The notes beneath the pieces were generated by a model. It saw nothing but the letters and a program-made list of their open reading frames with translations, searched no databases and was not told the origin of the DNA. Position numbers and translations under genes: made by a program. This document shows, one piece after another, positions 1 through 64,000 of a stretch of 64,000 nt of DNA (position 1 is the first letter of the stretch; each line of letters opens with the position of its first letter). The stretch covers positions 186,001-250,000 of the forward strand of contig JANSYR010000006.1 of NCBI GenBank assembly GCA_024742285.1, written 5' to 3'. Source of the DNA: a bacterium (GTDB lineage: Bacteria; Myxococcota_A; UBA9160; UBA4427).

Positions 1-378
1 GATCATGGTGAAGCCGAGATAGAGCGCCGCCGACCAGCCGAGCAGCGATGCCGCGGAGACGTCCTCCCCCGGGACGAAGATCTTCCAGAGCGAGAGCAGG
101 AAGATCGGAAGCCCGAGCGCCATCCAGGCCTTCCTGCGACCCAACGGCAGGCGGAGCCGGTCCGACAGCGTACCGATCAGCGGATCCGTCACGACGTCGA
201 GCAGCCGAGACGCGGCGATCGCGCCCCCGACCGCCGCGAGCGGAACCCCGAGATCGTTTGAATAGAAGGCGGGAACGAAGAGTGCCATCGGCAGCGCCGC
301 AACGGACGTCACCAGGGACGGCGCCGAGTAGGCGACCAGGCGCGCGGCGGAGAGGCGTTCCGGCGAAGACGAACTCAT
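1..378 (-). CDS. GPH-type sugar/cation symporter (MFS), C-terminus outside window
   Basis: The first 126 residues of a major facilitator of the glycoside-pentoside-hexuronide cation symporter type are present; the rest lies beyond base 1. The start ATG is at 378. The N-terminus has a membrane segment followed by the family loop DPLIGTLSDR and a basic stretch (LGRRKAW) between helices 2 and 3, and then further hydrophobic segments. It would import a sugar or related solute with a cation through the inner membrane; the substrate cannot be read. Its ATG overlaps the stop of the upstream TPR gene by four bases (ATGA), so the two are probably co-translated. Confidence 0.8.
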   Translation of the reverse strand, partial: MSSSSPERLSAARLVAYSAPSLVTSVAALPMALFVPAFYSNDLGVPLAAVGGAIAASRLLDVVTDPLIGTLSDRLRLPLGRRKAWMALGLPIFLLSLWKIFVPGEDVSAASLLGWSAALYLGFTMI

Positions 379-1259
379 CGCTCGTTGGCCACGTCGCCAG
401 CGAGCTCGGCCAGGCGCTCCCGCGCCTGCTCGCGGATCACGAGGTCCTCGACGAGAAAGTCTTTTCGCGGCCTGAGATCGGCGACCCGCTCGAGATCGGC
501 GCGCGCCTCGGCCTCACGCTCCGGCGTGAGGTCGAGCCGCGTGAGTGCGAGCACGAGTCGACTCCCGGCGTGCTCCGGATCCCGGGCCACCGCGCGCTCC
601 GCGTACGGGATCGCCTTGTCGCGGTCGACCCAGCCGGACACGAAGGGCACGCGAGGCAACGTGGCATGGAGACGGGAGAGCAGCCGAAGCGCCCCACCCC
701 GGTCGACCGTTTCGTCGAGCGCGAGCGAACGTTCGGCGTAGTCGTGCATCCGCCGGGCTACCCCTTCGCGCACGACCGTGAGGAGGCCGACGCGACTGGC
801 CCGCGCGCCCCAGGCGATGCTGCTCCAGAAGTAGACGCGCGCTCGATCGAAGGGCGCGCCCTCGACCTCGTCCAGCCGATCGACGCTCTCCTTCGCGACC
901 TCGATCGCGGCTTCGGCGCTGGCCGCGCGGGCCGCCTCGCTCCGGTCGGCGAAGTCGATCGAATAGTGGAGTGCGCGCAGCAGCTTCCAGCGCGCTTCGA
1001 GGGAATCGGGCGCCGCGGCGACCGCCCGTTCGTAGTGGCCGATCGCCGCCTCGATCGCGGCGGGCTCGGCGAGCCGGCCCTGCTCGTCGAGCTGCTCGGC
1101 GCGTGCGCCCCAGGCCGCGTCGCCGCGGGCGAGCGCGGATTCGCCCGCCCCCGACGCCAGCGACGGAGCGAGAAGCAGCCCGACGACCAGCGTCAGGAGA
1201 CCCCGCGCGCCGCCGCGGTGCCTCCGCCGGGTCGCCCGTCGAAGAATGGCCTGCCTCAC
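375..1259 (-). CDS. Exported TPR-repeat protein
   Basis: A 294-residue protein starting at GTG 1259, chosen because GGGAGG lies 5-6 bases upstream. Residues 1-40 form a basic N-terminus plus a hydrophobic signal sequence ending near ASG-AGES, so export to the periplasm is likely. The rest is alpha-helical with TPR-like repeats: HYERAVAAAPDSLEARW, then AIPYAERAVARDPEHAGS near the C-terminus. TPR proteins are scaffolds for protein contacts; no enzyme motif is seen. It resembles the T component sometimes found with TRAP transporters, but no TRAP genes are nearby. It is followed with ATGA overlap by the symporter. The 285-bp region to 1545 is a divergent promoter region with no other gene visible. 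Confidence 0.75.
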   Translation of the reverse strand: MRQAILRRATRRRHRGGARGLLTLVVGLLLAPSLASGAGESALARGDAAWGARAEQLDEQGRLAEPAAIEAAIGHYERAVAAAPDSLEARWKLLRALHYSIDFADRSEAARAASAEAAIEVAKESVDRLDEVEGAPFDRARVYFWSSIAWGARASRVGLLTVVREGVARRMHDYAERSLALDETVDRGGALRLLSRLHATLPRVPFVSGWVDRDKAIPYAERAVARDPEHAGSRLVLALTRLDLTPEREAEARADLERVADLRPRKDFLVEDLVIREQARERLAELAGDVANER

Positions 1260-1544
1260 TGAATCCTCCCGATTCGGAGCGGGTGGGAGGTTTTTCGGCC
1301 CGCATCCGCGACCACAGAACCCTAGCCTCGAATGGACCGGACGCCGCGCGAATCCATGCCGCATCGTCGCGACCCGCGTGAATTCGGTCGGGCGGAGACA
1401 TCTCCCGCCCGAGCGCGGCCCTACGACGGATCCAGCAACGTGTCGCAGGGCGACCTCTTGCCCGCGCCGAACGAGGAGATAGCGTCGGAGGTGGACCCCG
1501 CGGACCGTCAATCCTTCGCGGACCGCACGAGGAGAATGCGCGCC

Positions 1545-2822
1545 ATGAACGCCGACGAAGTCATCCTGATTAGCGTCGATGACCACATCGCCGAGCCCGC
1601 CGACATGTTCGAACGGCACGTGCCCGAGAAATACAAGCAGTACGCCCCGCGCGTGGAGACCGACGATCGCGGGATCCAGCAGTGGTGGTACGGCGACCTC
1701 AAGGGTCGAAACCTCGGGCTGAACGCCGTCGCTGGCAAGCCGCCGGAGTTCTACAACGTCGACGCGAGCCGCTACGACGAGATGCGCCCGGGCTGCTTCG
1801 ACGTCCACGAGCGCGTCCGCGACATGAACGCCGGCGGACAGCTGGCGGGGCTCAACTTCCCGAACTGGACGGGCTTCGCGGGCCAGGTGTTGAACCAGGG
1901 GCCGGATCCCGAGGTCAACATGGTGATGATCCAGGCCTACAACGACTGGCACGTCGACGAGTGGTGCGCCGCCTATCCGGAGCGCTTCATTCCCTGCGGC
2001 ATCCTTCCGCTCTGGGACGTCGAGCTCGCGGCCCAGGAGATCCGGCGCCTGGCCGACAAGGGCTGCCATGCGGTGACGTTCTCCGAGAACCCCGAAGCGC
2101 TGAACATGCCGTCGATCCATTCGGGTCAGTGGGATCCGCTCTTCGCCGCCTGCGTCGAGCACGACACCGTGCTCTGCTGCCACCTGGGCTCGTCGTCGCG
2201 CTCCCCGATGAACGCGACGGACGCGCCGGCGGGCGTGCCGATGACCTGCTCGCCGGCCTCGACGGTCTACACGCTGATCGACCTGGTCTGGGCGACCTTC
2301 TGGACGCGCTTCCCCACCCTCAAGTTCTCGCTGACCGAGGGCGACATCGGCTGGATCCCCTTCTTCCTCTGGCGCGCGGAGCACGTGAAGCGACGCCACA
2401 GCGGCTGGACGAAGCACGACTTCAGCCAGACCGGGGGACCGTCCGAGATCTTCCGCAACAACATCCTGTGCTGCTTCATCGAAGACGACACCTGGATCCC
2501 GAACATCGACGCGTTCAACCTGGACCACATCTGCTGGGAGTCGGACTTCCCGCACTCGGACGGAACCTGGCCGAACGCACCGGAGCGGATCGTCGAGACC
2601 CTCGGCGGCCTCGACGACGCGCTGATCAACAAGATCACGCACGAGAACGCGATGGCGATCTACGGCTTCGACCCGTTCAAGCACCGCCCGAAGGAGAAGT
2701 GCACCGCGGCCGCCCTTCGCGCGGAGTCGCCGGACGTCGACGTGGTCACTCGCGTCGGCCGCGAGGCGAGCGATCGGGACCTCGAGGCCTGGCGTGAGCT
2801 GACGAGCGGGCGCGGCCGCTAG
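1545..2822 (+). CDS. Amidohydrolase-2 family metal-dependent hydrolase
   Basis: A 425-residue TIM-barrel hydrolase of the amidohydrolase-2 family, which includes ACMSD-type decarboxylases. The N-terminus SVDDHIAEPADMF carries the D-x-H type metal site. Later come HLGSS for a barrel histidine and CWESDFPHSDGTWP with the terminal Asp-containing strand. ATG 1545 is preferred over ATG 1536 because GGAG at 1531-1534 is 10 bases from 1545 and only 1 from 1536. It is clearly paralogous to the 29668-31068 gene (shared SVDDH, LNAVAGxPPE, QAYNDWHxDxWC, PHSDxTWP). Such genes are often found in aromatic or lipid degradation clusters; the substrate is unknown. It ends four bases from the convergent tsaC-type gene. 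Confidence 0.85.
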   Translation: MNADEVILISVDDHIAEPADMFERHVPEKYKQYAPRVETDDRGIQQWWYGDLKGRNLGLNAVAGKPPEFYNVDASRYDEMRPGCFDVHERVRDMNAGGQLAGLNFPNWTGFAGQVLNQGPDPEVNMVMIQAYNDWHVDEWCAAYPERFIPCGILPLWDVELAAQEIRRLADKGCHAVTFSENPEALNMPSIHSGQWDPLFAACVEHDTVLCCHLGSSSRSPMNATDAPAGVPMTCSPASTVYTLIDLVWATFWTRFPTLKFSLTEGDIGWIPFFLWRAEHVKRRHSGWTKHDFSQTGGPSEIFRNNILCCFIEDDTWIPNIDAFNLDHICWESDFPHSDGTWPNAPERIVETLGGLDDALINKITHENAMAIYGFDPFKHRPKEKCTAAALRAESPDVDVVTRVGREASDRDLEAWRELTSGRGR

Positions 2823-2825
2823 CGC

Positions 2826-3752
2826 TCAGTCGCTCGCAGCGCGACGCAACCGGTCCCGAATGCCTGCCCAGGCTGCGTCCTGCGGCGGGTGTTCGACGAG
2901 GATCCGGGCCACGTCCGGGTCCGCGGAGAGACGGTGGAGCTCGGCGTAGAGCCGGGCCGCTGCGTTCTCCGGATCGTCGCCGAGTACGAGCAACGCATCG
3001 CCCAGTCGCTGGGCACGCTCGGCCGTGCCCTCGTCGACGAGCACGAGGGGCTTGCTCGGCGCGTAGTGCCGCGGTTTCTGGCCGGGGGAACGGGCGGGGC
3101 CTCCGCTCCTCGTGCCGGGCGCTTCCGCTTCGAGGCCCGCTTCCTCCTCCTCCAGCCGGAACATGCCCGGACGGAGCGTCACGGGCGTCTCGTCGGTCAC
3201 GTCGACGACCGTGCTCTCGATCCCGACCGCGCACGGGCCGCCGTCGAGGATGAGCAGGTCGTCGACGAAGGGGCCCAGTGAATCCGCGACGTGTCGGGCG
3301 GTCGTCGGAGAGACGGCCTCGGACCGGTTGGCGCTCGGCGCGGCGATCGGGAGCGCCGACGCGCGCAGGAGCGCATTCGCGACCGGGTGATCGGGGACGC
3401 GCAGGCCGACGGTGGGTCCGCCGGCGGTCACGATGTCCGGGATCACGTCGGCCTTCTCCACGACGAGGGTGAGCGGGCCGGGCCAACCGGCTTCTGCCAG
3501 CGGCTCCGCGGCGGGGGGCCAGCGGGAGGCGAGCTCGCGGGCCGCCTGCGCGTCGGCGACGTGCACGATGATCGGGTTGTCCGAAGGGCGCCCCTTGGCC
3601 TCGAAGATGCGCGCGACCGCACGCGCGTCGAGCGCGTTCGCCCCGAGCCCGTAGACGGTCTCCGTCGGGAACGCGACCAGGCCGCCCGCCCTTAGGATCT
3701 GGGCCGCCTCGGCGTAGGCGGCTTCGTCGGGAGCGAGGATCCGGGCAGGCAT
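2826..3752 (-). CDS. tsaC: L-threonylcarbamoyladenylate synthase (Sua5 type)
   Basis: A 308-residue cytoplasmic enzyme that makes threonylcarbamoyl-AMP from threonine, bicarbonate and ATP, the first step of t6A modification at position 37 of ANN-decoding tRNAs. The YrdC fold fills about residues 8-200, with FPTETVYGLG and KGRPSDNPIIVH as nucleotide- and threonine-binding motifs. A linker with GQKPRHYAP and a C-terminal Sua5 domain follow, so the protein is the long Sua5 form rather than the roughly 190-residue YrdC form. ATG 3752 matches the family start. It is divergent from the selenoprotein gene at 3874, with 121 bases between. Confidence 0.93.
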   Translation of the reverse strand: MPARILAPDEAAYAEAAQILRAGGLVAFPTETVYGLGANALDARAVARIFEAKGRPSDNPIIVHVADAQAARELASRWPPAAEPLAEAGWPGPLTLVVEKADVIPDIVTAGGPTVGLRVPDHPVANALLRASALPIAAPSANRSEAVSPTTARHVADSLGPFVDDLLILDGGPCAVGIESTVVDVTDETPVTLRPGMFRLEEEEAGLEAEAPGTRSGGPARSPGQKPRHYAPSKPLVLVDEGTAERAQRLGDALLVLGDDPENAAARLYAELHRLSADPDVARILVEHPPQDAAWAGIRDRLRRAASD

Positions 3753-3873
3753 GGGGCGAGCATATCGCGCTCCCTGCGGGTCGTGACCCTCCTCCGAGCG
3801 CGCACCGGCCTCCCGCCTTTCCATGCGTCCTCCTGCGGCTAGAGTCCGCCGGCCCGGTAGAGAGGACTGCGCC

Positions 3874-5418
3874 TTGCGACTCGCCTCACGCCTCGAATCC
3901 ATCGCCCTCGAAGACGCCCAGGACGGCGATCGCTCTCCGCTCGGAGAGCTCTGGTCGGACGGCCCGGCGGTCGTCATCTTCATCCGCCACTTCGGTTGAC
4001 TGTTCTGCCGTGAGCAGGTCGCGCAGTTGCGCGACGACATTCGGCGCTGGCAGGAAAAAGGCATCCGCGTCGCCCTCGTCGGCAACGGCACCCGTGCGTT
4101 CGCGCAGGCCTTCCGCGAAGATTTCGAGCTCGATTGCCCGGTCCGGGTCGACGAGGACCTGGTGGCATACCGCGCTGCCGGTCTCCGTCGCGGCGCCGAG
4201 GCGATCCTCTCCCGCCGCTTCTTCGGCGACGCCCTGCGTGCGACCCGCTCCGGGGCACGCCAGGGCGGCGTGCAGGGGGACGCGTGGCAGCTGGGCGGCG
4301 CCTTCGTCTTCCGGAAGGGAGGCGATCTCCTGCTCGCCCATCGGAGCGAATCGGCGGGCGATCACGTCTCGCCCGCAGCGATCGACGACGCCCTGGCGCG
4401 CGACGAACCGATCGAAGAGAGACCACCGAAGGCGTCCCCGCTGGCCGCGGTCGCCGGCGCGACGCGCTCCGTTCTCGACGTGTCCCCGGTCGGGTCCTTC
4501 GACCGGCTCGGCTTCGCGCGACACGCGGCCGCCTTCGATCCGTCGGACCTCGACGTCGACCTGACCGGCCGCCGCGTGGTCGTGACCGGCGCGAACTCGG
4601 GGATCGGCTTCGCGACGTCCCGCACCCTGGCGGACCTGGGTGCCGACGTGACTCTCCTCTGCCGCAATCCGGAGAGGGCCGAGGCCGCCGTGAAGCGGAT
4701 CCGCGAAGAGACGGGGAGTCGTCGCGTCACGTCGCTGACCGTCGACGTGTCGGACCTGGGCGACGTCGTGGTCGCCTGCGAGCAGCTCGCGAAGGAGCCG
4801 ATCGACGTCCTGATCCACAACGCCGGCGTCCTGCCCGACGATCGGATCGAATCGTCCGACGGCCTCGAGCTCACCTTCGCGACCCACGTCGCGGGCCCGC
4901 ATCTCATGACGGCGCGCCTCCGGCGCGCGCTCGAGGCGAGCGACGCGGGACGGGTCGTCTGGGTCTCCTCCGGCGGCATGCTCACGACCCGACTCCGGCT
5001 CGACGATCCCCAGTGGCGGGATCGGGAGTACGACGGCGTTCGCGCCTATGCCGAGACGAAGCGAGCGCAGGTCATCCTGGCGGAGCTCTGGGCCGAGGCG
5101 TTCGCGGGGAGCCCTGTGGTCGTGAACTCGATGCACCCGGGCTGGGCGGACACGCCGGCGGTGGCGTCGTCGCTGCCGCGCTTCCATCGGGTGACCGAGG
5201 CAATCCTCCGCACGCCGGAAGAAGGTGCCGACACGGTCGTGTGGCTCGCGGCCTCCGAAGCCGCGCGGCGGAACACCGGACGGTTCCACTTCGACCGGGA
5301 GGCGGTCCGAACCCACTGGCTGCCCATCACCCGCGAGACGAAGGCGGACCGGGAGGCTCTCTGGGCGCTCTGCGGCGGCGCCGAGCCCGATCCGACGACG
5401 TCCTTCGGCCTGGGCTAG
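3874..5418 (+). CDS. Selenoprotein: peroxiredoxin-like (AhpC-TSA_2) domain fused to short-chain dehydrogenase
   Basis: Read through one in-frame TGA at 3997-3999, this is a 514-residue fusion. Residues 1-190 are a thioredoxin-fold Prx-like domain whose family active site is RHFGCxFC; here it reads RHFG-Sec-LFC, so Sec42 and Cys45 form a UxxC redox pair. Residues 228-514 are an SDR with TGANSGIG at 238-245, an NAG motif and the catalytic pair Y392/K396 (YAETK). The start is TTG 3874, with AGAGGA 7 bases upstream; the first start codon after the TGA (TTG 4027) would cut off the active site. A hairpin at 4018-4035 fits a SECIS. Codon use and family similarity continue on both sides of the TGA, which argues against a pseudogene. 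The reduced substrate of the SDR is unknown. The stop overlaps the convergent gene as CTAG. Confidence 0.88.
3997..4035 (+). promoter_or_regulatory. Candidate bacterial SECIS element with Sec-UGA
   Basis: The UGA at 3997-3999 is followed by a perfect 7-bp stem (4018-4024 with 4029-4035) closing the loop AGUU at 4025-4028. The loop G is 27 nt past the UGA, inside the 16-37 nt range known for bacterial SECIS apical loops. The hairpin lies inside the reading frame, as is normal in bacteria. SelB would bind the loop and deliver Sec-tRNA. The structure was found by eye, with no energy calculation. Confidence 0.7.
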
Positions 5419-5666
5419 CCGTCGCCGGCCTGCGCCTCTTCGAGCGGCTTCCAGTGGAAGAGCCCGTAGATCATCGTCTGCACGAAGTGGTGGCCCATCG
5501 ACCCGCCGACCTGCTCGAAGAGCGATCGCTTCATGAAGAACTCGACCACGTGTGCGACGAAGGTCAGACCGAAGAGGACCTGCCCCACGGTCGCGACCCA
5601 CCCACTTCCGAGGACCATCGCGAGGATGGACCCGACCCAGATGACCCAGACGCTTTGTTTCTGCAT
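5415..5666 (-). CDS. Small inner-membrane protein, DUF1145-like
   Basis: An 83-residue protein starting at ATG 5666. Two hydrophobic segments (about residues 6-24 and 27-44) are followed by EFFMKRSLFEQ, GGSMGHHFVQTMIYGLFHWKPLEE and an acidic end. The layout and the YGLFHWKP motif resemble small YhhL/DUF1145 proteins, whose function is unknown. The TAG stop overlaps the TAG of the convergent selenoprotein gene in a CTAG. The similarity is from memory of the family pattern, so the family name is tentative, but the reading frame is convincing. Confidence 0.65.
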   Translation of the reverse strand: MQKQSVWVIWVGSILAMVLGSGWVATVGQVLFGLTFVAHVVEFFMKRSLFEQVGGSMGHHFVQTMIYGLFHWKPLEEAQAGDG

Positions 5667-5749
5667 GGAGAGAGCGTTAGCGCGCTGGCGCACGACGCTC
5701 CACCGTCGCCTCGCGGAGGCTGCGAGGAGCCGAGAAGCGACAGGAGGCG

Positions 5750-5890
5750 CTAGAACGCGACGGGCATTGTCTCGAGGCCCAGCACGAAGTTGCCCCCCGC
5801 CGAGGCCGCTTGGAGCGGTCCGCCTTCGAGGGTGAGGTCGAGCCCGTCGATCTCGGCACCGACGGCGGAGCGGGTCTTCGTGATCTGCAT
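5750..5890 (-). CDS. Possible small protein (46 aa) with TauD-like N-terminus
   Basis: A short frame from ATG 5890 to TAG 5750 with a strong ribosome binding site (GGGAGG, 4 bases before the ATG). The N-terminus (RSAVGAEIDGLDL) resembles the first strand of TauD/TfdA dioxygenases (LGAEIxGVDL), but the iron-binding domain is absent and the C-terminus (GLETMPVAF) does not continue the family. It may be a real small protein or the end-joined remnant of a deleted dioxygenase. Upstream lies the terminator of the ammonium transporter, so it would need its own promoter within 5891-5950. Confidence 0.4.
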   Translation of the reverse strand: MQITKTRSAVGAEIDGLDLTLEGGPLQAASAGGNFVLGLETMPVAF

Positions 5891-5950
5891 GGGGCCTCCC
5901 GGAGGACGGTCGAACGTAGCATCCGGGCGCCTCGGGATCGCCGAACGAAG

Positions 5951-5989
5951 AGGCCCGGCTCCTCCGCGAACGCGGAGAGAGCCGGGCCT
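5951..5989 (-). terminator. Strong hairpin terminator downstream of amt
   Basis: Arms AGGCCCGGCTC (5951-5961) and GAGCCGGGCCT (5979-5989) pair perfectly; the inner arms CTCCGCG (5962-5968) and CGCGGAG (5971-5977) extend the stem to 18 bp with one bulged A. On the minus strand it begins 40 bases after the amt stop. A short T-rich run (CTTCGTTCGG) follows. Confidence 0.75.
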
Positions 5990-6028
5990 CCTGGAAACTC
6001 GCCGCGAGCCTTCCGGCGCGCGGCGGTC

Positions 6029-7348
6029 TCAGTTGGAGCCGCCCTGTCCGTACGCGGTCTCGGAGTGCGCCGCGAGGTCGAGGCCCTCGAACTCCTCTTC
6101 CTCGGTGACGCGCAGGTCGCCCATGACCGCCTTCAGGCCGAAGAGGATGATCGCGGTCGCACCGCAGGCGAAGATCGCGGTGATCCCGATGGAGACCGCC
6201 TGAGCCCAGATCTGGCCGCCGTAGCCGAGACCGGTGGCCTCCGAGATGAAGATGCCGGTCGCCAGCGCGCCCCAGGCCCCGCCGACGCCGTGGACGCCGA
6301 AGACGTCGAGGGAGTCGTCGTAGCCGAGAGCCGGCTTGAGCATCGTGACCGCTGCATAACAGATGACCGCCGCTCCGGCTCCGATCGCGATCGCGCCCAG
6401 CGGACCGACGAAGGCGCAGGCCGGGGTGATCGCGACGAGGCCAGCCACGATTCCGGTCGCGGCGCCGAGGATGGTGGGCTTTCCGCGGTGGAACCACTCG
6501 ATCAGCGTCCAGACGAGCAGGCAGGTGACCGTCGCGGTCTGGGTCGTGAGGAACGCGAGGCCGGCGACGCCGTCCGCCGCGAGCTCCGACCCGGCATTGA
6601 AGCCGAACCAGCCGACCCAGAGCAGGGCCGCGCCGATCACCGTGAGCGGCAGGCTGTTCGGCGCCATCGGCTCCTTGCCGTAGCCGAGGCGCGGGCCGAC
6701 GATGATCGCGGCGACGAGAGCCGAGAAGCCGCTCGACATGTGGACGACGAGACCGCCGGCAAAGTCCAGGGCCTCGATCTCGGTCGCGATGTAGCCTCCG
6801 CCCCAGACCATGTGGGCGAGCGGGATGTAGACGACGAAGACCCAGATCGTGATGAAGATGGCGTAGACGCTGAAGCGCATGCGCTCCGCGAACGCGCCGA
6901 GCATGAGCGCCGGGGTGATGATCGCGAACATGCCCTGGAACATGACGAAGACGTAGGTCGGGATCGTACTCGAGACGCTGTCCGGCGTGATGCCGGAGAG
7001 ACCGACCATCGAGAGGTCCCCGATGAACGCGCCGCCCTCACCGAAGGCCAGCGAGTAGCCGACGACGACCCAGAGGACGCCGATCATGCCGGCGGAGAAC
7101 ATGCACTGCATGAGGACCGAGAGCAGGTTCTTCGTGCGAACCAACCCGCCGTAGAAGAGAGCGAGACCCGGCAGCGCCATCATCAGGACGAGGAGCGTCG
7201 AGGTCATCATCCAGGCCGTATCGCCGGTGTCGATCGTGTCCTCGGCGTGGGCGGTGCCGGTCGACAGGAAGAGGACGACGGTCGTGAGGGTCGGGATCGC
7301 CGCGGCGCGGGAAAGGGCGCGGGCGAGGCGTGCGGGAAGAGCGGGCAT
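6029..7348 (-). CDS. amt: Ammonium transporter
   Basis: A 439-residue Amt/MEP/Rh channel for ammonium uptake through the inner membrane. Residues 1-35 are a signal sequence (ends GTAHA-EDT), then about 11 membrane helices. Family motifs are present: DTAWMMTSTLLVLMM, FYGGLVR, WGGGYIA, FNAGSELAADG and the pore region DSLDVFGVHGVGGAWGALATG with its histidine. The start ATG 7348 has AAGGAGG at the right distance. It stands alone: no glnK/glnB follows, unlike the usual glnK-amt pair. A sigma-54 promoter lies 58 bases upstream, so expression under nitrogen limitation is likely. Confidence 0.95.
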   Translation of the reverse strand: MPALPARLARALSRAAAIPTLTTVVLFLSTGTAHAEDTIDTGDTAWMMTSTLLVLMMALPGLALFYGGLVRTKNLLSVLMQCMFSAGMIGVLWVVVGYSLAFGEGGAFIGDLSMVGLSGITPDSVSSTIPTYVFVMFQGMFAIITPALMLGAFAERMRFSVYAIFITIWVFVVYIPLAHMVWGGGYIATEIEALDFAGGLVVHMSSGFSALVAAIIVGPRLGYGKEPMAPNSLPLTVIGAALLWVGWFGFNAGSELAADGVAGLAFLTTQTATVTCLLVWTLIEWFHRGKPTILGAATGIVAGLVAITPACAFVGPLGAIAIGAGAAVICYAAVTMLKPALGYDDSLDVFGVHGVGGAWGALATGIFISEATGLGYGGQIWAQAVSIGITAIFACGATAIILFGLKAVMGDLRVTEEEEFEGLDLAAHSETAYGQGGSN

Positions 7349-7405
7349 CGGGCGGAGCCTCCTTGCGCGGCGCGGTGCCGCGGATTCCGGATTCGTTCTG
7401 GGTTC

Positions 7406-7422
7406 AGCAAGAAATGCGCCAA
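7406..7422 (-). promoter_or_regulatory. Sigma-54 promoter for amt
   Basis: On the minus strand the site reads TTGGCGCATTTCTTGCT. It has the -24 GG and -12 GC separated by exactly 10 bases, and TTGCT matches the -12 element. It sits 58 bases before the amt ATG, in the 245-bp gap between amt and the CoA-transferase end. NtrC-type activation would be expected; no enhancer site was identified. Confidence 0.75.
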
Positions 7423-7593
7423 CCTCGGCGCGCTTGAGCGTGGACCTACGCGAATGAGAGCGCGGTCGCGCGCGAGCCGCGCGCGAGCCTGCTCGAATCG
7501 CAGGCACGCATGGCGCGCGATTGAGCACTCAGACAGCGCGAACTGCGCCGCCATCGACACATCCTCGCGTCGACGGCGTGCACCCCGTCCAGG

Positions 7594-8793
7594 TCAGTCG
7601 CGCGGGGTCGGGACGACGCCGCGCTCGCGCAGGCCTGCCCGGGCGGCCTCGTCGCGACCGAGCTCCGAGAGGATCTCGTCCGTGTGCTCGCCGTAGAGCG
7701 CCGGCGGCCCACTCGGTTCCGACGGCGTTCCGGAGAAGCGCGCTGCGGCCCGGGCCCGACGGTAGGTCCCGTAGACCGGATGCCGGGCCTCGACGACCGC
7801 GCCGTTGTGCACCAGCTGCGGGTCCTGCAGGACGTCCTTGTGTTCGAGCACCGGCGCGACCGGAACCTCTTCGGCGAGGAGCGCTTCGTAGGCTTCCACG
7901 CTCGTGAGCTTCGCGAGCCCCGAACTCATGACCTCGGCACGCTCGAGGGCGTTGGCCTCCTCGCCGGACGCGATGCCCCGGTGGCGCTCGGATTCCGCGA
8001 GATCGGTACGCCCGACCGCGCGCAATCCCCCGCGCATCTGCTCCGCCGTCCCCATCCAGTAGATGATCTGGCCATCCTTCGTCGGGGTGAGCTGATAGCG
8101 CTCACCCGGAACCACGAAGGTCGACACGTCATCGCCGACCAGGGTGTGTCGGAGCATCCCGTCGGGCCAGAAGAACGCGAGGCCGACGTCGAGCATCGCG
8201 ACCCGGACGTGCTGCCCGCCCTGCCCCCGCTCGCGGGCGAAGAGCGCGGCGGTGATCGCCTGCGCGAGGGTGAGCGACGTCGCCTTGTCGACGACGGCGT
8301 TCCGGATCAGATCCGGAATCGGAATCTCGGGATTCATCTGCGCGGCCACGTGGCCCGTGAGCGCCTGGAAGATCGGGTCGTAGCCCCGCCGCTCGGCGTA
8401 GGGGCCATCGTCGCCGTAGCCCGTGATCGAACCGTAGATCAGGTCGGGCTTGACCTTGCGAAGATCGTCCTCGCCGATCCCGAGTCGCTCGGCGGCCCCG
8501 GGTCGCCAGTTCTGGATCAAGACGTCCGTGGTCGCGACGAGCTCGAGGAAGAGCGCGTGGCCCTCCTCGGTCTTGAGGTCGATCCCGATCGAGCGTTTGC
8601 CGTGGTTGCAGTTCGCGTAGAGGGCCGCCATCCCGGCGCGGTAGTTGACGGGCTGGCGACTCTCTTCTCCGTAGCGCGGCGGCTCGACCTTGATCACGTC
8701 GGCCCCCTGATCGGCGAGGACCATCGCCGCGAGCGGCCCCGAGATCACCTCGCTCACGTCGAGGACGCGAATGCCGTCGAGCGGTCCTGCCAT
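7594..8793 (-). CDS. CaiB/BaiF-type (class III) CoA-transferase
   Basis: A 399-residue family III CoA-transferase, moving CoA between carboxylic acids. The N-terminal Rossmann part carries VLDVSEVISGPLAAMVLADQGADVIKVE split by the usual GP turn, NHGKRSIGIDLK, and the catalytic Asp139 in RRGYDPIFQA. The C-terminal lid ends in LGRDEAA. The start ATG 8793 was chosen for the canonical MAGPLDGIRVLD opening. It lies 41 bases after the crotonase gene on the same strand and probably belongs to one operon with it and with AOR-MoaD. It could activate an acid that the crotonase then processes. The substrate is unknown. Confidence 0.9.
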   Translation of the reverse strand: MAGPLDGIRVLDVSEVISGPLAAMVLADQGADVIKVEPPRYGEESRQPVNYRAGMAALYANCNHGKRSIGIDLKTEEGHALFLELVATTDVLIQNWRPGAAERLGIGEDDLRKVKPDLIYGSITGYGDDGPYAERRGYDPIFQALTGHVAAQMNPEIPIPDLIRNAVVDKATSLTLAQAITAALFARERGQGGQHVRVAMLDVGLAFFWPDGMLRHTLVGDDVSTFVVPGERYQLTPTKDGQIIYWMGTAEQMRGGLRAVGRTDLAESERHRGIASGEEANALERAEVMSSGLAKLTSVEAYEALLAEEVPVAPVLEHKDVLQDPQLVHNGAVVEARHPVYGTYRRARAAARFSGTPSEPSGPPALYGEHTDEILSELGRDEAARAGLRERGVVPTPRD

Positions 8794-8834
8794 GATCGAC
8801 TCGTCTCCGGCCGCCCGCATGGGACGGGACGACG

Positions 8835-9623
8835 CTAGGCGTCGGGGAAGAAGTTCGGTTCGCGCTTCTCGAGGAAGGCGCGCATCCCTTCCTGCATCTC
8901 GGCGCTGCCCTGGGTGCGACGCACTTCCTGGCGTTCGATCCGTAGCGCTTCGTCGAGGCTCGCCCCCTCGGCGCCGACGACGCAGCGGAGTACCGACGCG
9001 ACGGCGTTCGGCGGCTTCGCCGCCAACTCGTGGGCGAGGTCCTGCGCGCGCTGCTGGAGCTCGTCGTTCGGCCAGACTTCGTGGACGAGGCCGATCCGCA
9101 GGGCCTCGGGGCCCGAGATCATCTTGACGCGCAGGATGATGTCGAGGGCCGCGGCGCGGCCGACGGCCCTGGTGAGTCGCGCCGTCCCGCCCCACGCCGG
9201 AATGCTTCCGAGATCGAGCTCGGGCAGCCCGATCTTCGCACCCTCCTCCGCCGCAAGACGGAAATGACAGCCGAGGGGGAGTTCGAGCCCGCCGCCCAGG
9301 CAGTAGCCGTACATCGTCGCGATCCACGGCTTGCTCATGTTCTCGATCTTCGAGATCACGCGCAGCCGTTGGTCGAGCAGCGCCTCGAAGCTGCCCTTCC
9401 GCTTCGCGCCCTCGGGAATCTGCTTCAGGTTCATGCCGACCGAGAAATGCTCGTCCCCGGCACCCCGAATCACGACGGCACCGACTGAATCGTCCTTCGC
9501 GAGGGCGTCGACCTGCTCCTCGAGCGCATCGAGGAAATCCAGGCTCATCCGGTTGCGCGGCGCGTCGTCGTTGATGAGGGTCACGACCCGGCCTTCGCGC
9601 TCGACGATCAAGGCGTCGCTCAT
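8835..9623 (-). CDS. Enoyl-CoA hydratase/isomerase (crotonase)
   Basis: A 262-residue crotonase. The oxyanion-hole region is present (GMNLKQI at about 63-69 and YCLGGGLELPL at 107-117), and both residues expected for hydration are in place: Glu114 and Glu135 (LPELDLG). Start ATG 9623 has AGGAGG 6-7 bases upstream. It would hydrate or isomerise a 2-enoyl-CoA in the cytoplasm. It is followed by the CoA-transferase after 41 bases and preceded by moaD after 106 bases containing a 9-bp tandem repeat. Confidence 0.9.
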   Translation of the reverse strand: MSDALIVEREGRVVTLINDDAPRNRMSLDFLDALEEQVDALAKDDSVGAVVIRGAGDEHFSVGMNLKQIPEGAKRKGSFEALLDQRLRVISKIENMSKPWIATMYGYCLGGGLELPLGCHFRLAAEEGAKIGLPELDLGSIPAWGGTARLTRAVGRAAALDIILRVKMISGPEALRIGLVHEVWPNDELQQRAQDLAHELAAKPPNAVASVLRCVVGAEGASLDEALRIERQEVRRTQGSAEMQEGMRAFLEKREPNFFPDA

Positions 9624-9685
9624 GCGGTCCTCCTGCTGGACGTCGCAGGATTGCATGGATCGACGGGCTTCGCCGGCGACCCCGC

Positions 9686-9721
9686 GTTCGGCACGTTCGG
9701 GGAGTTCGGCACGTTCGGCAC
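9686..9721. repeat. 9-bp tandem repeat, four units
   Basis: Units GTTCGGCAC, GTTCGGGGA, GTTCGGCAC and GTTCGGCAC run head to tail in the gap between the crotonase and the MoaD-like gene. No dyad symmetry or promoter is evident in it. A length-variable array or iterated protein site is possible. Confidence 0.7.
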
Positions 9722-9729
9722 GAGGCCGC

Positions 9730-9993
9730 CTAGCCTCCGGCGGCCGCCTTCACGAAGCCCACACGATCGCCGTCGGCGAGCTTCGTCTTCATGCCCTTGC
9801 GATGGGAGACGAGGACGCCGTTGACCGCGACCCGCGCCACCCGCGCGAGCTTCGCGAACTCCTCGCCGCCCGCACCGAAGCGCGCCCGTGTCTGCTCGAC
9901 GACGTCGGCGACCGTCGTCGCCGCGTCCAGCTCGAACGCGTGCTCGCCGATCGCCTTGCCCATGTCGTAGGTGAGCTCGACCCGGATGCCCAT
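9730..9993 (-). CDS. MoaD/ThiS-family sulfur-carrier protein
   Basis: An 87-residue beta-grasp protein ending in the diagnostic Gly-Gly (AAAGG) that is adenylated and thiocarboxylated in molybdopterin synthesis. Other marks are VADVVEQ in helix 1, VAVNGVLVS, and KLADGDRVGFV before the tail. AGGAGG precedes ATG 9993. It starts nine bases after the AOR stop, so the two are co-transcribed. Pairing of an AOR-type tungsten enzyme with its own MoaD is a known arrangement and suggests a dedicated pterin cofactor supply. Confidence 0.88.
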   Translation of the reverse strand: MGIRVELTYDMGKAIGEHAFELDAATTVADVVEQTRARFGAGGEEFAKLARVARVAVNGVLVSHRKGMKTKLADGDRVGFVKAAAGG

Positions 9994-10002
9994 CGCCGCC
10001 TC

Positions 10003-11886
10003 CTAGACCTCGACCCGAAGCTTCTCGAGCGTGCTGCGAAGCGGAACACCGTCGGCGTCCCAGCCGCGGAGCGTGTAGTAGCGCGGCAGCAGCTCGCCGA
10101 GTGGGTGGCCCGCATCCATCGTGTCGAAGATCGACTCCTCGAGCATGCGCGGCGGGAGCGTGTCGTCCTTGCCGGTCAGCCCCTCGCGCAGGTTGTACAT
10201 GCGCTCGAGATTGAAGATCCGACCGCCGATCTCCTGGAGATGACCAGAGGAGAACGTCGTCCCGGTGATGTAGGTGAGCCACTTCTCGAACCAGAGCATC
10301 GGGCTCCCCTTCATCCCCATGGCGATCCGCATCATCGGTCCGAGATTCTCGAAGACCTTCGAGATCGCCCGGAACGACAGCGAGCTCGGGTCCATCTCGT
10401 GGAGCTGCTTGGGGATCATCCCGTAGGTCGTGAAGATGCAGAGCACCATCGAGTTGATGGCGCAGGCGTTGTTCTGCATGAGCACCGGGATGTCGGCCTT
10501 GAGCTTCAGGTTCTGGGGATTGATCGTGAGCGGTCCGGTCGACTCCATGTACATCGACGCCCCCTGCACGTGGCAGCCGCCCCGATTCGTCGTCGCGTAC
10601 TCGACGCCCTGGGCGAAGGAGCCGCGCGGATCGTAGGCGCTCATCTCGAGCCCCTTCACGTGCATCGCGAAGGCGTGTCCGCCGAACTTCTCGCTCATCC
10701 GCTTCGTCCCGTCGGCGAGCTCGTTGCCCGCGCCGCGACGATGGCCGATGTCCTCGATGAGCGAGCTGATGCCGTCCGGATCCCCGAAGCGGATGCCCGC
10801 ATCCCAGATCCCCCGCTCCGCGAGCTCCATCGCGAACGACAGGCTCGCGCCGAGTGAGATCGTGTCCATCCCGAGATCGTCCGCCAGATAGTTCCAGACG
10901 TTGATCTCCCCCAGGTCCGAGATCTCGAGGTTGCTGCCGAGGAGTGCGAGGGTCTCGTACTCGGGTCCCTTGACCCGCCCCTTCCCCTCGATCTCGACGT
11001 CGCGGCCGCAGGTCACCGGGCAGTGGATACAGCTCGTCTTCACCCCGACGAGTTCGTGATCCTCCATGTACTCGCCACTGATCGTCATGGCGTCGTCGAA
11101 GTGACCTTTCTGGAAGTTTCGCGTCGGCAGGATGCCCCGGCCGTTCGTCGTGTTGACGATCCCGCCGGTCCCGAACCGCTTCATCGAGCTGCCGAGCACC
11201 GGGTGGTCCTTGAAGAGCGCGCGGACTTCCTTCGTGTAGGTCTTGAATGCGTCCGGGTCGTCCATCTCGAGCTTGCGGGAGCCCGTGACGCTGATCGCCT
11301 TGAGGCGCTTCGAGCCCATGACGGCGCCGACGCCGGTTCGACCGGCGATCCGTTCGTTCGACACGATCCCCGCGTAGAGGACCTGGTTCTCCCCGGCCGG
11401 ACCGATCACGGCGTGGGAGAGCTTCTTGCCGAGCTTCGCCTGGGTTTCGTAGGTCCCGAGTCCCCAGAGATCGTCGGCGTCGATGAAGCGAACTTCGTCG
11501 CGGTCGCCGTCGATCTCGATCCGAACCGGGCGCTCGGACCGGTTCGAGACGACGATCACGTCGATTCCGGCGCGCTTCATCCCGTAGGCGTAGTTCCCGC
11601 CGCAGGTGGCGTTGCCGATCCCGCCCGTGAGCGGGCTCTTGCAGACCACTGCGAAGCGATTGCTCTGGGGCGCCACGGAGCCGTTCAGAGGCCCGGTCGC
11701 GAAGATCAGCGGGTTTTCCGGCGCGAGCGGATTGATCCCGGCTTCGGTCCGGTCGTAGAGCAGGCGGGTGCCGTAGCCCTTGCCGCCGATGTAGTCCCGC
11801 GCGATGTCCTCGTCGAGGGGCTTCCAGGCGAGCTCGCGGGTCGCGAGATCGATCTCGAGGACGCGTCCGGCGTAGCCCTTGATCAT
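10003..11886 (-). CDS. Aldehyde ferredoxin oxidoreductase-family tungsten enzyme
   Basis: A 627-residue AOR-family protein, close to the 605-residue Pyrococcus AOR. The opening GYAGRVLEIDLATRE is typical. The [4Fe-4S] ligands are Cys286, Cys289 and Cys293 (CIHCPVTC) plus a distal Cys at 475 or 483. Pterin-binding segments GPAGE, GRTGVGAVMGSK and KGLEMSAYDPRG are present. The family binds tungsten or molybdenum bis-pterin and interconverts aldehydes and acids, or in other branches reduces aryl-CoA or other acids, using ferredoxin. The substrate here is not known. The gene heads the run AOR, MoaD, crotonase, CoA-transferase, which suggests acid or aldehyde entry into CoA-ester metabolism. Confidence 0.92.
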   Translation of the reverse strand: MIKGYAGRVLEIDLATRELAWKPLDEDIARDYIGGKGYGTRLLYDRTEAGINPLAPENPLIFATGPLNGSVAPQSNRFAVVCKSPLTGGIGNATCGGNYAYGMKRAGIDVIVVSNRSERPVRIEIDGDRDEVRFIDADDLWGLGTYETQAKLGKKLSHAVIGPAGENQVLYAGIVSNERIAGRTGVGAVMGSKRLKAISVTGSRKLEMDDPDAFKTYTKEVRALFKDHPVLGSSMKRFGTGGIVNTTNGRGILPTRNFQKGHFDDAMTISGEYMEDHELVGVKTSCIHCPVTCGRDVEIEGKGRVKGPEYETLALLGSNLEISDLGEINVWNYLADDLGMDTISLGASLSFAMELAERGIWDAGIRFGDPDGISSLIEDIGHRRGAGNELADGTKRMSEKFGGHAFAMHVKGLEMSAYDPRGSFAQGVEYATTNRGGCHVQGASMYMESTGPLTINPQNLKLKADIPVLMQNNACAINSMVLCIFTTYGMIPKQLHEMDPSSLSFRAISKVFENLGPMMRIAMGMKGSPMLWFEKWLTYITGTTFSSGHLQEIGGRIFNLERMYNLREGLTGKDDTLPPRMLEESIFDTMDAGHPLGELLPRYYTLRGWDADGVPLRSTLEKLRVEV

Positions 11887-12032
11887 GCGGCTCTCCTGGC
11901 GCGGGAATCGCGCGACCCCAGAATTCTACGAGACCCCGCGCGATCACCGCAGACGTCAGTGGCGACCGCGCGTCAGCCCCGCGAGCGCGGCGAGAGCAGC
12001 GAGAGCAGCGAGAAGGATCGCGGCGAAGGGCC

Positions 12033-12452
12033 TCAGCGCGGGTCGAGCCGATACACCAGGCGCTTCGGATCGAAGCCCTCGAGCTCGGCTTCGTCCTCGA
12101 CGAGGACGGCCGTCCGCTCGTAGATCGTGTCGCCGAATCGGACGCGGACGCGCGGGTCCTCACGGAGGTACTCGAGCCACGTCCGTCCCTCGGCGGGGTC
12201 GATGTAGAGCTGGCCGTTCCTCACGAAGTAGTTCAGCTCGACCGAGTACGGATCGTCGGGCCGGAACTCGATGTCGACGAAGGCATCGTCGACGAAGCTC
12301 CAGTCGTCGACGGGCGCCTCGGCGACCTCGCCGCTGAGCTCCCCACCCGGAAGCATGAAGAAGGGACCGCCGCATCCGGCGACGAACGCGACGAGCACGA
12401 AGGAGAGGGTCACGGAGATGGAAGGGAACGACGAACGGAGCGGAGAACGCAT
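12033..12452 (-). CDS. Lipoprotein of unknown function, paralogue of the 52562 gene
   Basis: A 139-residue protein with a signal peptide ending in a VAGC lipobox (Cys27), so it should be lipid-anchored. The mature part shares a pattern with the protein at 52562-53086: GPxxxxPGG near the N-terminus, DWSF, xxEF, LYI or VYI, and a late VRF/LRV-x-DTIYER block. AGGAGG lies 9 bases before ATG 12452. No catalytic motif is visible; the predicted beta-rich pattern would suit a small split barrel, but this is inference. It is divergent from the GST gene at 12596. Confidence 0.75.
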   Translation of the reverse strand: MRSPLRSSFPSISVTLSFVLVAFVAGCGGPFFMLPGGELSGEVAEAPVDDWSFVDDAFVDIEFRPDDPYSVELNYFVRNGQLYIDPAEGRTWLEYLREDPRVRVRFGDTIYERTAVLVEDEAELEGFDPKRLVYRLDPR

Positions 12453-12595
12453 GACGGAGGACCTCCTGGCGCGCCGGGCAATCTAGCGACTCGCGCCCTC
12501 GCTGCTCCGGACGGCGGGTCGCACGTTCTCGGCGAGCTACGCTTCCGCCGCTGGCCGGCGCCCCGGCTCCCCCGCCCCCACCCAATGGAGATCCG

Positions 12596-13360
12596 ATGTC
12601 CGACGCGAAGCCCTCCCTGATCCTCTACGGCGTGCCGTTCTCCCAACCCGTGCGAGCCGTCCTCTGGCTCCTCTTCATCAAGCGCACACCCTTCGAGATG
12701 GTGCTCATCAACCCCGGCTCCAAGGGCGAGAACGGGAGCCGCCATCCGGGCTACCTCGCGAAGAATCCGGCGGGCACGATTCCCACGATCGAGGATCGCG
12801 AGAGCGGATTCGTCCTCGCCGAGGCCCACGCGATCCTCGCCTACCTCTGCAACCGCCACGGCTGGACGGACCTCTATCCCGAGGACGCCGAGGCGCGCGC
12901 CCGGGTCGACTGGTACCTCCACTACCACCACCGCAACATCCGGGACGCCTCGCTCGGTCTCGTGGCACCGAAGATCCGAAAGGACCTCGACATCCCCGAG
13001 GCGATGCAGAGCGCGGCGCAGGCGACGGTCACCCGAGCCCTCGAAGCCCTCGACACCGGCTGGCTCGCGGACTCGCCCTACCTCTGCGGCGAGTCGTTCA
13101 CGATCGCCGACCTCGGCGCCTACGCCGAGCTCGGTCAGCTCCAGGCGGGGTACACGAACGTCTTCGACTTCACGCCCTTCCCGAACGTGAGCGCGTGGCT
13201 CGCGCGGATGCACGACGTCCCCGCCCACGACGACATCCACACCGTGCTCGCGGAGCTCGGCGACATCAGCGAAGAGGCCCCGTCGATGGAGCGGATCGTG
13301 GGCGCCAACAAGAGCGCCCTCGGCGTGCTCAAGAAGCGACTCGCCGAGTTCGCGGCGTGA
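12596..13360 (+). CDS. Glutathione S-transferase family protein
   Basis: A 254-residue two-domain GST. Residues 6-85 form the thioredoxin-like domain: LYGVPFSQPVRAV (a catalytic Ser near residue 15, as in theta/zeta classes), NPAGTIPTI with the cis-proline, and EAHAILAYL that binds the gamma-glutamyl group. Residues 95-250 are the helical domain with FTIADLGAYAEL, the N-capping motif. It would conjugate or reduce small electrophiles with glutathione. A GGAGAT site precedes ATG 12596. It is followed by the convergent P450 gene after 34 bases. Confidence 0.88.
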   Translation: MSDAKPSLILYGVPFSQPVRAVLWLLFIKRTPFEMVLINPGSKGENGSRHPGYLAKNPAGTIPTIEDRESGFVLAEAHAILAYLCNRHGWTDLYPEDAEARARVDWYLHYHHRNIRDASLGLVAPKIRKDLDIPEAMQSAAQATVTRALEALDTGWLADSPYLCGESFTIADLGAYAELGQLQAGYTNVFDFTPFPNVSAWLARMHDVPAHDDIHTVLAELGDISEEAPSMERIVGANKSALGVLKKRLAEFAA

Positions 13361-13394
13361 CCTTCGGACTCGGCGCGCTCGGGCCGGTGGGCTG

Positions 13395-14753
13395 CTATCG
13401 CGCGTGGAGCTGGACGGGCAGCTCGGTGTACCCGTTCACGAAGCACGATCGCGTGCGGACCGGCGGCCCGACGACCTCGACCATCTGGTAGCGCTGGAGC
13501 AGCTCCTCCCAGAGCACGCGGACCTGAAGCTCGGCGATCCGGCTCCCCACGCAGAAGTGGCGGCCCCAGCCGAACGAGAGATGGTTCCGGTGGTCCTTGC
13601 GGTCGATCAGGAACTCGTTCGCCCGGTCGATCGCCGTCTCGTCGCGATTGCCCGACACGTACCACATCACGACCTTGTCCCCGGCCTTGATCGACTTGCC
13701 GCCGAGCTCCGTGTCGCGGGTGCAGGTTCGTCGCATGTGCGCCAGCGGCGTCTGCCAACGGATCATCTCGCTGGTCATGCTCGTGACGAGGGAGGGGTCC
13801 GCGCGGAGCTTGTCGTACTCGAGCGGATGCTCGTTCAGGGCGAGCACGCCGCCGCTGATCGAGTTGCGGGTCGTGTCGTTGCCACCGACGATCAGCAGGA
13901 CGAGGGTCGCGAGGAAGGTGCGAGGATCCATGTCCTTCGTCGCCTCGCCGTCGGCCAGCAGACTGACGAAGTCGCCGGTGCGTCCCTTGCCCTTCCGCTC
14001 GTTCCACAGGCCCTGGAAGTGGTTCAGGCACTCGACGAGGACGGCGTGCCGCTCTTCGTGAGTGATCGAGTCCGGTCCCGGCAGGTTCGGCTGGGTCGTC
14101 GTGATGTCCGACCAGTAGGTCAGCTTGCGCTGCTCTTCGTAGGGAAAATCGAAGAGGTTCGCGAGCATCGAGGTCGTCAGCTCGATCGACACGCGGTCGA
14201 CCCAGTCGAAGGTCTCGCCGATCGGCAGGCCGTCGAGGATCTGGATCACGCGCTCGCGGATGATCGGCTCGAGGCGCTTCAGGTTCCGGGGGCCGACGGC
14301 CGGCGCGACGGTCTTGCGGTGGGCGATCTGCCGCGGGCCGTCCATCGAGATGAAGCTCGAATCCATCGGCGAGTCCGGGAGCGGGTCGCTGATGGAGATG
14401 GCCCGGGCCGAGGAATAGGTGTCGGGATCCTTCTCGACGGTCACGATGTCGTCGAATTTCGTGATGGACCAGTAGGCGCCGAAATGACTCTCGGCGCTCT
14501 CCGGGGTGTAGTGGACGGGGTCGTCCCGACGGAGCCGTGCGAAGTACCCGTGGTACTCGTTGGCCGCGAAGAGCTCGCCATCGGAGGGATCGATCCGGTC
14601 GAGGGGGTAGGTCTCGGGATCCGCGCCGACCTGCCCCGTCGGCTTCGGCGTCTCGCCCCGGACCTGCGGCGTCGAGGGGCGGGGCGGGAGCTTCGACCAG
14701 GCATCGTCTGCATTGGCGAAGGCTTCGGATTCGGTCGCGACGGCCTGGCTCAT
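13395..14753 (-). CDS. Cytochrome P450, CYP125/CYP124-like
   Basis: A 452-residue soluble bacterial P450. The I-helix oxygen-activation motif is GGNDTTRN, the K-helix is EMIRW, and the heme loop is FGWGRHFCVG with Cys401 as iron ligand. The long N-terminus and the sequence around DTTRNSISGG resemble the actinobacterial CYP124/125/142 group, which hydroxylates methyl-branched lipids and steroid side chains. That link is family-based inference. Electron partners (ferredoxin, reductase) are not in the window. Start ATG 14753 is followed by the usual disordered head. Confidence 0.9.
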   Translation of the reverse strand: MSQAVATESEAFANADDAWSKLPPRPSTPQVRGETPKPTGQVGADPETYPLDRIDPSDGELFAANEYHGYFARLRRDDPVHYTPESAESHFGAYWSITKFDDIVTVEKDPDTYSSARAISISDPLPDSPMDSSFISMDGPRQIAHRKTVAPAVGPRNLKRLEPIIRERVIQILDGLPIGETFDWVDRVSIELTTSMLANLFDFPYEEQRKLTYWSDITTTQPNLPGPDSITHEERHAVLVECLNHFQGLWNERKGKGRTGDFVSLLADGEATKDMDPRTFLATLVLLIVGGNDTTRNSISGGVLALNEHPLEYDKLRADPSLVTSMTSEMIRWQTPLAHMRRTCTRDTELGGKSIKAGDKVVMWYVSGNRDETAIDRANEFLIDRKDHRNHLSFGWGRHFCVGSRIAELQVRVLWEELLQRYQMVEVVGPPVRTRSCFVNGYTELPVQLHAR

Positions 14754-14808
14754 GAGATCCTCCGAGGGGCGGGCAGACCCGGAGGATACTCCCTGCCCGC
14801 GAGCGTGC

Positions 14809-16362
14809 CTAGCGCCCGTCGAGACCGAGGGTCTCCTTCACCTTCTTCTTGATGAACTGCCGCTTGATCGCCGACATGCTCTTCTCGATCTCGTCCTGGC
14901 TCTGGAAGGGAATCTCGACGGTCGCCGACTCCGGCCGCATGCCGCCGGGCAGGATCAACCCCTCGCCGTCCACGCTGAACAGGAACTCGTAGACCTTCGT
15001 GATGACCGGCTCGAGCAGCCACATGTTGTAGAGGAAGACGTCGGTCTCCTCGCGCGGATCCTGCTCGACGTTGAAGACCTGAGGCGCCCACAGCCGACGC
15101 CACGCACGGTCCCGCGGCGCGGGATCGTCCCCGGTGAAGAAGACCTTGAAGCGTCGCCACTTCGCCGCCAGAAGTGTCCGGCCCGAGAAGAAGAGCGCGT
15201 ACTCCCGGGCCGATTGCTCGGTCTCGCCGAGCAGGAACGCGGACTGGTCGACGCCATCGATCACGCGACCGCTCGGCATCTTCGCGCCCGCGAGCGCGGC
15301 GAGAGTCGGAAAGACGTCGACGAGCGCGACGATCTCGTTCGAGACGCGACCGGGGGTGACGCGCCCCGGCCAGCGGACGATCGCCGGCGTCCGGATGGAT
15401 CCCTCGAAGGCGCTCCCCAGATAGCCGCGGAAGGGCCCCGAGTTCGACCCCTGCGGATAGTGGGCCGAGTCCGGGCCGTTGTCGCTCGCGTAGAGGACGA
15501 TGGTGTCGTCCGCGATCCCTGCCTCGTCGATCGCATCCAGGACCTGCCCGACCCGATGGTCGTGCTCGACGATCACGTCGGCGAAGTCGCCGTTTCCGCT
15601 TCGTCCCGCGAAGTCGGGATGCGGCAGATAGGGATGATGGGGATTCGACCAGGACACGAAGAGGAAGAAGGGACGATCGTCGACGGCGCGATCGGCGATC
15701 CAGCGGACGGACTTCTCCGCGATCCGGCCGTCGATCAAGGGTCGATTGCCGAGGTCGTAGGGCTCGACCTCGCGGACGGGTCCGCCGCGTTCGCCCTCGA
15801 GCAGGTGGGGCACGCGCGCGACGGTCGGGTCGAAGCCGACCGCGACCGTGTCCATCGCCACGTTCGTCGAGAACGGAAAGCCCCACCAGGTATCGAAGCC
15901 CTGGTTCGTCGGGAAGCGCCCCTCCGTCTCACCCAGGTGCCACTTGCCGAAGATCGCCGTCGCATAGCCCGCGTTCGAGAGCGTCTCCGCGATCGTCACC
16001 TCCCAGGGCGCCAGTCCGCCCGGAAGTCCCGGCGTCGCCGCGCGCCAGGTGCCCGATCGGATGGGCATCCGTCCGGTCATGAGCGCGGAGCGCGACGGCG
16101 TGCACTCGACCTCCACGTTGAAATTCGTGAGCCGCAGTCCTTCCGTCGCCAGCGCGTCGAGGCGCGGCGTCGGCGCCCCGCGCAGGACGCCCCCGCCATA
16201 GGCGCCGATCTCGCCGTAGCCGAGGTTGTCGCTCAGCAGGACGATGATGTTGGGCGGGTCCGCTTCGGCGGCGACCGCCGTAGCGGGGACGCGACACGGG
16301 AAGATCAGGCCGACGACGAGGAGCGCGACGGAACCCGCGCGCGCGCGACGCACACTCCTCAC
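14809..16362 (-). CDS. Exported arylsulfatase-type sulfatase
   Basis: A 517-residue type I sulfatase. Residues 1-33 are a signal sequence; IIVLLSDNLGYGEIG brings the first metal ligands. Cys87 in CTPSR is the residue that a formylglycine-generating enzyme converts to FGly; GKWHLG and SDNGPDS supply further active-site residues. It would hydrolyse sulfate esters in the periplasm. GTG 16362 is chosen because AAGGAG is 8 bases upstream and the codon overlaps the stop of the LLM gene in a GTGA, showing translational coupling. No maturase is seen in the window. Confidence 0.9.
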   Translation of the reverse strand: MRSVRRARAGSVALLVVGLIFPCRVPATAVAAEADPPNIIVLLSDNLGYGEIGAYGGGVLRGAPTPRLDALATEGLRLTNFNVEVECTPSRSALMTGRMPIRSGTWRAATPGLPGGLAPWEVTIAETLSNAGYATAIFGKWHLGETEGRFPTNQGFDTWWGFPFSTNVAMDTVAVGFDPTVARVPHLLEGERGGPVREVEPYDLGNRPLIDGRIAEKSVRWIADRAVDDRPFFLFVSWSNPHHPYLPHPDFAGRSGNGDFADVIVEHDHRVGQVLDAIDEAGIADDTIVLYASDNGPDSAHYPQGSNSGPFRGYLGSAFEGSIRTPAIVRWPGRVTPGRVSNEIVALVDVFPTLAALAGAKMPSGRVIDGVDQSAFLLGETEQSAREYALFFSGRTLLAAKWRRFKVFFTGDDPAPRDRAWRRLWAPQVFNVEQDPREETDVFLYNMWLLEPVITKVYEFLFSVDGEGLILPGGMRPESATVEIPFQSQDEIEKSMSAIKRQFIKKKVKETLGLDGR

Positions 16363-17210
16363 CCCATCGTCTCCTTCGCGACGCGTTCGAGCTCGTCGAG
16401 TACTTCCGGACCGCGGCCGTCCAGCCAGATCGTCGCGTGCTCGACGCCGAGTGCCCCGAGCTCGTCCATCTCCGCCCGGCTCCGCAGACAGCCGGGAAAT
16501 CCGAAGGCCACGCGCGTGAGACGCGCGGGATCGCGCCCCGCGCGCAGCATCGCCTCCTCGAGCGAGGCGAGCCCGACGCGCATCTGGTCGACGGTGGCGA
16601 TTCCGGGGATCCAGCCCTCGCCCCAGGAGGCGATCCGCTCGAAGATGCGCGGAGACGCGCCCCCGAGCAGAACGGGCGGATGCGGCTTCGACACGGGCTT
16701 GGGATGGGAACGGACGGCCGGAAACCGGACGTAGGGACCGTGGTGACTGGCCTCTTCCCGGGTCCACAGGGCCTTCATGGCCGCGACCTGATCCCGGATC
16801 TGCGCCCAGCGTCGGTCGAAGTCACCGCCCAGGATCTCCGTCTCCTCCCGCATCCATCCCGCGCCGACCCCGAAGAGGAAGCGGCCGTCCGAGTCCGCGT
16901 CGAGGGTCGCGATGTCCTTGGCGAAGGCGATGGGCTCGTGGAGCGGCAGCAGGCAGACGCCTGTCCCGAGGCGGAGCGTCGACGTGACGGCGGCCGCCCG
17001 GGCGAGGGCGACGATCGGCGAGGAAAGCAGCCCCGCGTACGCGGGCGGCTCTCCGCTCTCGGACGCGGGGTAGACGCGCTCGTACTCGACGGGCAGGACG
17101 ACGTGCTCGCCGACCCAGAGCGAACCGAAGCCCAGCGCCTCGGCGGTCCGGGCCACGCGGGCGATGTCGATCGCGCCCTCGCCGGCAGTGAAGAAGATCC
17201 CGACTTCCAT
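16359..17210 (-). CDS. LLM-class flavin-dependent oxidoreductase
   Basis: A 283-residue luciferase-like TIM-barrel oxidoreductase using F420 or FMN. Signatures are ARTAEALGFGSLWVGEHVVLP near the N-terminus (two helix-strand units), LRLGTGVCLLPLHEP, and FGVGAGWMREE. The VxPYxxRFPAV-like stretch and PPVLLGG belong to the F420-dependent subgroup, so F420 is possible. ATG 17210 has GAAGGA 7 bases upstream. The stop overlaps the sulfatase start (GTGA), so the pair may act on the same compound. It lies 22 bases after the aldo/keto reductase gene on the same strand. Confidence 0.87.
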   Translation of the reverse strand: MEVGIFFTAGEGAIDIARVARTAEALGFGSLWVGEHVVLPVEYERVYPASESGEPPAYAGLLSSPIVALARAAAVTSTLRLGTGVCLLPLHEPIAFAKDIATLDADSDGRFLFGVGAGWMREETEILGGDFDRRWAQIRDQVAAMKALWTREEASHHGPYVRFPAVRSHPKPVSKPHPPVLLGGASPRIFERIASWGEGWIPGIATVDQMRVGLASLEEAMLRAGRDPARLTRVAFGFPGCLRSRAEMDELGALGVEHATIWLDGRGPEVLDELERVAKETMG

Positions 17211-17232
17211 CGCTCGTTCCTTCGCCCCGCCG

Positions 17233-18249
17233 TCACCCCATCGGGTAGCGGATCTCACGCGTGACGCGGTGGATCGCCTTCATGACCTCGGGGTCGAGGA
17301 CGAGGTCGCTCGCCGCGAAGATCTCGGGGAGCTGCTCCTCCTTGGTCGCCCCCACGATCGTGGAGGCCACGAAGTCGTGCTGTTTCGACCAGGCGACCGC
17401 GAGCGTCACGACGGAGAGCCCGGCCTCGGCGGCGATCGCCTCGAAGCGCTCGGTCGACGCGAGGGCCGCATCGCTCACGAAACGGCTCGCCATCGCCCCT
17501 TGCCTTCCTCCCATCGCCTTGTAGCGGGAGAAGCGCGCGTCCTCGGGCCAGGCACCGCCGTTGTACTTCCCGCTCAGCACGCCGCCGGCGATCGGCGAGT
17601 ACGGGATCAGACTCACCCCTTCCTTGCGACACACCTGGGCCAGCTCGTCCTCGAAGCGACGATTGTTCATGCTGAAGTTGTTCTGGATCGTCTGGTACTC
17701 GGCGACCCCGAGCCGGCGCGACGTCTCGAGGCTCTTCATGAGGCCCCAGCTCGTCTCGTTGCTGCAGCCGATCACGCGGACCTTGCCCGCGACGATCAAC
17801 TCGTCGAGGGCCTCCATCGTGTCGTCGTAGGGCTGGTCGTGGTCGGGCCAGTGCGTCTGGTAGAGATCGACGTAGTCCGTTCCCAGGCGCTCCAGGCTCG
17901 CCTCGACCGCGCGCACGATGTTGTGCCGGTCGAGGGTCGTCATCCCCGACCGGACCGCGGCCTTGAGCCAACCGTGGGAGGGCCCGGCGACCTTCGTCGC
18001 GAGGATCACCGAGTCTCGGTCTTTCGTCGCGAGCCACTTGCCGACGATCCGCTCGGTCTCGCCTGCATAGGCCGGGTCCGGTGGGACCGGGTAGTTCTCC
18101 GCCGTGTCGTAGAAGTTGATCCCCGCGTCGTAGGCGTGGTCGAGGATCCGGAGGCTCGTCTTCTCGTCCGCATGGGAGCCGAAGGTCATCGTTCCCATAC
18201 ACAGGTCCGAGACGACGAGGGCGCTGGTTCCGAGGCGACGACTCTGCAT
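17233..18249 (-). CDS. Aldo/keto reductase (Tas-like)
   Basis: A 338-residue NADP(H)-dependent aldo/keto reductase with the complete tetrad: Asp48, Tyr53 (DTAENY), Lys86 (ATKVAG) and His133 (QTHWPD). The cofactor pocket IPYSPIAGGVLSGKY and the late VVGATK-type segment IVGATKEEQL are present. It would reduce an aldehyde or ketone in the cytosol. ATG 18249 has GGAGATC just upstream. It leads an apparent operon with the LLM enzyme and sulfatase (spacing 22 bases, then overlap). Confidence 0.9.
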   Translation of the reverse strand: MQSRRLGTSALVVSDLCMGTMTFGSHADEKTSLRILDHAYDAGINFYDTAENYPVPPDPAYAGETERIVGKWLATKDRDSVILATKVAGPSHGWLKAAVRSGMTTLDRHNIVRAVEASLERLGTDYVDLYQTHWPDHDQPYDDTMEALDELIVAGKVRVIGCSNETSWGLMKSLETSRRLGVAEYQTIQNNFSMNNRRFEDELAQVCRKEGVSLIPYSPIAGGVLSGKYNGGAWPEDARFSRYKAMGGRQGAMASRFVSDAALASTERFEAIAAEAGLSVVTLAVAWSKQHDFVASTIVGATKEEQLPEIFAASDLVLDPEVMKAIHRVTREIRYPMG

Positions 18250-18369
18250 GCGATCTCCTCCGCCGCCGCCGACGCGGCGCAACGCGAGCATACAGAACGC
18301 GGCGTCGCTCGTGCGTCCTGCTGAGCGTCGCTCCGGCCGCCCCCCCCTGCCACGCGCGGACGCGTCCCG

Positions 18370-19635
18370 TCAGTCGAACTCGCGCTCCCCGCTCGCGAAG
18401 AGGACGAAGGCGAGCCAGCCGACGAGCGTGATCCCCGACGCGACACCGAAGACGAGGCTCCAGGACCCCGTCGCCTGCAGGATCATGCCGGTCGTGTAGA
18501 CGCCGACCATTCCGGGGATCGTACCGGCGGTGTTGGTCAGCCCCATGACCGTGCCCGCGTGGCGGGGGGCGATGTCGATGTGATTTACGGCGAAGCCGCC
18601 GGTCACGAACGCGCCCACCGCAGTTCCGATCGACATCACGACGATGGCGGCCCAGGCCGTCTCGATCTGCCCCACGACGAGGAGCGAGATCGCCGTCCCG
18701 AAGCACCCGATGGTCTGCATGATCTTCCGCACCCGCACGACGGGCAGGCCTGCAGCGAGCATCCGGTCCGCGATCTGCCCGGCGACGTTGATGAAGATGA
18801 AGGAAGCGACGTGGGGGATCATCGTGAGCCAGCCCACCGACTCGAAGGGCACGCCGAGACCTTCGCTCACGAAGGTCGGGAGCCAGGTGATCAGGATGTA
18901 GAGCGACCAGTTGTTGCAGAAGTGCGCGACGACGATCGCCCAGACCGACCGGCTCCGGAGGAAGCTTCCCAGCGACGGGAGGGCTTCGCCCTCGCGATCC
19001 GGGATCTCGGCCTCGATCAGCGCACGCTCCGCCGACGAAATGGACGGGTGCTGCGCCGGCGTCGCGTGCACCAGGAACCACCAGGGCACGAACCAGACGA
19101 AGCCCACGAGCCCGAAGAGATAGAACGCCCACTCCCAGCCCCAGGCCGAGATGACCAGCGGCGTCACCACGAGACCGAAGATGGTGCCGAGCGGGATCCC
19201 GCTGTTCGCGAGTCCGACGGCCCGGACGCGCTCGCTCTCGGGAACCCACCGCCCGAAGAGGCTGAAGAAGGAGGGATAGGTCACGGCCTCGCCGGCGCCG
19301 AGACCGATCCGGGCGATCAGCAGCGCGCCGAGACCGAGGAAGGCGGCCGGTGGCGTGAGCAGGGTGAAGAGCGACCAGAGGACGACGCCCACTCCCAGCA
19401 CGACCTTGCCTCCGAAGCGGTCGGCAAGGCGTCCACCGATGATCTGGAGCGTGATGTAGCCCGCGGCGAAGGAGGCGAGGACGATGCCACGGGTCTCGAG
19501 GTCCCAGCCCAGGTCCTCGGCCATCGGAATGATCGCGACGGAGATGTTGACGCGATCGATGTAGCAGATGGTGACGGCGAGGAACGAGAGCGCGACGACG
19601 GTGTAGCGGCGCGGCCAGTCGGAGAAGACGGACAT
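18370..19635 (-). CDS. MFS transporter, anion:cation symporter (ACS) type
   Basis: A 421-residue transporter with 12 predicted helices. The loop 2-3 motif is GGRLADRFGGK, and the opening CYIDRVNISVAIIPMAEDLGW is characteristic of the ACS group (hexuronate, phthalate, glucarate and SLC17-type organic anions). ATG 19635 is preferred to the GTG at 19641 because GGAG is 5 bases before the ATG. The substrate is probably an organic acid, but cannot be fixed. It is isolated: 120 bases before the aldo/keto reductase gene, and a terminator separates it from the upstream VOC gene. Confidence 0.88.
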   Translation of the reverse strand: MSVFSDWPRRYTVVALSFLAVTICYIDRVNISVAIIPMAEDLGWDLETRGIVLASFAAGYITLQIIGGRLADRFGGKVVLGVGVVLWSLFTLLTPPAAFLGLGALLIARIGLGAGEAVTYPSFFSLFGRWVPESERVRAVGLANSGIPLGTIFGLVVTPLVISAWGWEWAFYLFGLVGFVWFVPWWFLVHATPAQHPSISSAERALIEAEIPDREGEALPSLGSFLRSRSVWAIVVAHFCNNWSLYILITWLPTFVSEGLGVPFESVGWLTMIPHVASFIFINVAGQIADRMLAAGLPVVRVRKIMQTIGCFGTAISLLVVGQIETAWAAIVVMSIGTAVGAFVTGGFAVNHIDIAPRHAGTVMGLTNTAGTIPGMVGVYTTGMILQATGSWSLVFGVASGITLVGWLAFVLFASGEREFD

Positions 19636-19684
19636 GGGCACTCCGATCCTGCAGCGGCCGAGCGAGCGCGGCGGACGAAAGAAG

Positions 19685-19718
19685 AAGGGCCGAGCCGGCG
19701 CTCACCGGCTCGGCCCTT
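19685..19718 (-). terminator. Hairpin terminator after the VOC gene
   Basis: A perfect 14-bp inverted repeat: AAGGGCCGAGCCGG (19685-19698) and its complement (19705-19718), with a 6-nt loop. In minus orientation it follows the VOC stop by 12 bases, and the next bases are CTTCTTTCG, a short T-rich run. Confidence 0.8.
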
Positions 19719-19730
19719 CGGACCAGCGAA

Positions 19731-20099
19731 TCAGGCAGGGCGCCCGAGCGCGCAGACCTTGTTGCCGTCGGGATCGCGCAGGTACGCCAGGTACATCCCG
19801 TTCTCGCGGCGACCGGGCGGATCCTCGATCGCGGTGCCGCCGTTGGCGAGTCCGGCCGCATGAAACGCGTCGCCCTGCTCGTCGCTCTCGACGAGGAAGC
19901 CGACGGTTCCGCCGTTCGCGTGGGTCGCGGGCTCGCCGTCGATGGGCTTCGTGATGGCGAAGATGCCCTGCGGGCTGATGTAGAAGTAACGGCCCTGGTT
20001 GTCGACGCCGGGGCCGATGCCGAGGGTGCCGAGCACGGCGTCGTAGAAGCGCTTCGAGGCTTCGATGTCGTTCGTACCGAGCATCACGTGGCTGAACAT
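19731..20099 (-). CDS. VOC (glyoxalase/bleomycin resistance) superfamily protein
   Basis: A 122-residue single vicinal-oxygen-chelate domain protein with two beta-alpha-beta-beta-beta repeats: VMLGTNDIEASKRFYDAVL in the first, and FHAAGLANGG with AYLRDPDGNKVCAL in the second. Such proteins bind a metal and act on small molecules, or simply bind them; the substrate is unknown. GGGAGAC precedes ATG 20099. It is monocistronic, with its own terminator at 19685-19718. Confidence 0.88.
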   Translation of the reverse strand: MFSHVMLGTNDIEASKRFYDAVLGTLGIGPGVDNQGRYFYISPQGIFAITKPIDGEPATHANGGTVGFLVESDEQGDAFHAAGLANGGTAIEDPPGRRENGMYLAYLRDPDGNKVCALGRPA

Positions 20100-20236
20100 G
20101 GAGGTCTCCCGTTCGGGTTCATGGATTGCGGACGCGCGAGCATAGCCGTGGCACGACCAGCGACCAATCGCCGAACCCTCGAGCAGCAAAGCAGGGGCGA
20201 CTCCGACTGCAGCGGACCCGAAGGAGAAGGCGCGTC

Positions 20237-21016
20237 TCAGATCAGTCCGTCGTAGGATCCGCCATCGAGCTGGAGGTTCTGGCCGGAGATGTAGCCCGCC
20301 TGCGCGCTGCACAGGAAAGCGCACGCGTCGGCGAACTCGCTGGGCAGGCCGAGGCGCCCGGCGGCGATGCTGTCGACCTGCTGTTGGCGCGCCTCCTCGT
20401 AGGAGAGGCCCCCGATCTTCATGGCGACCTGCGCCATCTGCTCCTGCCGCGGCGTATCGATCCGCTCGGGCAGCAGGTTGTTGATCGTCACGTTGTGCTG
20501 GACGGCGCCCTTCGAGATCGACTTGCAGAGAGCGGTCAGCCCCGTCCGGGCCGTCGTCGAGAGCGCCATGATCCCGACCGGCGTCTTCACCATCGCGCTC
20601 GTGATGTTCACGATCCGCCCGAAACCGCGCGCCTGCATTCCGGGCAGGAGGCCGCGGATCATCATCGCCGGCGCGAGCAGGTTCGCCTCGAGCGCTTCGA
20701 GCCACTTCGCGTGATCCATCTCGAAGAAGTTGCCCGGCGGTGGCCCGGCGTTGTTGTTCACCAGGATGTCGGCGTCAGCGCAGGCGGCGATGAGGCGCTC
20801 CCGCTCCGATTGCACGTTGAGGTCCGCGGCGACGGGCGTGACCCGGACCCCGTGTTCCGTCGCGATCCGGTCGGCGATCGTCGCCAGCTTGCCGGCGTCG
20901 CGACCGTTCACGACGAGCTCGACCCCTTCGCGCGCCAGCGCGCGGGCACACGCCTCCCCGAGCCCCTGACTCGACGCACACACGATCGCCTTGCGGCCAC
21001 GAATTCCGAGATCCAT
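20237..21016 (-). CDS. SDR family protein with altered catalytic Tyr and Lys
   Basis: A 259-residue classical SDR fold. The nucleotide loop is CASSQGLGEA (about 13-22), NNNAG is present, and Ser140 is at the catalytic serine position. The Tyr expected 13 residues later is Ser153, and the Lys four after that is Arg157 (STTAR). The C-terminal GQNLQLDGG is normal for FabG-like enzymes. The same loss is known in one branch of annotated 3-oxoacyl reductase-like SDRs, so it may be a lineage trait rather than decay. Activity may be altered or the role may be binding. AAGGGG lies near ATG 21016. Confidence 0.85.
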   Translation of the reverse strand: MDLGIRGRKAIVCASSQGLGEACARALAREGVELVVNGRDAGKLATIADRIATEHGVRVTPVAADLNVQSERERLIAACADADILVNNNAGPPPGNFFEMDHAKWLEALEANLLAPAMMIRGLLPGMQARGFGRIVNITSAMVKTPVGIMALSTTARTGLTALCKSISKGAVQHNVTINNLLPERIDTPRQEQMAQVAMKIGGLSYEEARQQQVDSIAAGRLGLPSEFADACAFLCSAQAGYISGQNLQLDGGSYDGLI

Positions 21017-21129
21017 TCCGCCCCTTTCCCCGTCCTCGATCGGACCCGTCAATGAACTAGGATTTCCGTTCGGTCGTCAAGTCACCGCCGGCGACCGCGC
21101 CGAACGCACCGCAACCGCGAGGAACGCCC

Positions 21130-21639
21130 GTGGAACTCTCCGATCGCCATCGCCAGTTCTTCCGAAACGAACAGTTCGTGCACGCCTTCGGCATCAACGT
21201 CGCCATCAACGGCGCGATCGCCTGGGGCATTCTTCGCGGACACGAGACGATCCCGCTCTGGGGCGAGGCGGCGATGGGGCCCGACCTCCTGGCGACCGGA
21301 GTGCTCCTCCCGGTCCTCATGACCCTGATCGTCTCGCACGTGATCGGAAGACAGGTCGCGAGCGGCGCGCTTCCGCCCCTGGATCGTCAGATGGTCGCCG
21401 CCCGCGGACTGCACCGCCGGCCGGCCCTCGTCCGGGGCCTGGTCCTCGCCGGGTTCGCCACCCTCTGCGGCTCGGTTCCGCTGGTCGCGATCCTCGACCT
21501 CGCGAGCGCTCAGCCGGTCTCCCTCGGCGGTTTCGTCACGTTCAAGGCCCTGTGGGCCGGTGCTCTGGCCGCCCTCGTCTCGCCGCCGATGGCCTGGTGG
21601 GCACTCGCCGCCGCTTCGGAGCGCGCGCCCGCCGACTAA
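21130..21639 (+). CDS. Membrane protein of unknown function
   Basis: A 169-residue protein starting at GTG 21130 with GAGGAA upstream. About four hydrophobic segments are visible (near residues 19-36, 51-70, 100-122 and 137-160), with charged loops between (GRQVASG, DRQMVAARGLHRRP). I do not recognise the family. Its stop codon TAA overlaps the stop of the convergent sulfatase in a CTAA. The 113-bp gap to the divergent SDR must hold both promoters. Confidence 0.65.
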   Translation: MELSDRHRQFFRNEQFVHAFGINVAINGAIAWGILRGHETIPLWGEAAMGPDLLATGVLLPVLMTLIVSHVIGRQVASGALPPLDRQMVAARGLHRRPALVRGLVLAGFATLCGSVPLVAILDLASAQPVSLGGFVTFKALWAGALAALVSPPMAWWALAAASERAPAD

Positions 21640-23129
21640 CGTGCCTTTCGGGCGCGATCCCGCGCGACGTCGGCCCAGGGTTCCCGATCCTCGGGCCCAC
21701 CGAACCCATCGGGGTCCCAGAGGAAGCGGAGCGGCGACGTCTCGCCCGGTCGCGAGTGGCGCGGCCAGGCCTCCGCCGCCGCCGTCATCTCGGTCACGAC
21801 ATCGGCGTGACCGGCCGCGACGTCGCGGGTCTCGAAGGGGTCGACGAACACGTCGTAGAGCCGCGTTTCGTCGCCCGAGAGCACCAGCTTCCAGGGCGCC
21901 CGGTAGAGCGCCATCGCGCCCGTATCCCCGATCACGTAGTCCGGCGTCCGGCTCGGCCCGCTCCCGCTGAGGACGCCCCATTGGCTCGCCCCGTCGAGGT
22001 CCTCGGGAATCTCGCCCGGTGCCCCGACCGCTTCGAGCAGCGTCGGCAGGACGTCGGAGATCGTCATGAAGCGCTCGTGCCGACCACCTTCGAGCCGACC
22101 CGGCCACCAGATCGACGCGGGCACGCGCACGCCGCCTTCCGCGATCGTCATCTTGCCCCCGGGCAGCGGCCTGTTGTCGCTCGCGCCATCGAAGGTATTC
22201 GAGGCCATGAACTCGAGAGACGCGATCGGCATCGGGCGGTCGAAGACCCGCATGGCCAGCTCGCTCGCCCGCGCGAAGAGCGGGAAGCGCGCCTCCGGCG
22301 AGAGTCCTCCGTTGTCGCTCGAGAAGAAGACGAGGGTGTGCTCGAGCATGCCCTCCGCCGCAAGGGTGTCGAGCACGCGCCCGATCGCCGCGTCGAGCTC
22401 CGTCACCATCCCGGCGTGGAGGCGACGCTGCTCGTTCTCGATCCGCGGGTAGGTCGCCACGACTTCTTCCGGCGCCTCGTTGGGGAGATGCGGTGCGGGA
22501 AGCGCGAGATAGAGGAAGGTCGGCCGTGTCCGATCTCGTCCGCGCAGCAGGCGGACGGCCTCGTCCGCGAGCAGTCGGGTGCTGTAGCCCTCCTCCCGGA
22601 GGGTCTCGCCGTTGCGCTGCCAATCGTGACCGCCACCGTGGTTGTGGTCCCAGTAGCCGATCCCGCCCGTCAGGTAGCCGTAGAAGTGCTCGAAGCCGCG
22701 CGACTGGGGGAAGTAGTCGGGAATGAAGTGGCCGAGGTGCCACTTCCCGACCATGACCGGCTGGTAGCCGAGGGCGCCCAGATACTGAGGCAGGATCCGC
22801 TCGTCGAGACCCAGCCCATCGCCTTCGTTCTTACCCAGCGGGCGATGGATCCCGAGACGCCGCGAGGACTTTCCCGTCATCAGGGACGAACGGGTCGGGC
22901 TGCAGCTCGGCTGGACGTAGAAGCGGTCGAGCTCGACGCCCTCGCGTGCCAGGCGGTCGAGGTTCGGCGTGCGGATTTCGCTTCCGTGGTAGCCGACGTC
23001 GTTCCAACCGAGGTCGTCGGCGAGGATCACGACGATGTTGGGACGCTTCGCCCCCTCCTCCTCCGCGAAGACCGTCGTCGCCAGGACGACGACGAAGGAA
23101 GCGAGCACGAATCGGGCCAGCACGGTCAT
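21636..23129 (-). CDS. Exported type I sulfatase
   Basis: A 497-residue sulfatase with a signal peptide (residues 1-22, VFA-EEEG). NIVVILADDLGWNDVGYHG carries metal ligands, Cys76 in CSPTR is the formylglycine site, and GKWHLGHF and SSDNGG complete the active site. It differs from the 14809 sulfatase in sequence and probably in substrate; the closest general type is arylsulfatase B-like. ATG 23129 overlaps the stop of the GST-like gene (ATGA), so translation is coupled. Confidence 0.9.
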   Translation of the reverse strand: MTVLARFVLASFVVVLATTVFAEEEGAKRPNIVVILADDLGWNDVGYHGSEIRTPNLDRLAREGVELDRFYVQPSCSPTRSSLMTGKSSRRLGIHRPLGKNEGDGLGLDERILPQYLGALGYQPVMVGKWHLGHFIPDYFPQSRGFEHFYGYLTGGIGYWDHNHGGGHDWQRNGETLREEGYSTRLLADEAVRLLRGRDRTRPTFLYLALPAPHLPNEAPEEVVATYPRIENEQRRLHAGMVTELDAAIGRVLDTLAAEGMLEHTLVFFSSDNGGLSPEARFPLFARASELAMRVFDRPMPIASLEFMASNTFDGASDNRPLPGGKMTIAEGGVRVPASIWWPGRLEGGRHERFMTISDVLPTLLEAVGAPGEIPEDLDGASQWGVLSGSGPSRTPDYVIGDTGAMALYRAPWKLVLSGDETRLYDVFVDPFETRDVAAGHADVVTEMTAAAEAWPRHSRPGETSPLRFLWDPDGFGGPEDREPWADVARDRARKAR

Positions 23130-24127
23130 ACGCCTTCCAGCAGGATGCGAACGTCGGCGTGAGCGGCCTTGGCCTCGGCGATCCGGTCCCGGCCGTAGTC
23201 GATCAGGGGGTGGTCGTGATCGAGGATCGCCTGCCGATACGAGGGTCGAGCCCTCAGTCGTTCCCAGTAGGCGGCGACCAACGGGCGCTTCGACGGATCG
23301 AGGAAGACGTTCTCGGCGCTCGCCTGCCGGATCCGCTCGAAGATCACGACCCATCCCACGTCGGCCAGGGTGAACTGCTCGCCCATGATCCAGGGCCCGC
23401 CGTTCGTCTCGAGGCGTGCCTCGAGCTCGTCGAGGAAGCCGAGGAGGATCTCTCGCGTCTGGCCGATCGCGTCCGGGACCGGGCCGAGGCGAGCAAGTCG
23501 CTCGATTCCCAGCAGCTTGAAGAGAATGAACATGATCGGGCGACGCTTGTCGAAGTGGAAGAGGAGTCCTTCCAGGATCAGATGGAACGGGATCTTCTCG
23601 ACCATGGTGCAGAAGAGCGGGAGCGTCTGGCCGGGAACCGCGTTGCCCGCCGACTTCTCCGGCTCCTCGAGCGGATTGGTGAGCGAGGTCCGGTCGACCC
23701 AGGCCTCCATCTCCGCTCGCTCGGCCGGGTCCGACGGAACCAGGGACGCGGCGCCGGGGGGCGCGAACCGGGCGGCATAGCGGATCTGCTCGTGGGACTC
23801 GTAGATGGGGTGTCCGTGGTGGAGGAGGACCGGCACCGTCCCGCCAGGATTCACCCGGAGCAGCTCGGGCCGGAGGGTCTCGTAGGCGCCGGTCTCGATC
23901 AGGTCGATGTGGTGTCCTTCGTAGGGGATCTGGAGTTCGGCGAGACAGACCCGGGTCTTCATCGAACACAGCGAGAGTGCGTTGTGATAGAGCTCCCACT
24001 CGGCCACGTGGGGGAAGAGCAGATCCGGCTGATGGCCCGGCGGAACCGAATGGGTGCGGCGCCGGCGCTTCTCGAAGAGAAACCAGCCGATCGCGAGCAC
24101 GAGCAGCCCGCCGACGACATGGATCAT
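23126..24127 (-). CDS. Membrane-tethered glutathione S-transferase-like protein
   Basis: A 333-residue protein: one N-terminal membrane helix (residues 3-18, then FEKRRRR), a thioredoxin-like GST domain (LYHNALSLCSMKTRVCLAE, NPGGTVPVLLHHG, YESHEQI) and a long helical domain with an inserted segment (about 170-230) before FTLADVGW. Tail-anchored or long-loop GSTs of the GDAP1 type have similar insertions, but here the anchor is N-terminal. The substrate is unknown. It is coupled to the sulfatase by an ATGA overlap and starts 38 bases after the acyl-CoA synthetase gene. Confidence 0.8.
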   Translation of the reverse strand: MIHVVGGLLVLAIGWFLFEKRRRRTHSVPPGHQPDLLFPHVAEWELYHNALSLCSMKTRVCLAELQIPYEGHHIDLIETGAYETLRPELLRVNPGGTVPVLLHHGHPIYESHEQIRYAARFAPPGAASLVPSDPAERAEMEAWVDRTSLTNPLEEPEKSAGNAVPGQTLPLFCTMVEKIPFHLILEGLLFHFDKRRPIMFILFKLLGIERLARLGPVPDAIGQTREILLGFLDELEARLETNGGPWIMGEQFTLADVGWVVIFERIRQASAENVFLDPSKRPLVAAYWERLRARPSYRQAILDHDHPLIDYGRDRIAEAKAAHADVRILLEGV

Positions 24128-24164
24128 CCTTCTTCCCTCCCCGTCGAGAGCGAACCGCCGGACG

Positions 24165-25724
24165 CTACTCGGCCGCCGGTCCGGGGTATCGCTCCCGGAG
24201 CAGGCGCTTCAGGACCTTCCCGCTCGGGTTCCGCGGGATCTCGTCCACGAACTCGACCGCGACCGGCTGCTTGAAGCGCGCGAGCTTGCCCTGGCAGTAG
24301 TCGAGGACCGTCTGTGCCTGGAGGTTCTCGGCCCCCCGTACGACCACCGCGAGACCGGACTCGCCCCACTTGGCCGAAGGCATCCCGATCACCGCGACGT
24401 CGACCACGTTCTCCATCCCGAGGATCACGTTCTCGACCTCGGCGGGATAGACGTTCTCGCCCCCCGAGATGATCATGTCCTTCTTGCGGTCCTGGATGTA
24501 GATGCAGCCGTCCTCGTCGATCGTCGCGACGTCGCCGGAGCGGACCCAGCCATCGACGAGGGTCTCCGCCGTCGCATCGGGCCGGTTCCAGTACTCCTTC
24601 ATCATGTGCGGACCGGCGATCCAGACCTCCCCCGTCCCACCGGGCGGCACGTCGTTGCCCTCGTCGTCGACGATCCGGACCTCCGTGTGGACGAAGGGGC
24701 GGCCGGTCGAACCCATCTTCTGGACGGCGTCCTCGGGACTCGTGAGACACGCGGGACCGCAGGTCTCGGTCATCCCGTAGACCTGATGGATCGGGATCCC
24801 CATCGCGTCGTAGGCCTGGATCGTCGCGACCGGGACCGGGGCGGCGCCGCTCATGATCCAGCGCAGCGAGCTCCGATCGACGGTGTCCTTGTCGGGGACC
24901 TGGAGCATGAAGTTCAGCATCGCCGGAACGGCGAGCATGCACTGGACCTTCTCCTGCTCGATCAGCTTCCAGACGAGGGACGGGTCGAAGGCGCGCAGGA
25001 TGATGTTGGACATGCCGCGGTGGACGTTGCCCGTCATCGGCGTGAGGGCGCCGACGTGGAAGAGCGGCAGCGCGACGATGTAGCGATCGCCGAAGGCGAC
25101 CTCGGAGGTCGCCATCATCGTGATGCAGCCCCAGAGCGCCGTCGAATGCGTGTGAACCACGCCCTTGGGCAGCCCCGTCGTGCCCGACGTGTACATGATG
25201 TAGAGCTCGTCCTCGTCCTCGGCGACGATCGCCGGCTCCTCCGTCGATGCGGCGGCACACGTCGCGTCGTAGTCCTTCGCGAATTCCACCGTCTCGCCGC
25301 CGATCTGGAGGTAGCTCGCGATCGTCGTCGCGCCGTCGCCCTGCCCCGAGAGCTTCGGTCGCTGCTGCAGGTCCGCGACCGCCGACAGGAACTCCTCGCC
25401 GTACACGAGGGTCGAGACGCCCGAGTCGCTCAGGATGAACTCGAGCTCGTCGGGTACGAGCCGCCAGTTGAGCGGAACGCAGACCGCGCCGAGCTTCGCG
25501 ATCGCGAAGAAGGTCTCGAAGAACTCGACGCTGTTCATCGCGAGAAGCCCGACCCGGTCGCCCTTGCCGACGCCCAGCCCGGCGAGGGCATTCGCCGTAC
25601 GATTGCAGCGGTCGTTCGTCTCGCGGTAGCTGAAGCGTCGGCCCGAGGCGACGTCGAAGACGGCTTCGAGGTCCGGGTTCAGGCGCGCGCGCTTCGCGAG
25701 CAGCAGGCCGATGTTGTTGCGCAT
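24165..25724 (-). CDS. Acyl-CoA synthetase (AMP-binding)
   Basis: A 519-residue ANL-superfamily ligase that activates a carboxylic acid with ATP and CoA. Motifs in order: YTSGTTGLPKGV (P-loop), VYGMTETCGPACL, WVRSGDVATIDEDG, and the late catalytic Lys in PRNPSGKVLKR. ATG 25724 has GAGAGGAC upstream. The substrate could be a medium- or long-chain or cyclic acid. It is followed by the GST-like and sulfatase genes on the same strand, and faces the FAH-family gene across a 193-bp divergent promoter with an inverted repeat. Confidence 0.92.
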   Translation of the reverse strand: MRNNIGLLLAKRARLNPDLEAVFDVASGRRFSYRETNDRCNRTANALAGLGVGKGDRVGLLAMNSVEFFETFFAIAKLGAVCVPLNWRLVPDELEFILSDSGVSTLVYGEEFLSAVADLQQRPKLSGQGDGATTIASYLQIGGETVEFAKDYDATCAAASTEEPAIVAEDEDELYIMYTSGTTGLPKGVVHTHSTALWGCITMMATSEVAFGDRYIVALPLFHVGALTPMTGNVHRGMSNIILRAFDPSLVWKLIEQEKVQCMLAVPAMLNFMLQVPDKDTVDRSSLRWIMSGAAPVPVATIQAYDAMGIPIHQVYGMTETCGPACLTSPEDAVQKMGSTGRPFVHTEVRIVDDEGNDVPPGGTGEVWIAGPHMMKEYWNRPDATAETLVDGWVRSGDVATIDEDGCIYIQDRKKDMIISGGENVYPAEVENVILGMENVVDVAVIGMPSAKWGESGLAVVVRGAENLQAQTVLDYCQGKLARFKQPVAVEFVDEIPRNPSGKVLKRLLRERYPGPAAE

Positions 25725-25760
25725 CTCGGGTCCTCTCGGGTTCGAAGACACGAGGGTACG

Positions 25761-25780
25761 CGATCGTAGTCGGACGATCG
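25761..25780. promoter_or_regulatory. Operator-like inverted repeat between divergent ACS and FAH genes
   Basis: CGATCGT at 25761-25767 and ACGATCG at 25774-25780 are perfect 7-bp arms with a 6-base spacer. It lies 37 bases before the acyl-CoA synthetase start and 138 before the FAH gene, a usual place for a TetR- or GntR-type repressor. No regulator gene is adjacent. Confidence 0.4.
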
Positions 25781-25917
25781 AAACGAAGCCGGCGCCTGGC
25801 CCCTTCGGGGTCGAGGGGTCGGGATCTCCGCGTTCGCTCGACTGCGATCGAAACCGGCTAGCATCGCGCCGAACCCGGGCGCCGATCCTGCTCGACGCTC
25901 GATCGGAGGGAGAACCG

Positions 25918-26820
25918 ATGGGATTCCGACTCGCGAACATCGAGGGCCGCGCGGCCCTCGTCCTCGGTGACGACTACTACGACCTCGAGAAGGCTTCCGG
26001 CGGCAAGCTCGGCAGCGATCCGATGGGGGCGCTCGCCGCTTGCGACCAGCTCTCGGAGATCGCGGCGAGCCTCGCGGACCAGACGCCGACCGGCAAGCTC
26101 GCCGACGCGAAGCTCGGCCCGCCTTCCCCTCGCCCGGTCAACTCCTTCGGGATCGGCCTCAACTACCGCAATCACGCCGAGGAAGGCGGGATGGCGATCC
26201 CCGAGGCCCCGCTCGTCTTCGCGAAGTTCCCGTCCTGCATCGCAGGCCCGAACGACGACGTGGAGATGCGAAGCGACTACGTCGACTACGAGGGCGAGCT
26301 CGTCGCGGTCATCGGCAAGACCGCGAAGGACGTCGCCGTCGAGGATGCCTGGGACCACGTCGCGGGACTCTGCGTCGGCCAGGACATCTCGGACCGGCCG
26401 GCACAGTTCACCTCGGCCCCGCCCCAGTTCAACCTGGGCAAGTCCTTCGACACCTACGGACCGATCGGTCCCGTACTGGTCTCGCCGGACGAGCTCGCGA
26501 GCCGCGACGCCATGGAGCTCGTGTGTGAAGTGAACGGCGAAGTCCGACAGAAGGACAGCACCGGCGATCTGATCTTCGACGTTCCGACGCTCGTCGCCTA
26601 CCTGTCCGGGATCCTTACGCTGCTTCCCGGCGACGTGATCTTCACGGGCACGCCCGGCGGCGTCGGCGTGTTCCAGAACAAGCTGCTGAAGGACGGCGAC
26701 GTCGTCACCACGGCGATCGAAGGCCTCGGAACGATCACGAATCGCTGCGTGCGGACGAGCGATCACCCGCGCGCGGACTTCCTGCCCGAGCCGATGAAGC
26801 CGCTCCTCGCCGGCAAGTAG
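25918..26820 (+). CDS. Fumarylacetoacetate hydrolase (FAH) family protein
   Basis: A 300-residue member of the FAH/HHDD isomerase family, which cleaves C-C bonds or isomerises diketo acids with a divalent metal. The core is YRNHAEE, FAKFPSCIAGPND, the metal site YEGELVAVIGK (E-x-E type), GQDISDR and TGTPGGVGVF. An N-terminal extension of about 75 residues precedes the catalytic domain. GGAGGGAG stands before ATG 25918. Such enzymes finish aromatic catabolism. Its end is 21 bases from the convergent OsmC stop. Confidence 0.88.
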   Translation: MGFRLANIEGRAALVLGDDYYDLEKASGGKLGSDPMGALAACDQLSEIAASLADQTPTGKLADAKLGPPSPRPVNSFGIGLNYRNHAEEGGMAIPEAPLVFAKFPSCIAGPNDDVEMRSDYVDYEGELVAVIGKTAKDVAVEDAWDHVAGLCVGQDISDRPAQFTSAPPQFNLGKSFDTYGPIGPVLVSPDELASRDAMELVCEVNGEVRQKDSTGDLIFDVPTLVAYLSGILTLLPGDVIFTGTPGGVGVFQNKLLKDGDVVTTAIEGLGTITNRCVRTSDHPRADFLPEPMKPLLAGK

Positions 26821-26841
26821 GCCGGCGCGCGAGCAGAGGAA

Positions 26842-27360
26842 TCAGTCCGCCGTCGCGAGCGTCGCCCCGTTCAGAGTCGCGGTCGCGGTCACGGTCCGCG
26901 GATTCCGGATCGCGTCCATCAGGAAGCACATCTTCTCGGCCTGGGCGACGACGGCGGCCACCACCGCCTCATCGGCGCTCGACTCGAGTTCGAGCTTCGT
27001 CTCCACATCGACCAGTCGACTGGTCGCGTTCCCTGCGCCGATCGAGCCGGTCTGCTCGAAGCGCGGGGTGACCACCAACGACAAGTGATCGAACTCGATC
27101 TTTTTCGCCTCGCTCACCCGAGCGAGCTGCGTGAGCAGTCAAAAAGCGATCGAAGACGCGAAGTAGGCGAGCGGCGGGGGAGCCGAGTCGTCGCCACCGA
27201 TCATGGCGCCCTCGTCACAGAGGATCTCGAACGCCCCGAACGTCGCCCGCTTCAACTGTTTCGGGCCGCGCACCGTCTCGACGTCGAACTCGATTCGGAC
27301 GCCCTTGCCCTCCGGGCCCTCGACCGGACTGATTCGGAACGGATTCGATTGCTCGCTCAT
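26842..27360 (-). CDS. Selenoprotein: OsmC/Ohr-family hydroperoxide reductase-like
   Basis: Read through an in-frame TGA (27141-27139 on the minus strand), this is a 172-residue OsmC-family protein, the normal family length. The N-terminal part ends ...PLAYFASSIAF, then Sec74, then LLTQLARV. Sec74 sits exactly where OsmC proteins have their first catalytic Cys. The second is Cys145 in AEKMCFLMDAIRNP. OsmC proteins reduce organic hydroperoxides with this pair. ATG 27360 has AGGAGG 4 bases upstream; the first internal start after the TGA (GTG 27117) would leave only the C-terminal half. Conservation of both halves and a SECIS-like hairpin support recoding over a nonsense mutation. It follows the MscS gene by 53 bases on the same strand. 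Confidence 0.9.
27109..27141 (-). promoter_or_regulatory. Candidate bacterial SECIS element with Sec-UGA (OsmC)
   Basis: Minus-strand UGA at 27141-27139 is followed by a perfect 7-bp stem, CUCGCUC (27126-27120) with GAGCGAG (27115-27109), closing the loop GGGU (27119-27116). The loop G is 20 nt past the UGA, well within the range for bacterial SECIS loops, and the loop is G-rich as SelB requires. Size and geometry match the hairpin in the other selenoprotein gene (7 bp, 4-nt loop). Confidence 0.8.
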
Positions 27361-27413
27361 ACTGCCTCCTGGGCCATGCCTGGCCGATGCCCGGACGTTA
27401 CCCCAGTCGGGCC

Positions 27414-28268
27414 CTAGGAGGCCCCGATCGGTCGGCCCGGCTCGTCTCCGTTGAAGACGATCACCTTGCGATGGGGGAACGGAATCTCGACGCCGGCGGC
27501 GTCGAGCGCCTTCTTGATCTGCTCCGGGAGCGAGTAGAGCAGCTCGAAGTAGTGGGTTCCCTCGCAGAAGGGCCGCACGAGGAAGTCGACGGAGCTGTCG
27601 TTCAGGGTCTCGATCTCGACGAAGGGCGAGGGATCCGAGAGGACGTGTGGATGCGCCGCGAGGACCCGGTCGATCGTCGCGCGGGCCGTGTCGATGTCCG
27701 AGTCGTACGAGATGCCGAAACGCATGTCGACACCGCGCACCGGGTGGTGGCTGTGATTCACGATCTTCTCGCCCCAGATGCTGCCATTGGGCACGATGAC
27801 ATGTTGATTGTCGAAGGTCTTGAGGTTCGTCGTGAAGAGATCGATCCCGTCGACGAGGCCGAAGAGCCCGGCCACCTCCGCGAAGTCCCCGACCTTGTAG
27901 GGCCGAAAGATCATCAGCATCACGCCCGCCGCCAGATTCGTCATGGCGCCCTGGAGCGCGAGGCCGATCGCGAGACCCGCGGCACCGAGGAGGGCCACGA
28001 TCGAGGTGGTCTCGACACCGAAACGATTGAGGACCGCGATGAAGGTGAAGGCGAGCACGGCATAGCGGGCGATGCTGCCGAGGAAGGTGAAGAGCGTGCT
28101 GTCGAGCTGGTCGTGGCGTTCGCCCAGCCCGACGATCAGACGGCCGATCCGGCCGGCGATCCAGTAGCCGATGATCAGAATGACGATCGCGAGCAGCACG
28201 TTCGTCGCCCACTCGAGGGCGGTCGGCAGATACTCGTTGATGTCGAGGGTTTCGATCAGTTCTTCCAC
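27414..28268 (-). CDS. mscS: Small-conductance mechanosensitive channel (MscS)
   Basis: A 284-residue MscS homologue (E. coli MscS has 286), releasing solutes on hypo-osmotic shock. Three membrane helices precede the pore helix GAAGLAIGLALQGAMTNLAAG, with the Gly/Ala packing pattern; then comes the cytoplasmic cage with PYKVGDFAEVAG and IVPNGSIWGEKIVNHSHHP. GTG 28268 is chosen because GGAG lies 6 bases upstream and the length fits; GTG 28280 and 28304 are in frame but lack good sites. The 148-bp gap upstream holds no gene. Confidence 0.92.
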   Translation of the reverse strand: MEELIETLDINEYLPTALEWATNVLLAIVILIIGYWIAGRIGRLIVGLGERHDQLDSTLFTFLGSIARYAVLAFTFIAVLNRFGVETTSIVALLGAAGLAIGLALQGAMTNLAAGVMLMIFRPYKVGDFAEVAGLFGLVDGIDLFTTNLKTFDNQHVIVPNGSIWGEKIVNHSHHPVRGVDMRFGISYDSDIDTARATIDRVLAAHPHVLSDPSPFVEIETLNDSSVDFLVRPFCEGTHYFELLYSLPEQIKKALDAAGVEIPFPHRKVIVFNGDEPGRPIGAS

Positions 28269-28416
28269 GTTCGTCTCCACGTCGTTTCGAGGCTCGTCCG
28301 TCACAATGCGGAGTGAACCGAATCCGTCACGCCCGAGAAAGGGTCGGAGGCCACGGCGAGTCCGACCCGATCGGACCGCTGGGCGAGGACCCGATGCTGC
28401 GGGTGATCTGGAACGA

Positions 28417-29025
28417 CTAGTCCGCGGGCGCCACCCCCTGGAGCGAGACCAGCGCCACACCGATCATGGACTCGCGCGTCACGATCGCGGCGAGCTCGTC
28501 CTCGCTCCAGCCCTCGGTGCCGTCCGGGCGGAGCGGCAGGACGAGGAAGCGTGTCTCGGCGGTGGTGTCGGTGATCCGTACGCGGACGTCTTCCGCCAGC
28601 TCGACCCCCATCTCGCGCAGGACGCCGCGCGGGGCGCGCACGATCCGCGCTCGGTAGGCCGGCGCCTTGTACCAGTCGGGCGGAAGACCGAGGACCGGCC
28701 AGGCGGTGCAGGAGCACTGGGTGCAGACGACGGCGTTGTGGAGCGTCGGGGTGTTCTCCAGCACGACGATGTACTCGCCCTGCGGCCCCTCGAAGCCGAG
28801 CTCGGCGCAGGCCTTCGTGCCGTCGACCAGGAGTCGTGCCCGATAGTCGGGATCGCTCCACGCCTTCGCCACGACCCGGGCGCCGTTCCTCCAGTCGAAC
28901 TCCTGCCCGGCGTTCTCGGCCAGGCGGTCGATCGCCCCGTCCGGGAGACGGTCCGCGTCCGCGAGGGCCCGCTCGAGAGCCTCGACCCGCTCGACGGGCG
29001 TGGCCACGCGATCCCGATCGCTCAT
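28417..29025 (-). CDS. nthA: Nitrile hydratase alpha subunit
   Basis: A 202-residue alpha subunit that holds the metal center converting nitriles to amides. The metal-binding claw is CTQCSC with Cys101, Cys104, Ser105 and Cys106; the usual sequence is CTLCSC for cobalt and CSLCSC for iron. Thr at position 2 suggests the cobalt type, and Gln at position 3 is unusual. ATG 29025 overlaps the beta stop (ATGA). No P14K/activator gene or amidase lies next to it. Confidence 0.92.
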   Translation of the reverse strand: MSDRDRVATPVERVEALERALADADRLPDGAIDRLAENAGQEFDWRNGARVVAKAWSDPDYRARLLVDGTKACAELGFEGPQGEYIVVLENTPTLHNAVVCTQCSCTAWPVLGLPPDWYKAPAYRARIVRAPRGVLREMGVELAEDVRVRITDTTAETRFLVLPLRPDGTEGWSEDELAAIVTRESMIGVALVSLQGVAPAD

Positions 29026-29654
29026 TCGACCGGCTCCAGGTAGCTCTGCCAGAGATCGACCAGGACGGACTCGCCCGCGCAGTCGTCCTCCCTCCAGAGC
29101 TCGCGCGCTTCGAACTCCACGTGGTAGGTGGGCTCGCTTCGTGGGGTGAACCCGTGGGCCGAGGTGTCCGGAAAGGAGAACGCGGGAGCCACGCGAATCA
29201 CCTCGCCGGTCTTCCCCCGCACGTAGCGCGGGACCCGAGTGTGCCCTCGGAACTGGGCCTCGCGTACGCGCACTCGGTCGCCGACCGCGAAGGTTGCGGT
29301 CGCGGGCTCCGCGACCTCCCGTGGCGTCACGTCGGCGACGGGCCGCGCGAGCGGAAACCGCGCGCCGGCGAGAGATTCGAGACTCGCGCGATCGACGACG
29401 CCCTTCTCGACCAGCAGCGTCGCGGCGCCGGTCAGCATCCGCTCGTAGTACGAGGCGCCGAGATAGTCCGCCGGCGCCATCCGTTCGACGGCGTGGCGGT
29501 ATTCATCCGCGTTGTAGGCCCGAAGGATCCCGATCCCGGCCATGTTCAGCGCGAAGGCGCGCCCCTCCCAACGCTCGTGGAACGTCGGCTCGTCGGCCTC
29601 GATCTCGATCGCGCCGAAGCCCTCCATGCCCCCGAGATCGTGGATCCCGTTCAT
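29022..29654 (-). CDS. nthB: Nitrile hydratase beta subunit
   Basis: A 210-residue beta subunit starting MNGIHDLGGMEGFG, the diagnostic opening of the family. The C-terminal SH3-like domain has FAVGDRVRV, HTRVPRYVRGKTGEV and the end WQSYLEPVE. It forms the alpha-beta dimer with the following gene; the beta-alpha order is common in cobalt-type enzymes. It begins 13 bases after the amidohydrolase stop, so the amidohydrolase, beta and alpha genes are probably one transcript. The ribosome site is weak (GGGGGC). Confidence 0.93.
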   Translation of the reverse strand: MNGIHDLGGMEGFGAIEIEADEPTFHERWEGRAFALNMAGIGILRAYNADEYRHAVERMAPADYLGASYYERMLTGAATLLVEKGVVDRASLESLAGARFPLARPVADVTPREVAEPATATFAVGDRVRVREAQFRGHTRVPRYVRGKTGEVIRVAPAFSFPDTSAHGFTPRSEPTYHVEFEARELWREDDCAGESVLVDLWQSYLEPVE

Positions 29655-29667
29655 CGTGCCCCCGGCG

Positions 29668-31068
29668 CTAGTCGTTCTTCGGGGCGCCGTCTGCGGCGTC
29701 GTGCGCGGCGTTGTCGGCGGCGTTGTCGACGGCGTCGTCCGGGGCGTTGTCCGGGGCGTTGTCCCACGCGACGCTGTAGGCACTCGACAGTTGCTGGACG
29801 ACATCCCCGATCGTGACGTAGCCCTTCGCGTAGTCGGAAGGCGGCTTGCCTCCGCCTCCGGCGATCGGCGCCAGGTCGACGTGCTTCGCCTTCTCGCGGA
29901 GCGCGCCCACCGTGCACTCCTCCCGCGGCATGACCGCGAAGGGGTCGTACTGGAAATGCTTCATCGCGTTCAGGTGGGTGATCTTGTCGACCTCTTCCTT
30001 CGGTACGTCCTTCATCGAGCGCCAGAGCTTCTCCGGCGAGAGCGGCCAGGTCGTATCCGAATGGGGGTAGTCGCACTCCCAGGTGAGCGTGTCGATTCCG
30101 ATCAGGTCGCGATTGCGGACGCCCGCGTCGTCGTCGATGAAGCAGGTGACGCAGTGCTCCTTGAACACGTCGCTGGGCCGCTTTCCGCCGAAGTCCTGGT
30201 GGGTCCACTTGTGATGGTGCTCGTAGACGTAGTCGGCCCGCTCCAGGAAGTACGGGATCCAGCCGACGCCGCCTTCGGACATCGCGAACTTGAGATCCGG
30301 GTATCGCCGGAGCACGTCCGAGAAAGTGAGTTCCGTGGCGACCCCGAAGAGCGTGATCGGCGTGCCCGTGATCATGATCTCGATCGGGGCGTCCATCTCG
30401 TTGAGCGACATCCCCGTTCCGGAGCCGATATGCATGCAGATCACGGTCCCCTCGTCGGCGCAGGCCTTCCAGAAGGGTTCCCAGTGGTCGTCGAAGAGCG
30501 ACGGATGGCCCAGGCCCGTCGGCGTATCGGCGAAGGAGATCGCGTGACACCCCTTCTTCGCCACGCGCCGTACCTCGTCGGCCAATCGTTTCGGATCCCA
30601 CATCATGGGGATCGCGAGGGGAATGAAACGACCGGGATGTGCGCCGCACCAGGCGTCGATGTGCCAATCGTTGTAGGCCTGGATCATGACCCGGGCCAGC
30701 TCCTTGTCGTCGTTGCGACCGAAGAGCTCACCGCAGAAACCGGGTACGGACGGGAAACAGAGCGAGCCGAGCACGCCGTTCACGTTCATGTCGTCGATCC
30801 GGGCGTCGACGTCGTAGCAACCCTTCCGGAGCTGGGAGAGCGCGGTCGGCTCCATCCCGTACTCCTCCGGCGGTCGCCCCGCGACCGCGTTCAGGCCGAC
30901 GTTCGGGATCTGCTGTCCCTCGAAGACCCAGGCGTTCGTGCCGTCGTTGCGCGTGACCAGCTTCGGCGCCCTCGCCTTCCACTCGGGCGTGAGGACTCCG
31001 TCCCACATGTCCGGCGGCTCACAGACGTGATCGTCCACGCTCACGAGGATCATGTCGTTCATTTCCAT
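29668..31068 (-). CDS. Amidohydrolase-2 family protein with repetitive acidic tail
   Basis: A 466-residue paralogue of the 1545-2822 protein (SVDDH near the start, HIGSGTGMS, CDYPHSDTTWP). It extends past the shared core with a low-complexity tail of DNAx/DDAx tetrapeptides at about 436-455, encoded by a 12-bp tandem repeat. Start ATG 31068 is chosen because GGAGGAG is 5-6 bases upstream. It sits directly before nthB and nthA and after a P450, so it may handle a product or substrate of the same pathway, but hydrolysis of the amide from nitrile hydratase is only a guess. Confidence 0.87.
   Translation of the reverse strand: MEMNDMILVSVDDHVCEPPDMWDGVLTPEWKARAPKLVTRNDGTNAWVFEGQQIPNVGLNAVAGRPPEEYGMEPTALSQLRKGCYDVDARIDDMNVNGVLGSLCFPSVPGFCGELFGRNDDKELARVMIQAYNDWHIDAWCGAHPGRFIPLAIPMMWDPKRLADEVRRVAKKGCHAISFADTPTGLGHPSLFDDHWEPFWKACADEGTVICMHIGSGTGMSLNEMDAPIEIMITGTPITLFGVATELTFSDVLRRYPDLKFAMSEGGVGWIPYFLERADYVYEHHHKWTHQDFGGKRPSDVFKEHCVTCFIDDDAGVRNRDLIGIDTLTWECDYPHSDTTWPLSPEKLWRSMKDVPKEEVDKITHLNAMKHFQYDPFAVMPREECTVGALREKAKHVDLAPIAGGGGKPPSDYAKGYVTIGDVVQQLSSAYSVAWDNAPDNAPDDAVDNAADNAAHDAADGAPKND
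29704..29763 (-). repeat. 12-bp coding tandem repeat (five units)
   Basis: Units of the form GGCGTTGTC plus three variable bases recur with exact 12-base period, ending at 29715, 29727, 29739, 29751 and 29763. They encode DNA(P/A)-like tetrapeptides at the C-terminus of the amidohydrolase. In-frame length change by slippage would add or remove four residues at a time. Confidence 0.8.
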
Positions 31069-31090
31069 GGCGGCTCCTCCTCCAGGATGA

Positions 31091-32293
31091 TCAGGCGGTT
31101 CGAACGGGAAGCTTCTCCCACCCCCGAACCGACGACGTGTGCGCCTGGACGGCGTTGTCCCAGTCGACTTCCCATTCGGGCCATCGTTTCAAGACTTCCT
31201 CGAGGGCGACACGGCCTTCGAGGCGGGCGAGCGAGGCGCCGAGACAGAAGTGGATGCCGAACCCGAACGAGAGGTGGTGGTCGATCTTCCGGTCGATGTC
31301 GAACCGGTCCGGGTCGTCGAATCGGCGGGGATCGCGATTCGCCGCGCCGTTCAGGAGCGCCAGGATGCTCCCCCGCGGCACCGTCCGCCCGTGGTACTCG
31401 ACGTCCTCGAGGACGTAGCGCGCCTGGATCGGGGACGGCGCTTCGTAGCGGAGCAACTCCTCGACGGCCTGGGGGATCAGGCTCGGATCCGCCGCCAGGC
31501 GGGCCCGCTGGTCGGGATTCTCGGCGAGGACCTTCCCTGCCCAACCGATCAGCCGGGTCGTCGTCTCGTTTCCCGCGCCGGCGAGCAGCCCGACGAAGCC
31601 CACGATCTCCTGACGCCCGAGTCGCCGCGTCTCGCCGTGCATGTCGACGAACTCGGCCCGGATCAGCTCGGTCATCAAATCGTCGGACGGGTTCTCCATC
31701 CGGTAGTCGATGTACTTCTCGAAGCCGCCGAACGTGAGACCGCCCTTCCGACCGCCCGGCGCCTCGGGCATCTCGCCGCCTTCGAGCTTCAGTCCCGCGT
31801 CGATCCGATCCCGGATCGCTTCCTGGTCCTCCTCGGGAACGCCGAGCAACATGCCGATCGTCTTCATCGGCATCTGCGCTCCGAGATCCGCGATGAAGTC
31901 GAATCCGCCGCTCCCGACCAGGGGGTCGAGACTCTGTTCACAGAAAGCGCGGACCTTCGGCTCGAGGGCATTGATCTGGCGCGGCGTGAACAGCTTCGCG
32001 AGCAGGCTTCGGTGGAGATCGTGGCTCGGCGGGTCCTCGAAGAGGATCGAGCCGGGCGGGATCTCGACGCCGTTCCGGATGATCTCGAGGACCGACCCGC
32101 GCGCCGAGCTCAGCCGCTGCCAGTCCTTCAGCCCCGCTTCGACGTCGTCGAAGCGCGACAGCGCGTAGAAGTCGTACTTCTCGTTGTAGTAGAGCGGCGC
32201 GTCGTCCTGGAGCCGTCGCCAGACCGGATACGGGTCCTCGTCGATCTCGAAGTCGTAGGGGTCGTAGTAGGGGTCGGGCGGGGCGGCGGCCAT
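31091..32293 (-). CDS. Cytochrome P450
   Basis: A 400-residue class I bacterial P450. I-helix AGAGNETTTR, K-helix EELLRYEAP, and heme loop FGFGIHFCLG with Cys350. The short DPYYDPYDFEIDEDPYPVWRRL opening is common in soluble proteobacterial and actinobacterial P450s acting on terpenoid or fatty substrates. It stands between two amidohydrolase genes on the same strand, 22 bases before the 31068 start and 31 after the 32325 stop, so co-transcription is likely. No ferredoxin partner gene is seen. Confidence 0.92.
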   Translation of the reverse strand: MAAAPPDPYYDPYDFEIDEDPYPVWRRLQDDAPLYYNEKYDFYALSRFDDVEAGLKDWQRLSSARGSVLEIIRNGVEIPPGSILFEDPPSHDLHRSLLAKLFTPRQINALEPKVRAFCEQSLDPLVGSGGFDFIADLGAQMPMKTIGMLLGVPEEDQEAIRDRIDAGLKLEGGEMPEAPGGRKGGLTFGGFEKYIDYRMENPSDDLMTELIRAEFVDMHGETRRLGRQEIVGFVGLLAGAGNETTTRLIGWAGKVLAENPDQRARLAADPSLIPQAVEELLRYEAPSPIQARYVLEDVEYHGRTVPRGSILALLNGAANRDPRRFDDPDRFDIDRKIDHHLSFGFGIHFCLGASLARLEGRVALEEVLKRWPEWEVDWDNAVQAHTSSVRGWEKLPVRTA

Positions 32294-32324
32294 CGATCGC
32301 TTCTCGTCTCTTCCGGTCGATTCC

Positions 32325-33521
32325 TCAGACCAGCTTCTCGTTCGGCACGTTCATGAGGCGCGCGACGTTGCCGCCCATGATGTTCCGGATCGCGCTCTCC
32401 GAGGCATCCCCGAGCTCGTGGACGTAGCTCACCGGGTCGGCAAGACCTTCCGGGTGGGGATAGTCGCTCCCGAAGAGGACGTGCTCCTCGCCGATCAGCT
32501 CGGCCAGTGCCGGCAGATCGTCCTCCCAGAAGGGGCTCACATAGATGTTCCGCTTGAAGACTTCGACCGGATCTTCCGGGAACCCCTGCGGCTCCTTCTT
32601 GTACACGTCCTTCATCTTCGCGAGGAGCGGGGCGACCCAGGAGCTCCCGTTCTCGATCACCGAGATCTTCAGTTCGGGGAACCGCGACAACGCCCCGTGA
32701 CAGATCAGGGCCGAGACCGAGTCCTCGATCGCCCGCCGGCCCTGGAGCATCGAGAAGGCCTGGGGCTGGAAGGGGAGGAACTCCGTGCTCGAGCCGAGCC
32801 AGTCATTCGTATAGCGGGTGTAGCCACTGTCCGACGAGTGCATCCCGATCAGGAGGTCGTGCTCCACGACCTTCTCCCAGAAGGGATCGAACTCGGGCAG
32901 GCCGAAGGAGCGCGAGCCCTGGAGTCCAGGGACCGGCGCGGGACGGATCAACACGACCTTCGCGCCGCGCTCGACGACCCATTCGAGTTCCTCGATCGCG
33001 CGATCGACGATGGGCAGCGAGATCACCGGCGTCGAGAAGATCCGGTCCCGATAGTTGAAGCTCCAGGTCTCGAAGAGCCATTGGTTGAACGAATGGACGA
33101 CGTCGTGGATCAGCTCCGGATCGTCCCGCATCCGCTCTTCGAGGACGCTCGCGAGGGTCGGGAAGAGGAGCGTCCGATCGAGCCCCTGCTCGTTCATCAG
33201 CGCGAGCCGATCCTCCGGGTTTCGCCAGGCCGGGATCGACTTCACCGGCGCGCCGAAGATCTCGCGCCGGCTCTTCCCTTCCGGGTTGCCCTTCCGGTAG
33301 TACTCCTCCTGCGCGCCGGGAGCCGCCACGACTTCGAAGGTCGGGTTCGGGATGTAGTCGGAGATATGCCCCTTGATGACGATCTTCGTCCGCCCGCGAA
33401 CTTCGACGTAGTCGATCGCACCGCGTCGATGCTCGGGGAGATATCGAAGGAACGACTCCTTCGTCTCGTAGAGGTGATTGTCGGCGTCGAAGACGGGACA
33501 GGTCAGCGGATCGGTGGACAT
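32325..33521 (-). CDS. Amidohydrolase-2 family metal-dependent hydrolase
   Basis: A 398-residue TIM-barrel hydrolase of the same superfamily as the two other amidohydrolases but of a different branch. It opens CPVFDADNHLYET (D-x-D-N-H metal motif), has MHSSDSGY, SVIENGSSWVAPLL and closes with LFGSDYPHPEG. ATG 33521 is preferred to GTG 33527 because AGGAGGT lies 4-5 bases before the ATG. It heads the run with P450, amidohydrolase and nitrile hydratase. The substrate is unknown. Confidence 0.87.
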   Translation of the reverse strand: MSTDPLTCPVFDADNHLYETKESFLRYLPEHRRGAIDYVEVRGRTKIVIKGHISDYIPNPTFEVVAAPGAQEEYYRKGNPEGKSRREIFGAPVKSIPAWRNPEDRLALMNEQGLDRTLLFPTLASVLEERMRDDPELIHDVVHSFNQWLFETWSFNYRDRIFSTPVISLPIVDRAIEELEWVVERGAKVVLIRPAPVPGLQGSRSFGLPEFDPFWEKVVEHDLLIGMHSSDSGYTRYTNDWLGSSTEFLPFQPQAFSMLQGRRAIEDSVSALICHGALSRFPELKISVIENGSSWVAPLLAKMKDVYKKEPQGFPEDPVEVFKRNIYVSPFWEDDLPALAELIGEEHVLFGSDYPHPEGLADPVSYVHELGDASESAIRNIMGGNVARLMNVPNEKLV

Positions 33522-33590
33522 GGTCACCTCCTCTCCCCGAGAGGGGAGGAACGATTATCACCCCCGGCCGCGGGGGTCGCAATTCGCCCC

Positions 33591-34406
33591 CTACTTCTTC
33601 GAGAGCTCGGTCTTCATCTGCGAGAGGTCCGACAGGATCGGGTACCCGGTGTGGGTGATCGCGTTCCCGTGACCGGTGTGGTGGATGTCGAAAACGGACT
33701 GGAGCGCCGTGTAGTAGCCCTGGACGTCCAGGGTCTGGTTGACGGCACGCTTCGCCTGGGCGAGGCCGAAGGGGTTTCGCGTCGCGATCTGGTTCGCGAG
33801 CGCGTCGGTCCGCTCCCAGAGCTCGTCCCTGGGAACGACTTCGCGCACCAGTCCGATTTCCCGCGCGTCCTCCGCCGTGAAGACCCGACCCGTGAAGAGC
33901 ATGTCCTTGGCGCGCCGCGCGCCCATGTCCCAGGTGTGTCCGTGATACTCGACGCCGCCGATCGCCATCAGTACGACCGGATCCGAGAATTGCGCGTCCT
34001 CGGCCGCCACCAGGAGGTCGAGCGGAAAGATCAGGTTCAAGGCACCGGCGATCGCCTTGCCCTGGATCGCGCCGATCGTGGGCTTGGGGATGTTCCGCCA
34101 GTACCAGGAGTAGCCGAGGTACTTCTTCGCCTCCCAGCGGTAGAGCCGGTCGAGGTAGTACTTCCCGTCCTCGCCGAATCGGTCTCGGTCCTGTTCGTCG
34201 CCGCTCCCGCCCAGGTCGTGGCCCGCGGAGAAGTGCTTGCCTTCCGCGCGCAGCACGATCACACGGACCTCGTCGTCCGCCTCCGCGCGCAGGAACGACT
34301 CGTGGAGCTCGTCGAGCATCCGTTCGTTCTGGGCGTTCGCCTTGTCGGCGCGGGTCAGCGTGATCGTCGCCACCCGTTCTTTCGTCGCGTACTCGACGTA
34401 GGCCAT
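33591..34406 (-). CDS. Crotonase-fold protein lacking both catalytic Glu
   Basis: A 271-residue crotonase. The oxyanion hole is intact (SAGHDLGG and GKAIAGALNL), but the two Glu of hydratases are replaced: AGALNL and DPVVLMAIGG. It is therefore not a standard enoyl-CoA hydratase and may be an isomerase, thioesterase, hydrolase or C-C lyase. The region EDGKYYLDRLYRWEAKKYLGYSWYWRNIPKPTI is split by a family insertion rich in aromatics. GGAGAACC precedes ATG 34406. It lies 32 bases after the DUF35-thiolase gene, on the same strand. Confidence 0.87.
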   Translation of the reverse strand: MAYVEYATKERVATITLTRADKANAQNERMLDELHESFLRAEADDEVRVIVLRAEGKHFSAGHDLGGSGDEQDRDRFGEDGKYYLDRLYRWEAKKYLGYSWYWRNIPKPTIGAIQGKAIAGALNLIFPLDLLVAAEDAQFSDPVVLMAIGGVEYHGHTWDMGARRAKDMLFTGRVFTAEDAREIGLVREVVPRDELWERTDALANQIATRNPFGLAQAKRAVNQTLDVQGYYTALQSVFDIHHTGHGNAITHTGYPILSDLSQMKTELSKK

Positions 34407-34438
34407 GTCCGGTTCTCCTTCTCGCGCGCGCCGCGCGC

Positions 34439-36076
34439 CTAGTCCTTGCGCAAGAGGACGGCCCCGCCCGGGTGACCGCCCCCGGTCGTCACGACCGCCG
34501 TCGCCGCGTCCGCGACCTGCCGATCCCCCGCTCCGCCCCGAAGCTGCAGGACCGCCTCGTGGAAGAAGCCGTACCCGTGCAGGCGCCCGGCGGACAGCTG
34601 CCCACCGTGCGGGTTCAACACGAAGTCGCCGCCCTCGCGGATCCGCTTGCCGCCGTCGACGAAATCGCCGCCCTCGCCGAGCTTGCAGAAGCCGAGGGAT
34701 TCGATCCACGAGAGGCAGTTGAAGCTGAACCCGTCGTAGAGACAGGCGATGTCGACGTCGGCCGGCGTCATGTCGGTCCGCGACCAGAGATGACGGGCCG
34801 GACCTTCGACCAAGGGCTCGTGGAGGAGCGTCCCCTGGTCCCAGGAGAAGCGTTCTGCCATGTGCGTCCCGACCGCCTCGACCCGGACCGCCGGATTCGG
34901 TCGATCGGCCGCGGTCTCCGCCGCCGACACGATCAGCGCGACCGCCCCGTCGCAGGGCACGTCGCAATCGAAGAGCCCGAAAGGCGTCGTGATCATCCGC
35001 GCGGAGAGGTAGTCGTCGAGACCCATCTCGTCCCGGTAGATCGCGTCCGGATTCCTCGCGGCGTGCGCTCGGGCCGTCATCGGAATCCAGGCGAGCTGTT
35101 CCCGGGTCATCCCGAATCGGTGCATGTAATGGTTCGCCTGCATTCCGATCCACATCGCGGCGGACATCGCGCCGTAGGGCAGGCGCCACTCCATCTCCCC
35201 CGACACCCGCGACCCGGACTTGATCCCGGCGGCGGAGCGGTGGCGCGCGCGAAGCGCGTACGTGGTCTCCCACACCGTCCGGAAGCAGAGCACGTGACGG
35301 CAGACGCCGGCGGCGACCGCCATCATGGCGTTGGTCACCGAGCCGCCCTGCCCCGCCTGCTCGACCCCGCCCCCGAACCAGACCGGACGGATGTCGAGGG
35401 CCTCCATCACGGCCGCGATCCCGCCTTCGCCCATCCCGTTGCCCGCGCTGGCGCCGGGATAGGTCGACAGCCCGTCGATGTCCTCGAGCGAGAGCCCGGC
35501 ATCCTCGATCGCGGCGCGGCAGGCGTCGACGGTCATCGAGAGCGGGTTGCGCTCGAGCCGCCGCCCCACCTCCGACATCCCGAGTCCCGTGATCGCGACC
35601 TTCGACTCGTACTTCTCGCCCGTCGCGCGCGCGGGCGCCGGTGCCACCGGCGGCTCGGGCCAGACCGGACGTTCGTCGTCCGGCTCGCCAGACAGACGGA
35701 ACACCGGAAGCCACACGTCCTCGTGCTCCTCGAAGTCGACCTCGACCCGCGTCCCGATCCCGACGTCGTCCGGCTCGGCGTCGACGACGAGGCTGGTCAA
35801 CCGCGCGAGCGGGTCTTCGTCGAGCGCCACGATCACGAGCACGTAGGGCACGGGCATCGTCGGCAACCACTGCTGATGGTTGACGGTGAATCCGACGACC
35901 GTCCCCCGGCCGGACAGGTCCCGGATCACGACGTCGTTCCCGCAGTAGCGGCAATAGGGTTGCGGCGGATGCACGAGTCGATCACACGCGTCGCATCCCT
36001 GCATCCGAAGGGTCCCGTCCGCTCCGCTCGTCCAGAAGAACTCGTTCTCGGGCGTGAGCTGGGGCAGCGGTCGCAT
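34439..36076 (-). CDS. DUF35 (zinc ribbon/OB-fold) fused to lipid-transfer-type thiolase
   Basis: A 545-residue fusion. Residues 1-140 are a DUF35 domain with rubredoxin-like ligands Cys28, Cys31, Cys42 and Cys45 and an OB fold (GRGTVVGFTVNHQ). Residues 160-545 are a thiolase of the SCP-x/Ltp2 type, with VAITGLGMSEVGR, GGGVEQAGQGGS, CLYDGFSFN and the C-terminal GGGHPGGAV. In actinobacterial steroid degradation the aldolase Ltp2 works with the DUF35 domain of ChsH2; here both are on one chain. It would cleave a beta-hydroxy-acyl-CoA or act as thiolase. It is divergent from the acyl-CoA dehydrogenase pair at 36286. Confidence 0.88.
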   Translation of the reverse strand: MRPLPQLTPENEFFWTSGADGTLRMQGCDACDRLVHPPQPYCRYCGNDVVIRDLSGRGTVVGFTVNHQQWLPTMPVPYVLVIVALDEDPLARLTSLVVDAEPDDVGIGTRVEVDFEEHEDVWLPVFRLSGEPDDERPVWPEPPVAPAPARATGEKYESKVAITGLGMSEVGRRLERNPLSMTVDACRAAIEDAGLSLEDIDGLSTYPGASAGNGMGEGGIAAVMEALDIRPVWFGGGVEQAGQGGSVTNAMMAVAAGVCRHVLCFRTVWETTYALRARHRSAAGIKSGSRVSGEMEWRLPYGAMSAAMWIGMQANHYMHRFGMTREQLAWIPMTARAHAARNPDAIYRDEMGLDDYLSARMITTPFGLFDCDVPCDGAVALIVSAAETAADRPNPAVRVEAVGTHMAERFSWDQGTLLHEPLVEGPARHLWSRTDMTPADVDIACLYDGFSFNCLSWIESLGFCKLGEGGDFVDGGKRIREGGDFVLNPHGGQLSAGRLHGYGFFHEAVLQLRGGAGDRQVADAATAVVTTGGGHPGGAVLLRKD

Positions 36077-36285
36077 CGTCGTCCTCTCGTTTCGTGTCCC
36101 CCGCATGATACGCAGATCCGACCGCCCGTGTCCGGTCGATTTCAGGCGCCGGATCGACGGGACCGTCGGCGTTAGCGAGCACTTCGCCGCTATGCGAACG
36201 TCGCTCGCAACGGTTCCGAGCCGCCGGCGCGCGCCCGCGCTCCGAGGGCGGGGGCGAGGCAGCGCGGAGGTGCGATAGAGACGCG

Positions 36286-37416
36286 ATGGATCTCGAGCTC
36301 TCCGACGAACAGGCGGAGCTCCGCGACAACTTCCGCTCGGTCCTCGAGGATTGCTGCCCACCGGCACTCGTCCGCGCGATCTACGAGGACGGCGAAGACG
36401 GCGAAGCGCTCTGGAAGCAGCAGGTCGAGCTCGGCTGGCCTTCGCTCTCGGTGCCCGAATCCGCGGGCGGGCTCGGCTACGGCTTCGTCGAGACCGCCCT
36501 GCTCGCCGAGGAGCTCGGGCGGGCGGCCGCGCCCGCCACGCTCCTGGCGACCGCGACGCAGCTGACCCCCGCGCTCGTCGAGGCGGAGGACGACGAAACC
36601 CTCGCGCGTGTCGCGGCCGGCGAGCTTCGCGGCACCCTCGCTCTCGCAGAACAGGGGCGCTTCGATCTCGCGCGCCTCGGCTGCCTCGCAACCTCCGAGA
36701 ACGGGCACTGGCGCGTGACGGGCACCAAGGACGGCGTGCTCGCGGGTGCGACCGCGGAGCTCTTCGCCGTCGTCGCACGCGACGCGCAGACGGGCTTCCC
36801 CGGCCTCTTCGCCGTCGATCGGCGCGACGCCCGGGTCGAAGCGCTCCCGGGACTCGACCCCGCCCTGCTGATCGCCGACGTCACCTTCCCCGACGCGCCG
36901 GCCCGCGTCCTGATCGCCCCCGCCGCCGACGCAGAGGCCCGCCTCGCCCGGGTGATGGAGCCCGCGACGGTCGCGCTCGCGCTGCACATGGTCGGCGCGT
37001 GTCGACTGATCTTCGAAGAGACGCTGGCCTACGCGAAGATCCGAAAGCAGTACGACCGCGTGATCGGCTCCTTCCAGGCCCTCAAGCACCGCTTCGCCGA
37101 GATGTACCTCGCCGTCGAACGCGCGACTGCGCTCTGTTATTTCGCGGCGGTCTCGATCGCCGAGAACGACGCTTCCCGCGGAGAAGTCGCGCACCTGGCG
37201 AAGGCCGCGGCGGGCGACTGCCAGCGCCTCCTCGCCGAGGACGGACTCCAGCTCCACGGCGGCCTCGGCTTCACCTGGGAGCAGGACCTCCACTTCTGGC
37301 TCAAGCGCGCGAAGGCCGGCGAGGTGCTCTGCGGCACGAGCGCCTGGCACCGCACGGTCCTCGCCGACCGCCTGGGACTCGGTCGGACGACGTCGACGGG
37401 GGGCGAATCCGCATGA
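36286..37416 (+). CDS. Acyl-CoA dehydrogenase, FadE28/FadE29-type subunit 1
   Basis: A 376-residue acyl-CoA dehydrogenase fold with a divergent middle domain. Recognisable parts are DLELSDEQAELRDNFR, ELGWPSLSVPESAGGLGYG, YAKIRKQYDRVIGSFQALKH and QLHGGLGFTWEQDLHFWLKR (FAD contact). The middle flavin motif (usually MTEP-like) is degenerate, as in one subunit of heteromeric alpha2-beta2 enzymes that oxidise steroid side chains. Its stop overlaps the next ATG (ATGA), consistent with such a pair. Confidence 0.88.
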   Translation: MDLELSDEQAELRDNFRSVLEDCCPPALVRAIYEDGEDGEALWKQQVELGWPSLSVPESAGGLGYGFVETALLAEELGRAAAPATLLATATQLTPALVEAEDDETLARVAAGELRGTLALAEQGRFDLARLGCLATSENGHWRVTGTKDGVLAGATAELFAVVARDAQTGFPGLFAVDRRDARVEALPGLDPALLIADVTFPDAPARVLIAPAADAEARLARVMEPATVALALHMVGACRLIFEETLAYAKIRKQYDRVIGSFQALKHRFAEMYLAVERATALCYFAAVSIAENDASRGEVAHLAKAAAGDCQRLLAEDGLQLHGGLGFTWEQDLHFWLKRAKAGEVLCGTSAWHRTVLADRLGLGRTTSTGGESA

Positions 37417-38606
37417 AGCTGCAGTTCGACGAGGCGACCCTCGCCTTTCGCGACGAGTTCCTGGCCTGGCTCGAGGAGAACCGGCCCTCCGCCGAGGAGA
37501 TGGAGGCGGATCCGGCCGTCTCGAGCGCACACGCACCGGACTGGGCGCGGCGTTGGGCACGGCGGATGTTCGACGCGGGCTGGCTCGTGCCCGGCTGGCC
37601 GCCGGAGCTCGGGGGACGGAACGCGGGCCCGGTCGAGACCCTCGTCTATCTCGAAGCGCTGACCGAAGCCGGCGTGCCGCGCACGACGAACCCGCAGGGC
37701 CTCGGGATCATCTCGCCTTCGATTCTGGACTACGGTCGGCCGGATCAGGTCGAGGAGTTCGCGATGCCGGTCCTGCGCGGCGAGCGGACCGCGTGCCTGG
37801 GCATGAGCGAGCCCGACGCCGGCAGCGACCTGGCGAATCTGAAGACCGCCGCCGTCCGCGACGGCGACGAATGGGTCCTGAACGGGCAGAAGGTCTGGAC
37901 CTCCGGCGCCGCGTACGCGGACTTCTGCTTTCTCTTCTGCCGCACGGACCCGAACGCGCGGAAGCATCGAGGCATCTCGATCATCCTCGTCCCGATGGAT
38001 ACGCCCGGGCTCGAGGTGAAGCCGCTCAAGGAGATCGTCCATCCGGACACGCCGGACCTGGCCGAGGTCTTCCTCGACGACGTCCGTGTCCCGACCCGGA
38101 ACCTCGTCGGCGAGGAGAACGACGGCTGGCGGATGGCGAACGGCTCCCTCGCCCACGAGCGAAGCATGGTCTGGCTCGACTCGGTCCTCGCGATCGAGCG
38201 ATCGATGACGTCGCTCCTCGACCTGTCGAAGAACTGGATGCCGGCCCTCACCCCCGCCGAGCGTGCGTTGGCCGCGGACGACGTGGTCCGGCTGTACATC
38301 GAGACCAGGGCGCTCCGCGCCCTCGGCTATCGCGGCTTCGCCCGCTTCGTGAAGGGCGGGAACGCGCCCGAACAGGCACTCATGAAGGCCTACGCGAGCG
38401 AGACGAGTCGCGACCTGGCGCGCGTCGCCGCCGAGTGGAACGGAAGCGACGCCCTCGCGACGACGAGCGGCCGCAGCAACCATCGGCGCGCGATCGGCGC
38501 CCTCGAAGGCTATTTCAGCACCTTCGGCGGAACGATCTCCGCCGGCTCCTCCGAGATCCAGCGGAACATCATCGCCGAACGCGTCCTCGGGCTCCCGCGC
38601 GAATGA
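37413..38606 (+). CDS. Acyl-CoA dehydrogenase, FadE28/FadE29-type subunit 2
   Basis: A 397-residue acyl-CoA dehydrogenase with the full flavin motif CLGMSEPDAGSDLANLKT, WVLNGQKVWTSGA and the C-terminal GGTISAGSSEIQRNIIAERVLGLPR. Together with the coupled upstream gene it probably forms a heteromeric enzyme making a 2-enoyl-CoA. The pair is divergent from the DUF35-thiolase and close to crotonase and CoA-transferase genes. Start ATG 37413 shares bases with the stop of subunit 1. Confidence 0.92.
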   Translation: MKLQFDEATLAFRDEFLAWLEENRPSAEEMEADPAVSSAHAPDWARRWARRMFDAGWLVPGWPPELGGRNAGPVETLVYLEALTEAGVPRTTNPQGLGIISPSILDYGRPDQVEEFAMPVLRGERTACLGMSEPDAGSDLANLKTAAVRDGDEWVLNGQKVWTSGAAYADFCFLFCRTDPNARKHRGISIILVPMDTPGLEVKPLKEIVHPDTPDLAEVFLDDVRVPTRNLVGEENDGWRMANGSLAHERSMVWLDSVLAIERSMTSLLDLSKNWMPALTPAERALAADDVVRLYIETRALRALGYRGFARFVKGGNAPEQALMKAYASETSRDLARVAAEWNGSDALATTSGRSNHRRAIGALEGYFSTFGGTISAGSSEIQRNIIAERVLGLPRE

Positions 38607-38619
38607 CGCGCGGGCGCGG

Positions 38620-39840
38620 TCAGGTGACCGCCCCCGCGATCCGCAGCTCGAGGATCTCCTCCTCGCTGAGCCCGAGGCCGGACAGGATCTCGTCGCCGTG
38701 TTCGTTGAACTCCGGCGCACGGCTCGTCTGGGCGGGCTCCTCGTCGAACTGGACCGGCGTCGTCACGAGCTCGAAGGGCGTGCCCTCCTTCGTCTCGGTC
38801 TGCGTCATGTATCCGTTGGCGACGACCTGCGGATCGTTCGGGAAGTCCAGGGTGTCCTGAACCGGCGCCCACTGGCCTTTCAGGGTCTGGAACGTCTCGG
38901 TCCACTCGGCGAAGGTCCGGCTCGCCAGGACCGGCACGATCTCGGCGATCGCCTCCGCGGTGTGCTTCGTGAGATTCTCGTTCGAATCGAAGCGCGGGTC
39001 GGTCACGAGATCCGGACGACCGATGTGCTCGCAGAAGTCCGGCCAGTAGTGGAAGGCCTGGAGCATCACGAAGGAGATGTAGCGATCGTCCTTCGTCCGG
39101 TAGACGTGGACGAGCGGGTTGAAGCCCTGGGCTTTGCCGGGCATGCCCGTCGACCAGCGGTTGCCGCTCTGCTTCGAGAGCGCGATCGCGGCGGACAGGG
39201 CCCAGCCGCCGGTCGCGAGGAGCGAAACGTCGACGATCGGCGCGTGACCGGTCCGCTCGCGCTGGAGGAGCGCCGCACAGATCCCGCCGGCGATGGTCAT
39301 GCCACCGAGGGAGTCCCCGTACGCGGGCGCCGGCTGTCCGAGGATGCCTTCCATCTCGAGTGGCGTGACCGTCGCCGCATTGCCCGCGCGACACCAGAAG
39401 GCCGTCATGTCGTAGCCGCCTCGATTCGCGTCGGGACCGCGCGCGCCGAACGACGTGCCGCGGACGTAGACGATGTCCGGATTCTCCTGGCGGATCCGTT
39501 CCGGCGAGATCTCGAGCTTCTCGAGCACCTTGGGCAGCTTGTTCGTCAGGAAGACGTCGGCCTGCTTCGCGAGGCGGTAGAGCACGTCCCGCCCTTCGGG
39601 CCTGGTCAGATCGATCCCGATCGACTGCTTCCCGCGGTTCGAGTGCTCGTTCAGGATGTGGACGTCCCCGTCGAGACTGATCACGCCGGTCTTGCCGAGC
39701 CCGCGCATCGCGTCCCCGCGTTCGGCGTGCTCCACCTTGATGACGGTCGCGCCCCAGTCCGCCAGGATCGCCGACGCGGCAGGTACGAAGGTGTGTTCCG
39801 CCACCTCGAGGATCGTGATCCCCTTCATCACTTCGGTCAT
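38620..39840 (-). CDS. CaiB/BaiF-type (class III) CoA-transferase
   Basis: A 406-residue class III CoA-transferase with ITILEVAEHTFVPAASAILADWG, the GIDLTRPEGR strand and the catalytic Asp144 in GGYDMTAFW. It belongs to the same family as the 7594 gene but is only moderately similar. It ends 13 bases from the convergent acyl-CoA dehydrogenase stop and lies 48 bases after the carboxylase gene on its own strand, suggesting joint transcription with it. It would activate an acid using another CoA thioester. Confidence 0.9.
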   Translation of the reverse strand: MTEVMKGITILEVAEHTFVPAASAILADWGATVIKVEHAERGDAMRGLGKTGVISLDGDVHILNEHSNRGKQSIGIDLTRPEGRDVLYRLAKQADVFLTNKLPKVLEKLEISPERIRQENPDIVYVRGTSFGARGPDANRGGYDMTAFWCRAGNAATVTPLEMEGILGQPAPAYGDSLGGMTIAGGICAALLQRERTGHAPIVDVSLLATGGWALSAAIALSKQSGNRWSTGMPGKAQGFNPLVHVYRTKDDRYISFVMLQAFHYWPDFCEHIGRPDLVTDPRFDSNENLTKHTAEAIAEIVPVLASRTFAEWTETFQTLKGQWAPVQDTLDFPNDPQVVANGYMTQTETKEGTPFELVTTPVQFDEEPAQTSRAPEFNEHGDEILSGLGLSEEEILELRIAGAVT

Positions 39841-39888
39841 CGGCCTGGCCTCCTCATTTCGGGGTTGGGTCGTCGCGTCGGCTTCGGG

Positions 39889-41412
39889 TCAGGGCATGAT
39901 CCCCACCCGGGCCACCGGCTCCGGCGCGGCTTGTCGCGAGGACAGCGCGCGTTCGAGACTGTCGAGCAGCACGTTCCGCGTCTCGCGAGGGTCGATCATC
40001 TCGTCGAAGCCGAGCGAGCTGGCCGACGAATACGACGCCTTGAGCTCGATCTCGCGAAGCATCGCCGCCTCGTCCTCGTCGGACTTGCGCGACGCGCTGA
40101 GCGCCCCCGCACCCATCGCGCCGAGGGTCACGCCGGGATAGCCGAAGACGCCCGACTGCCCGTCGAAGCCCATCATCCCCATCACCATGGAGCCGAAGCC
40201 GTAGGCCTTCCGGAGCGTGACCTGGAGCTTCGGGCCGCGGTGGTTCGACTGGGCCGCGAACATGCGCGCGCCGGAACGGAGGATCCCCTTCCGTTCGGAG
40301 GCGGTCCCCGGCATCACGCCCGGGTTGTCCGCGAGCATGACCAGCGGGAGGTGGAACGAGTCGGCGACGTTCACGAAGTGCGCGGCCTTGTCCGCGCCGT
40401 CGACGTCGACGGAGCCCGCCATCACCTTGGGCTGGTTCGCCATGATCGCGACCGGGTGCCCCCCGAGATGGGCCAGGCCGCAGACGACGGTCTTGCCGAA
40501 CTTCGGCTGGATCTCGAAGAACGAGTCCCGATCGAAGACGACCTCGATCAGGCGGCGGATGTCGTAGAGCTTGCGCCCGTTCCGCGGGACGATCTCGAGC
40601 GCCTCGGGGACGAGCCGGCGATCGGTGTCGCCCGTGTCGACGTCCGGCGGATAGGACCAGGCGGACGAGGGCACGTAGCGCAGGTAGCGTCGCACGAGAT
40701 CGAGGGCCTCGGCGTCGTCCTTTCCCGCGTTGTGGATCAGCCCGCTGGCGAGGGCCACCTTGGGCCCCCCGAGCTCTTCCTTCGTGACCGTCTCGCCGAG
40801 CGACTCCCGGACGACGGGTGGTCCGGCGGTGAAGACGGCCGCGTGCTTGCTCATCACGGCGAAGTCCGAGACCGGCGCCACGAGGGCGCCGTGGCCCGCA
40901 GAGGAGCCCAACACGGCGGTGATCAGCGGGACGCGACCGGAGCAGGCGAACTGCGCGATCATGTCGACGGGGGTGCGGGCGTGGGCGCCGGGTTCGGGAC
41001 GATGCCCCGCGCCGTCGAGCATCATCACGAGCGGCACGCGATCGCGCAGCGCGAGCTCGGCCACGCGATAGCGCTTCGAGTTCGACGCGCGCCCGATCGT
41101 GCCGGCCTTCACGGTGAAATCCTCGGCGGCGACGATCACCGGACGACCGTCGACCTCGCCCGCCCCGATCACCACCGCGTCCGACGGCGTGTCGGCGTTG
41201 CCGGCGAGGGTGCCGAGCTCGCGAAAGGATCCGTCGTCGAGCAGATGGTCGATCCGCGCACGCGCATCGAGCTTGCCCTGGCCATGGTGCTTCGCGAGGC
41301 GCTCGTCGCCCCCCATCGCCCGGGCGGCGACGCGACGCTGCTCGAGATCCTTGAGCGTCTCCTCCCAGGCCTCGGCGTTGGCACGTCGTTCTTCTTCCTT
41401 GCGGTCGCTCAT
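39889..41412 (-). CDS. Acyl-CoA carboxylase, carboxyltransferase (beta) subunit
   Basis: A 507-residue carboxyltransferase of the propionyl-/methylcrotonyl-/geranyl-CoA carboxylase type. It has the N-terminal crotonase half (ARARIDHLLDDGSFRELG, GSSAGHGALVAPVSDFAVM) and the C-terminal half (ANQPKVMAGSVDVDGADKAAHFV, NPGVMPG, RKAYGFGSMVMGMMGF). It needs a biotin carboxylase/biotin carrier alpha subunit, which is absent here. It lies upstream of the CoA-transferase on the same strand. The substrate is unknown; a branched acyl-CoA is plausible. Confidence 0.9.
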   Translation of the reverse strand: MSDRKEEERRANAEAWEETLKDLEQRRVAARAMGGDERLAKHHGQGKLDARARIDHLLDDGSFRELGTLAGNADTPSDAVVIGAGEVDGRPVIVAAEDFTVKAGTIGRASNSKRYRVAELALRDRVPLVMMLDGAGHRPEPGAHARTPVDMIAQFACSGRVPLITAVLGSSAGHGALVAPVSDFAVMSKHAAVFTAGPPVVRESLGETVTKEELGGPKVALASGLIHNAGKDDAEALDLVRRYLRYVPSSAWSYPPDVDTGDTDRRLVPEALEIVPRNGRKLYDIRRLIEVVFDRDSFFEIQPKFGKTVVCGLAHLGGHPVAIMANQPKVMAGSVDVDGADKAAHFVNVADSFHLPLVMLADNPGVMPGTASERKGILRSGARMFAAQSNHRGPKLQVTLRKAYGFGSMVMGMMGFDGQSGVFGYPGVTLGAMGAGALSASRKSDEDEAAMLREIELKASYSSASSLGFDEMIDPRETRNVLLDSLERALSSRQAAPEPVARVGIMP

Positions 41413-41618
41413 TCGGGGCTCCGGGCGTGGCGGTTCAAAGGGATCCCGATCGTATCGCGCAGGTTCACGCCGCGCGAAGCCCGATTCCCCCGCGACGATC
41501 GAGTCGGAGGAGGTTCACGAGCGGCCCTGGCCCCGATCGACGCGGAGTTCCCTTCCCCGCTCGCGCGGCACGAATGAACTATTCTCGGCCGCGTTCCACC
41601 GCGACCGAGGTCCCGCAC

Positions 41619-43028
41619 ATGTCCGACGCCACGCTCCTGATCGACGGCCAGGCCGTTCCGACCGACACCACCTTCGGCGTCGTGAATCCCGCGACCGAGG
41701 AGGTCTTCGCGCAGGCTCCGGACGCGTCCCGCGAAGACCTCGAAGCCGCGGTCGCCGCGGCCCGCGCGGCCTTCCCGGCCTGGCGCGCGAAGTCCCTGGA
41801 CGAGCGCCGCGCCATCCTGCTCGCCATGGCGGACGCGATCGAGGCGGATCTGTCGACCCTCGCCGCGCTGTTGACGCGCGAGCAGGGCAAGGCGCTCCAG
41901 CACGCACAGTTCGAGGTCGGCGGCACGGCCATGTGGATGCGGGCGCTCGCGACCCTCGACCTCCCGGTCGAGGTGATCTCCGAAGACGACGCGACCCGCG
42001 TCGAGCTCCACCGTCGACCGCTCGGGGTCGTCGGAGCGATCACGCCGTGGAACTATCCGCTTCTGCTCTCGATGTGGAAGGTCGCGCCGGCACTGCTCAC
42101 CGGAAACACGATGGTCCTCAAGCCCTCGCCCTACACGCCGCTCGCGGTGATGCGCTTCGGCGAGATCGTGCGCGAGATCGTGCCGAAGGGCGTCCTCAAC
42201 GTCGTGTGCGGCGGCGACGACCTCGGCCGTTGGATCACCGAGCACCCGGACGTCGACAAGATCTCCTTCACGGGCTCCGGGCCGACGGGCAAGAAGATCA
42301 TGGCGAGCGCGGCGGGCAACTTGAAGCGCATCACCCTCGAGCTCGGTGGCAACGACGCCGCGATCGTGCGCGCCGACGCCAACCCCGAGGAGATCGCAGG
42401 ACCGATCTTCGACATGGCCTTCCAGAACAGCGGCCAGGTCTGCGGCGCGATCAAGCGCCTCTACGTTCACGACGACCTCTACGACGAGATGTGCGACGCG
42501 CTCGTGGCCCGCGCCAACGAGAAGACCGTAGGCGACGGCATGGCCGAGGGAACGGACTACGGACCGGTCCAGAACGCCATGCAGTACGACATCGTCTGCG
42601 ATCTCGCGAAGAGCGCCAGAGCGGACGGCGGACGCTTCCTGGTGGGCGGCGAGCCCCACGAAGGCAAGGGCTACTTCTTCCCGCTCACGATCGTCGCCGA
42701 CCTCACGGACGGCGATCGCCTCGTCGACGAAGAGCCTTTCGGCCCCATCCTCCCCGTGATCCGTTTCGAGTCCGACGAGGACGTCCTGCACCGCGCGAAC
42801 GACACGCGCTTCGGACTCGGCGGGTCCGTCTGGAGCGCAGACACGGAGAAGGCGACGGAGATGGCCGGCCGGCTCGAGACGGGCTCCGCCTGGGTCAATC
42901 AGCACTTCAACCTCTCCCCCTTCCTTCCGTTCGGTGGCGTCAAGGAATCGGGCATGGGGGTCGAGAACGGGTCGTGGGGCCTTGCCGAATTCACGTCGTC
43001 CCAGGTCCTGAACATCAAGAAGGGCTGA
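41619..43028 (+). CDS. NAD(P)-dependent aldehyde dehydrogenase
   Basis: A 469-residue ALDH oxidising an aldehyde to acid. Motifs: GVVGAITPWNYPL, KPSPYTPL, the Rossmann FTGSGPTGK, ELGGNDAAIV with the general-base Glu, and catalytic Cys275 in NSGQVCGAIKR. EEPFGPILPV and FGGVKESGMG complete it. GAGG is 9 bases before ATG 41619. It stands alone; the 200-bp gap after it to the TTG start at 43229 holds only a weak hairpin. Confidence 0.93.
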   Translation: MSDATLLIDGQAVPTDTTFGVVNPATEEVFAQAPDASREDLEAAVAAARAAFPAWRAKSLDERRAILLAMADAIEADLSTLAALLTREQGKALQHAQFEVGGTAMWMRALATLDLPVEVISEDDATRVELHRRPLGVVGAITPWNYPLLLSMWKVAPALLTGNTMVLKPSPYTPLAVMRFGEIVREIVPKGVLNVVCGGDDLGRWITEHPDVDKISFTGSGPTGKKIMASAAGNLKRITLELGGNDAAIVRADANPEEIAGPIFDMAFQNSGQVCGAIKRLYVHDDLYDEMCDALVARANEKTVGDGMAEGTDYGPVQNAMQYDIVCDLAKSARADGGRFLVGGEPHEGKGYFFPLTIVADLTDGDRLVDEEPFGPILPVIRFESDEDVLHRANDTRFGLGGSVWSADTEKATEMAGRLETGSAWVNQHFNLSPFLPFGGVKESGMGVENGSWGLAEFTSSQVLNIKKG

Positions 43029-43228
43029 GGTCGGCGCACCCGGCGTGGTCCGGGTAGACGGGCCGTTTCCGACCCGTGATCGACGCACGAGCGACGACGG
43101 CGCCCGCGAACTGGGGCGGGATCGCAGCACCCGCCGCGAAGCGCGCGCCTTTCCGGGGCGTGCCGGCTGCCGACCGGCAACTCACGGTCTAGACTGGCGG
43201 AATTCGGGGGTGATCGGAGGAGTCCGTC

Positions 43229-44434
43229 TTGAGTTCGCCCACCGCCACCCTCGCCGACTTCTCGACCGGCCAGGTCGCCGGCGTCTGCAGCGCGCCGATC
43301 GTCGCCGAAGCCCGCGCCCGTGGATTCGACGTGCGCGCCCTCGCCGAGGGCACGGGCGCCGCGATCGAGCGCTTCGAAGACCGGCGCGGCCGCGTGCCCT
43401 GGACGTCCTTCGTTCCCTTCGCCGCGCGCGCGACCCGGATGCTCGGCGAAGACGTGATCCGGGACCTGGCCTCGGAGGCCGTCGTCGATTCGGTTCCCTC
43501 GGCCATCCGTCGGATCCTCCCCCGACTCGCCGACTCCCGACCGCTCTTCCATCTCGCGCCCCGATGGTGGGGTCCCTGGGTCTTCCAGGGAACCCACGGC
43601 GTGTGCGAGACCCTTCCCGACGGGCGCCTGCGCGAGATCGTGAAGATCCATCCCGAGCACGAGGCCTGTCCCGAGTTCTTCTCGGGGCTGACGGGAACGC
43701 TCCGCGCGATTCCGCGTCTCACCGGACAGACGGATGCCCTCGTCGAGGTCCACCACGACGGACGCGAAGGCGAGTTCCTGATCACGCCACCGCCGCGACG
43801 CCGCTTCCGCGACCGCTGGCGCACGCGGCCCGTGGAGCGCGCCTCCGGCGTCGGAGCGACTCTCCGCGCGCGCTCGGCCCTCGACGAGATCGAGGAGATC
43901 GGATTCGCGCGGGAGGCGCTGCTCACCGAACGACGCAGCCTCCATCTCGTCTCCGCCGAGCTGGACCGCGAGCAACGCGACAAGTCCACGCTCCAGAACC
44001 TGGCCGACCTCCTCCTCGGGGATTCCGATTCGACCAAGTCGCTCCTCGAAGGCCTCGTGTCCCTCTTGCTCGAGCGGCACGAGATCGCCGGGGCCTCGCT
44101 CACCCTCCGGTCCGCCGAAGGGGAAGAAGAAGGAAGTGCGCGCGGCGGACGACGCAGCGGATCGCCGGAACGCACCGTCGCGCTTCGGGTCGGCGAGCGC
44201 GAGATCGGCCAGATCGCGCTGTGGGCCGTGCTCGAGGGCGACGACCTCGAGAGCATCGCCCCCCTCGAAGCGTGGATCGCCTTCGCGCTGGAGTTCGGAC
44301 GGGCGCGTGCGCTGAACGCGCAGCTCCGGCGCCTGCTCGAAGAGAACACGGCCGACTGGCAGGACATGGAATCGCGGCTCGAACGCCTCGTCGCCCACCT
44401 CGACCTGCCGGCCTCGGACGATTCGGCCGACTGA
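43229..44434 (+). CDS. Unknown regulator-like protein (AraC-type sensing domain, coiled coil, GAF-like end)
   Basis: A 401-residue cytoplasmic protein starting at TTG 43229, fixed by GGAGGAG 6 bases upstream. Residues 15-190 resemble the ligand-sensing domain at the N-terminus of some AraC regulators and sensor kinases (an LxxGT motif, then RVPWTSFVPFAARATRMLGED). Residues 225-265 are a likely coiled coil (LTERRSLHLVSAELDREQ). Residues 280-380 look GAF-like, ending in another helix. No DNA-binding or kinase domain is visible, so it may be a sensor or adaptor. It lies 146 bases before the oxoamine synthase gene on the same strand. Confidence 0.7.
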   Translation: MSSPTATLADFSTGQVAGVCSAPIVAEARARGFDVRALAEGTGAAIERFEDRRGRVPWTSFVPFAARATRMLGEDVIRDLASEAVVDSVPSAIRRILPRLADSRPLFHLAPRWWGPWVFQGTHGVCETLPDGRLREIVKIHPEHEACPEFFSGLTGTLRAIPRLTGQTDALVEVHHDGREGEFLITPPPRRRFRDRWRTRPVERASGVGATLRARSALDEIEEIGFAREALLTERRSLHLVSAELDREQRDKSTLQNLADLLLGDSDSTKSLLEGLVSLLLERHEIAGASLTLRSAEGEEEGSARGGRRSGSPERTVALRVGEREIGQIALWAVLEGDDLESIAPLEAWIAFALEFGRARALNAQLRRLLEENTADWQDMESRLERLVAHLDLPASDDSAD

Positions 44435-44580
44435 TCTCCGAGCGGCAAGGGGGCAGCAGGCTCGGTGCGCCTTCGCTGGACCGTGCGCGGGATCACAGAC
44501 GGAGACGTCCACGGCGACGACGAGGGGAAGCACCCTCGCGCACGTTTCGCTCGTCGGGACGCGCGCCATGACGGTCCGCC

Positions 44581-45855
44581 ATGCCCAGGTTCTCCGACAT
44601 CCTCGATGCCTGCGATCGCGTGGGCGCACTCGCCCGCGAGCGCCGCCTCGGTCTGCTCGACGCGGAAGACGAACGCCTCGACGGGCGAACGCTCCAGATC
44701 GACGGACGAACGCTGCGCAACTTTTCCTCGTGCAGCTATCTGGGCCTCGAGCTCGACGAGCGGCTGATCGAAGGCGCGATCGACGCGACCCGGCGCTACG
44801 GCACGCAGTTCTCGATGTCCCGGGCCTTCGTCTCCGCTCCGCCCTATGCGGCCCTCGAAGAAGCGCTCGAGGCCAACACCGATCGCCCCACGCTCGTTCT
44901 GCCGACCACCTCCCTCGCCACCGCTGCAGCGCTGCCCTCGCTCCTCGACGAGCGCGATGCGCTCTTGCTGGATCAGCAGGTGCACATGTCCGTGCAGAGC
45001 GTGCTCCCGACCCTCGCCGCAACCGGGGTCCACGTCGAGACCGTCCCCCACGGAGCGCTCGACCGGGTCGAGAGCCGTACGCGCAAACTCTCCGCGACCC
45101 ACCGACGCGTATGGCTCGCCCTCGACGGACTCTTCAGCATGTACGGGGACGCGGCGCCCTTCGATGCGCTCGAGTGCCTGCTCGCTGCGTACCCGGCGCT
45201 CCACCTCTACGTCGACGACGCCCACGGAACGAGCTGGGCCGGGCGACACGGACGCGGGCTCGCCCTCGAACGGCTCGGTGAACACGACCGGGTCGTCGTC
45301 GCGCTCTCGCTCAACAAGTCCTTCGCCGCGGGCGGCGGCGCGCTCTGCTTCCCGAACGAAGAGATGAAGCGGCGGGTCCGGCACGTGTCGGGGCCCACCA
45401 ACTTCGGTGGCCCGATGCAGCCCCCGATGCTCGGCGCCGCCCTCGCCTCGGCGCGCGTGCACGGCGGGGCGGACCTGCCCCGGCTCCAGGCGGAGCTTCG
45501 GGAGCGGGTCGAGACGCTGAACGCCCTCGCCCGGGCCGCGGGCCTTCCGCTGCTCCATGGAGACGAGGTCGCGCCGATCCGCTTCGTCGGTGTGGGCCCC
45601 CAGGACGCGTCGATCGAGATGGCCGAGGCGCTGGTCCGGCGCGGCTTCATGGCCGGCTGCGCGCTCTTCCCGGCCGTGCCGCCGGACCGGACCGGTCTCC
45701 GCTTCACCGTCACGCGCCATCATACGCGGGAGGATCTCGAGGACCTCGTCGACGCGATCGCCGACGCGCTGCCCGAGGTCCTCGCCGATCACGATCTGGA
45801 CCTCGACGACGTGGCACGTCGCTTCGGTCTCAAGCCGACGCCCCCCGGCGCCTGA
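44581..45855 (+). CDS. Alpha-oxoamine synthase family PLP enzyme (CqsA/LqsA- or AONS-like)
   Basis: A 424-residue fold-type I PLP enzyme. Features: FSSCSYLGLE near the start, GTQFSMSRAF in place of the usual GSGGSR, VDDAHGTSW (PLP-binding Asp and His), and SLNKSFAAGGG with Lys246 forming the Schiff base. The family condenses an amino acid with an acyl-CoA (KBL, BioF, serine palmitoyltransferase, HemA) and includes CqsA/LqsA that make alpha-hydroxyketone signals. No biotin genes are near, so BioF is unlikely. The neighbouring regulator-like gene and facing sensor kinase favour a signalling or lipid role. No clear ribosome site precedes ATG 44581. Confidence 0.85.
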   Translation: MPRFSDILDACDRVGALARERRLGLLDAEDERLDGRTLQIDGRTLRNFSSCSYLGLELDERLIEGAIDATRRYGTQFSMSRAFVSAPPYAALEEALEANTDRPTLVLPTTSLATAAALPSLLDERDALLLDQQVHMSVQSVLPTLAATGVHVETVPHGALDRVESRTRKLSATHRRVWLALDGLFSMYGDAAPFDALECLLAAYPALHLYVDDAHGTSWAGRHGRGLALERLGEHDRVVVALSLNKSFAAGGGALCFPNEEMKRRVRHVSGPTNFGGPMQPPMLGAALASARVHGGADLPRLQAELRERVETLNALARAAGLPLLHGDEVAPIRFVGVGPQDASIEMAEALVRRGFMAGCALFPAVPPDRTGLRFTVTRHHTREDLEDLVDAIADALPEVLADHDLDLDDVARRFGLKPTPPGA

Positions 45856-45891
45856 CGAGACGAAGGGAGCGCGCGCGGAGCCCGTCCTCCG

Positions 45892-48447
45892 TCAGCCCTC
45901 TTTCGGCAAGGTCTCGCCGAGTGCTCGGTCGAGCGCTTTCCGAAGCGCACGGATCCGGTAGGGCTTGTTCAGCCGCACGACCTCGGGTGCGTCTACCCGG
46001 GTCCCCGAGACCCGTTCGGCGTCTCCCATGTAGCCGGAGGTGAGGACCGCGGGCAGACCGGGGGCCCTTTCTCGCAACGCCTCGATCAGCGCCTCCCCGC
46101 TCATCCCCGGCATCCGCAGATCGGAGACGACCGCGTCGAGAGGCGCGACCCGATCGAAGAGCGCGAGCGCCTCGTGCGCATCGCCGGCCGCGTACACCTC
46201 GAACCCGAAACGCCGGAGCGCCTGCTCGGCCACTTCCCGGATCGAGGCCTCGTCGTCGACCAGGAGCACGCGGCCTCGCTCGGGCCCGGACGAAGACGCA
46301 CGCCGTGCGTCCCCGGCCTCGCTCGGCGGCGCGTGTCCCCCGACGGCGAGCGCTCCGGAATCGGACAGGACGGCCTCTACGGCGTGGCGCTCCGGCTCCT
46401 CGGGCGCGTGGGCTTCGCGCTCGAGGGCCGGCAGGTAGACGCGGAAGCGCGCACCGCCCGCTTCGGAGCGGCCGACGTGGATCGCGCCTCCGTGGTTCCC
46501 GACGATGCCCGAGGCGCTCGCGAGGCCGAGCCCGGTCCCTTCGTTCGCCGGCTTCGTGGAGAAGAAGGGCTCGAAGATCCGCGGCCGGATCGCTTCCGGG
46601 ATCCCCGGCCCGGAATCCTCGACCTCGAAGACGACGAAGCGCCCGGGGTTCGCGATCGCAGGCCCCTCCTCCCGGTCCATCTCGCCGGGCCCGACCTGCG
46701 TCGTCGTCACCCGTAGATGAATCGTCCCGCCTTCCGGCATCGCGTCCCGTGCGTTCACGCAGAGGTTCACGAAGACCTGGTGGAGCTGCGTCGCATCGGC
46801 GCGCAGCATCGGAAGCGCGTCCGGCGCCTCGATCTCGAAGTCGAGGGTCTTCGGGAAGGTCGCGGTCACGATCCGATCGAGCTCGTCGAGGAGCTCGAAG
46901 GGATCCACGTCGTCACGCGTGCCCTCGGCGCCCCGCGCGAAGCCGAGCAGGTGACGGATCATGTCGACCGCCCGCTCCGCGCTCTTCTCGACCGTCGCGA
47001 CGAGCGGATCGTTCGCGCCCAGGCGCTCGTAGAGCGCGTCGACCGAAAGAAGGACCGGGGACAGCGTGTTGTTCAGGTCGTGCGCGATTCCGCCGGCGAG
47101 ACTGCCGAGCGCTTCGACCCGCTGCTTCTGGTGAAGGCGGCGCTCCGCCTCCTTGCGATCCGAGATGTCGCGGGACACGGCGACGGCGCACTCCACGTCG
47201 CCCACGCGATAGGGCGAGACGTGGATCTCGACCGGATAGGGCTGACCGGCGGCGTCGAGGTGCTCGGTCTCGAAGGTGAACTCTCCCTCGTCGAGGACGC
47301 GCCGGACGAGCCCGGCGACGATCTCGGGCGTCCCCGTCTGATCGAAGTCGGAGGCGAGGCGCCCGACCAGCTCTCGACGTCGGCACCCGAAGCTCTGACA
47401 CGCCCGGTCGTTCGCGTCGACGATTCGACCGTCGAGGCCGACGAGCATGATCGAATCCGGCGTGGCCTCGAGCAATCGGCGCTTCTCCTGCTCGGCCTCC
47501 GTCAACGCGCGGCGGTCGGCGACCATGCCCTGCACGACGATCTGCAGCGCGAGCAGGATCGTGACGTAGGACAGGGCGATGGGCATCGCGGCATGGATCG
47601 AATCCCGCGCGAAGGGCCCCATTCCCTGCGTCGTCGCGACGATCGCGACCAGCGCACCCACCAGGACCGCGCTCGCGCTCGTGAAACGCGGCTCCCGCAC
47701 GCTGACCACCGCGAGCACGAGCAGCGTCGCGAAGACGAAGGACAGGATGCCCTCGCCGTAGAAGGCCAGCGCACTCGCCAGACCCACGCCGCCCACAGAG
47801 AGGGCGTAGAGCGCGAGCCCCTGCGGTGTGCGGAGCGCGCGGGCCGTCGAAGGTCGATACGAGAGCAACAGGGACCCGACGAGCACCGCACCGAGTGCGT
47901 AGCCCGCCCACCAGACGACGATCGCCTCCCCGAGACGCGGCCACTCCATCAGGCCGCCGAGGATGCGCGAGGTCGGACCGAAGATCGCCGGCACGACCAT
48001 GCTCCCGACGATGATCGCCACCACCCGCATGGAACCGAAGACGCCGTCATAGGGGCGCGGGGGGAGCCGCCTCGACATGAGATGGACGGCGAGGAGCGGG
48101 CCGGAGACGTTGCCGATCGTGATGACCACCGCCGAGACGAGCGGCGAGCCGATCTGGAGGTTCAACGCCATCGAGGCGACCGCGATCGCCGGCCAGGTGC
48201 CGCGACCGAAGCGCGCCAGCATGAAGATCGCGATTCCGGGCGGCGGCCAGAGGAGCGTGATCTCCGACTCCGGCTGGTGGGTCTGCAGGGCCAGCCAGCC
48301 GCTCGCGAAGTAGGCGACCGAGCACAGCGTCACGGACAAGGCGCGACCCGACGGGCGGATCCAGAGCACCTCGGCATCGGGATCCGACCGCGCGGGCTCG
48401 TGCGCGATCGCCGAACCGAGGCTTCCTTTGGCGGAAGGAGACGACAC
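45892..48447 (-). CDS. Hybrid sensor histidine kinase: MASE1-PAS-HisKA-HATPase-receiver
   Basis: An 851-residue hybrid kinase. Residues 35-330 are a MASE1-type membrane sensor of about eight helices (FASGWLALQTHQPESEITLLWPPPG). Residues 345-445 are a PAS domain (ATPDSIMLVGLDGRIVDAN). Phosphoacceptor His456 is in GGIAHDLNN; the ATPase has VNLCVNARDAM, DSGPGIPE and GTGLGLA. A C-terminal receiver has DDE and phosphoacceptor Asp776 in SDLRMPG. The start is uncertain: GTG 48447 is the best in frame, without a good ribosome site. It is convergent with the oxoamine synthase (36 bases apart) and divergent from the alcohol dehydrogenase. Confidence 0.9.
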   Translation of the reverse strand: MSSPSAKGSLGSAIAHEPARSDPDAEVLWIRPSGRALSVTLCSVAYFASGWLALQTHQPESEITLLWPPPGIAIFMLARFGRGTWPAIAVASMALNLQIGSPLVSAVVITIGNVSGPLLAVHLMSRRLPPRPYDGVFGSMRVVAIIVGSMVVPAIFGPTSRILGGLMEWPRLGEAIVVWWAGYALGAVLVGSLLLSYRPSTARALRTPQGLALYALSVGGVGLASALAFYGEGILSFVFATLLVLAVVSVREPRFTSASAVLVGALVAIVATTQGMGPFARDSIHAAMPIALSYVTILLALQIVVQGMVADRRALTEAEQEKRRLLEATPDSIMLVGLDGRIVDANDRACQSFGCRRRELVGRLASDFDQTGTPEIVAGLVRRVLDEGEFTFETEHLDAAGQPYPVEIHVSPYRVGDVECAVAVSRDISDRKEAERRLHQKQRVEALGSLAGGIAHDLNNTLSPVLLSVDALYERLGANDPLVATVEKSAERAVDMIRHLLGFARGAEGTRDDVDPFELLDELDRIVTATFPKTLDFEIEAPDALPMLRADATQLHQVFVNLCVNARDAMPEGGTIHLRVTTTQVGPGEMDREEGPAIANPGRFVVFEVEDSGPGIPEAIRPRIFEPFFSTKPANEGTGLGLASASGIVGNHGGAIHVGRSEAGGARFRVYLPALEREAHAPEEPERHAVEAVLSDSGALAVGGHAPPSEAGDARRASSSGPERGRVLLVDDEASIREVAEQALRRFGFEVYAAGDAHEALALFDRVAPLDAVVSDLRMPGMSGEALIEALRERAPGLPAVLTSGYMGDAERVSGTRVDAPEVVRLNKPYRIRALRKALDRALGETLPKEG

Positions 48448-48516
48448 GACGCGAGGATACCGCCGCGCCGACGCCCACACACGAGGGCGAGACCACTTCG
48501 ACCCGCCCCGGACGAA

Positions 48517-48536
48517 CCGACACTCGATCGTGTCGG
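48517..48536. promoter_or_regulatory. Operator-like inverted repeat upstream of kinase and ADH genes
   Basis: CCGACAC (48517-48523) and GTGTCGG (48530-48536) are perfect 7-bp arms around a 6-base spacer. It lies in the 266-bp divergent region between the sensor kinase (start 48447) and the alcohol dehydrogenase (start 48714). The 7-6-7 geometry equals that at 25761-25780, though the arm sequence differs. No regulator gene adjoins. Confidence 0.4.
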
Positions 48537-48713
48537 CCCCGCTCCGGGTCGCCGGGGCCTCGGCGTCCCCGCGACCCGGGCCTCGAATGGACGGCGGATT
48601 TCCCCACTCGGACCCGCCGCGTGGCGGTCGACCACCGGGCTGCCATAATCGGGAGTCCCGTCCGAACGCGATCGGACGGGGCCTGCCACTCGACGTCACC
48701 CACGGAGTCCCCG

Positions 48714-49748
48714 ATGAAAGCCGCCCTCCTGAACGCTGGAACCCTCGAGATCCAGGACATGCCGCTCCCCGAGCCCGGCCCCGACCAGGCCCGGATCCGT
48801 ATCTCCTCCGCCGGGGTCTGCCATTCGGATCTCCACATCGTACGCGGAGACTGGGCCGGCGTGCCGGACACGAGCCCCGTCGGCCACGAAGCGATCGGCG
48901 TCGTGACGGCCCTCGGCGAGAACGCGGACCCGTCGATCCAGGTCGGCGACCGGGTGATCCTCGGTCTCGGTGGAACCGGCGGCGGCTACTGGTGCGGCGC
49001 CTGCGAGTTCTGCATGAGCGGCGAGCCGCGCCACTGCGCGCAGACCCAGGGCGTGATGGGCACCTTCGCCGAGGAGTTCTGCACCTTCGCCAAGGGACTC
49101 GTGAAGCTGCCCGACAGCGTCGGCGACGAAGAAGCCCCCCTCGCCTGCGGCGGCCTGACCGCGTACGGCGCCGTCAAGAAGCTCTTCAAGCACGGCGTCC
49201 AGCCGGGCAGCCCCGTCGCGATCGTCGGCGCCGCCGGCGGCCTCGGCCACTACGCGGTCCAGATCGCCAAGGCCTTCGGCTACACGGTCGTGGGGGTCGA
49301 TGTCGGCGAGGAGCGGCTCAAGTTCGTCGAGTCCCTGGGCGCCGACTACGCGGTCTCGCCGGAAGATGCGCCGGGGCTCGTCGCGAGCGAGTTCAAGGAC
49401 GGCGGTGTCCACGCGAGCATCGCCTTCACCGCCAAGCTCGTCGGGTTCAAGCTCGGCCTCCAGCTGCTGCGACGCAGCGGGCTCTTCGTGGCGGTCGGCC
49501 TGCCGGCGACCGCCGAGGGCAACCTCGAGCTCAACCCCTTCGAGTTCTTCTTCAAGGACCCGACCCTGATCTACTCGGCAGTGGGCAATGTGCAGGACAT
49601 GCGCGAGCTGGTCGATCTCGCCGGCGCGGGCAAGGTCAAGAGCCACATCGGCCGGACCGGCCCGCTCTCGGAGCTGCCCGCGGTCTTCGACGAGCTCGAG
49701 GCGGGGAAGTACGTCGGCCGCGCCGTGATCACCGACCTCGGTCGCTAG
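48714..49748 (+). CDS. Zinc-dependent alcohol dehydrogenase (MDR family)
   Basis: A 344-residue zinc MDR enzyme oxidising an alcohol with NAD. Catalytic zinc ligands are the Cys of GVCHSDLH and the His of GHEAIG; four Cys of the structural zinc are in WCGACEFCMSGEPRHC. The Rossmann motif is VGAAGGLGHYAVQIAK. GGAG is 7 bases before ATG 48714. It is followed by an acyl-CoA synthetase gene after 25 bases and may form an alcohol-to-acid route with aldehyde dehydrogenases. Confidence 0.93.
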   Translation: MKAALLNAGTLEIQDMPLPEPGPDQARIRISSAGVCHSDLHIVRGDWAGVPDTSPVGHEAIGVVTALGENADPSIQVGDRVILGLGGTGGGYWCGACEFCMSGEPRHCAQTQGVMGTFAEEFCTFAKGLVKLPDSVGDEEAPLACGGLTAYGAVKKLFKHGVQPGSPVAIVGAAGGLGHYAVQIAKAFGYTVVGVDVGEERLKFVESLGADYAVSPEDAPGLVASEFKDGGVHASIAFTAKLVGFKLGLQLLRRSGLFVAVGLPATAEGNLELNPFEFFFKDPTLIYSAVGNVQDMRELVDLAGAGKVKSHIGRTGPLSELPAVFDELEAGKYVGRAVITDLGR

Positions 49749-49773
49749 AACGAAGCGACGCGAGGACGATTCG

Positions 49774-51315
49774 ATGCTCGAAGCCCCGACTTTCTGGTCC
49801 CTCCTCGAGAAGCGCGCGCAGGCGACGCCGGACGCCCTGGTCATGGTCGACGAGAGCGACCGGGAAGTGACCTTCGCGTCGCTGCGCGATCAGGCAGAGC
49901 GGATCGCCGCAGGCCTGCAGGCCACGGGGGTCGGCCCCGGCGACGCGGTCTCCTGGGTCCTGCCGAGCCGGATCGACACGATCCTGCTCGTCTGCGCCCT
50001 CGCCCGGCTCTCCGTCGTCCAGAACCCGTGCCTGCCGATCTATCGCGAGCGCGAGCTCTCCTTCGTGACGAAGCAGACCGGGGCGAAGCTCCTCGTGCAC
50101 CCGGGCGAGTTCCGCGGCGTCGACTACCGCGCCCTCGCCGCGCTGCTCCAGGCGGACCAACCCGAGCTCGCGATCCTCGATCTGTCGGACGGACTCCCGG
50201 ACGGCGACCCTGCCACGCTCCCCGCCCCGCCCGCGGAGACGACGCCGCAGGACGCTCCGGTCCGGTGGATCTTCTACACGTCGGGCACGACGTCGGACCC
50301 GAAGGGCGCCCGACACACGGACGCGACGCTCCACGCCAAATCCCTGGGCATGGCGCATGTGCTCGACCTGAAGGACGACGACCGGATCGCCCTCGTCTTC
50401 CCGATGGCGCACATCGGCGGGATCGGCTGGCTCTACAGCACGCTGATGTCCGGCGCGGCGATGATCATGATCGAGATCTTCGCGCCGGAAGAGACGATCC
50501 CGATCCTCGCGCGCCACGGCGTGACCCAGGCGACCGCGGGCACCGTCTTCCACCAGGCCTATCTCGAGCACCAACGCCGAGATCCGACCAAACCGCTTTT
50601 CCCACGCATCCGGACCTTCCCGGGTGGCGCCGCGCCCAAGCCGCCCCAGCTCCACTACGACCTCGTCGAGGAGATGGGAGGCGTGGGGATCGTCTCGGGC
50701 TACGGGCTCACGGAGTGCCCGATCATCGCGATGAACACGACGCGATGTCCCGCCGAGAAGCTCGCCCACACCGAGGGGCGAGTGAACCCGCCCGAAGCGA
50801 CGATGCGGATCGTGACCCTGGCCGGCGAAGAAGCCGGCCCCGGCGTCGAGGGCGAGATCCGCGCCTTCGGCCCCCAGCTCTTCAAGGGCTACGTCGACGA
50901 ATCCCTCAACGAAGCCGCCTTCGACGAGAAGGGCTTCTTCCGGACGGGCGATCTCGGCTATCTCGACGACGACGGCTACGTCGTGATCACCGGACGCCTC
51001 AAGGACGTGATCATCCGCAAGGGCGAGAACATCAGCGCCCAGGAGATCGAGGACCTGCTCTACCAGCACCCGAAGATCGCCGATGTCGCGGTCATCGGCC
51101 TACCGGACCCGGCGAGCGGCGAGCGGGTGTGTGCCGTCGTGCAGTGCGCCCCGGGCGAGACCCTCGAGTTCGACGAGATGGTCTCGTTCCTGCTCGAACG
51201 CGAGCTCATGAAACAGAAACTCCCCGAACAGCTCGAGCTGATCGGGGAGATCCCGCGAAATCCGGCGGGCAAGATCCTGAAGAAGGACCTGCGCGCACTA
51301 TACGGAGAGCGCTGA
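49774..51315 (+). CDS. Acyl-CoA synthetase (AMP-binding)
   Basis: A 513-residue ANL ligase. Motifs: FYTSGTTSDPKGA (P-loop, with Asp-Pro variation), GGAAPKPPQL, SGYGLTECP, FRTGDLGYLDDDGY, and the catalytic Lys in PRNPAGKILKKDLR. It belongs to the cyclohexanecarboxylate-/long-chain-CoA ligase group by general pattern; the substrate is unknown. It follows the alcohol dehydrogenase by 25 bases, so the two likely share a transcript. Its last codons form the first copy of a 21-bp tandem repeat. Confidence 0.92.
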   Translation: MLEAPTFWSLLEKRAQATPDALVMVDESDREVTFASLRDQAERIAAGLQATGVGPGDAVSWVLPSRIDTILLVCALARLSVVQNPCLPIYRERELSFVTKQTGAKLLVHPGEFRGVDYRALAALLQADQPELAILDLSDGLPDGDPATLPAPPAETTPQDAPVRWIFYTSGTTSDPKGARHTDATLHAKSLGMAHVLDLKDDDRIALVFPMAHIGGIGWLYSTLMSGAAMIMIEIFAPEETIPILARHGVTQATAGTVFHQAYLEHQRRDPTKPLFPRIRTFPGGAAPKPPQLHYDLVEEMGGVGIVSGYGLTECPIIAMNTTRCPAEKLAHTEGRVNPPEATMRIVTLAGEEAGPGVEGEIRAFGPQLFKGYVDESLNEAAFDEKGFFRTGDLGYLDDDGYVVITGRLKDVIIRKGENISAQEIEDLLYQHPKIADVAVIGLPDPASGERVCAVVQCAPGETLEFDEMVSFLLERELMKQKLPEQLELIGEIPRNPAGKILKKDLRALYGER

Positions 51316-51382
51316 AGGCTCCACGGAGAGCGCTGAAGGCTCCATGGAGACCGCTGAGCGCTCCACGGAGAGCGCTGAACCC
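51299..51382. repeat. 21-bp tandem repeat over the ACS stop codon (four units)
   Basis: Units of 21 bases begin at 51299, 51320, 51341 and 51362. Each has the frame CGGAGAGCGCTGA or a close variant. The TGA in the first unit is the stop of the acyl-CoA synthetase gene. Units 1, 2 and 4 are nearly identical over 15 bases; unit 3 has several changes. The array fills the space to the convergent SDR gene. Confidence 0.85.
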
Positions 51383-51384
51383 GC

Positions 51385-52287
51385 CTACTTCCGGCCCCAG
51401 GGGTTCATCTGCTCGGGGGCGTCCTTGAAGCCCGCCTCCATCGCCTTCGCCGCTTCCTCGTTCGTCCAGACGCCGTCGTCCGCCGACGCTTCGAGCTCCA
51501 TCTGCATGTCGAAGTTCGAGTGGAGGCCGATCTTGCCGTTGCCCGAGCTGACGACCCGACGGTTCAGCCAGCTCGACGCCTCGCTCGCCATGTAGACGAT
51601 CGCGGGCACGCAGTTCTCGGGCGAGAGCTGCTTGTTCTCCTTCGAATAGTTGAAGGAGCCCTGCGCACCGAGGCCCTCGGTCATGCGCGTCGTCGCGACC
51701 GGCGCGATCAGGTTCGAGGTCACGCCGTAGCCCCGGAGCGCGTTCGCGCAGGAGAAGGTGAGCCCCACGATCCCGGCCTTGGCGGCCGCGTAGTTCGGCT
51801 GGGAGGGCGCCCCGAAGAGGCCCGAGCCCGAGATGAAGTTGATCAGGCGGAACTCGCCGCCGCGGTTCTCTCGCCAGTGGACCGAGGCGTGGCGCGTCGT
51901 GTTGAACGTGCCCTTCAGGTGGACGTCGATGACCGAGTCCCACTGCTGCTCGGTCATCTTGAAGATCATGCCGTCGCGCACGATGCCCGCGACGTTGATC
52001 AGGATGTCGAGCCGCCCGAGCTCCTCGACCGTCCGCTGGATCATCGCCTCGACGCCGTCGAAGTCGGTCACGTTCGTTCCGTCGTGGATCGCGGTCCCGC
52101 CGTTCGCCACGATCCGATCCGCGACCTCCTTGGCCGGGCCGGGATCGGTCCCGCCGCCCTCGAGATCGACCCCCAGGTCGTTCACCACCACGCCGGCGCC
52201 TTCGGCGGCCAGGCCCTCGGCGACCGCCGCGCCGATGCCTCGGCCAGCGCCCGTCACCAATGCGACGCGATCATTCAGGACTCCCAT
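51385..52287 (-). CDS. SDR dehydrogenase, multifunctional beta-oxidation (MFE-2) type
   Basis: A 300-residue SDR like the N-terminal (3R)-hydroxyacyl-CoA dehydrogenase of peroxisomal MFE-2/17beta-HSD4. TGAGRGIG at 12-19, VNDLGVDLEGGG (typical insert after strand 2), and catalytic Ser153, Tyr166 and Lys170 (YAAAK) are complete. The C-terminal extension after residue 250 (NEEAAKAMEAGF) also matches MFE-2-like bacterial proteins. It would oxidise a 3-hydroxyacyl-CoA with NAD. It is convergent with the acyl-CoA synthetase through the 21-bp repeat. Confidence 0.9.
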   Translation of the reverse strand: MGVLNDRVALVTGAGRGIGAAVAEGLAAEGAGVVVNDLGVDLEGGGTDPGPAKEVADRIVANGGTAIHDGTNVTDFDGVEAMIQRTVEELGRLDILINVAGIVRDGMIFKMTEQQWDSVIDVHLKGTFNTTRHASVHWRENRGGEFRLINFISGSGLFGAPSQPNYAAAKAGIVGLTFSCANALRGYGVTSNLIAPVATTRMTEGLGAQGSFNYSKENKQLSPENCVPAIVYMASEASSWLNRRVVSSGNGKIGLHSNFDMQMELEASADDGVWTNEEAAKAMEAGFKDAPEQMNPWGRK

Positions 52288-52561
52288 GGATCTTCTCCTC
52301 GATTTCTCTTCTGTGGACAGGGATTGGGCCGGGATCTCGCGGCGCCGGTCCCGGGTCGTGGGCCCGGGGCGATGGCGGACCGCGCAAGACGACGCCGGGC
52401 GATTCTTCGCCGGAGCGCGGAAGGGGGTAGCACAGGAGCGGTGAGGCCGAGAGGACCCGACCCGGGGCCGCCGAAGCCCCCCTTCCGCGGTTCACCGGGG
52501 TCCGGCAGACTCCGCGGGGCGCGTTCTTCCGCACGCCCCGTCCGCGCGCCGAGAGGTCCCC

Positions 52562-53086
52562 ATGCAGACTGCCCTCAAGATCACCGCAGGCCTCGTCGGC
52601 CTGATCGTTCTCGTCCTCGTCCTCTTCCTCGGCTACGCCCGGATCCACGACGGGCCGATCGCCATCGTCCCCGGCGGCCCCTTCGAGCGCGGCGAGCGCT
52701 ACACGGGCCCCGAGCCCGACTGGTCGTTCATGCGGACCCGCGACGAGGTCGAGTTCCAGCTCCTCGATCCCCCGCGTTCGCGGATCACCTGGGTCGCCGA
52801 GCACGAGAACAAGGTCTACATCGTGTCCGGCTACATGAACACGACCTTCGGCAAGATCTGGAAGCAGTGGCCCCACGAGGTCGAGAAGGACAACCGGATC
52901 CTGCTCCGGGTCGACGACACGATCTACGAGCGGCAGCTCGTCCGGATCATGGAAGGGCCCATGGTCGCGCCCGTCCTCCAGATGATCGCGGACAAGTACC
53001 TGCCGGAGGGCACGAGCCTCGGCGACCCGGACACCGCGATCGCGAACGGCGACGCCTGGCTCTACGAAGTCGCGCCGCGCGGCTAG
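52562..53086 (+). CDS. Membrane-anchored protein of unknown function, paralogue of the 12033 lipoprotein
   Basis: A 174-residue protein with one N-terminal membrane helix (residues 5-26) and an exported domain. It shares with the 12033-12452 lipoprotein the blocks GPxxxVPGGxF, DWSF, VEF, VYI and RVDDTIYER. In this copy the anchor is a helix rather than a lipid, and an extra C-terminal stretch (KYLPEGTSLGDPDTAIANGDAWL in part) follows. Function unknown. It starts 17 bases before the Rieske oxygenase gene and is probably co-transcribed. The 274-bp gap before it has no gene visible. Confidence 0.75.
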   Translation: MQTALKITAGLVGLIVLVLVLFLGYARIHDGPIAIVPGGPFERGERYTGPEPDWSFMRTRDEVEFQLLDPPRSRITWVAEHENKVYIVSGYMNTTFGKIWKQWPHEVEKDNRILLRVDDTIYERQLVRIMEGPMVAPVLQMIADKYLPEGTSLGDPDTAIANGDAWLYEVAPRG

Positions 53087-53103
53087 GACAGAAGGGTCGC
53101 GCC

Positions 53104-54213
53104 ATGCCGAACGCCTCCCTCGATCCCACCGATTTCGCCTCGGCCCTCGCCCCGCTCGGTGAGGCGACGACGCTCCCCGCCCGCGCGTATACCGACGAAG
53201 CCATCTACGCCGAAGAAGTCGAGCGACTCTTCCGGGGGGAATGGCTCTGCGCCGGGCGCGTGGAGCAGGTCGCGAATCCGGGCGACTACCTGAGCCTCGA
53301 TCTCCTGGGGGACCGGCTCGTCGTCGTGCGCGACAAGACCGGCGGGATCCGCGTCCTGTCCCGGATCTGCCGCCATCGCGCCGCCGAGCTGGTGAACGGA
53401 TCCGGGAACACGCGCTCGTTCCAGTGCCCCTACCACCTCTGGACCTACGGCCTCGACGGCGAGCTGATCGGCGCGCCGCACATGGAGGCGGTGCCGGGCT
53501 TCGACGCCTCGACGTGTGCGCTCCCGGAGATCCGGTCGGAGATCTGGGAGGGCTTCGTGTTCGTGAACCTCGACGGCGAAGCCGAGCCGCTCGGCCCGAG
53601 GCTCGCGCCGCTGTCGACGCTGCTCGCCGACTACCGGATCGGGGAGCTCGTCGCCGAGGAGACCGCGACCTTCGACTCGCCCTTCAACTGGAAGGTCCTC
53701 GTGGACAATTTCATGGAGGCCTACCATCACATCGCGACCCACGCGGACACCCTCCAGCCGATCCTCCCCGCCACCCGCTCGCACGTCACCGACAGCGAGG
53801 GGCCCTACTCGGTCCTCGTGATGCCGACGAACGAGGACGGCGAGGCGATCATGCCGAAGCAGTCGCTCCCGGGGCTCTCGGACGAGGAGCAACCCGGGCT
53901 GATCGCCGCCGTCGTCTTCCCCTTCCATCTCTTCGCCCCGGGCCCGAACAGCATGGCCTGGTACCAGTTCCTGCCGGAGAGCGTCGACCGCTTCACGCTC
54001 CGCATCTACGACTGCGTTCCGAAGGACCTGTCCGAGGAGGCCCGCGCCCAGTCGCACGCGATCCTCAAGGTCATCCACGAGCAGGACATCGGCGCCTGCG
54101 AGGCCGTGATGGCCGGGCTCACGAGCGGACGCTTCGAGCGCGGGCCCCTCGCGCTCCTCGAGAAGTCGATCTGGCAGTTCAACCAGTGGTGGTGCGAACG
54201 GATGCTCCGTTAG
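53104..54213 (+). CDS. Rieske-type aromatic ring-hydroxylating oxygenase, alpha subunit
   Basis: A 369-residue oxygenase alpha subunit. The Rieske [2Fe-2S] ligands are Cys89, His91 (CRHRAAEL), Cys108 and His111 (CPYHLW). The catalytic domain has WKVLVDNFMEAYHHIATH with the mononuclear iron histidines. It is shorter than naphthalene dioxygenases and resembles the choline/carnitine/vanillate-type single-component group, which act with a separate reductase. No reductase or beta subunit is adjacent. Start ATG 53104 gives the standard N-terminal helix; a KGG-like AAGGG site precedes it. Confidence 0.92.
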   Translation: MPNASLDPTDFASALAPLGEATTLPARAYTDEAIYAEEVERLFRGEWLCAGRVEQVANPGDYLSLDLLGDRLVVVRDKTGGIRVLSRICRHRAAELVNGSGNTRSFQCPYHLWTYGLDGELIGAPHMEAVPGFDASTCALPEIRSEIWEGFVFVNLDGEAEPLGPRLAPLSTLLADYRIGELVAEETATFDSPFNWKVLVDNFMEAYHHIATHADTLQPILPATRSHVTDSEGPYSVLVMPTNEDGEAIMPKQSLPGLSDEEQPGLIAAVVFPFHLFAPGPNSMAWYQFLPESVDRFTLRIYDCVPKDLSEEARAQSHAILKVIHEQDIGACEAVMAGLTSGRFERGPLALLEKSIWQFNQWWCERMLR

Positions 54214-54337
54214 GCGGATCGGACCCGCTCGCTCGCGGCCGGCGCACGCGAAGGGACGGTTCGCGACGAGACGCCGCGTTGTCGAGGACGAAGCGGATGC
54301 CTACACTTCGGCTTTCGCCGCTTCGGAGACGCCGCGC

Positions 54338-54937
54338 ATGCCGCGCAAGATCATCGGAATCGCCCTCTTCCTGCTGGGCCTCACGGTCTTCCTGATCCGT
54401 CTCCAGCACGAGGGGCCCTATTTCCTTCCCGAGGGCGGCAATCTCGTCGGAGGCCTGCTCGCCCTCGCGTGCGGCGCGCTGATCTTCTTCGACGTCCTGC
54501 CCTCGGAAGGCGGAGGCGGAGTCGCGCAGGGTGCGCTCCTGCTGACGAGCCTCCTCGCGCTCTACCTGGCCGCTTTCGCGACCCTCGCAGAAGTCGAGGA
54601 GGTCGTCGTCGTCCGGCCCGGCTGTGGCGAGACCCGGGGTGGCGCGCTCAGGCTCTGGGTGATCGACGACGACGGGGCGATCTGGGCGACGATGGGGCGA
54701 GACAAGGCCAAACGCAACGGGATCTCGACGGCCCGGACCGTCACGCTCCTGCGAGGCGGCGAGGAAGCCTGCGTCGTCGCCGCCGTCATCGATGACGAGC
54801 GACTCGTCGAGCACGTGTCGCTCCTCCGGGAGGACAAGTACGCGGCGGAGCGGATCGCCGTCGCCCTCGGCATCTTCGGCGACGACCGCTTCGAATCGAA
54901 CGTGGCGCTCCGGATGGGCCCGCTGGCCACGCCCTGA
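54338..54937 (+). CDS. Membrane protein of unknown function
   Basis: A 199-residue protein with about three N-terminal membrane helices (residues 5-22, 34-53 and 61-84) and a C-terminal beta-rich domain containing RLWVIDDDGAIWATMGRDKAKRN split by a turn, then VTLLRGG. The domain suggests a small split barrel facing the cytoplasm or periplasm, but no family was recognised. GGAGAC is upstream of ATG 54338. It is 124 bases after the Rieske gene and 19 before the RNA ligase-like gene. Confidence 0.65.
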   Translation: MPRKIIGIALFLLGLTVFLIRLQHEGPYFLPEGGNLVGGLLALACGALIFFDVLPSEGGGGVAQGALLLTSLLALYLAAFATLAEVEEVVVVRPGCGETRGGALRLWVIDDDGAIWATMGRDKAKRNGISTARTVTLLRGGEEACVVAAVIDDERLVEHVSLLREDKYAAERIAVALGIFGDDRFESNVALRMGPLATP

Positions 54938-54956
54938 GCCGTCGAGCCCGTCACTC

Positions 54957-55517
54957 GTGGCCAACTGGTTCATCGCCCTTCCCGTCGCCCCCGGCGCCTG
55001 GTTCGAAGCCCTCCGCGCGCCCCCCGACGCCGTTCGCCCCTTCCACCCGGACGACCTGCACGCGACCGTCGCCTTTCTCGGCGCCGTCGGAGCCTCCCGC
55101 GCGCGGCGTGCCTTCGACGCGCTCCGCGACGAGAGGATTCCGCCGCGAGAGATCACCCTCGGTCGCATCGTCCCGATGGGGCCCCCGAAGCGGTGGAGCG
55201 CCCTGTCCGCCGAGATCTTCGACGCGGGCGAGCCGACCCCCGGTCTGGCGGACCTGCTCACGGGCCCGCGTGATCGCGGCCGTGCGGCGGCGGACGTGCC
55301 GGCGGAGAGCCGGCCGATGCGCCCCCACGTGACCCTGGGCCGGGTGCGACGGCGCGCAGGAGGCGCGGAGCGCAAGGCGGGGCTCGCCTGGTCGCAGGCG
55401 GTCGGCGAGATCGGTGCGACGGTCCTGGTCGACCGACTCGCCCTCTACACGCGCGCGCCGAGCGCGGCGGCGCAGACCTTCACGATCGTCGAAGAGCGCC
55501 CCCTCGACGGCCCGTGA
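54957..55517 (+). CDS. thpR: RNA 2',3'-cyclic phosphodiesterase (2H family, ThpR-like)
   Basis: A 186-residue 2H phosphoesterase with both defining H-x-T motifs, HATVAFLG and HVTLGRV, about 80 residues apart. The opening WFIALPV and closing VDRLALYTR are standard for ThpR/LigT proteins, which hydrolyse 2',3'-cyclic phosphates and can ligate 2'-5' RNA in vitro. The start is GTG 54957; no strong ribosome site is seen, and translation may be coupled to the upstream membrane gene. Its stop is 1 base from the convergent autotransporter stop. Confidence 0.9.
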   Translation: MANWFIALPVAPGAWFEALRAPPDAVRPFHPDDLHATVAFLGAVGASRARRAFDALRDERIPPREITLGRIVPMGPPKRWSALSAEIFDAGEPTPGLADLLTGPRDRGRAAADVPAESRPMRPHVTLGRVRRRAGGAERKAGLAWSQAVGEIGATVLVDRLALYTRAPSAAAQTFTIVEERPLDGP

Positions 55518-55518
55518 C

Positions 55519-58500
55519 CTACCAGACGATCCGACCGCCCGCGCTGATCGTGTTCTCGACGAGGTCGTCTCCGAAACGGCCTCGCCAGTCGAAGAAGAGG
55601 TTCGCGTTGGTCGTGAAGCCGACGTCCCAACCGAGCGCGATCTCGCCGAGATCGGTGGGGCCCTCGGCGCCATCGACGGTGAAGGCGCCGAGCCCGGCGG
55701 CGGGGGCGCTCGCGAAGGCGCCGGAGACCTCACGCTCGGTGTCCCCCCACTCCCGGCTCCAGAGGGCCCGGAAGCGGGGTCGGAACCAGATGTTCTCGTC
55801 CATGCGTCGCTCGCCCTGCAGCCGAACGCCGAGGGAGGTCAGGATCGAGTCGATCTCCTGCTCTTCCACGCGAACGGCGAGCGGACTCGATCCGCTCTCG
55901 TCGAACGCGTCCCAGCGGACGCCGGTCCAGGCCAGGCTCGCGAGCGGCGCGATCTCGACCGCGCCGGGGAGATCGAAGCCCCGGGTCAGCTCGACGAAGA
56001 CCCCGTAGACCTCGCCTTCGAGCTCGCCGTCGACCCGATCCGAGATCGATCCGACCGACAGCGTCCGCTCCGTGTCGATCCGCGACCATCCGGCGCGGGC
56101 GCCGACGAGGACTTCGACCGGCTCGCCGACGTAGGCGCCGTAGACCGTCCCCTCGACACCGCCGCCGTCGCCTTCGTTGTCGCCTTCGCTCGTGTCGTAC
56201 GCGTAGCTACCGCCCGAGAGCGCGAAGCCGAGCCGGACTGCTTCGCCGAGGGCGCGATCGGCTCCGACGAGGGGGCCCGCGCTCACGTAGTCGTATTCCC
56301 GAGCCTCGTTCGACGAGAGCTCGCCGAAGAGCCCGCTGGCCTCGATCCACGCCTGCCAGTCGGCTTCCTCGCGCGGCGGCCGCTCGCCGTCCGGCCCGGC
56401 CGCGCGCGACGTCGGCGACGCCGATACGCTCGGACGCGTCCGGCGCGGTCGCGGCGAGCCCTCGTCGCGCCCCACCCCGCCGATGCGCCGCAGCGCGAGG
56501 CGGTCGGAGATCCCGCGCCAGGTCCGCTGCGCATTGGCGAGCTGGATCTGCGTCCCCGCCGCGAGGTCATCCGGCGACACGCTCTCGAGCAGCCCATCCA
56601 CGTCCGCAACCCCGATGCCGGTGATCGCCTGCTGGTACTCCTCTTCCCGGGACATCGGAGCGAAGGTCTCCCCCAGGAATTCGTCGAGTTGGGCACCGAT
56701 CACGCGCCCGTTCGAGGTCGTTGCCTCCGTCTCGAGCATCGCTCCGCTCGGTGCCAGCGTGAGGCGAACCGTATTTCCGCCTTCGATCGTCTGGTTGATC
56801 ACGAAGAACAAGAGGGTCTGCTCAATGTCGAAGGCGCCGGTCACAGCCGCCCCGGTCACGACGTCCCACTGGTCCCCCGCCGAGGGGGTCCCGGTCGTCG
56901 GCTCGACCACGAGCACCGCGCCCGGCTGGATGTCGACGGCGCCGGTCGCCGCGAAGACGGTGCTGCGCAGGGCCCCACCGCCGGAACCCGGACTCGACAC
57001 TCCGACGGTGACGTGTGCGTCGGAGGAGAACGTGATCGGTCCGTTGACCGAGATCGTGTTGTCGAGGGTGCCGGTCGGATCGAAGTCCGCCGTCACGGTC
57101 GTGACGACGCCCGAGGACCCGTTGCCGACCGTGAGCCCCGCCCCGGTCAGGTCGGCGCCGTGGGCGAAGTGGAGACCGCCGCGGATCGCCTCGAAGGTGC
57201 CGGTGAAGGTCTGGTCGCCCGCGAGGGTGAGGACGCCGCCGCCGAGCTTGCGAACGGTGTGCGCCCCCGCCGAGAAGTTGCGGATCGTGTCGGCGTAGGT
57301 CGCGTTGCTCGCCTGGTCGAAGACGACCGCCGCCCCGCCGGCGAGTGCGATGTCCCCAGGAAGGTTCGACGTGTTTCCGACGAGGGTGCCCGCGAGGACG
57401 CGGGTCTCGCCGGTCTGGCTGTGGGTTCCGGTCAGCGTCGTGGTTCCGGCCCCGGCCTTCACGAAGACACCGGTCCCGCTGAAGTCGCCGGACCAGCGGA
57501 CGCCCACCGCGTCCCGCAGCGTGAACGTCGCCCCGTCGGCGGTCGCGTCGAATCGGAGCGAAGCAGCGGGGGTCGCCGCGATGTCGAGGACGAGGGCGCC
57601 GTCGCCGGCCCCGGCGCCCGGCCCATCGTTCACGTCGAAGGTGCCCGTGAAGCCGGAGGGATCGGCGGTGAAGGTGAGATCGTCCGCCTCCACGTCGATC
57701 GTGCCCGTGCCCGTCAGCACAGCGGACGAAGCGACCGTGCCGGCGACCGCGTCGAGCTCGAGGGTCGCGGTCGGACCGACGTCGAAATCGTGGCCGTTCA
57801 AGAGCTGGGTCGCACCGGCCCGGAGCGTCCCCTCCTCGATGTCGAAGTCGAGGGTCGAGGCGATCGTCGCGTTCGTGACGACGAGGGTGCCCGAACCGCG
57901 CTTCACGATCCCGGCGTTGCCGCCGCCGCTGCGCGAATCCGCGATGACCGGTCCGGTCGCGCCGAGGATGTCCGTCCCGGACGACTCGAACACGAGTCGC
58001 GCCGTCTTCGACGACGCATCCGGCGCGAGGTCGATCGTGCCCGCCCCCAAGGACCGGACCTCGCCGACGACGTCGCCGTCGTCGATCGTGAGGCCGCCTT
58101 CGAACGTGTTGATCCCGGTGAGCTGGATCTGCTGAATGCCCTCCTTGCGCAGGGCGCCCATCCCGACGATGTCCATCGTGAGGACCTGCTGGATCCGCTC
58201 GGAATCGAGCGTGAGCAGGCTGCCCGTCCCGAGCTCGATGTCGTCCCCCGACGTGCTGTCCAGGCCGGAGAGACCGACGTCGCGGAGGGTGACGTTCACG
58301 CCGTCCTGGATCTCGAGGAAGGCCGAACCGGCGGGTGCGAGAACGTCGATGACGCCCGTGTCCACGCTCGAGTTGTCGATCTCGAGATCCTGCGTGAAGA
58401 CGAGGGTCTCGCGCAGGCTGATCGTTTCGACCGCGTCCGGTGCACCCACCTGGACGTCGATCACGTCGCCCGGGCCCGCGTTGTCGATCTCGAAGCGGAG

Positions 58501-58605
58501 TGTGCCGTCGACGCTCGGGTCGGGATCTTCGAGCGAATCCACCACCTGGGCGAATCCGGGCGCAGCGCCCAGGACGAGGAGCGCGGAGGCGACGACTCGC
58601 TTCAC
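55519..58605 (-). CDS. Type V autotransporter adhesin-like protein
   Basis: A 1028-residue autotransporter. Residues 1-19 are a signal peptide (GFA-QVVD). Residues 20-690 form a beta-helical passenger with autotransporter-associated strand repeats, for example RKLGGGVLTLAGDQTF and KRGSGTLVVTNA. A linker with RRTRPSVSASP follows, and about 740-1028 is the 12-strand translocator barrel ending GGRIVW with the terminal aromatic. No protease or esterase motif is seen in the passenger, so an adhesin role is possible. GTG 58605 overlaps the MOSC stop (GTGA). Confidence 0.9.
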   Translation of the reverse strand: MKRVVASALLVLGAAPGFAQVVDSLEDPDPSVDGTLRFEIDNAGPGDVIDVQVGAPDAVETISLRETLVFTQDLEIDNSSVDTGVIDVLAPAGSAFLEIQDGVNVTLRDVGLSGLDSTSGDDIELGTGSLLTLDSERIQQVLTMDIVGMGALRKEGIQQIQLTGINTFEGGLTIDDGDVVGEVRSLGAGTIDLAPDASSKTARLVFESSGTDILGATGPVIADSRSGGGNAGIVKRGSGTLVVTNATIASTLDFDIEEGTLRAGATQLLNGHDFDVGPTATLELDAVAGTVASSAVLTGTGTIDVEADDLTFTADPSGFTGTFDVNDGPGAGAGDGALVLDIAATPAASLRFDATADGATFTLRDAVGVRWSGDFSGTGVFVKAGAGTTTLTGTHSQTGETRVLAGTLVGNTSNLPGDIALAGGAAVVFDQASNATYADTIRNFSAGAHTVRKLGGGVLTLAGDQTFTGTFEAIRGGLHFAHGADLTGAGLTVGNGSSGVVTTVTADFDPTGTLDNTISVNGPITFSSDAHVTVGVSSPGSGGGALRSTVFAATGAVDIQPGAVLVVEPTTGTPSAGDQWDVVTGAAVTGAFDIEQTLLFFVINQTIEGGNTVRLTLAPSGAMLETEATTSNGRVIGAQLDEFLGETFAPMSREEEYQQAITGIGVADVDGLLESVSPDDLAAGTQIQLANAQRTWRGISDRLALRRIGGVGRDEGSPRPRRTRPSVSASPTSRAAGPDGERPPREEADWQAWIEASGLFGELSSNEAREYDYVSAGPLVGADRALGEAVRLGFALSGGSYAYDTSEGDNEGDGGGVEGTVYGAYVGEPVEVLVGARAGWSRIDTERTLSVGSISDRVDGELEGEVYGVFVELTRGFDLPGAVEIAPLASLAWTGVRWDAFDESGSSPLAVRVEEQEIDSILTSLGVRLQGERRMDENIWFRPRFRALWSREWGDTEREVSGAFASAPAAGLGAFTVDGAEGPTDLGEIALGWDVGFTTNANLFFDWRGRFGDDLVENTISAGGRIVW

Positions 58606-59450
58606 TCCGGCTCCACCGCTTCGACCGGATCGCCGACCCGGATCTCACCAGGCTCGACGATCGCGCCGTAGATGCCGAGATTCCCGTCCGCCTCGGACAC
58701 GAGGTTCCGCATGACCTTCGGGTCCTTCGGCAGGTCCGCGAAGCCGTGGGTCGTCATCACGCATCGCGGACAGGTCATCGGTGCGTCGATCAGGACGGAG
58801 CCGATCCGTAGACGACGGCCGATCCAGGCCTGCTCGGGGAAACGGTCCGTGCTCTCCGCGTCGATCAGCAGGCTCGGTCGGAAGCGGCGATCGTCCATCA
58901 CCGAATCGGGCGCCGCCGCCGCGAGGGTGTCGATCGATTGACGTGTCATCACGAGCAGGGGCGCCAGGTCGACGAAGGGGCGATCCGGTCGCGTCATGTG
59001 CGCCATCAACGACTCGGGCGTCGTCGAGAAATCCGGGACCGGCTCCGCGTCCTTGCGCGCGAACATCGAGTTGAAGTCCGCCAGCGGATCTTCGGGCGTC
59101 TCGACCTCGTCCGGCGGCGGCGCGGCCTCGCCCATGCGGTGGAGCGAGACCGGGTGGTCGAGGGCCTTGGAGAGCTGCTCCGCGGCTTCGTCTGCGTCCG
59201 CCGCGAAGCGCGTGCCGTCGGGCAGCTCGATCTCGGGGACCGCGCCGCCCTGCCCTCCGATGCCGCGACAGCCCATCAGCGCGCCGAGCCGTTTGGCCGT
59301 GAAGAAGTCTCCGCGGCGCTCGTCGCGCACGGCCCAGCCGCGGTCGTCCGCGATGCCGAGCGGCCCGACGAGGGCGCGGTCGACGGACTCGCCCAGCATG
59401 CTCTTCACGGGATATCGGAAGAGCGATTCCACCGTGCCCAGTCGTCCCAC
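58602..59450 (-). CDS. MOSC-domain protein (YcbX/MARC-like)
   Basis: A 282-residue protein with an N-terminal MOSC_N beta barrel (YPVKSMLGE, DDRGWAVRDE, FTAKR) and a C-terminal MOSC domain (FRPSLLIDAE, GSVLIDAPMTCPRCVMTTHG) whose CPRCVMTT carries the molybdenum-binding Cys. Such proteins use molybdenum cofactor to reduce N-hydroxylated compounds. GTG 59450 is chosen for GGAGGG 4-5 bases upstream and a start just before LFRYPVKS. It overlaps the autotransporter start by four bases, an unexpected pair. Confidence 0.9.
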   Translation of the reverse strand: MGRLGTVESLFRYPVKSMLGESVDRALVGPLGIADDRGWAVRDERRGDFFTAKRLGALMGCRGIGGQGGAVPEIELPDGTRFAADADEAAEQLSKALDHPVSLHRMGEAAPPPDEVETPEDPLADFNSMFARKDAEPVPDFSTTPESLMAHMTRPDRPFVDLAPLLVMTRQSIDTLAAAAPDSVMDDRRFRPSLLIDAESTDRFPEQAWIGRRLRIGSVLIDAPMTCPRCVMTTHGFADLPKDPKVMRNLVSEADGNLGIYGAIVEPGEIRVGDPVEAVEPE

Positions 59451-59563
59451 AGGTCCCTCCTCGATGGCCCCGCGAGCGCTGGGGACCGAGAGCAGAGGTT
59501 GGGACGGGGGCGGGCCCGTCGCAAGGGACGGCGTCCGGGCGGGGCTCGCCCGGAGCGGGCCGC

Positions 59564-60328
59564 CTAGCGGTCGACGAGCCCCCGGAGCTTGCTCGAGAGC
59601 CGCGAGGTCGCCTTCGTGTGGATCTGACACACCCGCGACTCGGTGATGCCGAGGATGTTTCCGATCTCCTTCATGTTCAGGTCCTCGTAGTAGTAGAGGC
59701 TGACCACGAGGCGCTCCTTCTCCGGAAGCGAGTTGATCGTGTCCGAGATCACATGCTTCGTCTCCATCGACTTGAGCGAAGCGAAGGGGTTCTCGGCGGT
59801 GACGTCTTCGACGACGTCGGCGAAGGTCCCGGCGGTGTCGCCGTCGGAGTTCGTCCCGCGGACCTCCTCGAGGTTCACGAGCGAGATGCCACGCACCTGA
59901 TTGACCATCGTGTGGAACTTGTCGAGCTCGAGACCCAGGGAATCGGCGACCTCGTCCTCGCTGGCCGCGCGACCGAGGCGCTGCTCGACCTCGCTGTAGG
60001 CCTGGTCGAGCTTGCGGCCCTTCTGACGAACCGAGCGCGGCACCCAGTCGAGGGAACGGAGCTGGTCGAGGACGGCGCCCTTGATCCGGAACTCCGCGTA
60101 GGTCTTGAACTTGCACCCCTTGCTCGGATCGAACTTCTCGATCGCGTCCATCAGCCCGATCGCGCCCGTGCTGTAGAGATCGTCGAGGTCGATGTGGTTT
60201 GGCAGTCGGACCGCGAGGCGGTTCACGATGTATCGGATGAGCGGCTCGTGCTCGAGGACGACCTGTTCCTTGAGATCCTGCGGAATCGGTCCGCCTTCGA
60301 GTTGGGCCTGATCGAGAAGGGCTTCCAT
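59564..60328 (-). CDS. fliA: Sigma factor, FliA/WhiG (sigma-28) family
   Basis: A 254-residue group 3 sigma factor. Region 2 covers LIRYIVNRLAVRL to DDLYSTGAIGLMDAIEKFDPSKG, KFKTYAEFRIKGAVLDQLR (-10 recognition), region 3 includes AASEDEVADSLGL, and region 4 has LPEKERLVVSLYYYEDLNMKEIG and ITESRVCQIHTKA (-35 helix-turn-helix). FliA controls late flagellar and chemotaxis genes; no flagellar gene is in the window, so WhiG-like or other roles remain open. ATG 60328 fits the family; a longer frame from 60463 would start upstream of the sigma-54 site at 60421-60437 and is rejected. Confidence 0.92.
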   Translation of the reverse strand: MEALLDQAQLEGGPIPQDLKEQVVLEHEPLIRYIVNRLAVRLPNHIDLDDLYSTGAIGLMDAIEKFDPSKGCKFKTYAEFRIKGAVLDQLRSLDWVPRSVRQKGRKLDQAYSEVEQRLGRAASEDEVADSLGLELDKFHTMVNQVRGISLVNLEEVRGTNSDGDTAGTFADVVEDVTAENPFASLKSMETKHVISDTINSLPEKERLVVSLYYYEDLNMKEIGNILGITESRVCQIHTKATSRLSSKLRGLVDR

Positions 60329-60773
60329 ATCGGTGGTGTTCCTGGTCGCGCGGCGTGTCCCCTGCTCCTCCCCCAGGAGCTCGGGTCGAGGACCTCGCCG
60401 TCGTTTCGCGGAAGGTGAAAAGCACGCCGCGTGCCAAGCTGCCGAACTGAATGGGGGAAACACCGGGTTTTGCTCTCCGAAAGCGCCTTGTTCGCCGACG
60501 AGAGGCCGAATTCCCCTTCAACACCGGGATCTTTCGCGATCTGGAGGGAAACCGGCATTTTTCGCTTCAGTCGAATCCACCTCCGTCCCCGCTGCCGCGT
60601 CGGGCGTCGTGTTCCCGTCGCGAGTGACAGATCCTCGACGCCGGCGGCGCGCGATGTTCGGATCGGAACCTCCGCGCACGCCCGCGGACCGATCGGGCCC
60701 TTGGATCGTGGCTCCGGCGGCGGGCTGGGATAGCGTCGGGCCGACCCGGGTCACCCGGGCGGGGGGAGGATCG
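60329..60773. other. 445-bp intergenic region with repeats and lower GC
   Basis: No gene is seen here between the FliA-type and MFS genes. Bases 60420-60580 are visibly lower in GC than the surroundings. It holds the sigma-54 site at 60421-60437. AACACCGGG occurs twice, at 60459-60467 and 60520-60528, with a looser third copy near 60548 (GAAACCGGC). These may be activator sites for the sigma-54 promoter, since they lie 20-130 bases upstream of it on the minus strand. GACCCGGGTC near 60743-60752 is a perfect palindrome. Confidence 0.5.
60421..60437 (-). promoter_or_regulatory. Sigma-54 promoter for the FliA-type gene
   Basis: The minus strand reads TTGGCACGCGGCGTGCT. TGGCACG is a perfect -24 element, and GG and GC are separated by exactly 10 bases. 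The -12 element is GTGCT against the consensus TTGCT. It is 93 bases upstream of ATG 60328. This is the stronger of the two sigma-54 sites in the -24 element. Confidence 0.75.
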
Positions 60774-62024
60774 GTGTCCGCCAGCCGGAAGCTTCGCAAG
60801 CCCTTCCTGGGCTGGGGCATGGTCGCGCTCGCTTTCGCCCTCTACGGCCTCGGCATGGCCCCCGCCTACTACGCCTGGGGCTTCCTCGCCCCCGAGATCA
60901 TCGACGATCTGCAGCTCACCCGGGAAGAGATCGGCTCGGGCTTCGGCCTCTTTACGCTGACCTTCGCCGTGACGAGCCCCCTTTCGGCCTGGGCGATCGA
61001 GCGGATCGGTCTGCGGCCGGTCGTGGGGCTCGGGGCGGTGATCGGGGCGGCGGGTTTCGCCTGGACGAGCTTCGCAACGACGGCGAACGAAGCGATCGTC
61101 GCCTACGCGCTCGTCGGCGGCCTCGGGATCGGCCTCGCGACGCTCCTTCCGGTGCAGACCCTCGCGGTCCGGTGGTTCCGACGCTTCCGAGCCCTGGCGA
61201 CCGGTATCGTCCTGCTCGGCGCCGGGGTCGTCGGCGCCTTCGTCCCCGCGGCGGCCGCCTGGGGCGTCGAGGTCGCGGACTGGCGCCTCGTCTTCCAGGT
61301 CGTCGCCGGCATCTTCCTCGCGGTCGGCATCCTCTCCGCCGCGCTCCTGCGAGACCGCCCCGAGGACGTCGGCCTCCACCCGGACGGGGATGAGACCCCC
61401 GAGACGCTGGCCGCCCCGGCGACGCCGACGACCGGTCCCGACCTCGATCCGCGACGGGCACTCCTCGCACCCCAGTTCGCCTTCGCAAGCCTGGCCTGCC
61501 TGACGAACACCGTGCCCTGGCGCGTCGTGACCGCCCACGGCCGACTCCACCTCGAGGACCTGGGCTTCGCCGCCGCGGCCGCCGCCGGGATCCTCGGCCT
61601 GCGCGTCGGCCTCTCGGGTGCGGGGCGTCTCTGTGGCGGCCTCGCCGACGTGATCGATCCGCGCTTCGTCCTCGCCGGCGCCCTCGGGATCACGGCCACC
61701 GGGCTGATCGGCTTCGCCCTGGCGACCGGCCCGACCCTCGCCACGCTCTGCGTCGGTCTTCTGGGGATCGGCTACGGCGTGGCGATGACCTGCGAGCCGA
61801 TCGTGATGGCACGGCTCTTCGGCATCCGCGCGTTCCTGGCCTCGAACGGCCTGCGGATCGCGATCACCGGCGTCGCCGGCTGGCTGGCGCCGCGCTGGGC
61901 CGGCGCCGCGGCGGACCGGCTGGGCTCCTACGAGGAGAGCTTCCTCGCGCTGTCCGGACTCTCCGTTGCGGGCGCCCTCACGATCGTCCTCTGTCGCCCC
62001 CCGCGGAGCGCGCCCCGGGCGTGA
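60774..62024 (+). CDS. MFS transporter (monocarboxylate/oxalate-type)
   Basis: A 416-residue transporter with 12 predicted helices. Signals are GWGMVALAFALYGLGMAPAYYAWG in helix 1, LSAWAIERIGLRPVV in the loop 2-3 region, and RFRALATGIVLLGAGVVGA in helix 4-5. The pattern is that of the oxalate/formate antiporter or monocarboxylate porter group. GTG 60774 has GGAGGA 4-5 bases upstream. Its last 47 bases overlap the convergent P450 gene. Confidence 0.87.
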   Translation: MSASRKLRKPFLGWGMVALAFALYGLGMAPAYYAWGFLAPEIIDDLQLTREEIGSGFGLFTLTFAVTSPLSAWAIERIGLRPVVGLGAVIGAAGFAWTSFATTANEAIVAYALVGGLGIGLATLLPVQTLAVRWFRRFRALATGIVLLGAGVVGAFVPAAAAWGVEVADWRLVFQVVAGIFLAVGILSAALLRDRPEDVGLHPDGDETPETLAAPATPTTGPDLDPRRALLAPQFAFASLACLTNTVPWRVVTAHGRLHLEDLGFAAAAAAGILGLRVGLSGAGRLCGGLADVIDPRFVLAGALGITATGLIGFALATGPTLATLCVGLLGIGYGVAMTCEPIVMARLFGIRAFLASNGLRIAITGVAGWLAPRWAGAAADRLGSYEESFLALSGLSVAGALTIVLCRPPRSAPRA

Positions 62025-63204
62025 ATCGGACGGGCATCGCGCGCGGCCCTGAGATGAAGTTCGACGGGAGCCATGAAGCCTCCCCCGCGAGCTCGAGGTC
62101 GGGCATCCGCGTCAGCACTTCCCGCAGCATCGCGTCGATCTCGACCCGCGCCAGCTGCGCGCCCAGGCAGAAATGCGCGCCCGTCGCGCCGAAGGCCACG
62201 TGGTGGTTCGGCGTTCGTGTGACGTCGAGCCGATCGGGCTCGTCGAAGACCGACCGGTCGCGATTCGCGCTCCCGTAGTAGAGGACGAGCTTGTCGCCCG
62301 CGCGGATCGGGCGTCCGGCGACCTCCGTGTCCTGCTTCGCGGTCCGGCGCATGTACACGACGGGGCTCGTGAAGCGGAGGAGCTCTTCCCGCGCCGTCGG
62401 CAGGACACGATCCAGGTCCCCTCGGAGGCGGGCGAGTTCGTCCGGTCGTTCGAGCAAGGCCAGCATGCCGCCCGCCACCAGATTGCGCGTCGTGTCGCCG
62501 CCGGCATCCACCAGCAGCATGAAGAAGAGATTGAACTCCATGTCGCTCAGCCGATGGCCGTCGACCTCGGCGTGCAGCAGCTGCGTGGCCAGATCGTCGC
62601 CGGGATTCGCCCGCTTCTCCGCGGCGACCCGCGCCGCGTAGGAGAACATCTCGATCCCCGCCGCGACCTGCGCGTCCTGGCCGACCGCGTCCGTCGACGA
62701 GTGGATCGTCTCCGTCAGCTGGTAGAGCTTTCGCCCGTCGTCGAGGGGCAGTCCCAGGAGCTCCGCGATCACGTAGGAGGGGAGCTCTCCGGCGACGTCG
62801 GCCACGAAGTCGCACTCGCCGCGCTCGATGACCTCGTCGACGATCTGCGTCGCGAGTCGCTCGACCCGCGGCTTCAGCGCCCGGGCCGCCTTCGGCGTGA
62901 ACGCCCCGCTCACGATCCGCCGCAGCTGCGTCTGATACGGCGGGTCGCACATCAGCATCATCTTGTCGTCGGTGACCGGCGCATCCGCCGGCGGATCCGC
63001 GATCATGATCGACGGCTCGTTCGAGAAGACCGGGTGGTTCCGGCTGATCGCGCGGATGTCCTCGTAGCGCGTGATCGCCCAGTAGCCCGGGCCGCCGTCG
63101 CTCTCGGCGTGGCGATGGACCGGATCGTGCTCGCGCAGCCAGGCGAACTGTTCGTGGGGCTGTCCGCCGTCGTAGCTCTTCGGGTCGAGGAGATCGATCT
63201 TCAT
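61978..63204 (-). CDS. Cytochrome P450
   Basis: A 408-residue soluble P450 of the CYP124/125/142-like type by motif: I-helix DAGGDTTRNLVAGG, K-helix EELLRF, heme loop FGATGAHFCLG with Cys346. Parts of the N-terminus (FAWLREHDPVHRHAESDG, GYWAITRYEDI) are typical of steroid- or lipid-hydroxylating bacterial P450s. It differs from the other two P450 genes. ATG 63204 is 10 bases after the stop of the 63215 gene. The C-terminal PVRFTPGARSAGGDRGRS extends 47 bases into the MFS gene on the other strand. Confidence 0.92.
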   Translation of the reverse strand: MKIDLLDPKSYDGGQPHEQFAWLREHDPVHRHAESDGGPGYWAITRYEDIRAISRNHPVFSNEPSIMIADPPADAPVTDDKMMLMCDPPYQTQLRRIVSGAFTPKAARALKPRVERLATQIVDEVIERGECDFVADVAGELPSYVIAELLGLPLDDGRKLYQLTETIHSSTDAVGQDAQVAAGIEMFSYAARVAAEKRANPGDDLATQLLHAEVDGHRLSDMEFNLFFMLLVDAGGDTTRNLVAGGMLALLERPDELARLRGDLDRVLPTAREELLRFTSPVVYMRRTAKQDTEVAGRPIRAGDKLVLYYGSANRDRSVFDEPDRLDVTRTPNHHVAFGATGAHFCLGAQLARVEIDAMLREVLTRMPDLELAGEASWLPSNFISGPRAMPVRFTPGARSAGGDRGRS

Positions 63205-63214
63205 ATCACTCGCC

Positions 63215-63751
63215 CTAGGCCAGCGTCCTGCCGCGCCCCATCCCGGCGACGCGCGGAGTGGTTCGGAGCCGGAGATTCATCCCGAGCAGGACCCCCACCA
63301 CGAGCAGCGCGAGCCCCGTCGTGCCGAGCCCAGCGACCGTGGGAGCGAACAGGGCGCCTGGCGCGGGATAGACCTCGAATTGGTCCAGCACAGGGATCGT
63401 CGCCCCCGTGAGCTCACGATCGCCGGTCTCCGGGTCGATCCGCATCACCCCGTTGGGAAACGCGTCGCCGCTCCAGACCACGTGGACGAGTCCGTTGGGC
63501 CCGACCTTGACGTCGCCCAAGAGCGCGAACGCGGGGTCGATGGGGCCCGACCCGATGATCGAGTCACACTGGGCAGTCGACCAACACGAGACGATCGTCG
63601 TCACGTCCGTCTCGGTATCCCAGTGCAAGAGAGCCGACCCGCTATTCGTGAAGATGTCGCCCGGCGTGGGGGTCACCGCCGCCGCCGGCGTCGAAGCCAG
63701 ACCGATGACGATAAGGGCGACCAGGAAAGGGAACGAGAAGAGCGCGCGCAT
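63215..63751 (-). CDS. Exported protein with C-terminal membrane anchor
   Basis: A 178-residue protein with a signal peptide (residues 1-25, AAA-VTPT) and a secreted domain holding two Cys (CWSTAQC) that could form a disulfide. A C-terminal segment APTVAGLGTTGLALLVVGVLLG precedes a basic tail (RLRTTPR), a tripartite sorting-signal layout like the PEP-/IPTL-CTERM group. VRWS-type strand patterns (VHVVWSG, MRIDPETGD) suggest a small beta-propeller-like fragment. GGAGG precedes ATG 63751. Function unknown. Confidence 0.75.
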   Translation of the reverse strand: MRALFSFPFLVALIVIGLASTPAAAVTPTPGDIFTNSGSALLHWDTETDVTTIVSCWSTAQCDSIIGSGPIDPAFALLGDVKVGPNGLVHVVWSGDAFPNGVMRIDPETGDRELTGATIPVLDQFEVYPAPGALFAPTVAGLGTTGLALLVVGVLLGMNLRLRTTPRVAGMGRGRTLA

Positions 63752-63764
63752 GGGGCCTCCAAGG

Positions 63765-63782
63765 GGAGCGTTCGTTCGCTCC
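63765..63782. other. Short inverted repeat between the hydrolase and anchor genes
   Basis: GGAGCG (63765-63770) and CGCTCC (63777-63782) pair around a 6-base loop; two G-T pairs may extend it. It has a T-run on the plus strand only (CTTTCT), where no gene ends. It may be a weak terminator of the minus-strand hydrolase gene or an attenuator before the next gene. Confidence 0.3.
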
Positions 63783-63812
63783 TTTCTATCACGCCCGGCG
63801 ATTCGGTGGCGC

Positions 63813-64000
63813 CTAGATCCGGCCTTCCACGTACTTGCCGATGTCGGCGAGCGCCTGCCGGCCCTCGGGCAGCATGTCGGCGAAGGTCTGCCAGACGTGG
63901 AGCATGTCGTCCCAGACTTCGAGCCGGACGTCGACGGCCGCCGCCTCTGCCTCCTTCGCGAAGGCCTCGATCTCTCCGATCAGGATCTCCCCCGTACCCG
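63813..64000 (-). CDS. Alpha/beta hydrolase fold-3 (HSL-type esterase), C-terminal part only
   Basis: The last 61 residues of a hydrolase whose start lies beyond base 64000. The visible end has TGEILIGEIEAFAKEAEAA, the strand VDVRLEVWDDMLHVWQ with the catalytic His (ligand of the Ser-Asp-His triad), and LPEGRQALADIGKYVE. This fits the hormone-sensitive-lipase group of carboxylesterases, in which VxxxxWDxMxHVW is the standard end. The nucleophile Ser is outside the window. It is 61 bases before the anchored protein on the same strand. Confidence 0.8.
   Translation of the reverse strand, partial: GTGEILIGEIEAFAKEAEAAAVDVRLEVWDDMLHVWQTFADMLPEGRQALADIGKYVEGRI

Follow-up and report, generated by a model that had tools for sequence, protein, structure and literature searches.

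An OsmC-like gene with a conserved in-frame UGA, a probable selenocysteine codon, in a Myxococcota_A bacterium

The window analysed here, a stretch of 64,000 nucleotides from a bacterium of the lineage Myxococcota_A, UBA9160, UBA4427 (contig JANSYR010000006.1), carries an OsmC-like gene (26842 to 27360, minus strand) in which an in-frame UGA at codon 74 is very probably decoded as selenocysteine (Sec) via SelB and a downstream hairpin, so that the product is a selenocysteine-containing OsmC-like protein of the NCBIfam family NF041052. The in-frame UGA is real, its reading as Sec is well supported, and the gene is a new sequence of a known family. It is not novel, because the family has been published since 2005 and has a profile model of its own; in this respect the earlier note on this DNA, which implied novelty, is corrected. 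The gene is a clean case of a selenoprotein gene that a standard ORF caller would cut short at its UGA. With it, a genus in which SelA was found in all nine of the sampled genomes gains an OsmC selenoprotein.

Reading frame and product of the OsmC-like gene

With the TGA read as Sec, the frame from 27360 to 26842 (minus strand) encodes 172 residues and contains TGA at codon 74 (27139 to 27141, minus strand) and at the terminal stop (26844 to 26842) only. The start codon is ATG and is preceded, at a distance of 4 nt, by the AGGAGG ribosome-binding site (27365 to 27370, minus strand) that the earlier note had described as strong. AGGAGG is also present directly before the ATG in the homologous loci L053 and L054. 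The previous reading of two OsmC halves in one frame, separated only by a TGA at the place of the reactive Cys, was borne out by profile searches of the translation. The Pfam domain OsmC (PF02566) spans the UGA (residues 56–158, 51.7 bits, 1.3e-13), and NF041052 (OsmC_like_Se, “OsmC-related (seleno)protein”) was matched over the whole model at residues 23–165 with 147 bits (cut-off 95, 3.6e-43). A search of the genome independently flagged “1 TGA” inside the match. Sec74 is part of the sequence IAF-U-LLT, of which ULLT (residues 74–77) represents a UxxT motif, and the presumed resolving cysteine, Cys145, is encoded by TGC at 26926 to 26928 (minus strand).

The convergent neighbour downstream (25711 to 26820) also adjoins the OsmC-like gene in L053 and L054. 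The DNA flanking L055 to L057 yielded no counterpart, so that the context gives no functional clue. Upstream on the same strand (27414 to 29804, minus strand), genes encoding the beta and alpha subunits of a nitrile hydratase are followed by a gene for an MscS-type mechanosensitive channel, the latter (28460 to 27414, minus strand) located just upstream of the OsmC-like gene.

Recurrence of the UGA in homologues

Counting the present gene, 21 distinct loci have the UGA at this codon. The other 20, mostly from genomes that were assembled independently, belong to the same genus, to another proteobacterial genome and to Chloroflexota. Among them are homologues with 83, 75 and 56% identity as well as homologues with approximately 38% identity from Chloroflexota (SAR202, Dehalococcoidia). 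A cysteine is present at the Cys145 column in all 21 loci, in agreement with the earlier statement that this second Cys is kept. In more distant OsmC proteins (L077, L088, L083 and others) TGC or TGT is found at the Sec74 column, so that Sec is paired with Cys at this position. Two loci from the class of genome G380, L072 and L091, make up a diverged subgroup: UTLS replaces UxxT in them, but the UGA column and the Cys at the Cys145 column are kept.

A search of the order with NF041052 gave TGA-interrupted genes above the cut-off in three genomes, all of the same genus, and a search of the class of G380, the genome that harbors L056, gave such genes in 15 genomes. No member above the family cut-off was found in six of the nine genomes of the genus, and the OsmC selenoprotein gene might thus be dispensable, or the assemblies incomplete. 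A tblastn search against plasmids retrieved only distant OsmC proteins. Of the 20 NF041052 loci above the cut-off found in this analysis, 19 have TGA at the reactive site of OsmC, and Sec seems to be the normal state in this clade.

Two explanations that do without Sec have to be weighed here. The TGA is one base away from TGC, and since Cys-containing OsmC relatives such as L077 exist, it could be taken for a sequencing or assembly error, a doubt that the earlier note had itself raised. The 20 further loci with TGA at the same codon dispel this doubt: two other species of the genus, L055 and many Chloroflexota genomes share this TGA, in almost every case with the hairpin after it, and the probability of an error is vanishingly small. 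That the gene is a pseudogene, or that it makes two separate polypeptides divided at the UGA, is very improbable as well. The list of open reading frames does hold a GTG-started downstream ORF (27117 to 26842, minus strand), but the OsmC domain extends over the sequence before and after the UGA, and Cys145 belongs to the part after it. Among three congeners, dN/dS amounts to 0.11–0.24 upstream and 0.19–0.32 downstream of the UGA, low values that indicate a synonymous bias on both sides. The UGA is moreover kept across phyla, together with a covarying SECIS element at fixed spacing and in the presence of the Sec machinery. Since the UGA recurs, Cys145 is kept and codons are constrained on both sides, an error and a pseudogene can be excluded for practical purposes, and a split gene is effectively excluded along with them.

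SECIS hairpin and selenocysteine machinery

The hairpin (27109 to 27126, minus strand) consists of a 7-bp stem, CUCGCUC/GAGCGAG, and the loop GGGU. It starts 13 nt past the UGA, and the loop starts at the 20th nucleotide (19 nt between UGA and loop), exactly as the earlier note had described it. The bacterial SECIS model allows for loops of 3–9 nt, stems of 4–16 bp, a G in the first two loop positions, a distance to the UGA of 16–37 nt and a minimum free energy of ≤ −7.5 kcal/mol (PMC13188914); the values determined here are a 4-nt loop (GGGU), 7 bp, 19 nt and −10.7 kcal/mol, all within these limits. A 42-nt segment folds with −16.6 kcal/mol (z = −2.37). Given that control stretches fold as well, this z-score was set aside. 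In GC-rich DNA such as this, a hairpin by itself says little, since one was also obtained from a control stretch of the OsmC-like gene; covariation is therefore the decisive test.

Among the homologues the position of the hairpin is fixed, and its sequence shifts by compensatory substitutions. In the register with a 4-nt loop (10 sequences), 95.7% of the cells are paired, six of the seven stem pairs show double changes and the covariation score was reached by none of 500 shuffles; in the register with a 3-nt loop (six sequences), 95.2% are paired and the covariation score is 0.657 compared to 0.233 after shuffling, the two registers having been assigned after the folds were seen, which brings some bias toward structure into these values. 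Slid controls were only 30–52% paired. GG at positions 23–24, counted from the U of the UGA, is invariant in both sets. A scan with Rfam over the region of the OsmC-like gene gave no match. As judged from the aligned homologues, the fixed position and the covariation constitute the strong evidence for a SECIS element.

The selenocysteine system of the genome is complete. It comprises a tRNA-Sec (67.8 bits, gathering threshold 47) with the anticodon tca (UCA), SelA (522.9 bits), SelB with its specific C-terminal winged-helix domains and SelD (259 bits), so that a lack of the Sec machinery, the other objection foreseen in the earlier note, does not apply. The SelD domain forms part of a 760-aa fusion protein (L020:256-2538) whose N-terminal portion is a pyridine-nucleotide-disulphide oxidoreductase. 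Each of the other eight genomes sampled from the genus likewise gave a SelA match above the cut-off. Five paralogous genes of the UGSC family (L092 to L096, on contigs C1 and C3) have an in-frame TGA precisely where the motif UGSC has its U, showing that the selenoproteome is broader than the OsmC-like protein; their number in one genome suggests an expansion of the UGSC selenoprotein family. No in-frame TGA was present inside the matched domain of the molybdopterin-family oxidoreductases of the genome, and a Sec-containing formate dehydrogenase was thus not detected, although its Sec site can fall outside the domain. A second OsmC-family gene of this genome (L001:1399-1806) encodes an ordinary Cys (ASCMLTTM).

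Readthrough of UGA occurs in bacteria, and UGA74 could accordingly be read as another residue, either by near-cognate suppression or in a reassigned code. This is highly unlikely, as the OsmC-like gene itself terminates in UGA, the genome encodes a dedicated tRNA-Sec together with SelA, SelB and SelD, and homologues, PDB 3cje among them, have Cys in the column of Sec74. The proposal of the earlier note that this OsmC protein is a selenoprotein is supported by the recurring UGA, the covarying SECIS element and the Sec machinery.

Putative function and relation to known systems

In the mechanism proposed for decoding of UGA74 as Sec, ribosomes would arrive at this codon, SelB carrying the Sec-tRNA would bind the hairpin just past it and Sec would be inserted, whereupon translation would continue as far as the terminal UGA. 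Sec74 is predicted to be the nucleophile of an OsmC-fold dimer, placed on the central OsmC helix instead of the reactive Cys, and Cys145 would most likely resolve the oxidised selenium as a selenenylsulfide. Such a cycle, deduced from the conserved UGA and the paired Cys, may serve a thiol-dependent peroxidase or a related redox activity.

The higher reactivity with organic hydroperoxides that the earlier note had expected from Sec becomes less likely because the protein lacks the catalytic Glu of Ohr. The triad of XfOhr consists of Arg19, Glu51 and Cys61, with Glu51 ten residues before Cys61 (PMC5962072); in the present protein Leu64 is found ten residues before Sec74, so that, judged at the Glu position, the Arg-Glu-Cys triad is missing and peroxidase activity is uncertain. 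It is quite possible, at somewhat less than even chances, that the selenoprotein is mainly not an organic-hydroperoxide reductase but, for instance, a redox protein of the YhfA kind that works on thiols or persulfides. Leu64 fits this option, as does the classification of the Sec family under COG1765 YhfA (PMC9312934), the activity of the YhfA type being termed unknown in the literature (PMC5962072); the layout of the Sec74/Cys145 pair, which corresponds to the peroxidatic and resolving Cys of Ohr/OsmC, speaks against it. The option concerns the substrate only and is compatible with decoding of UGA74 as Sec. By its sequence, the protein seems to sit with the biochemically undefined OsmC/YhfA-like proteins. 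Because the Sec form seems to be the rule in the NF041052 clade, this clade might even catalyse a selenium-dependent reaction unlike the peroxide reduction of Ohr/OsmC, with the Cys forms as rare derivatives, which is conceivable but rather unlikely.

With the Cys peroxidases of the Ohr/OsmC type (XfOhr, PDB 1zb8) the protein shares the OsmC domain, the reactive residue on the central helix and a second Cys in the C-terminal half; it differs in having Sec for Cys and Leu64 at the position of Glu51, and no match to the Ohr or OsmC models of NCBIfam was obtained. The OsmC-like protein of PDB 3cje has the same core (GGDxSAPPPLA...C-xMT) and a Cys in the C-terminal half, and shows the arrangement in its Cys version, with CVMT where the present protein reads ULLT. 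Sec at the reactive site of OsmC is shared with NF041052, from which nothing essential differs. OsmC-like selenoproteins with UxxT were first reported as three Sargasso Sea sequences (Zhang et al. 2005, PMC1088965) and appear in later reviews (PMC9312934). The exchange of the OsmC Cys for Sec, the UxxT motif and a SECIS element just past the UGA are common to these sequences and the gene described here; the former, however, are metagenome reads, whereas the latter is part of a genome that itself encodes the entire Sec machinery.
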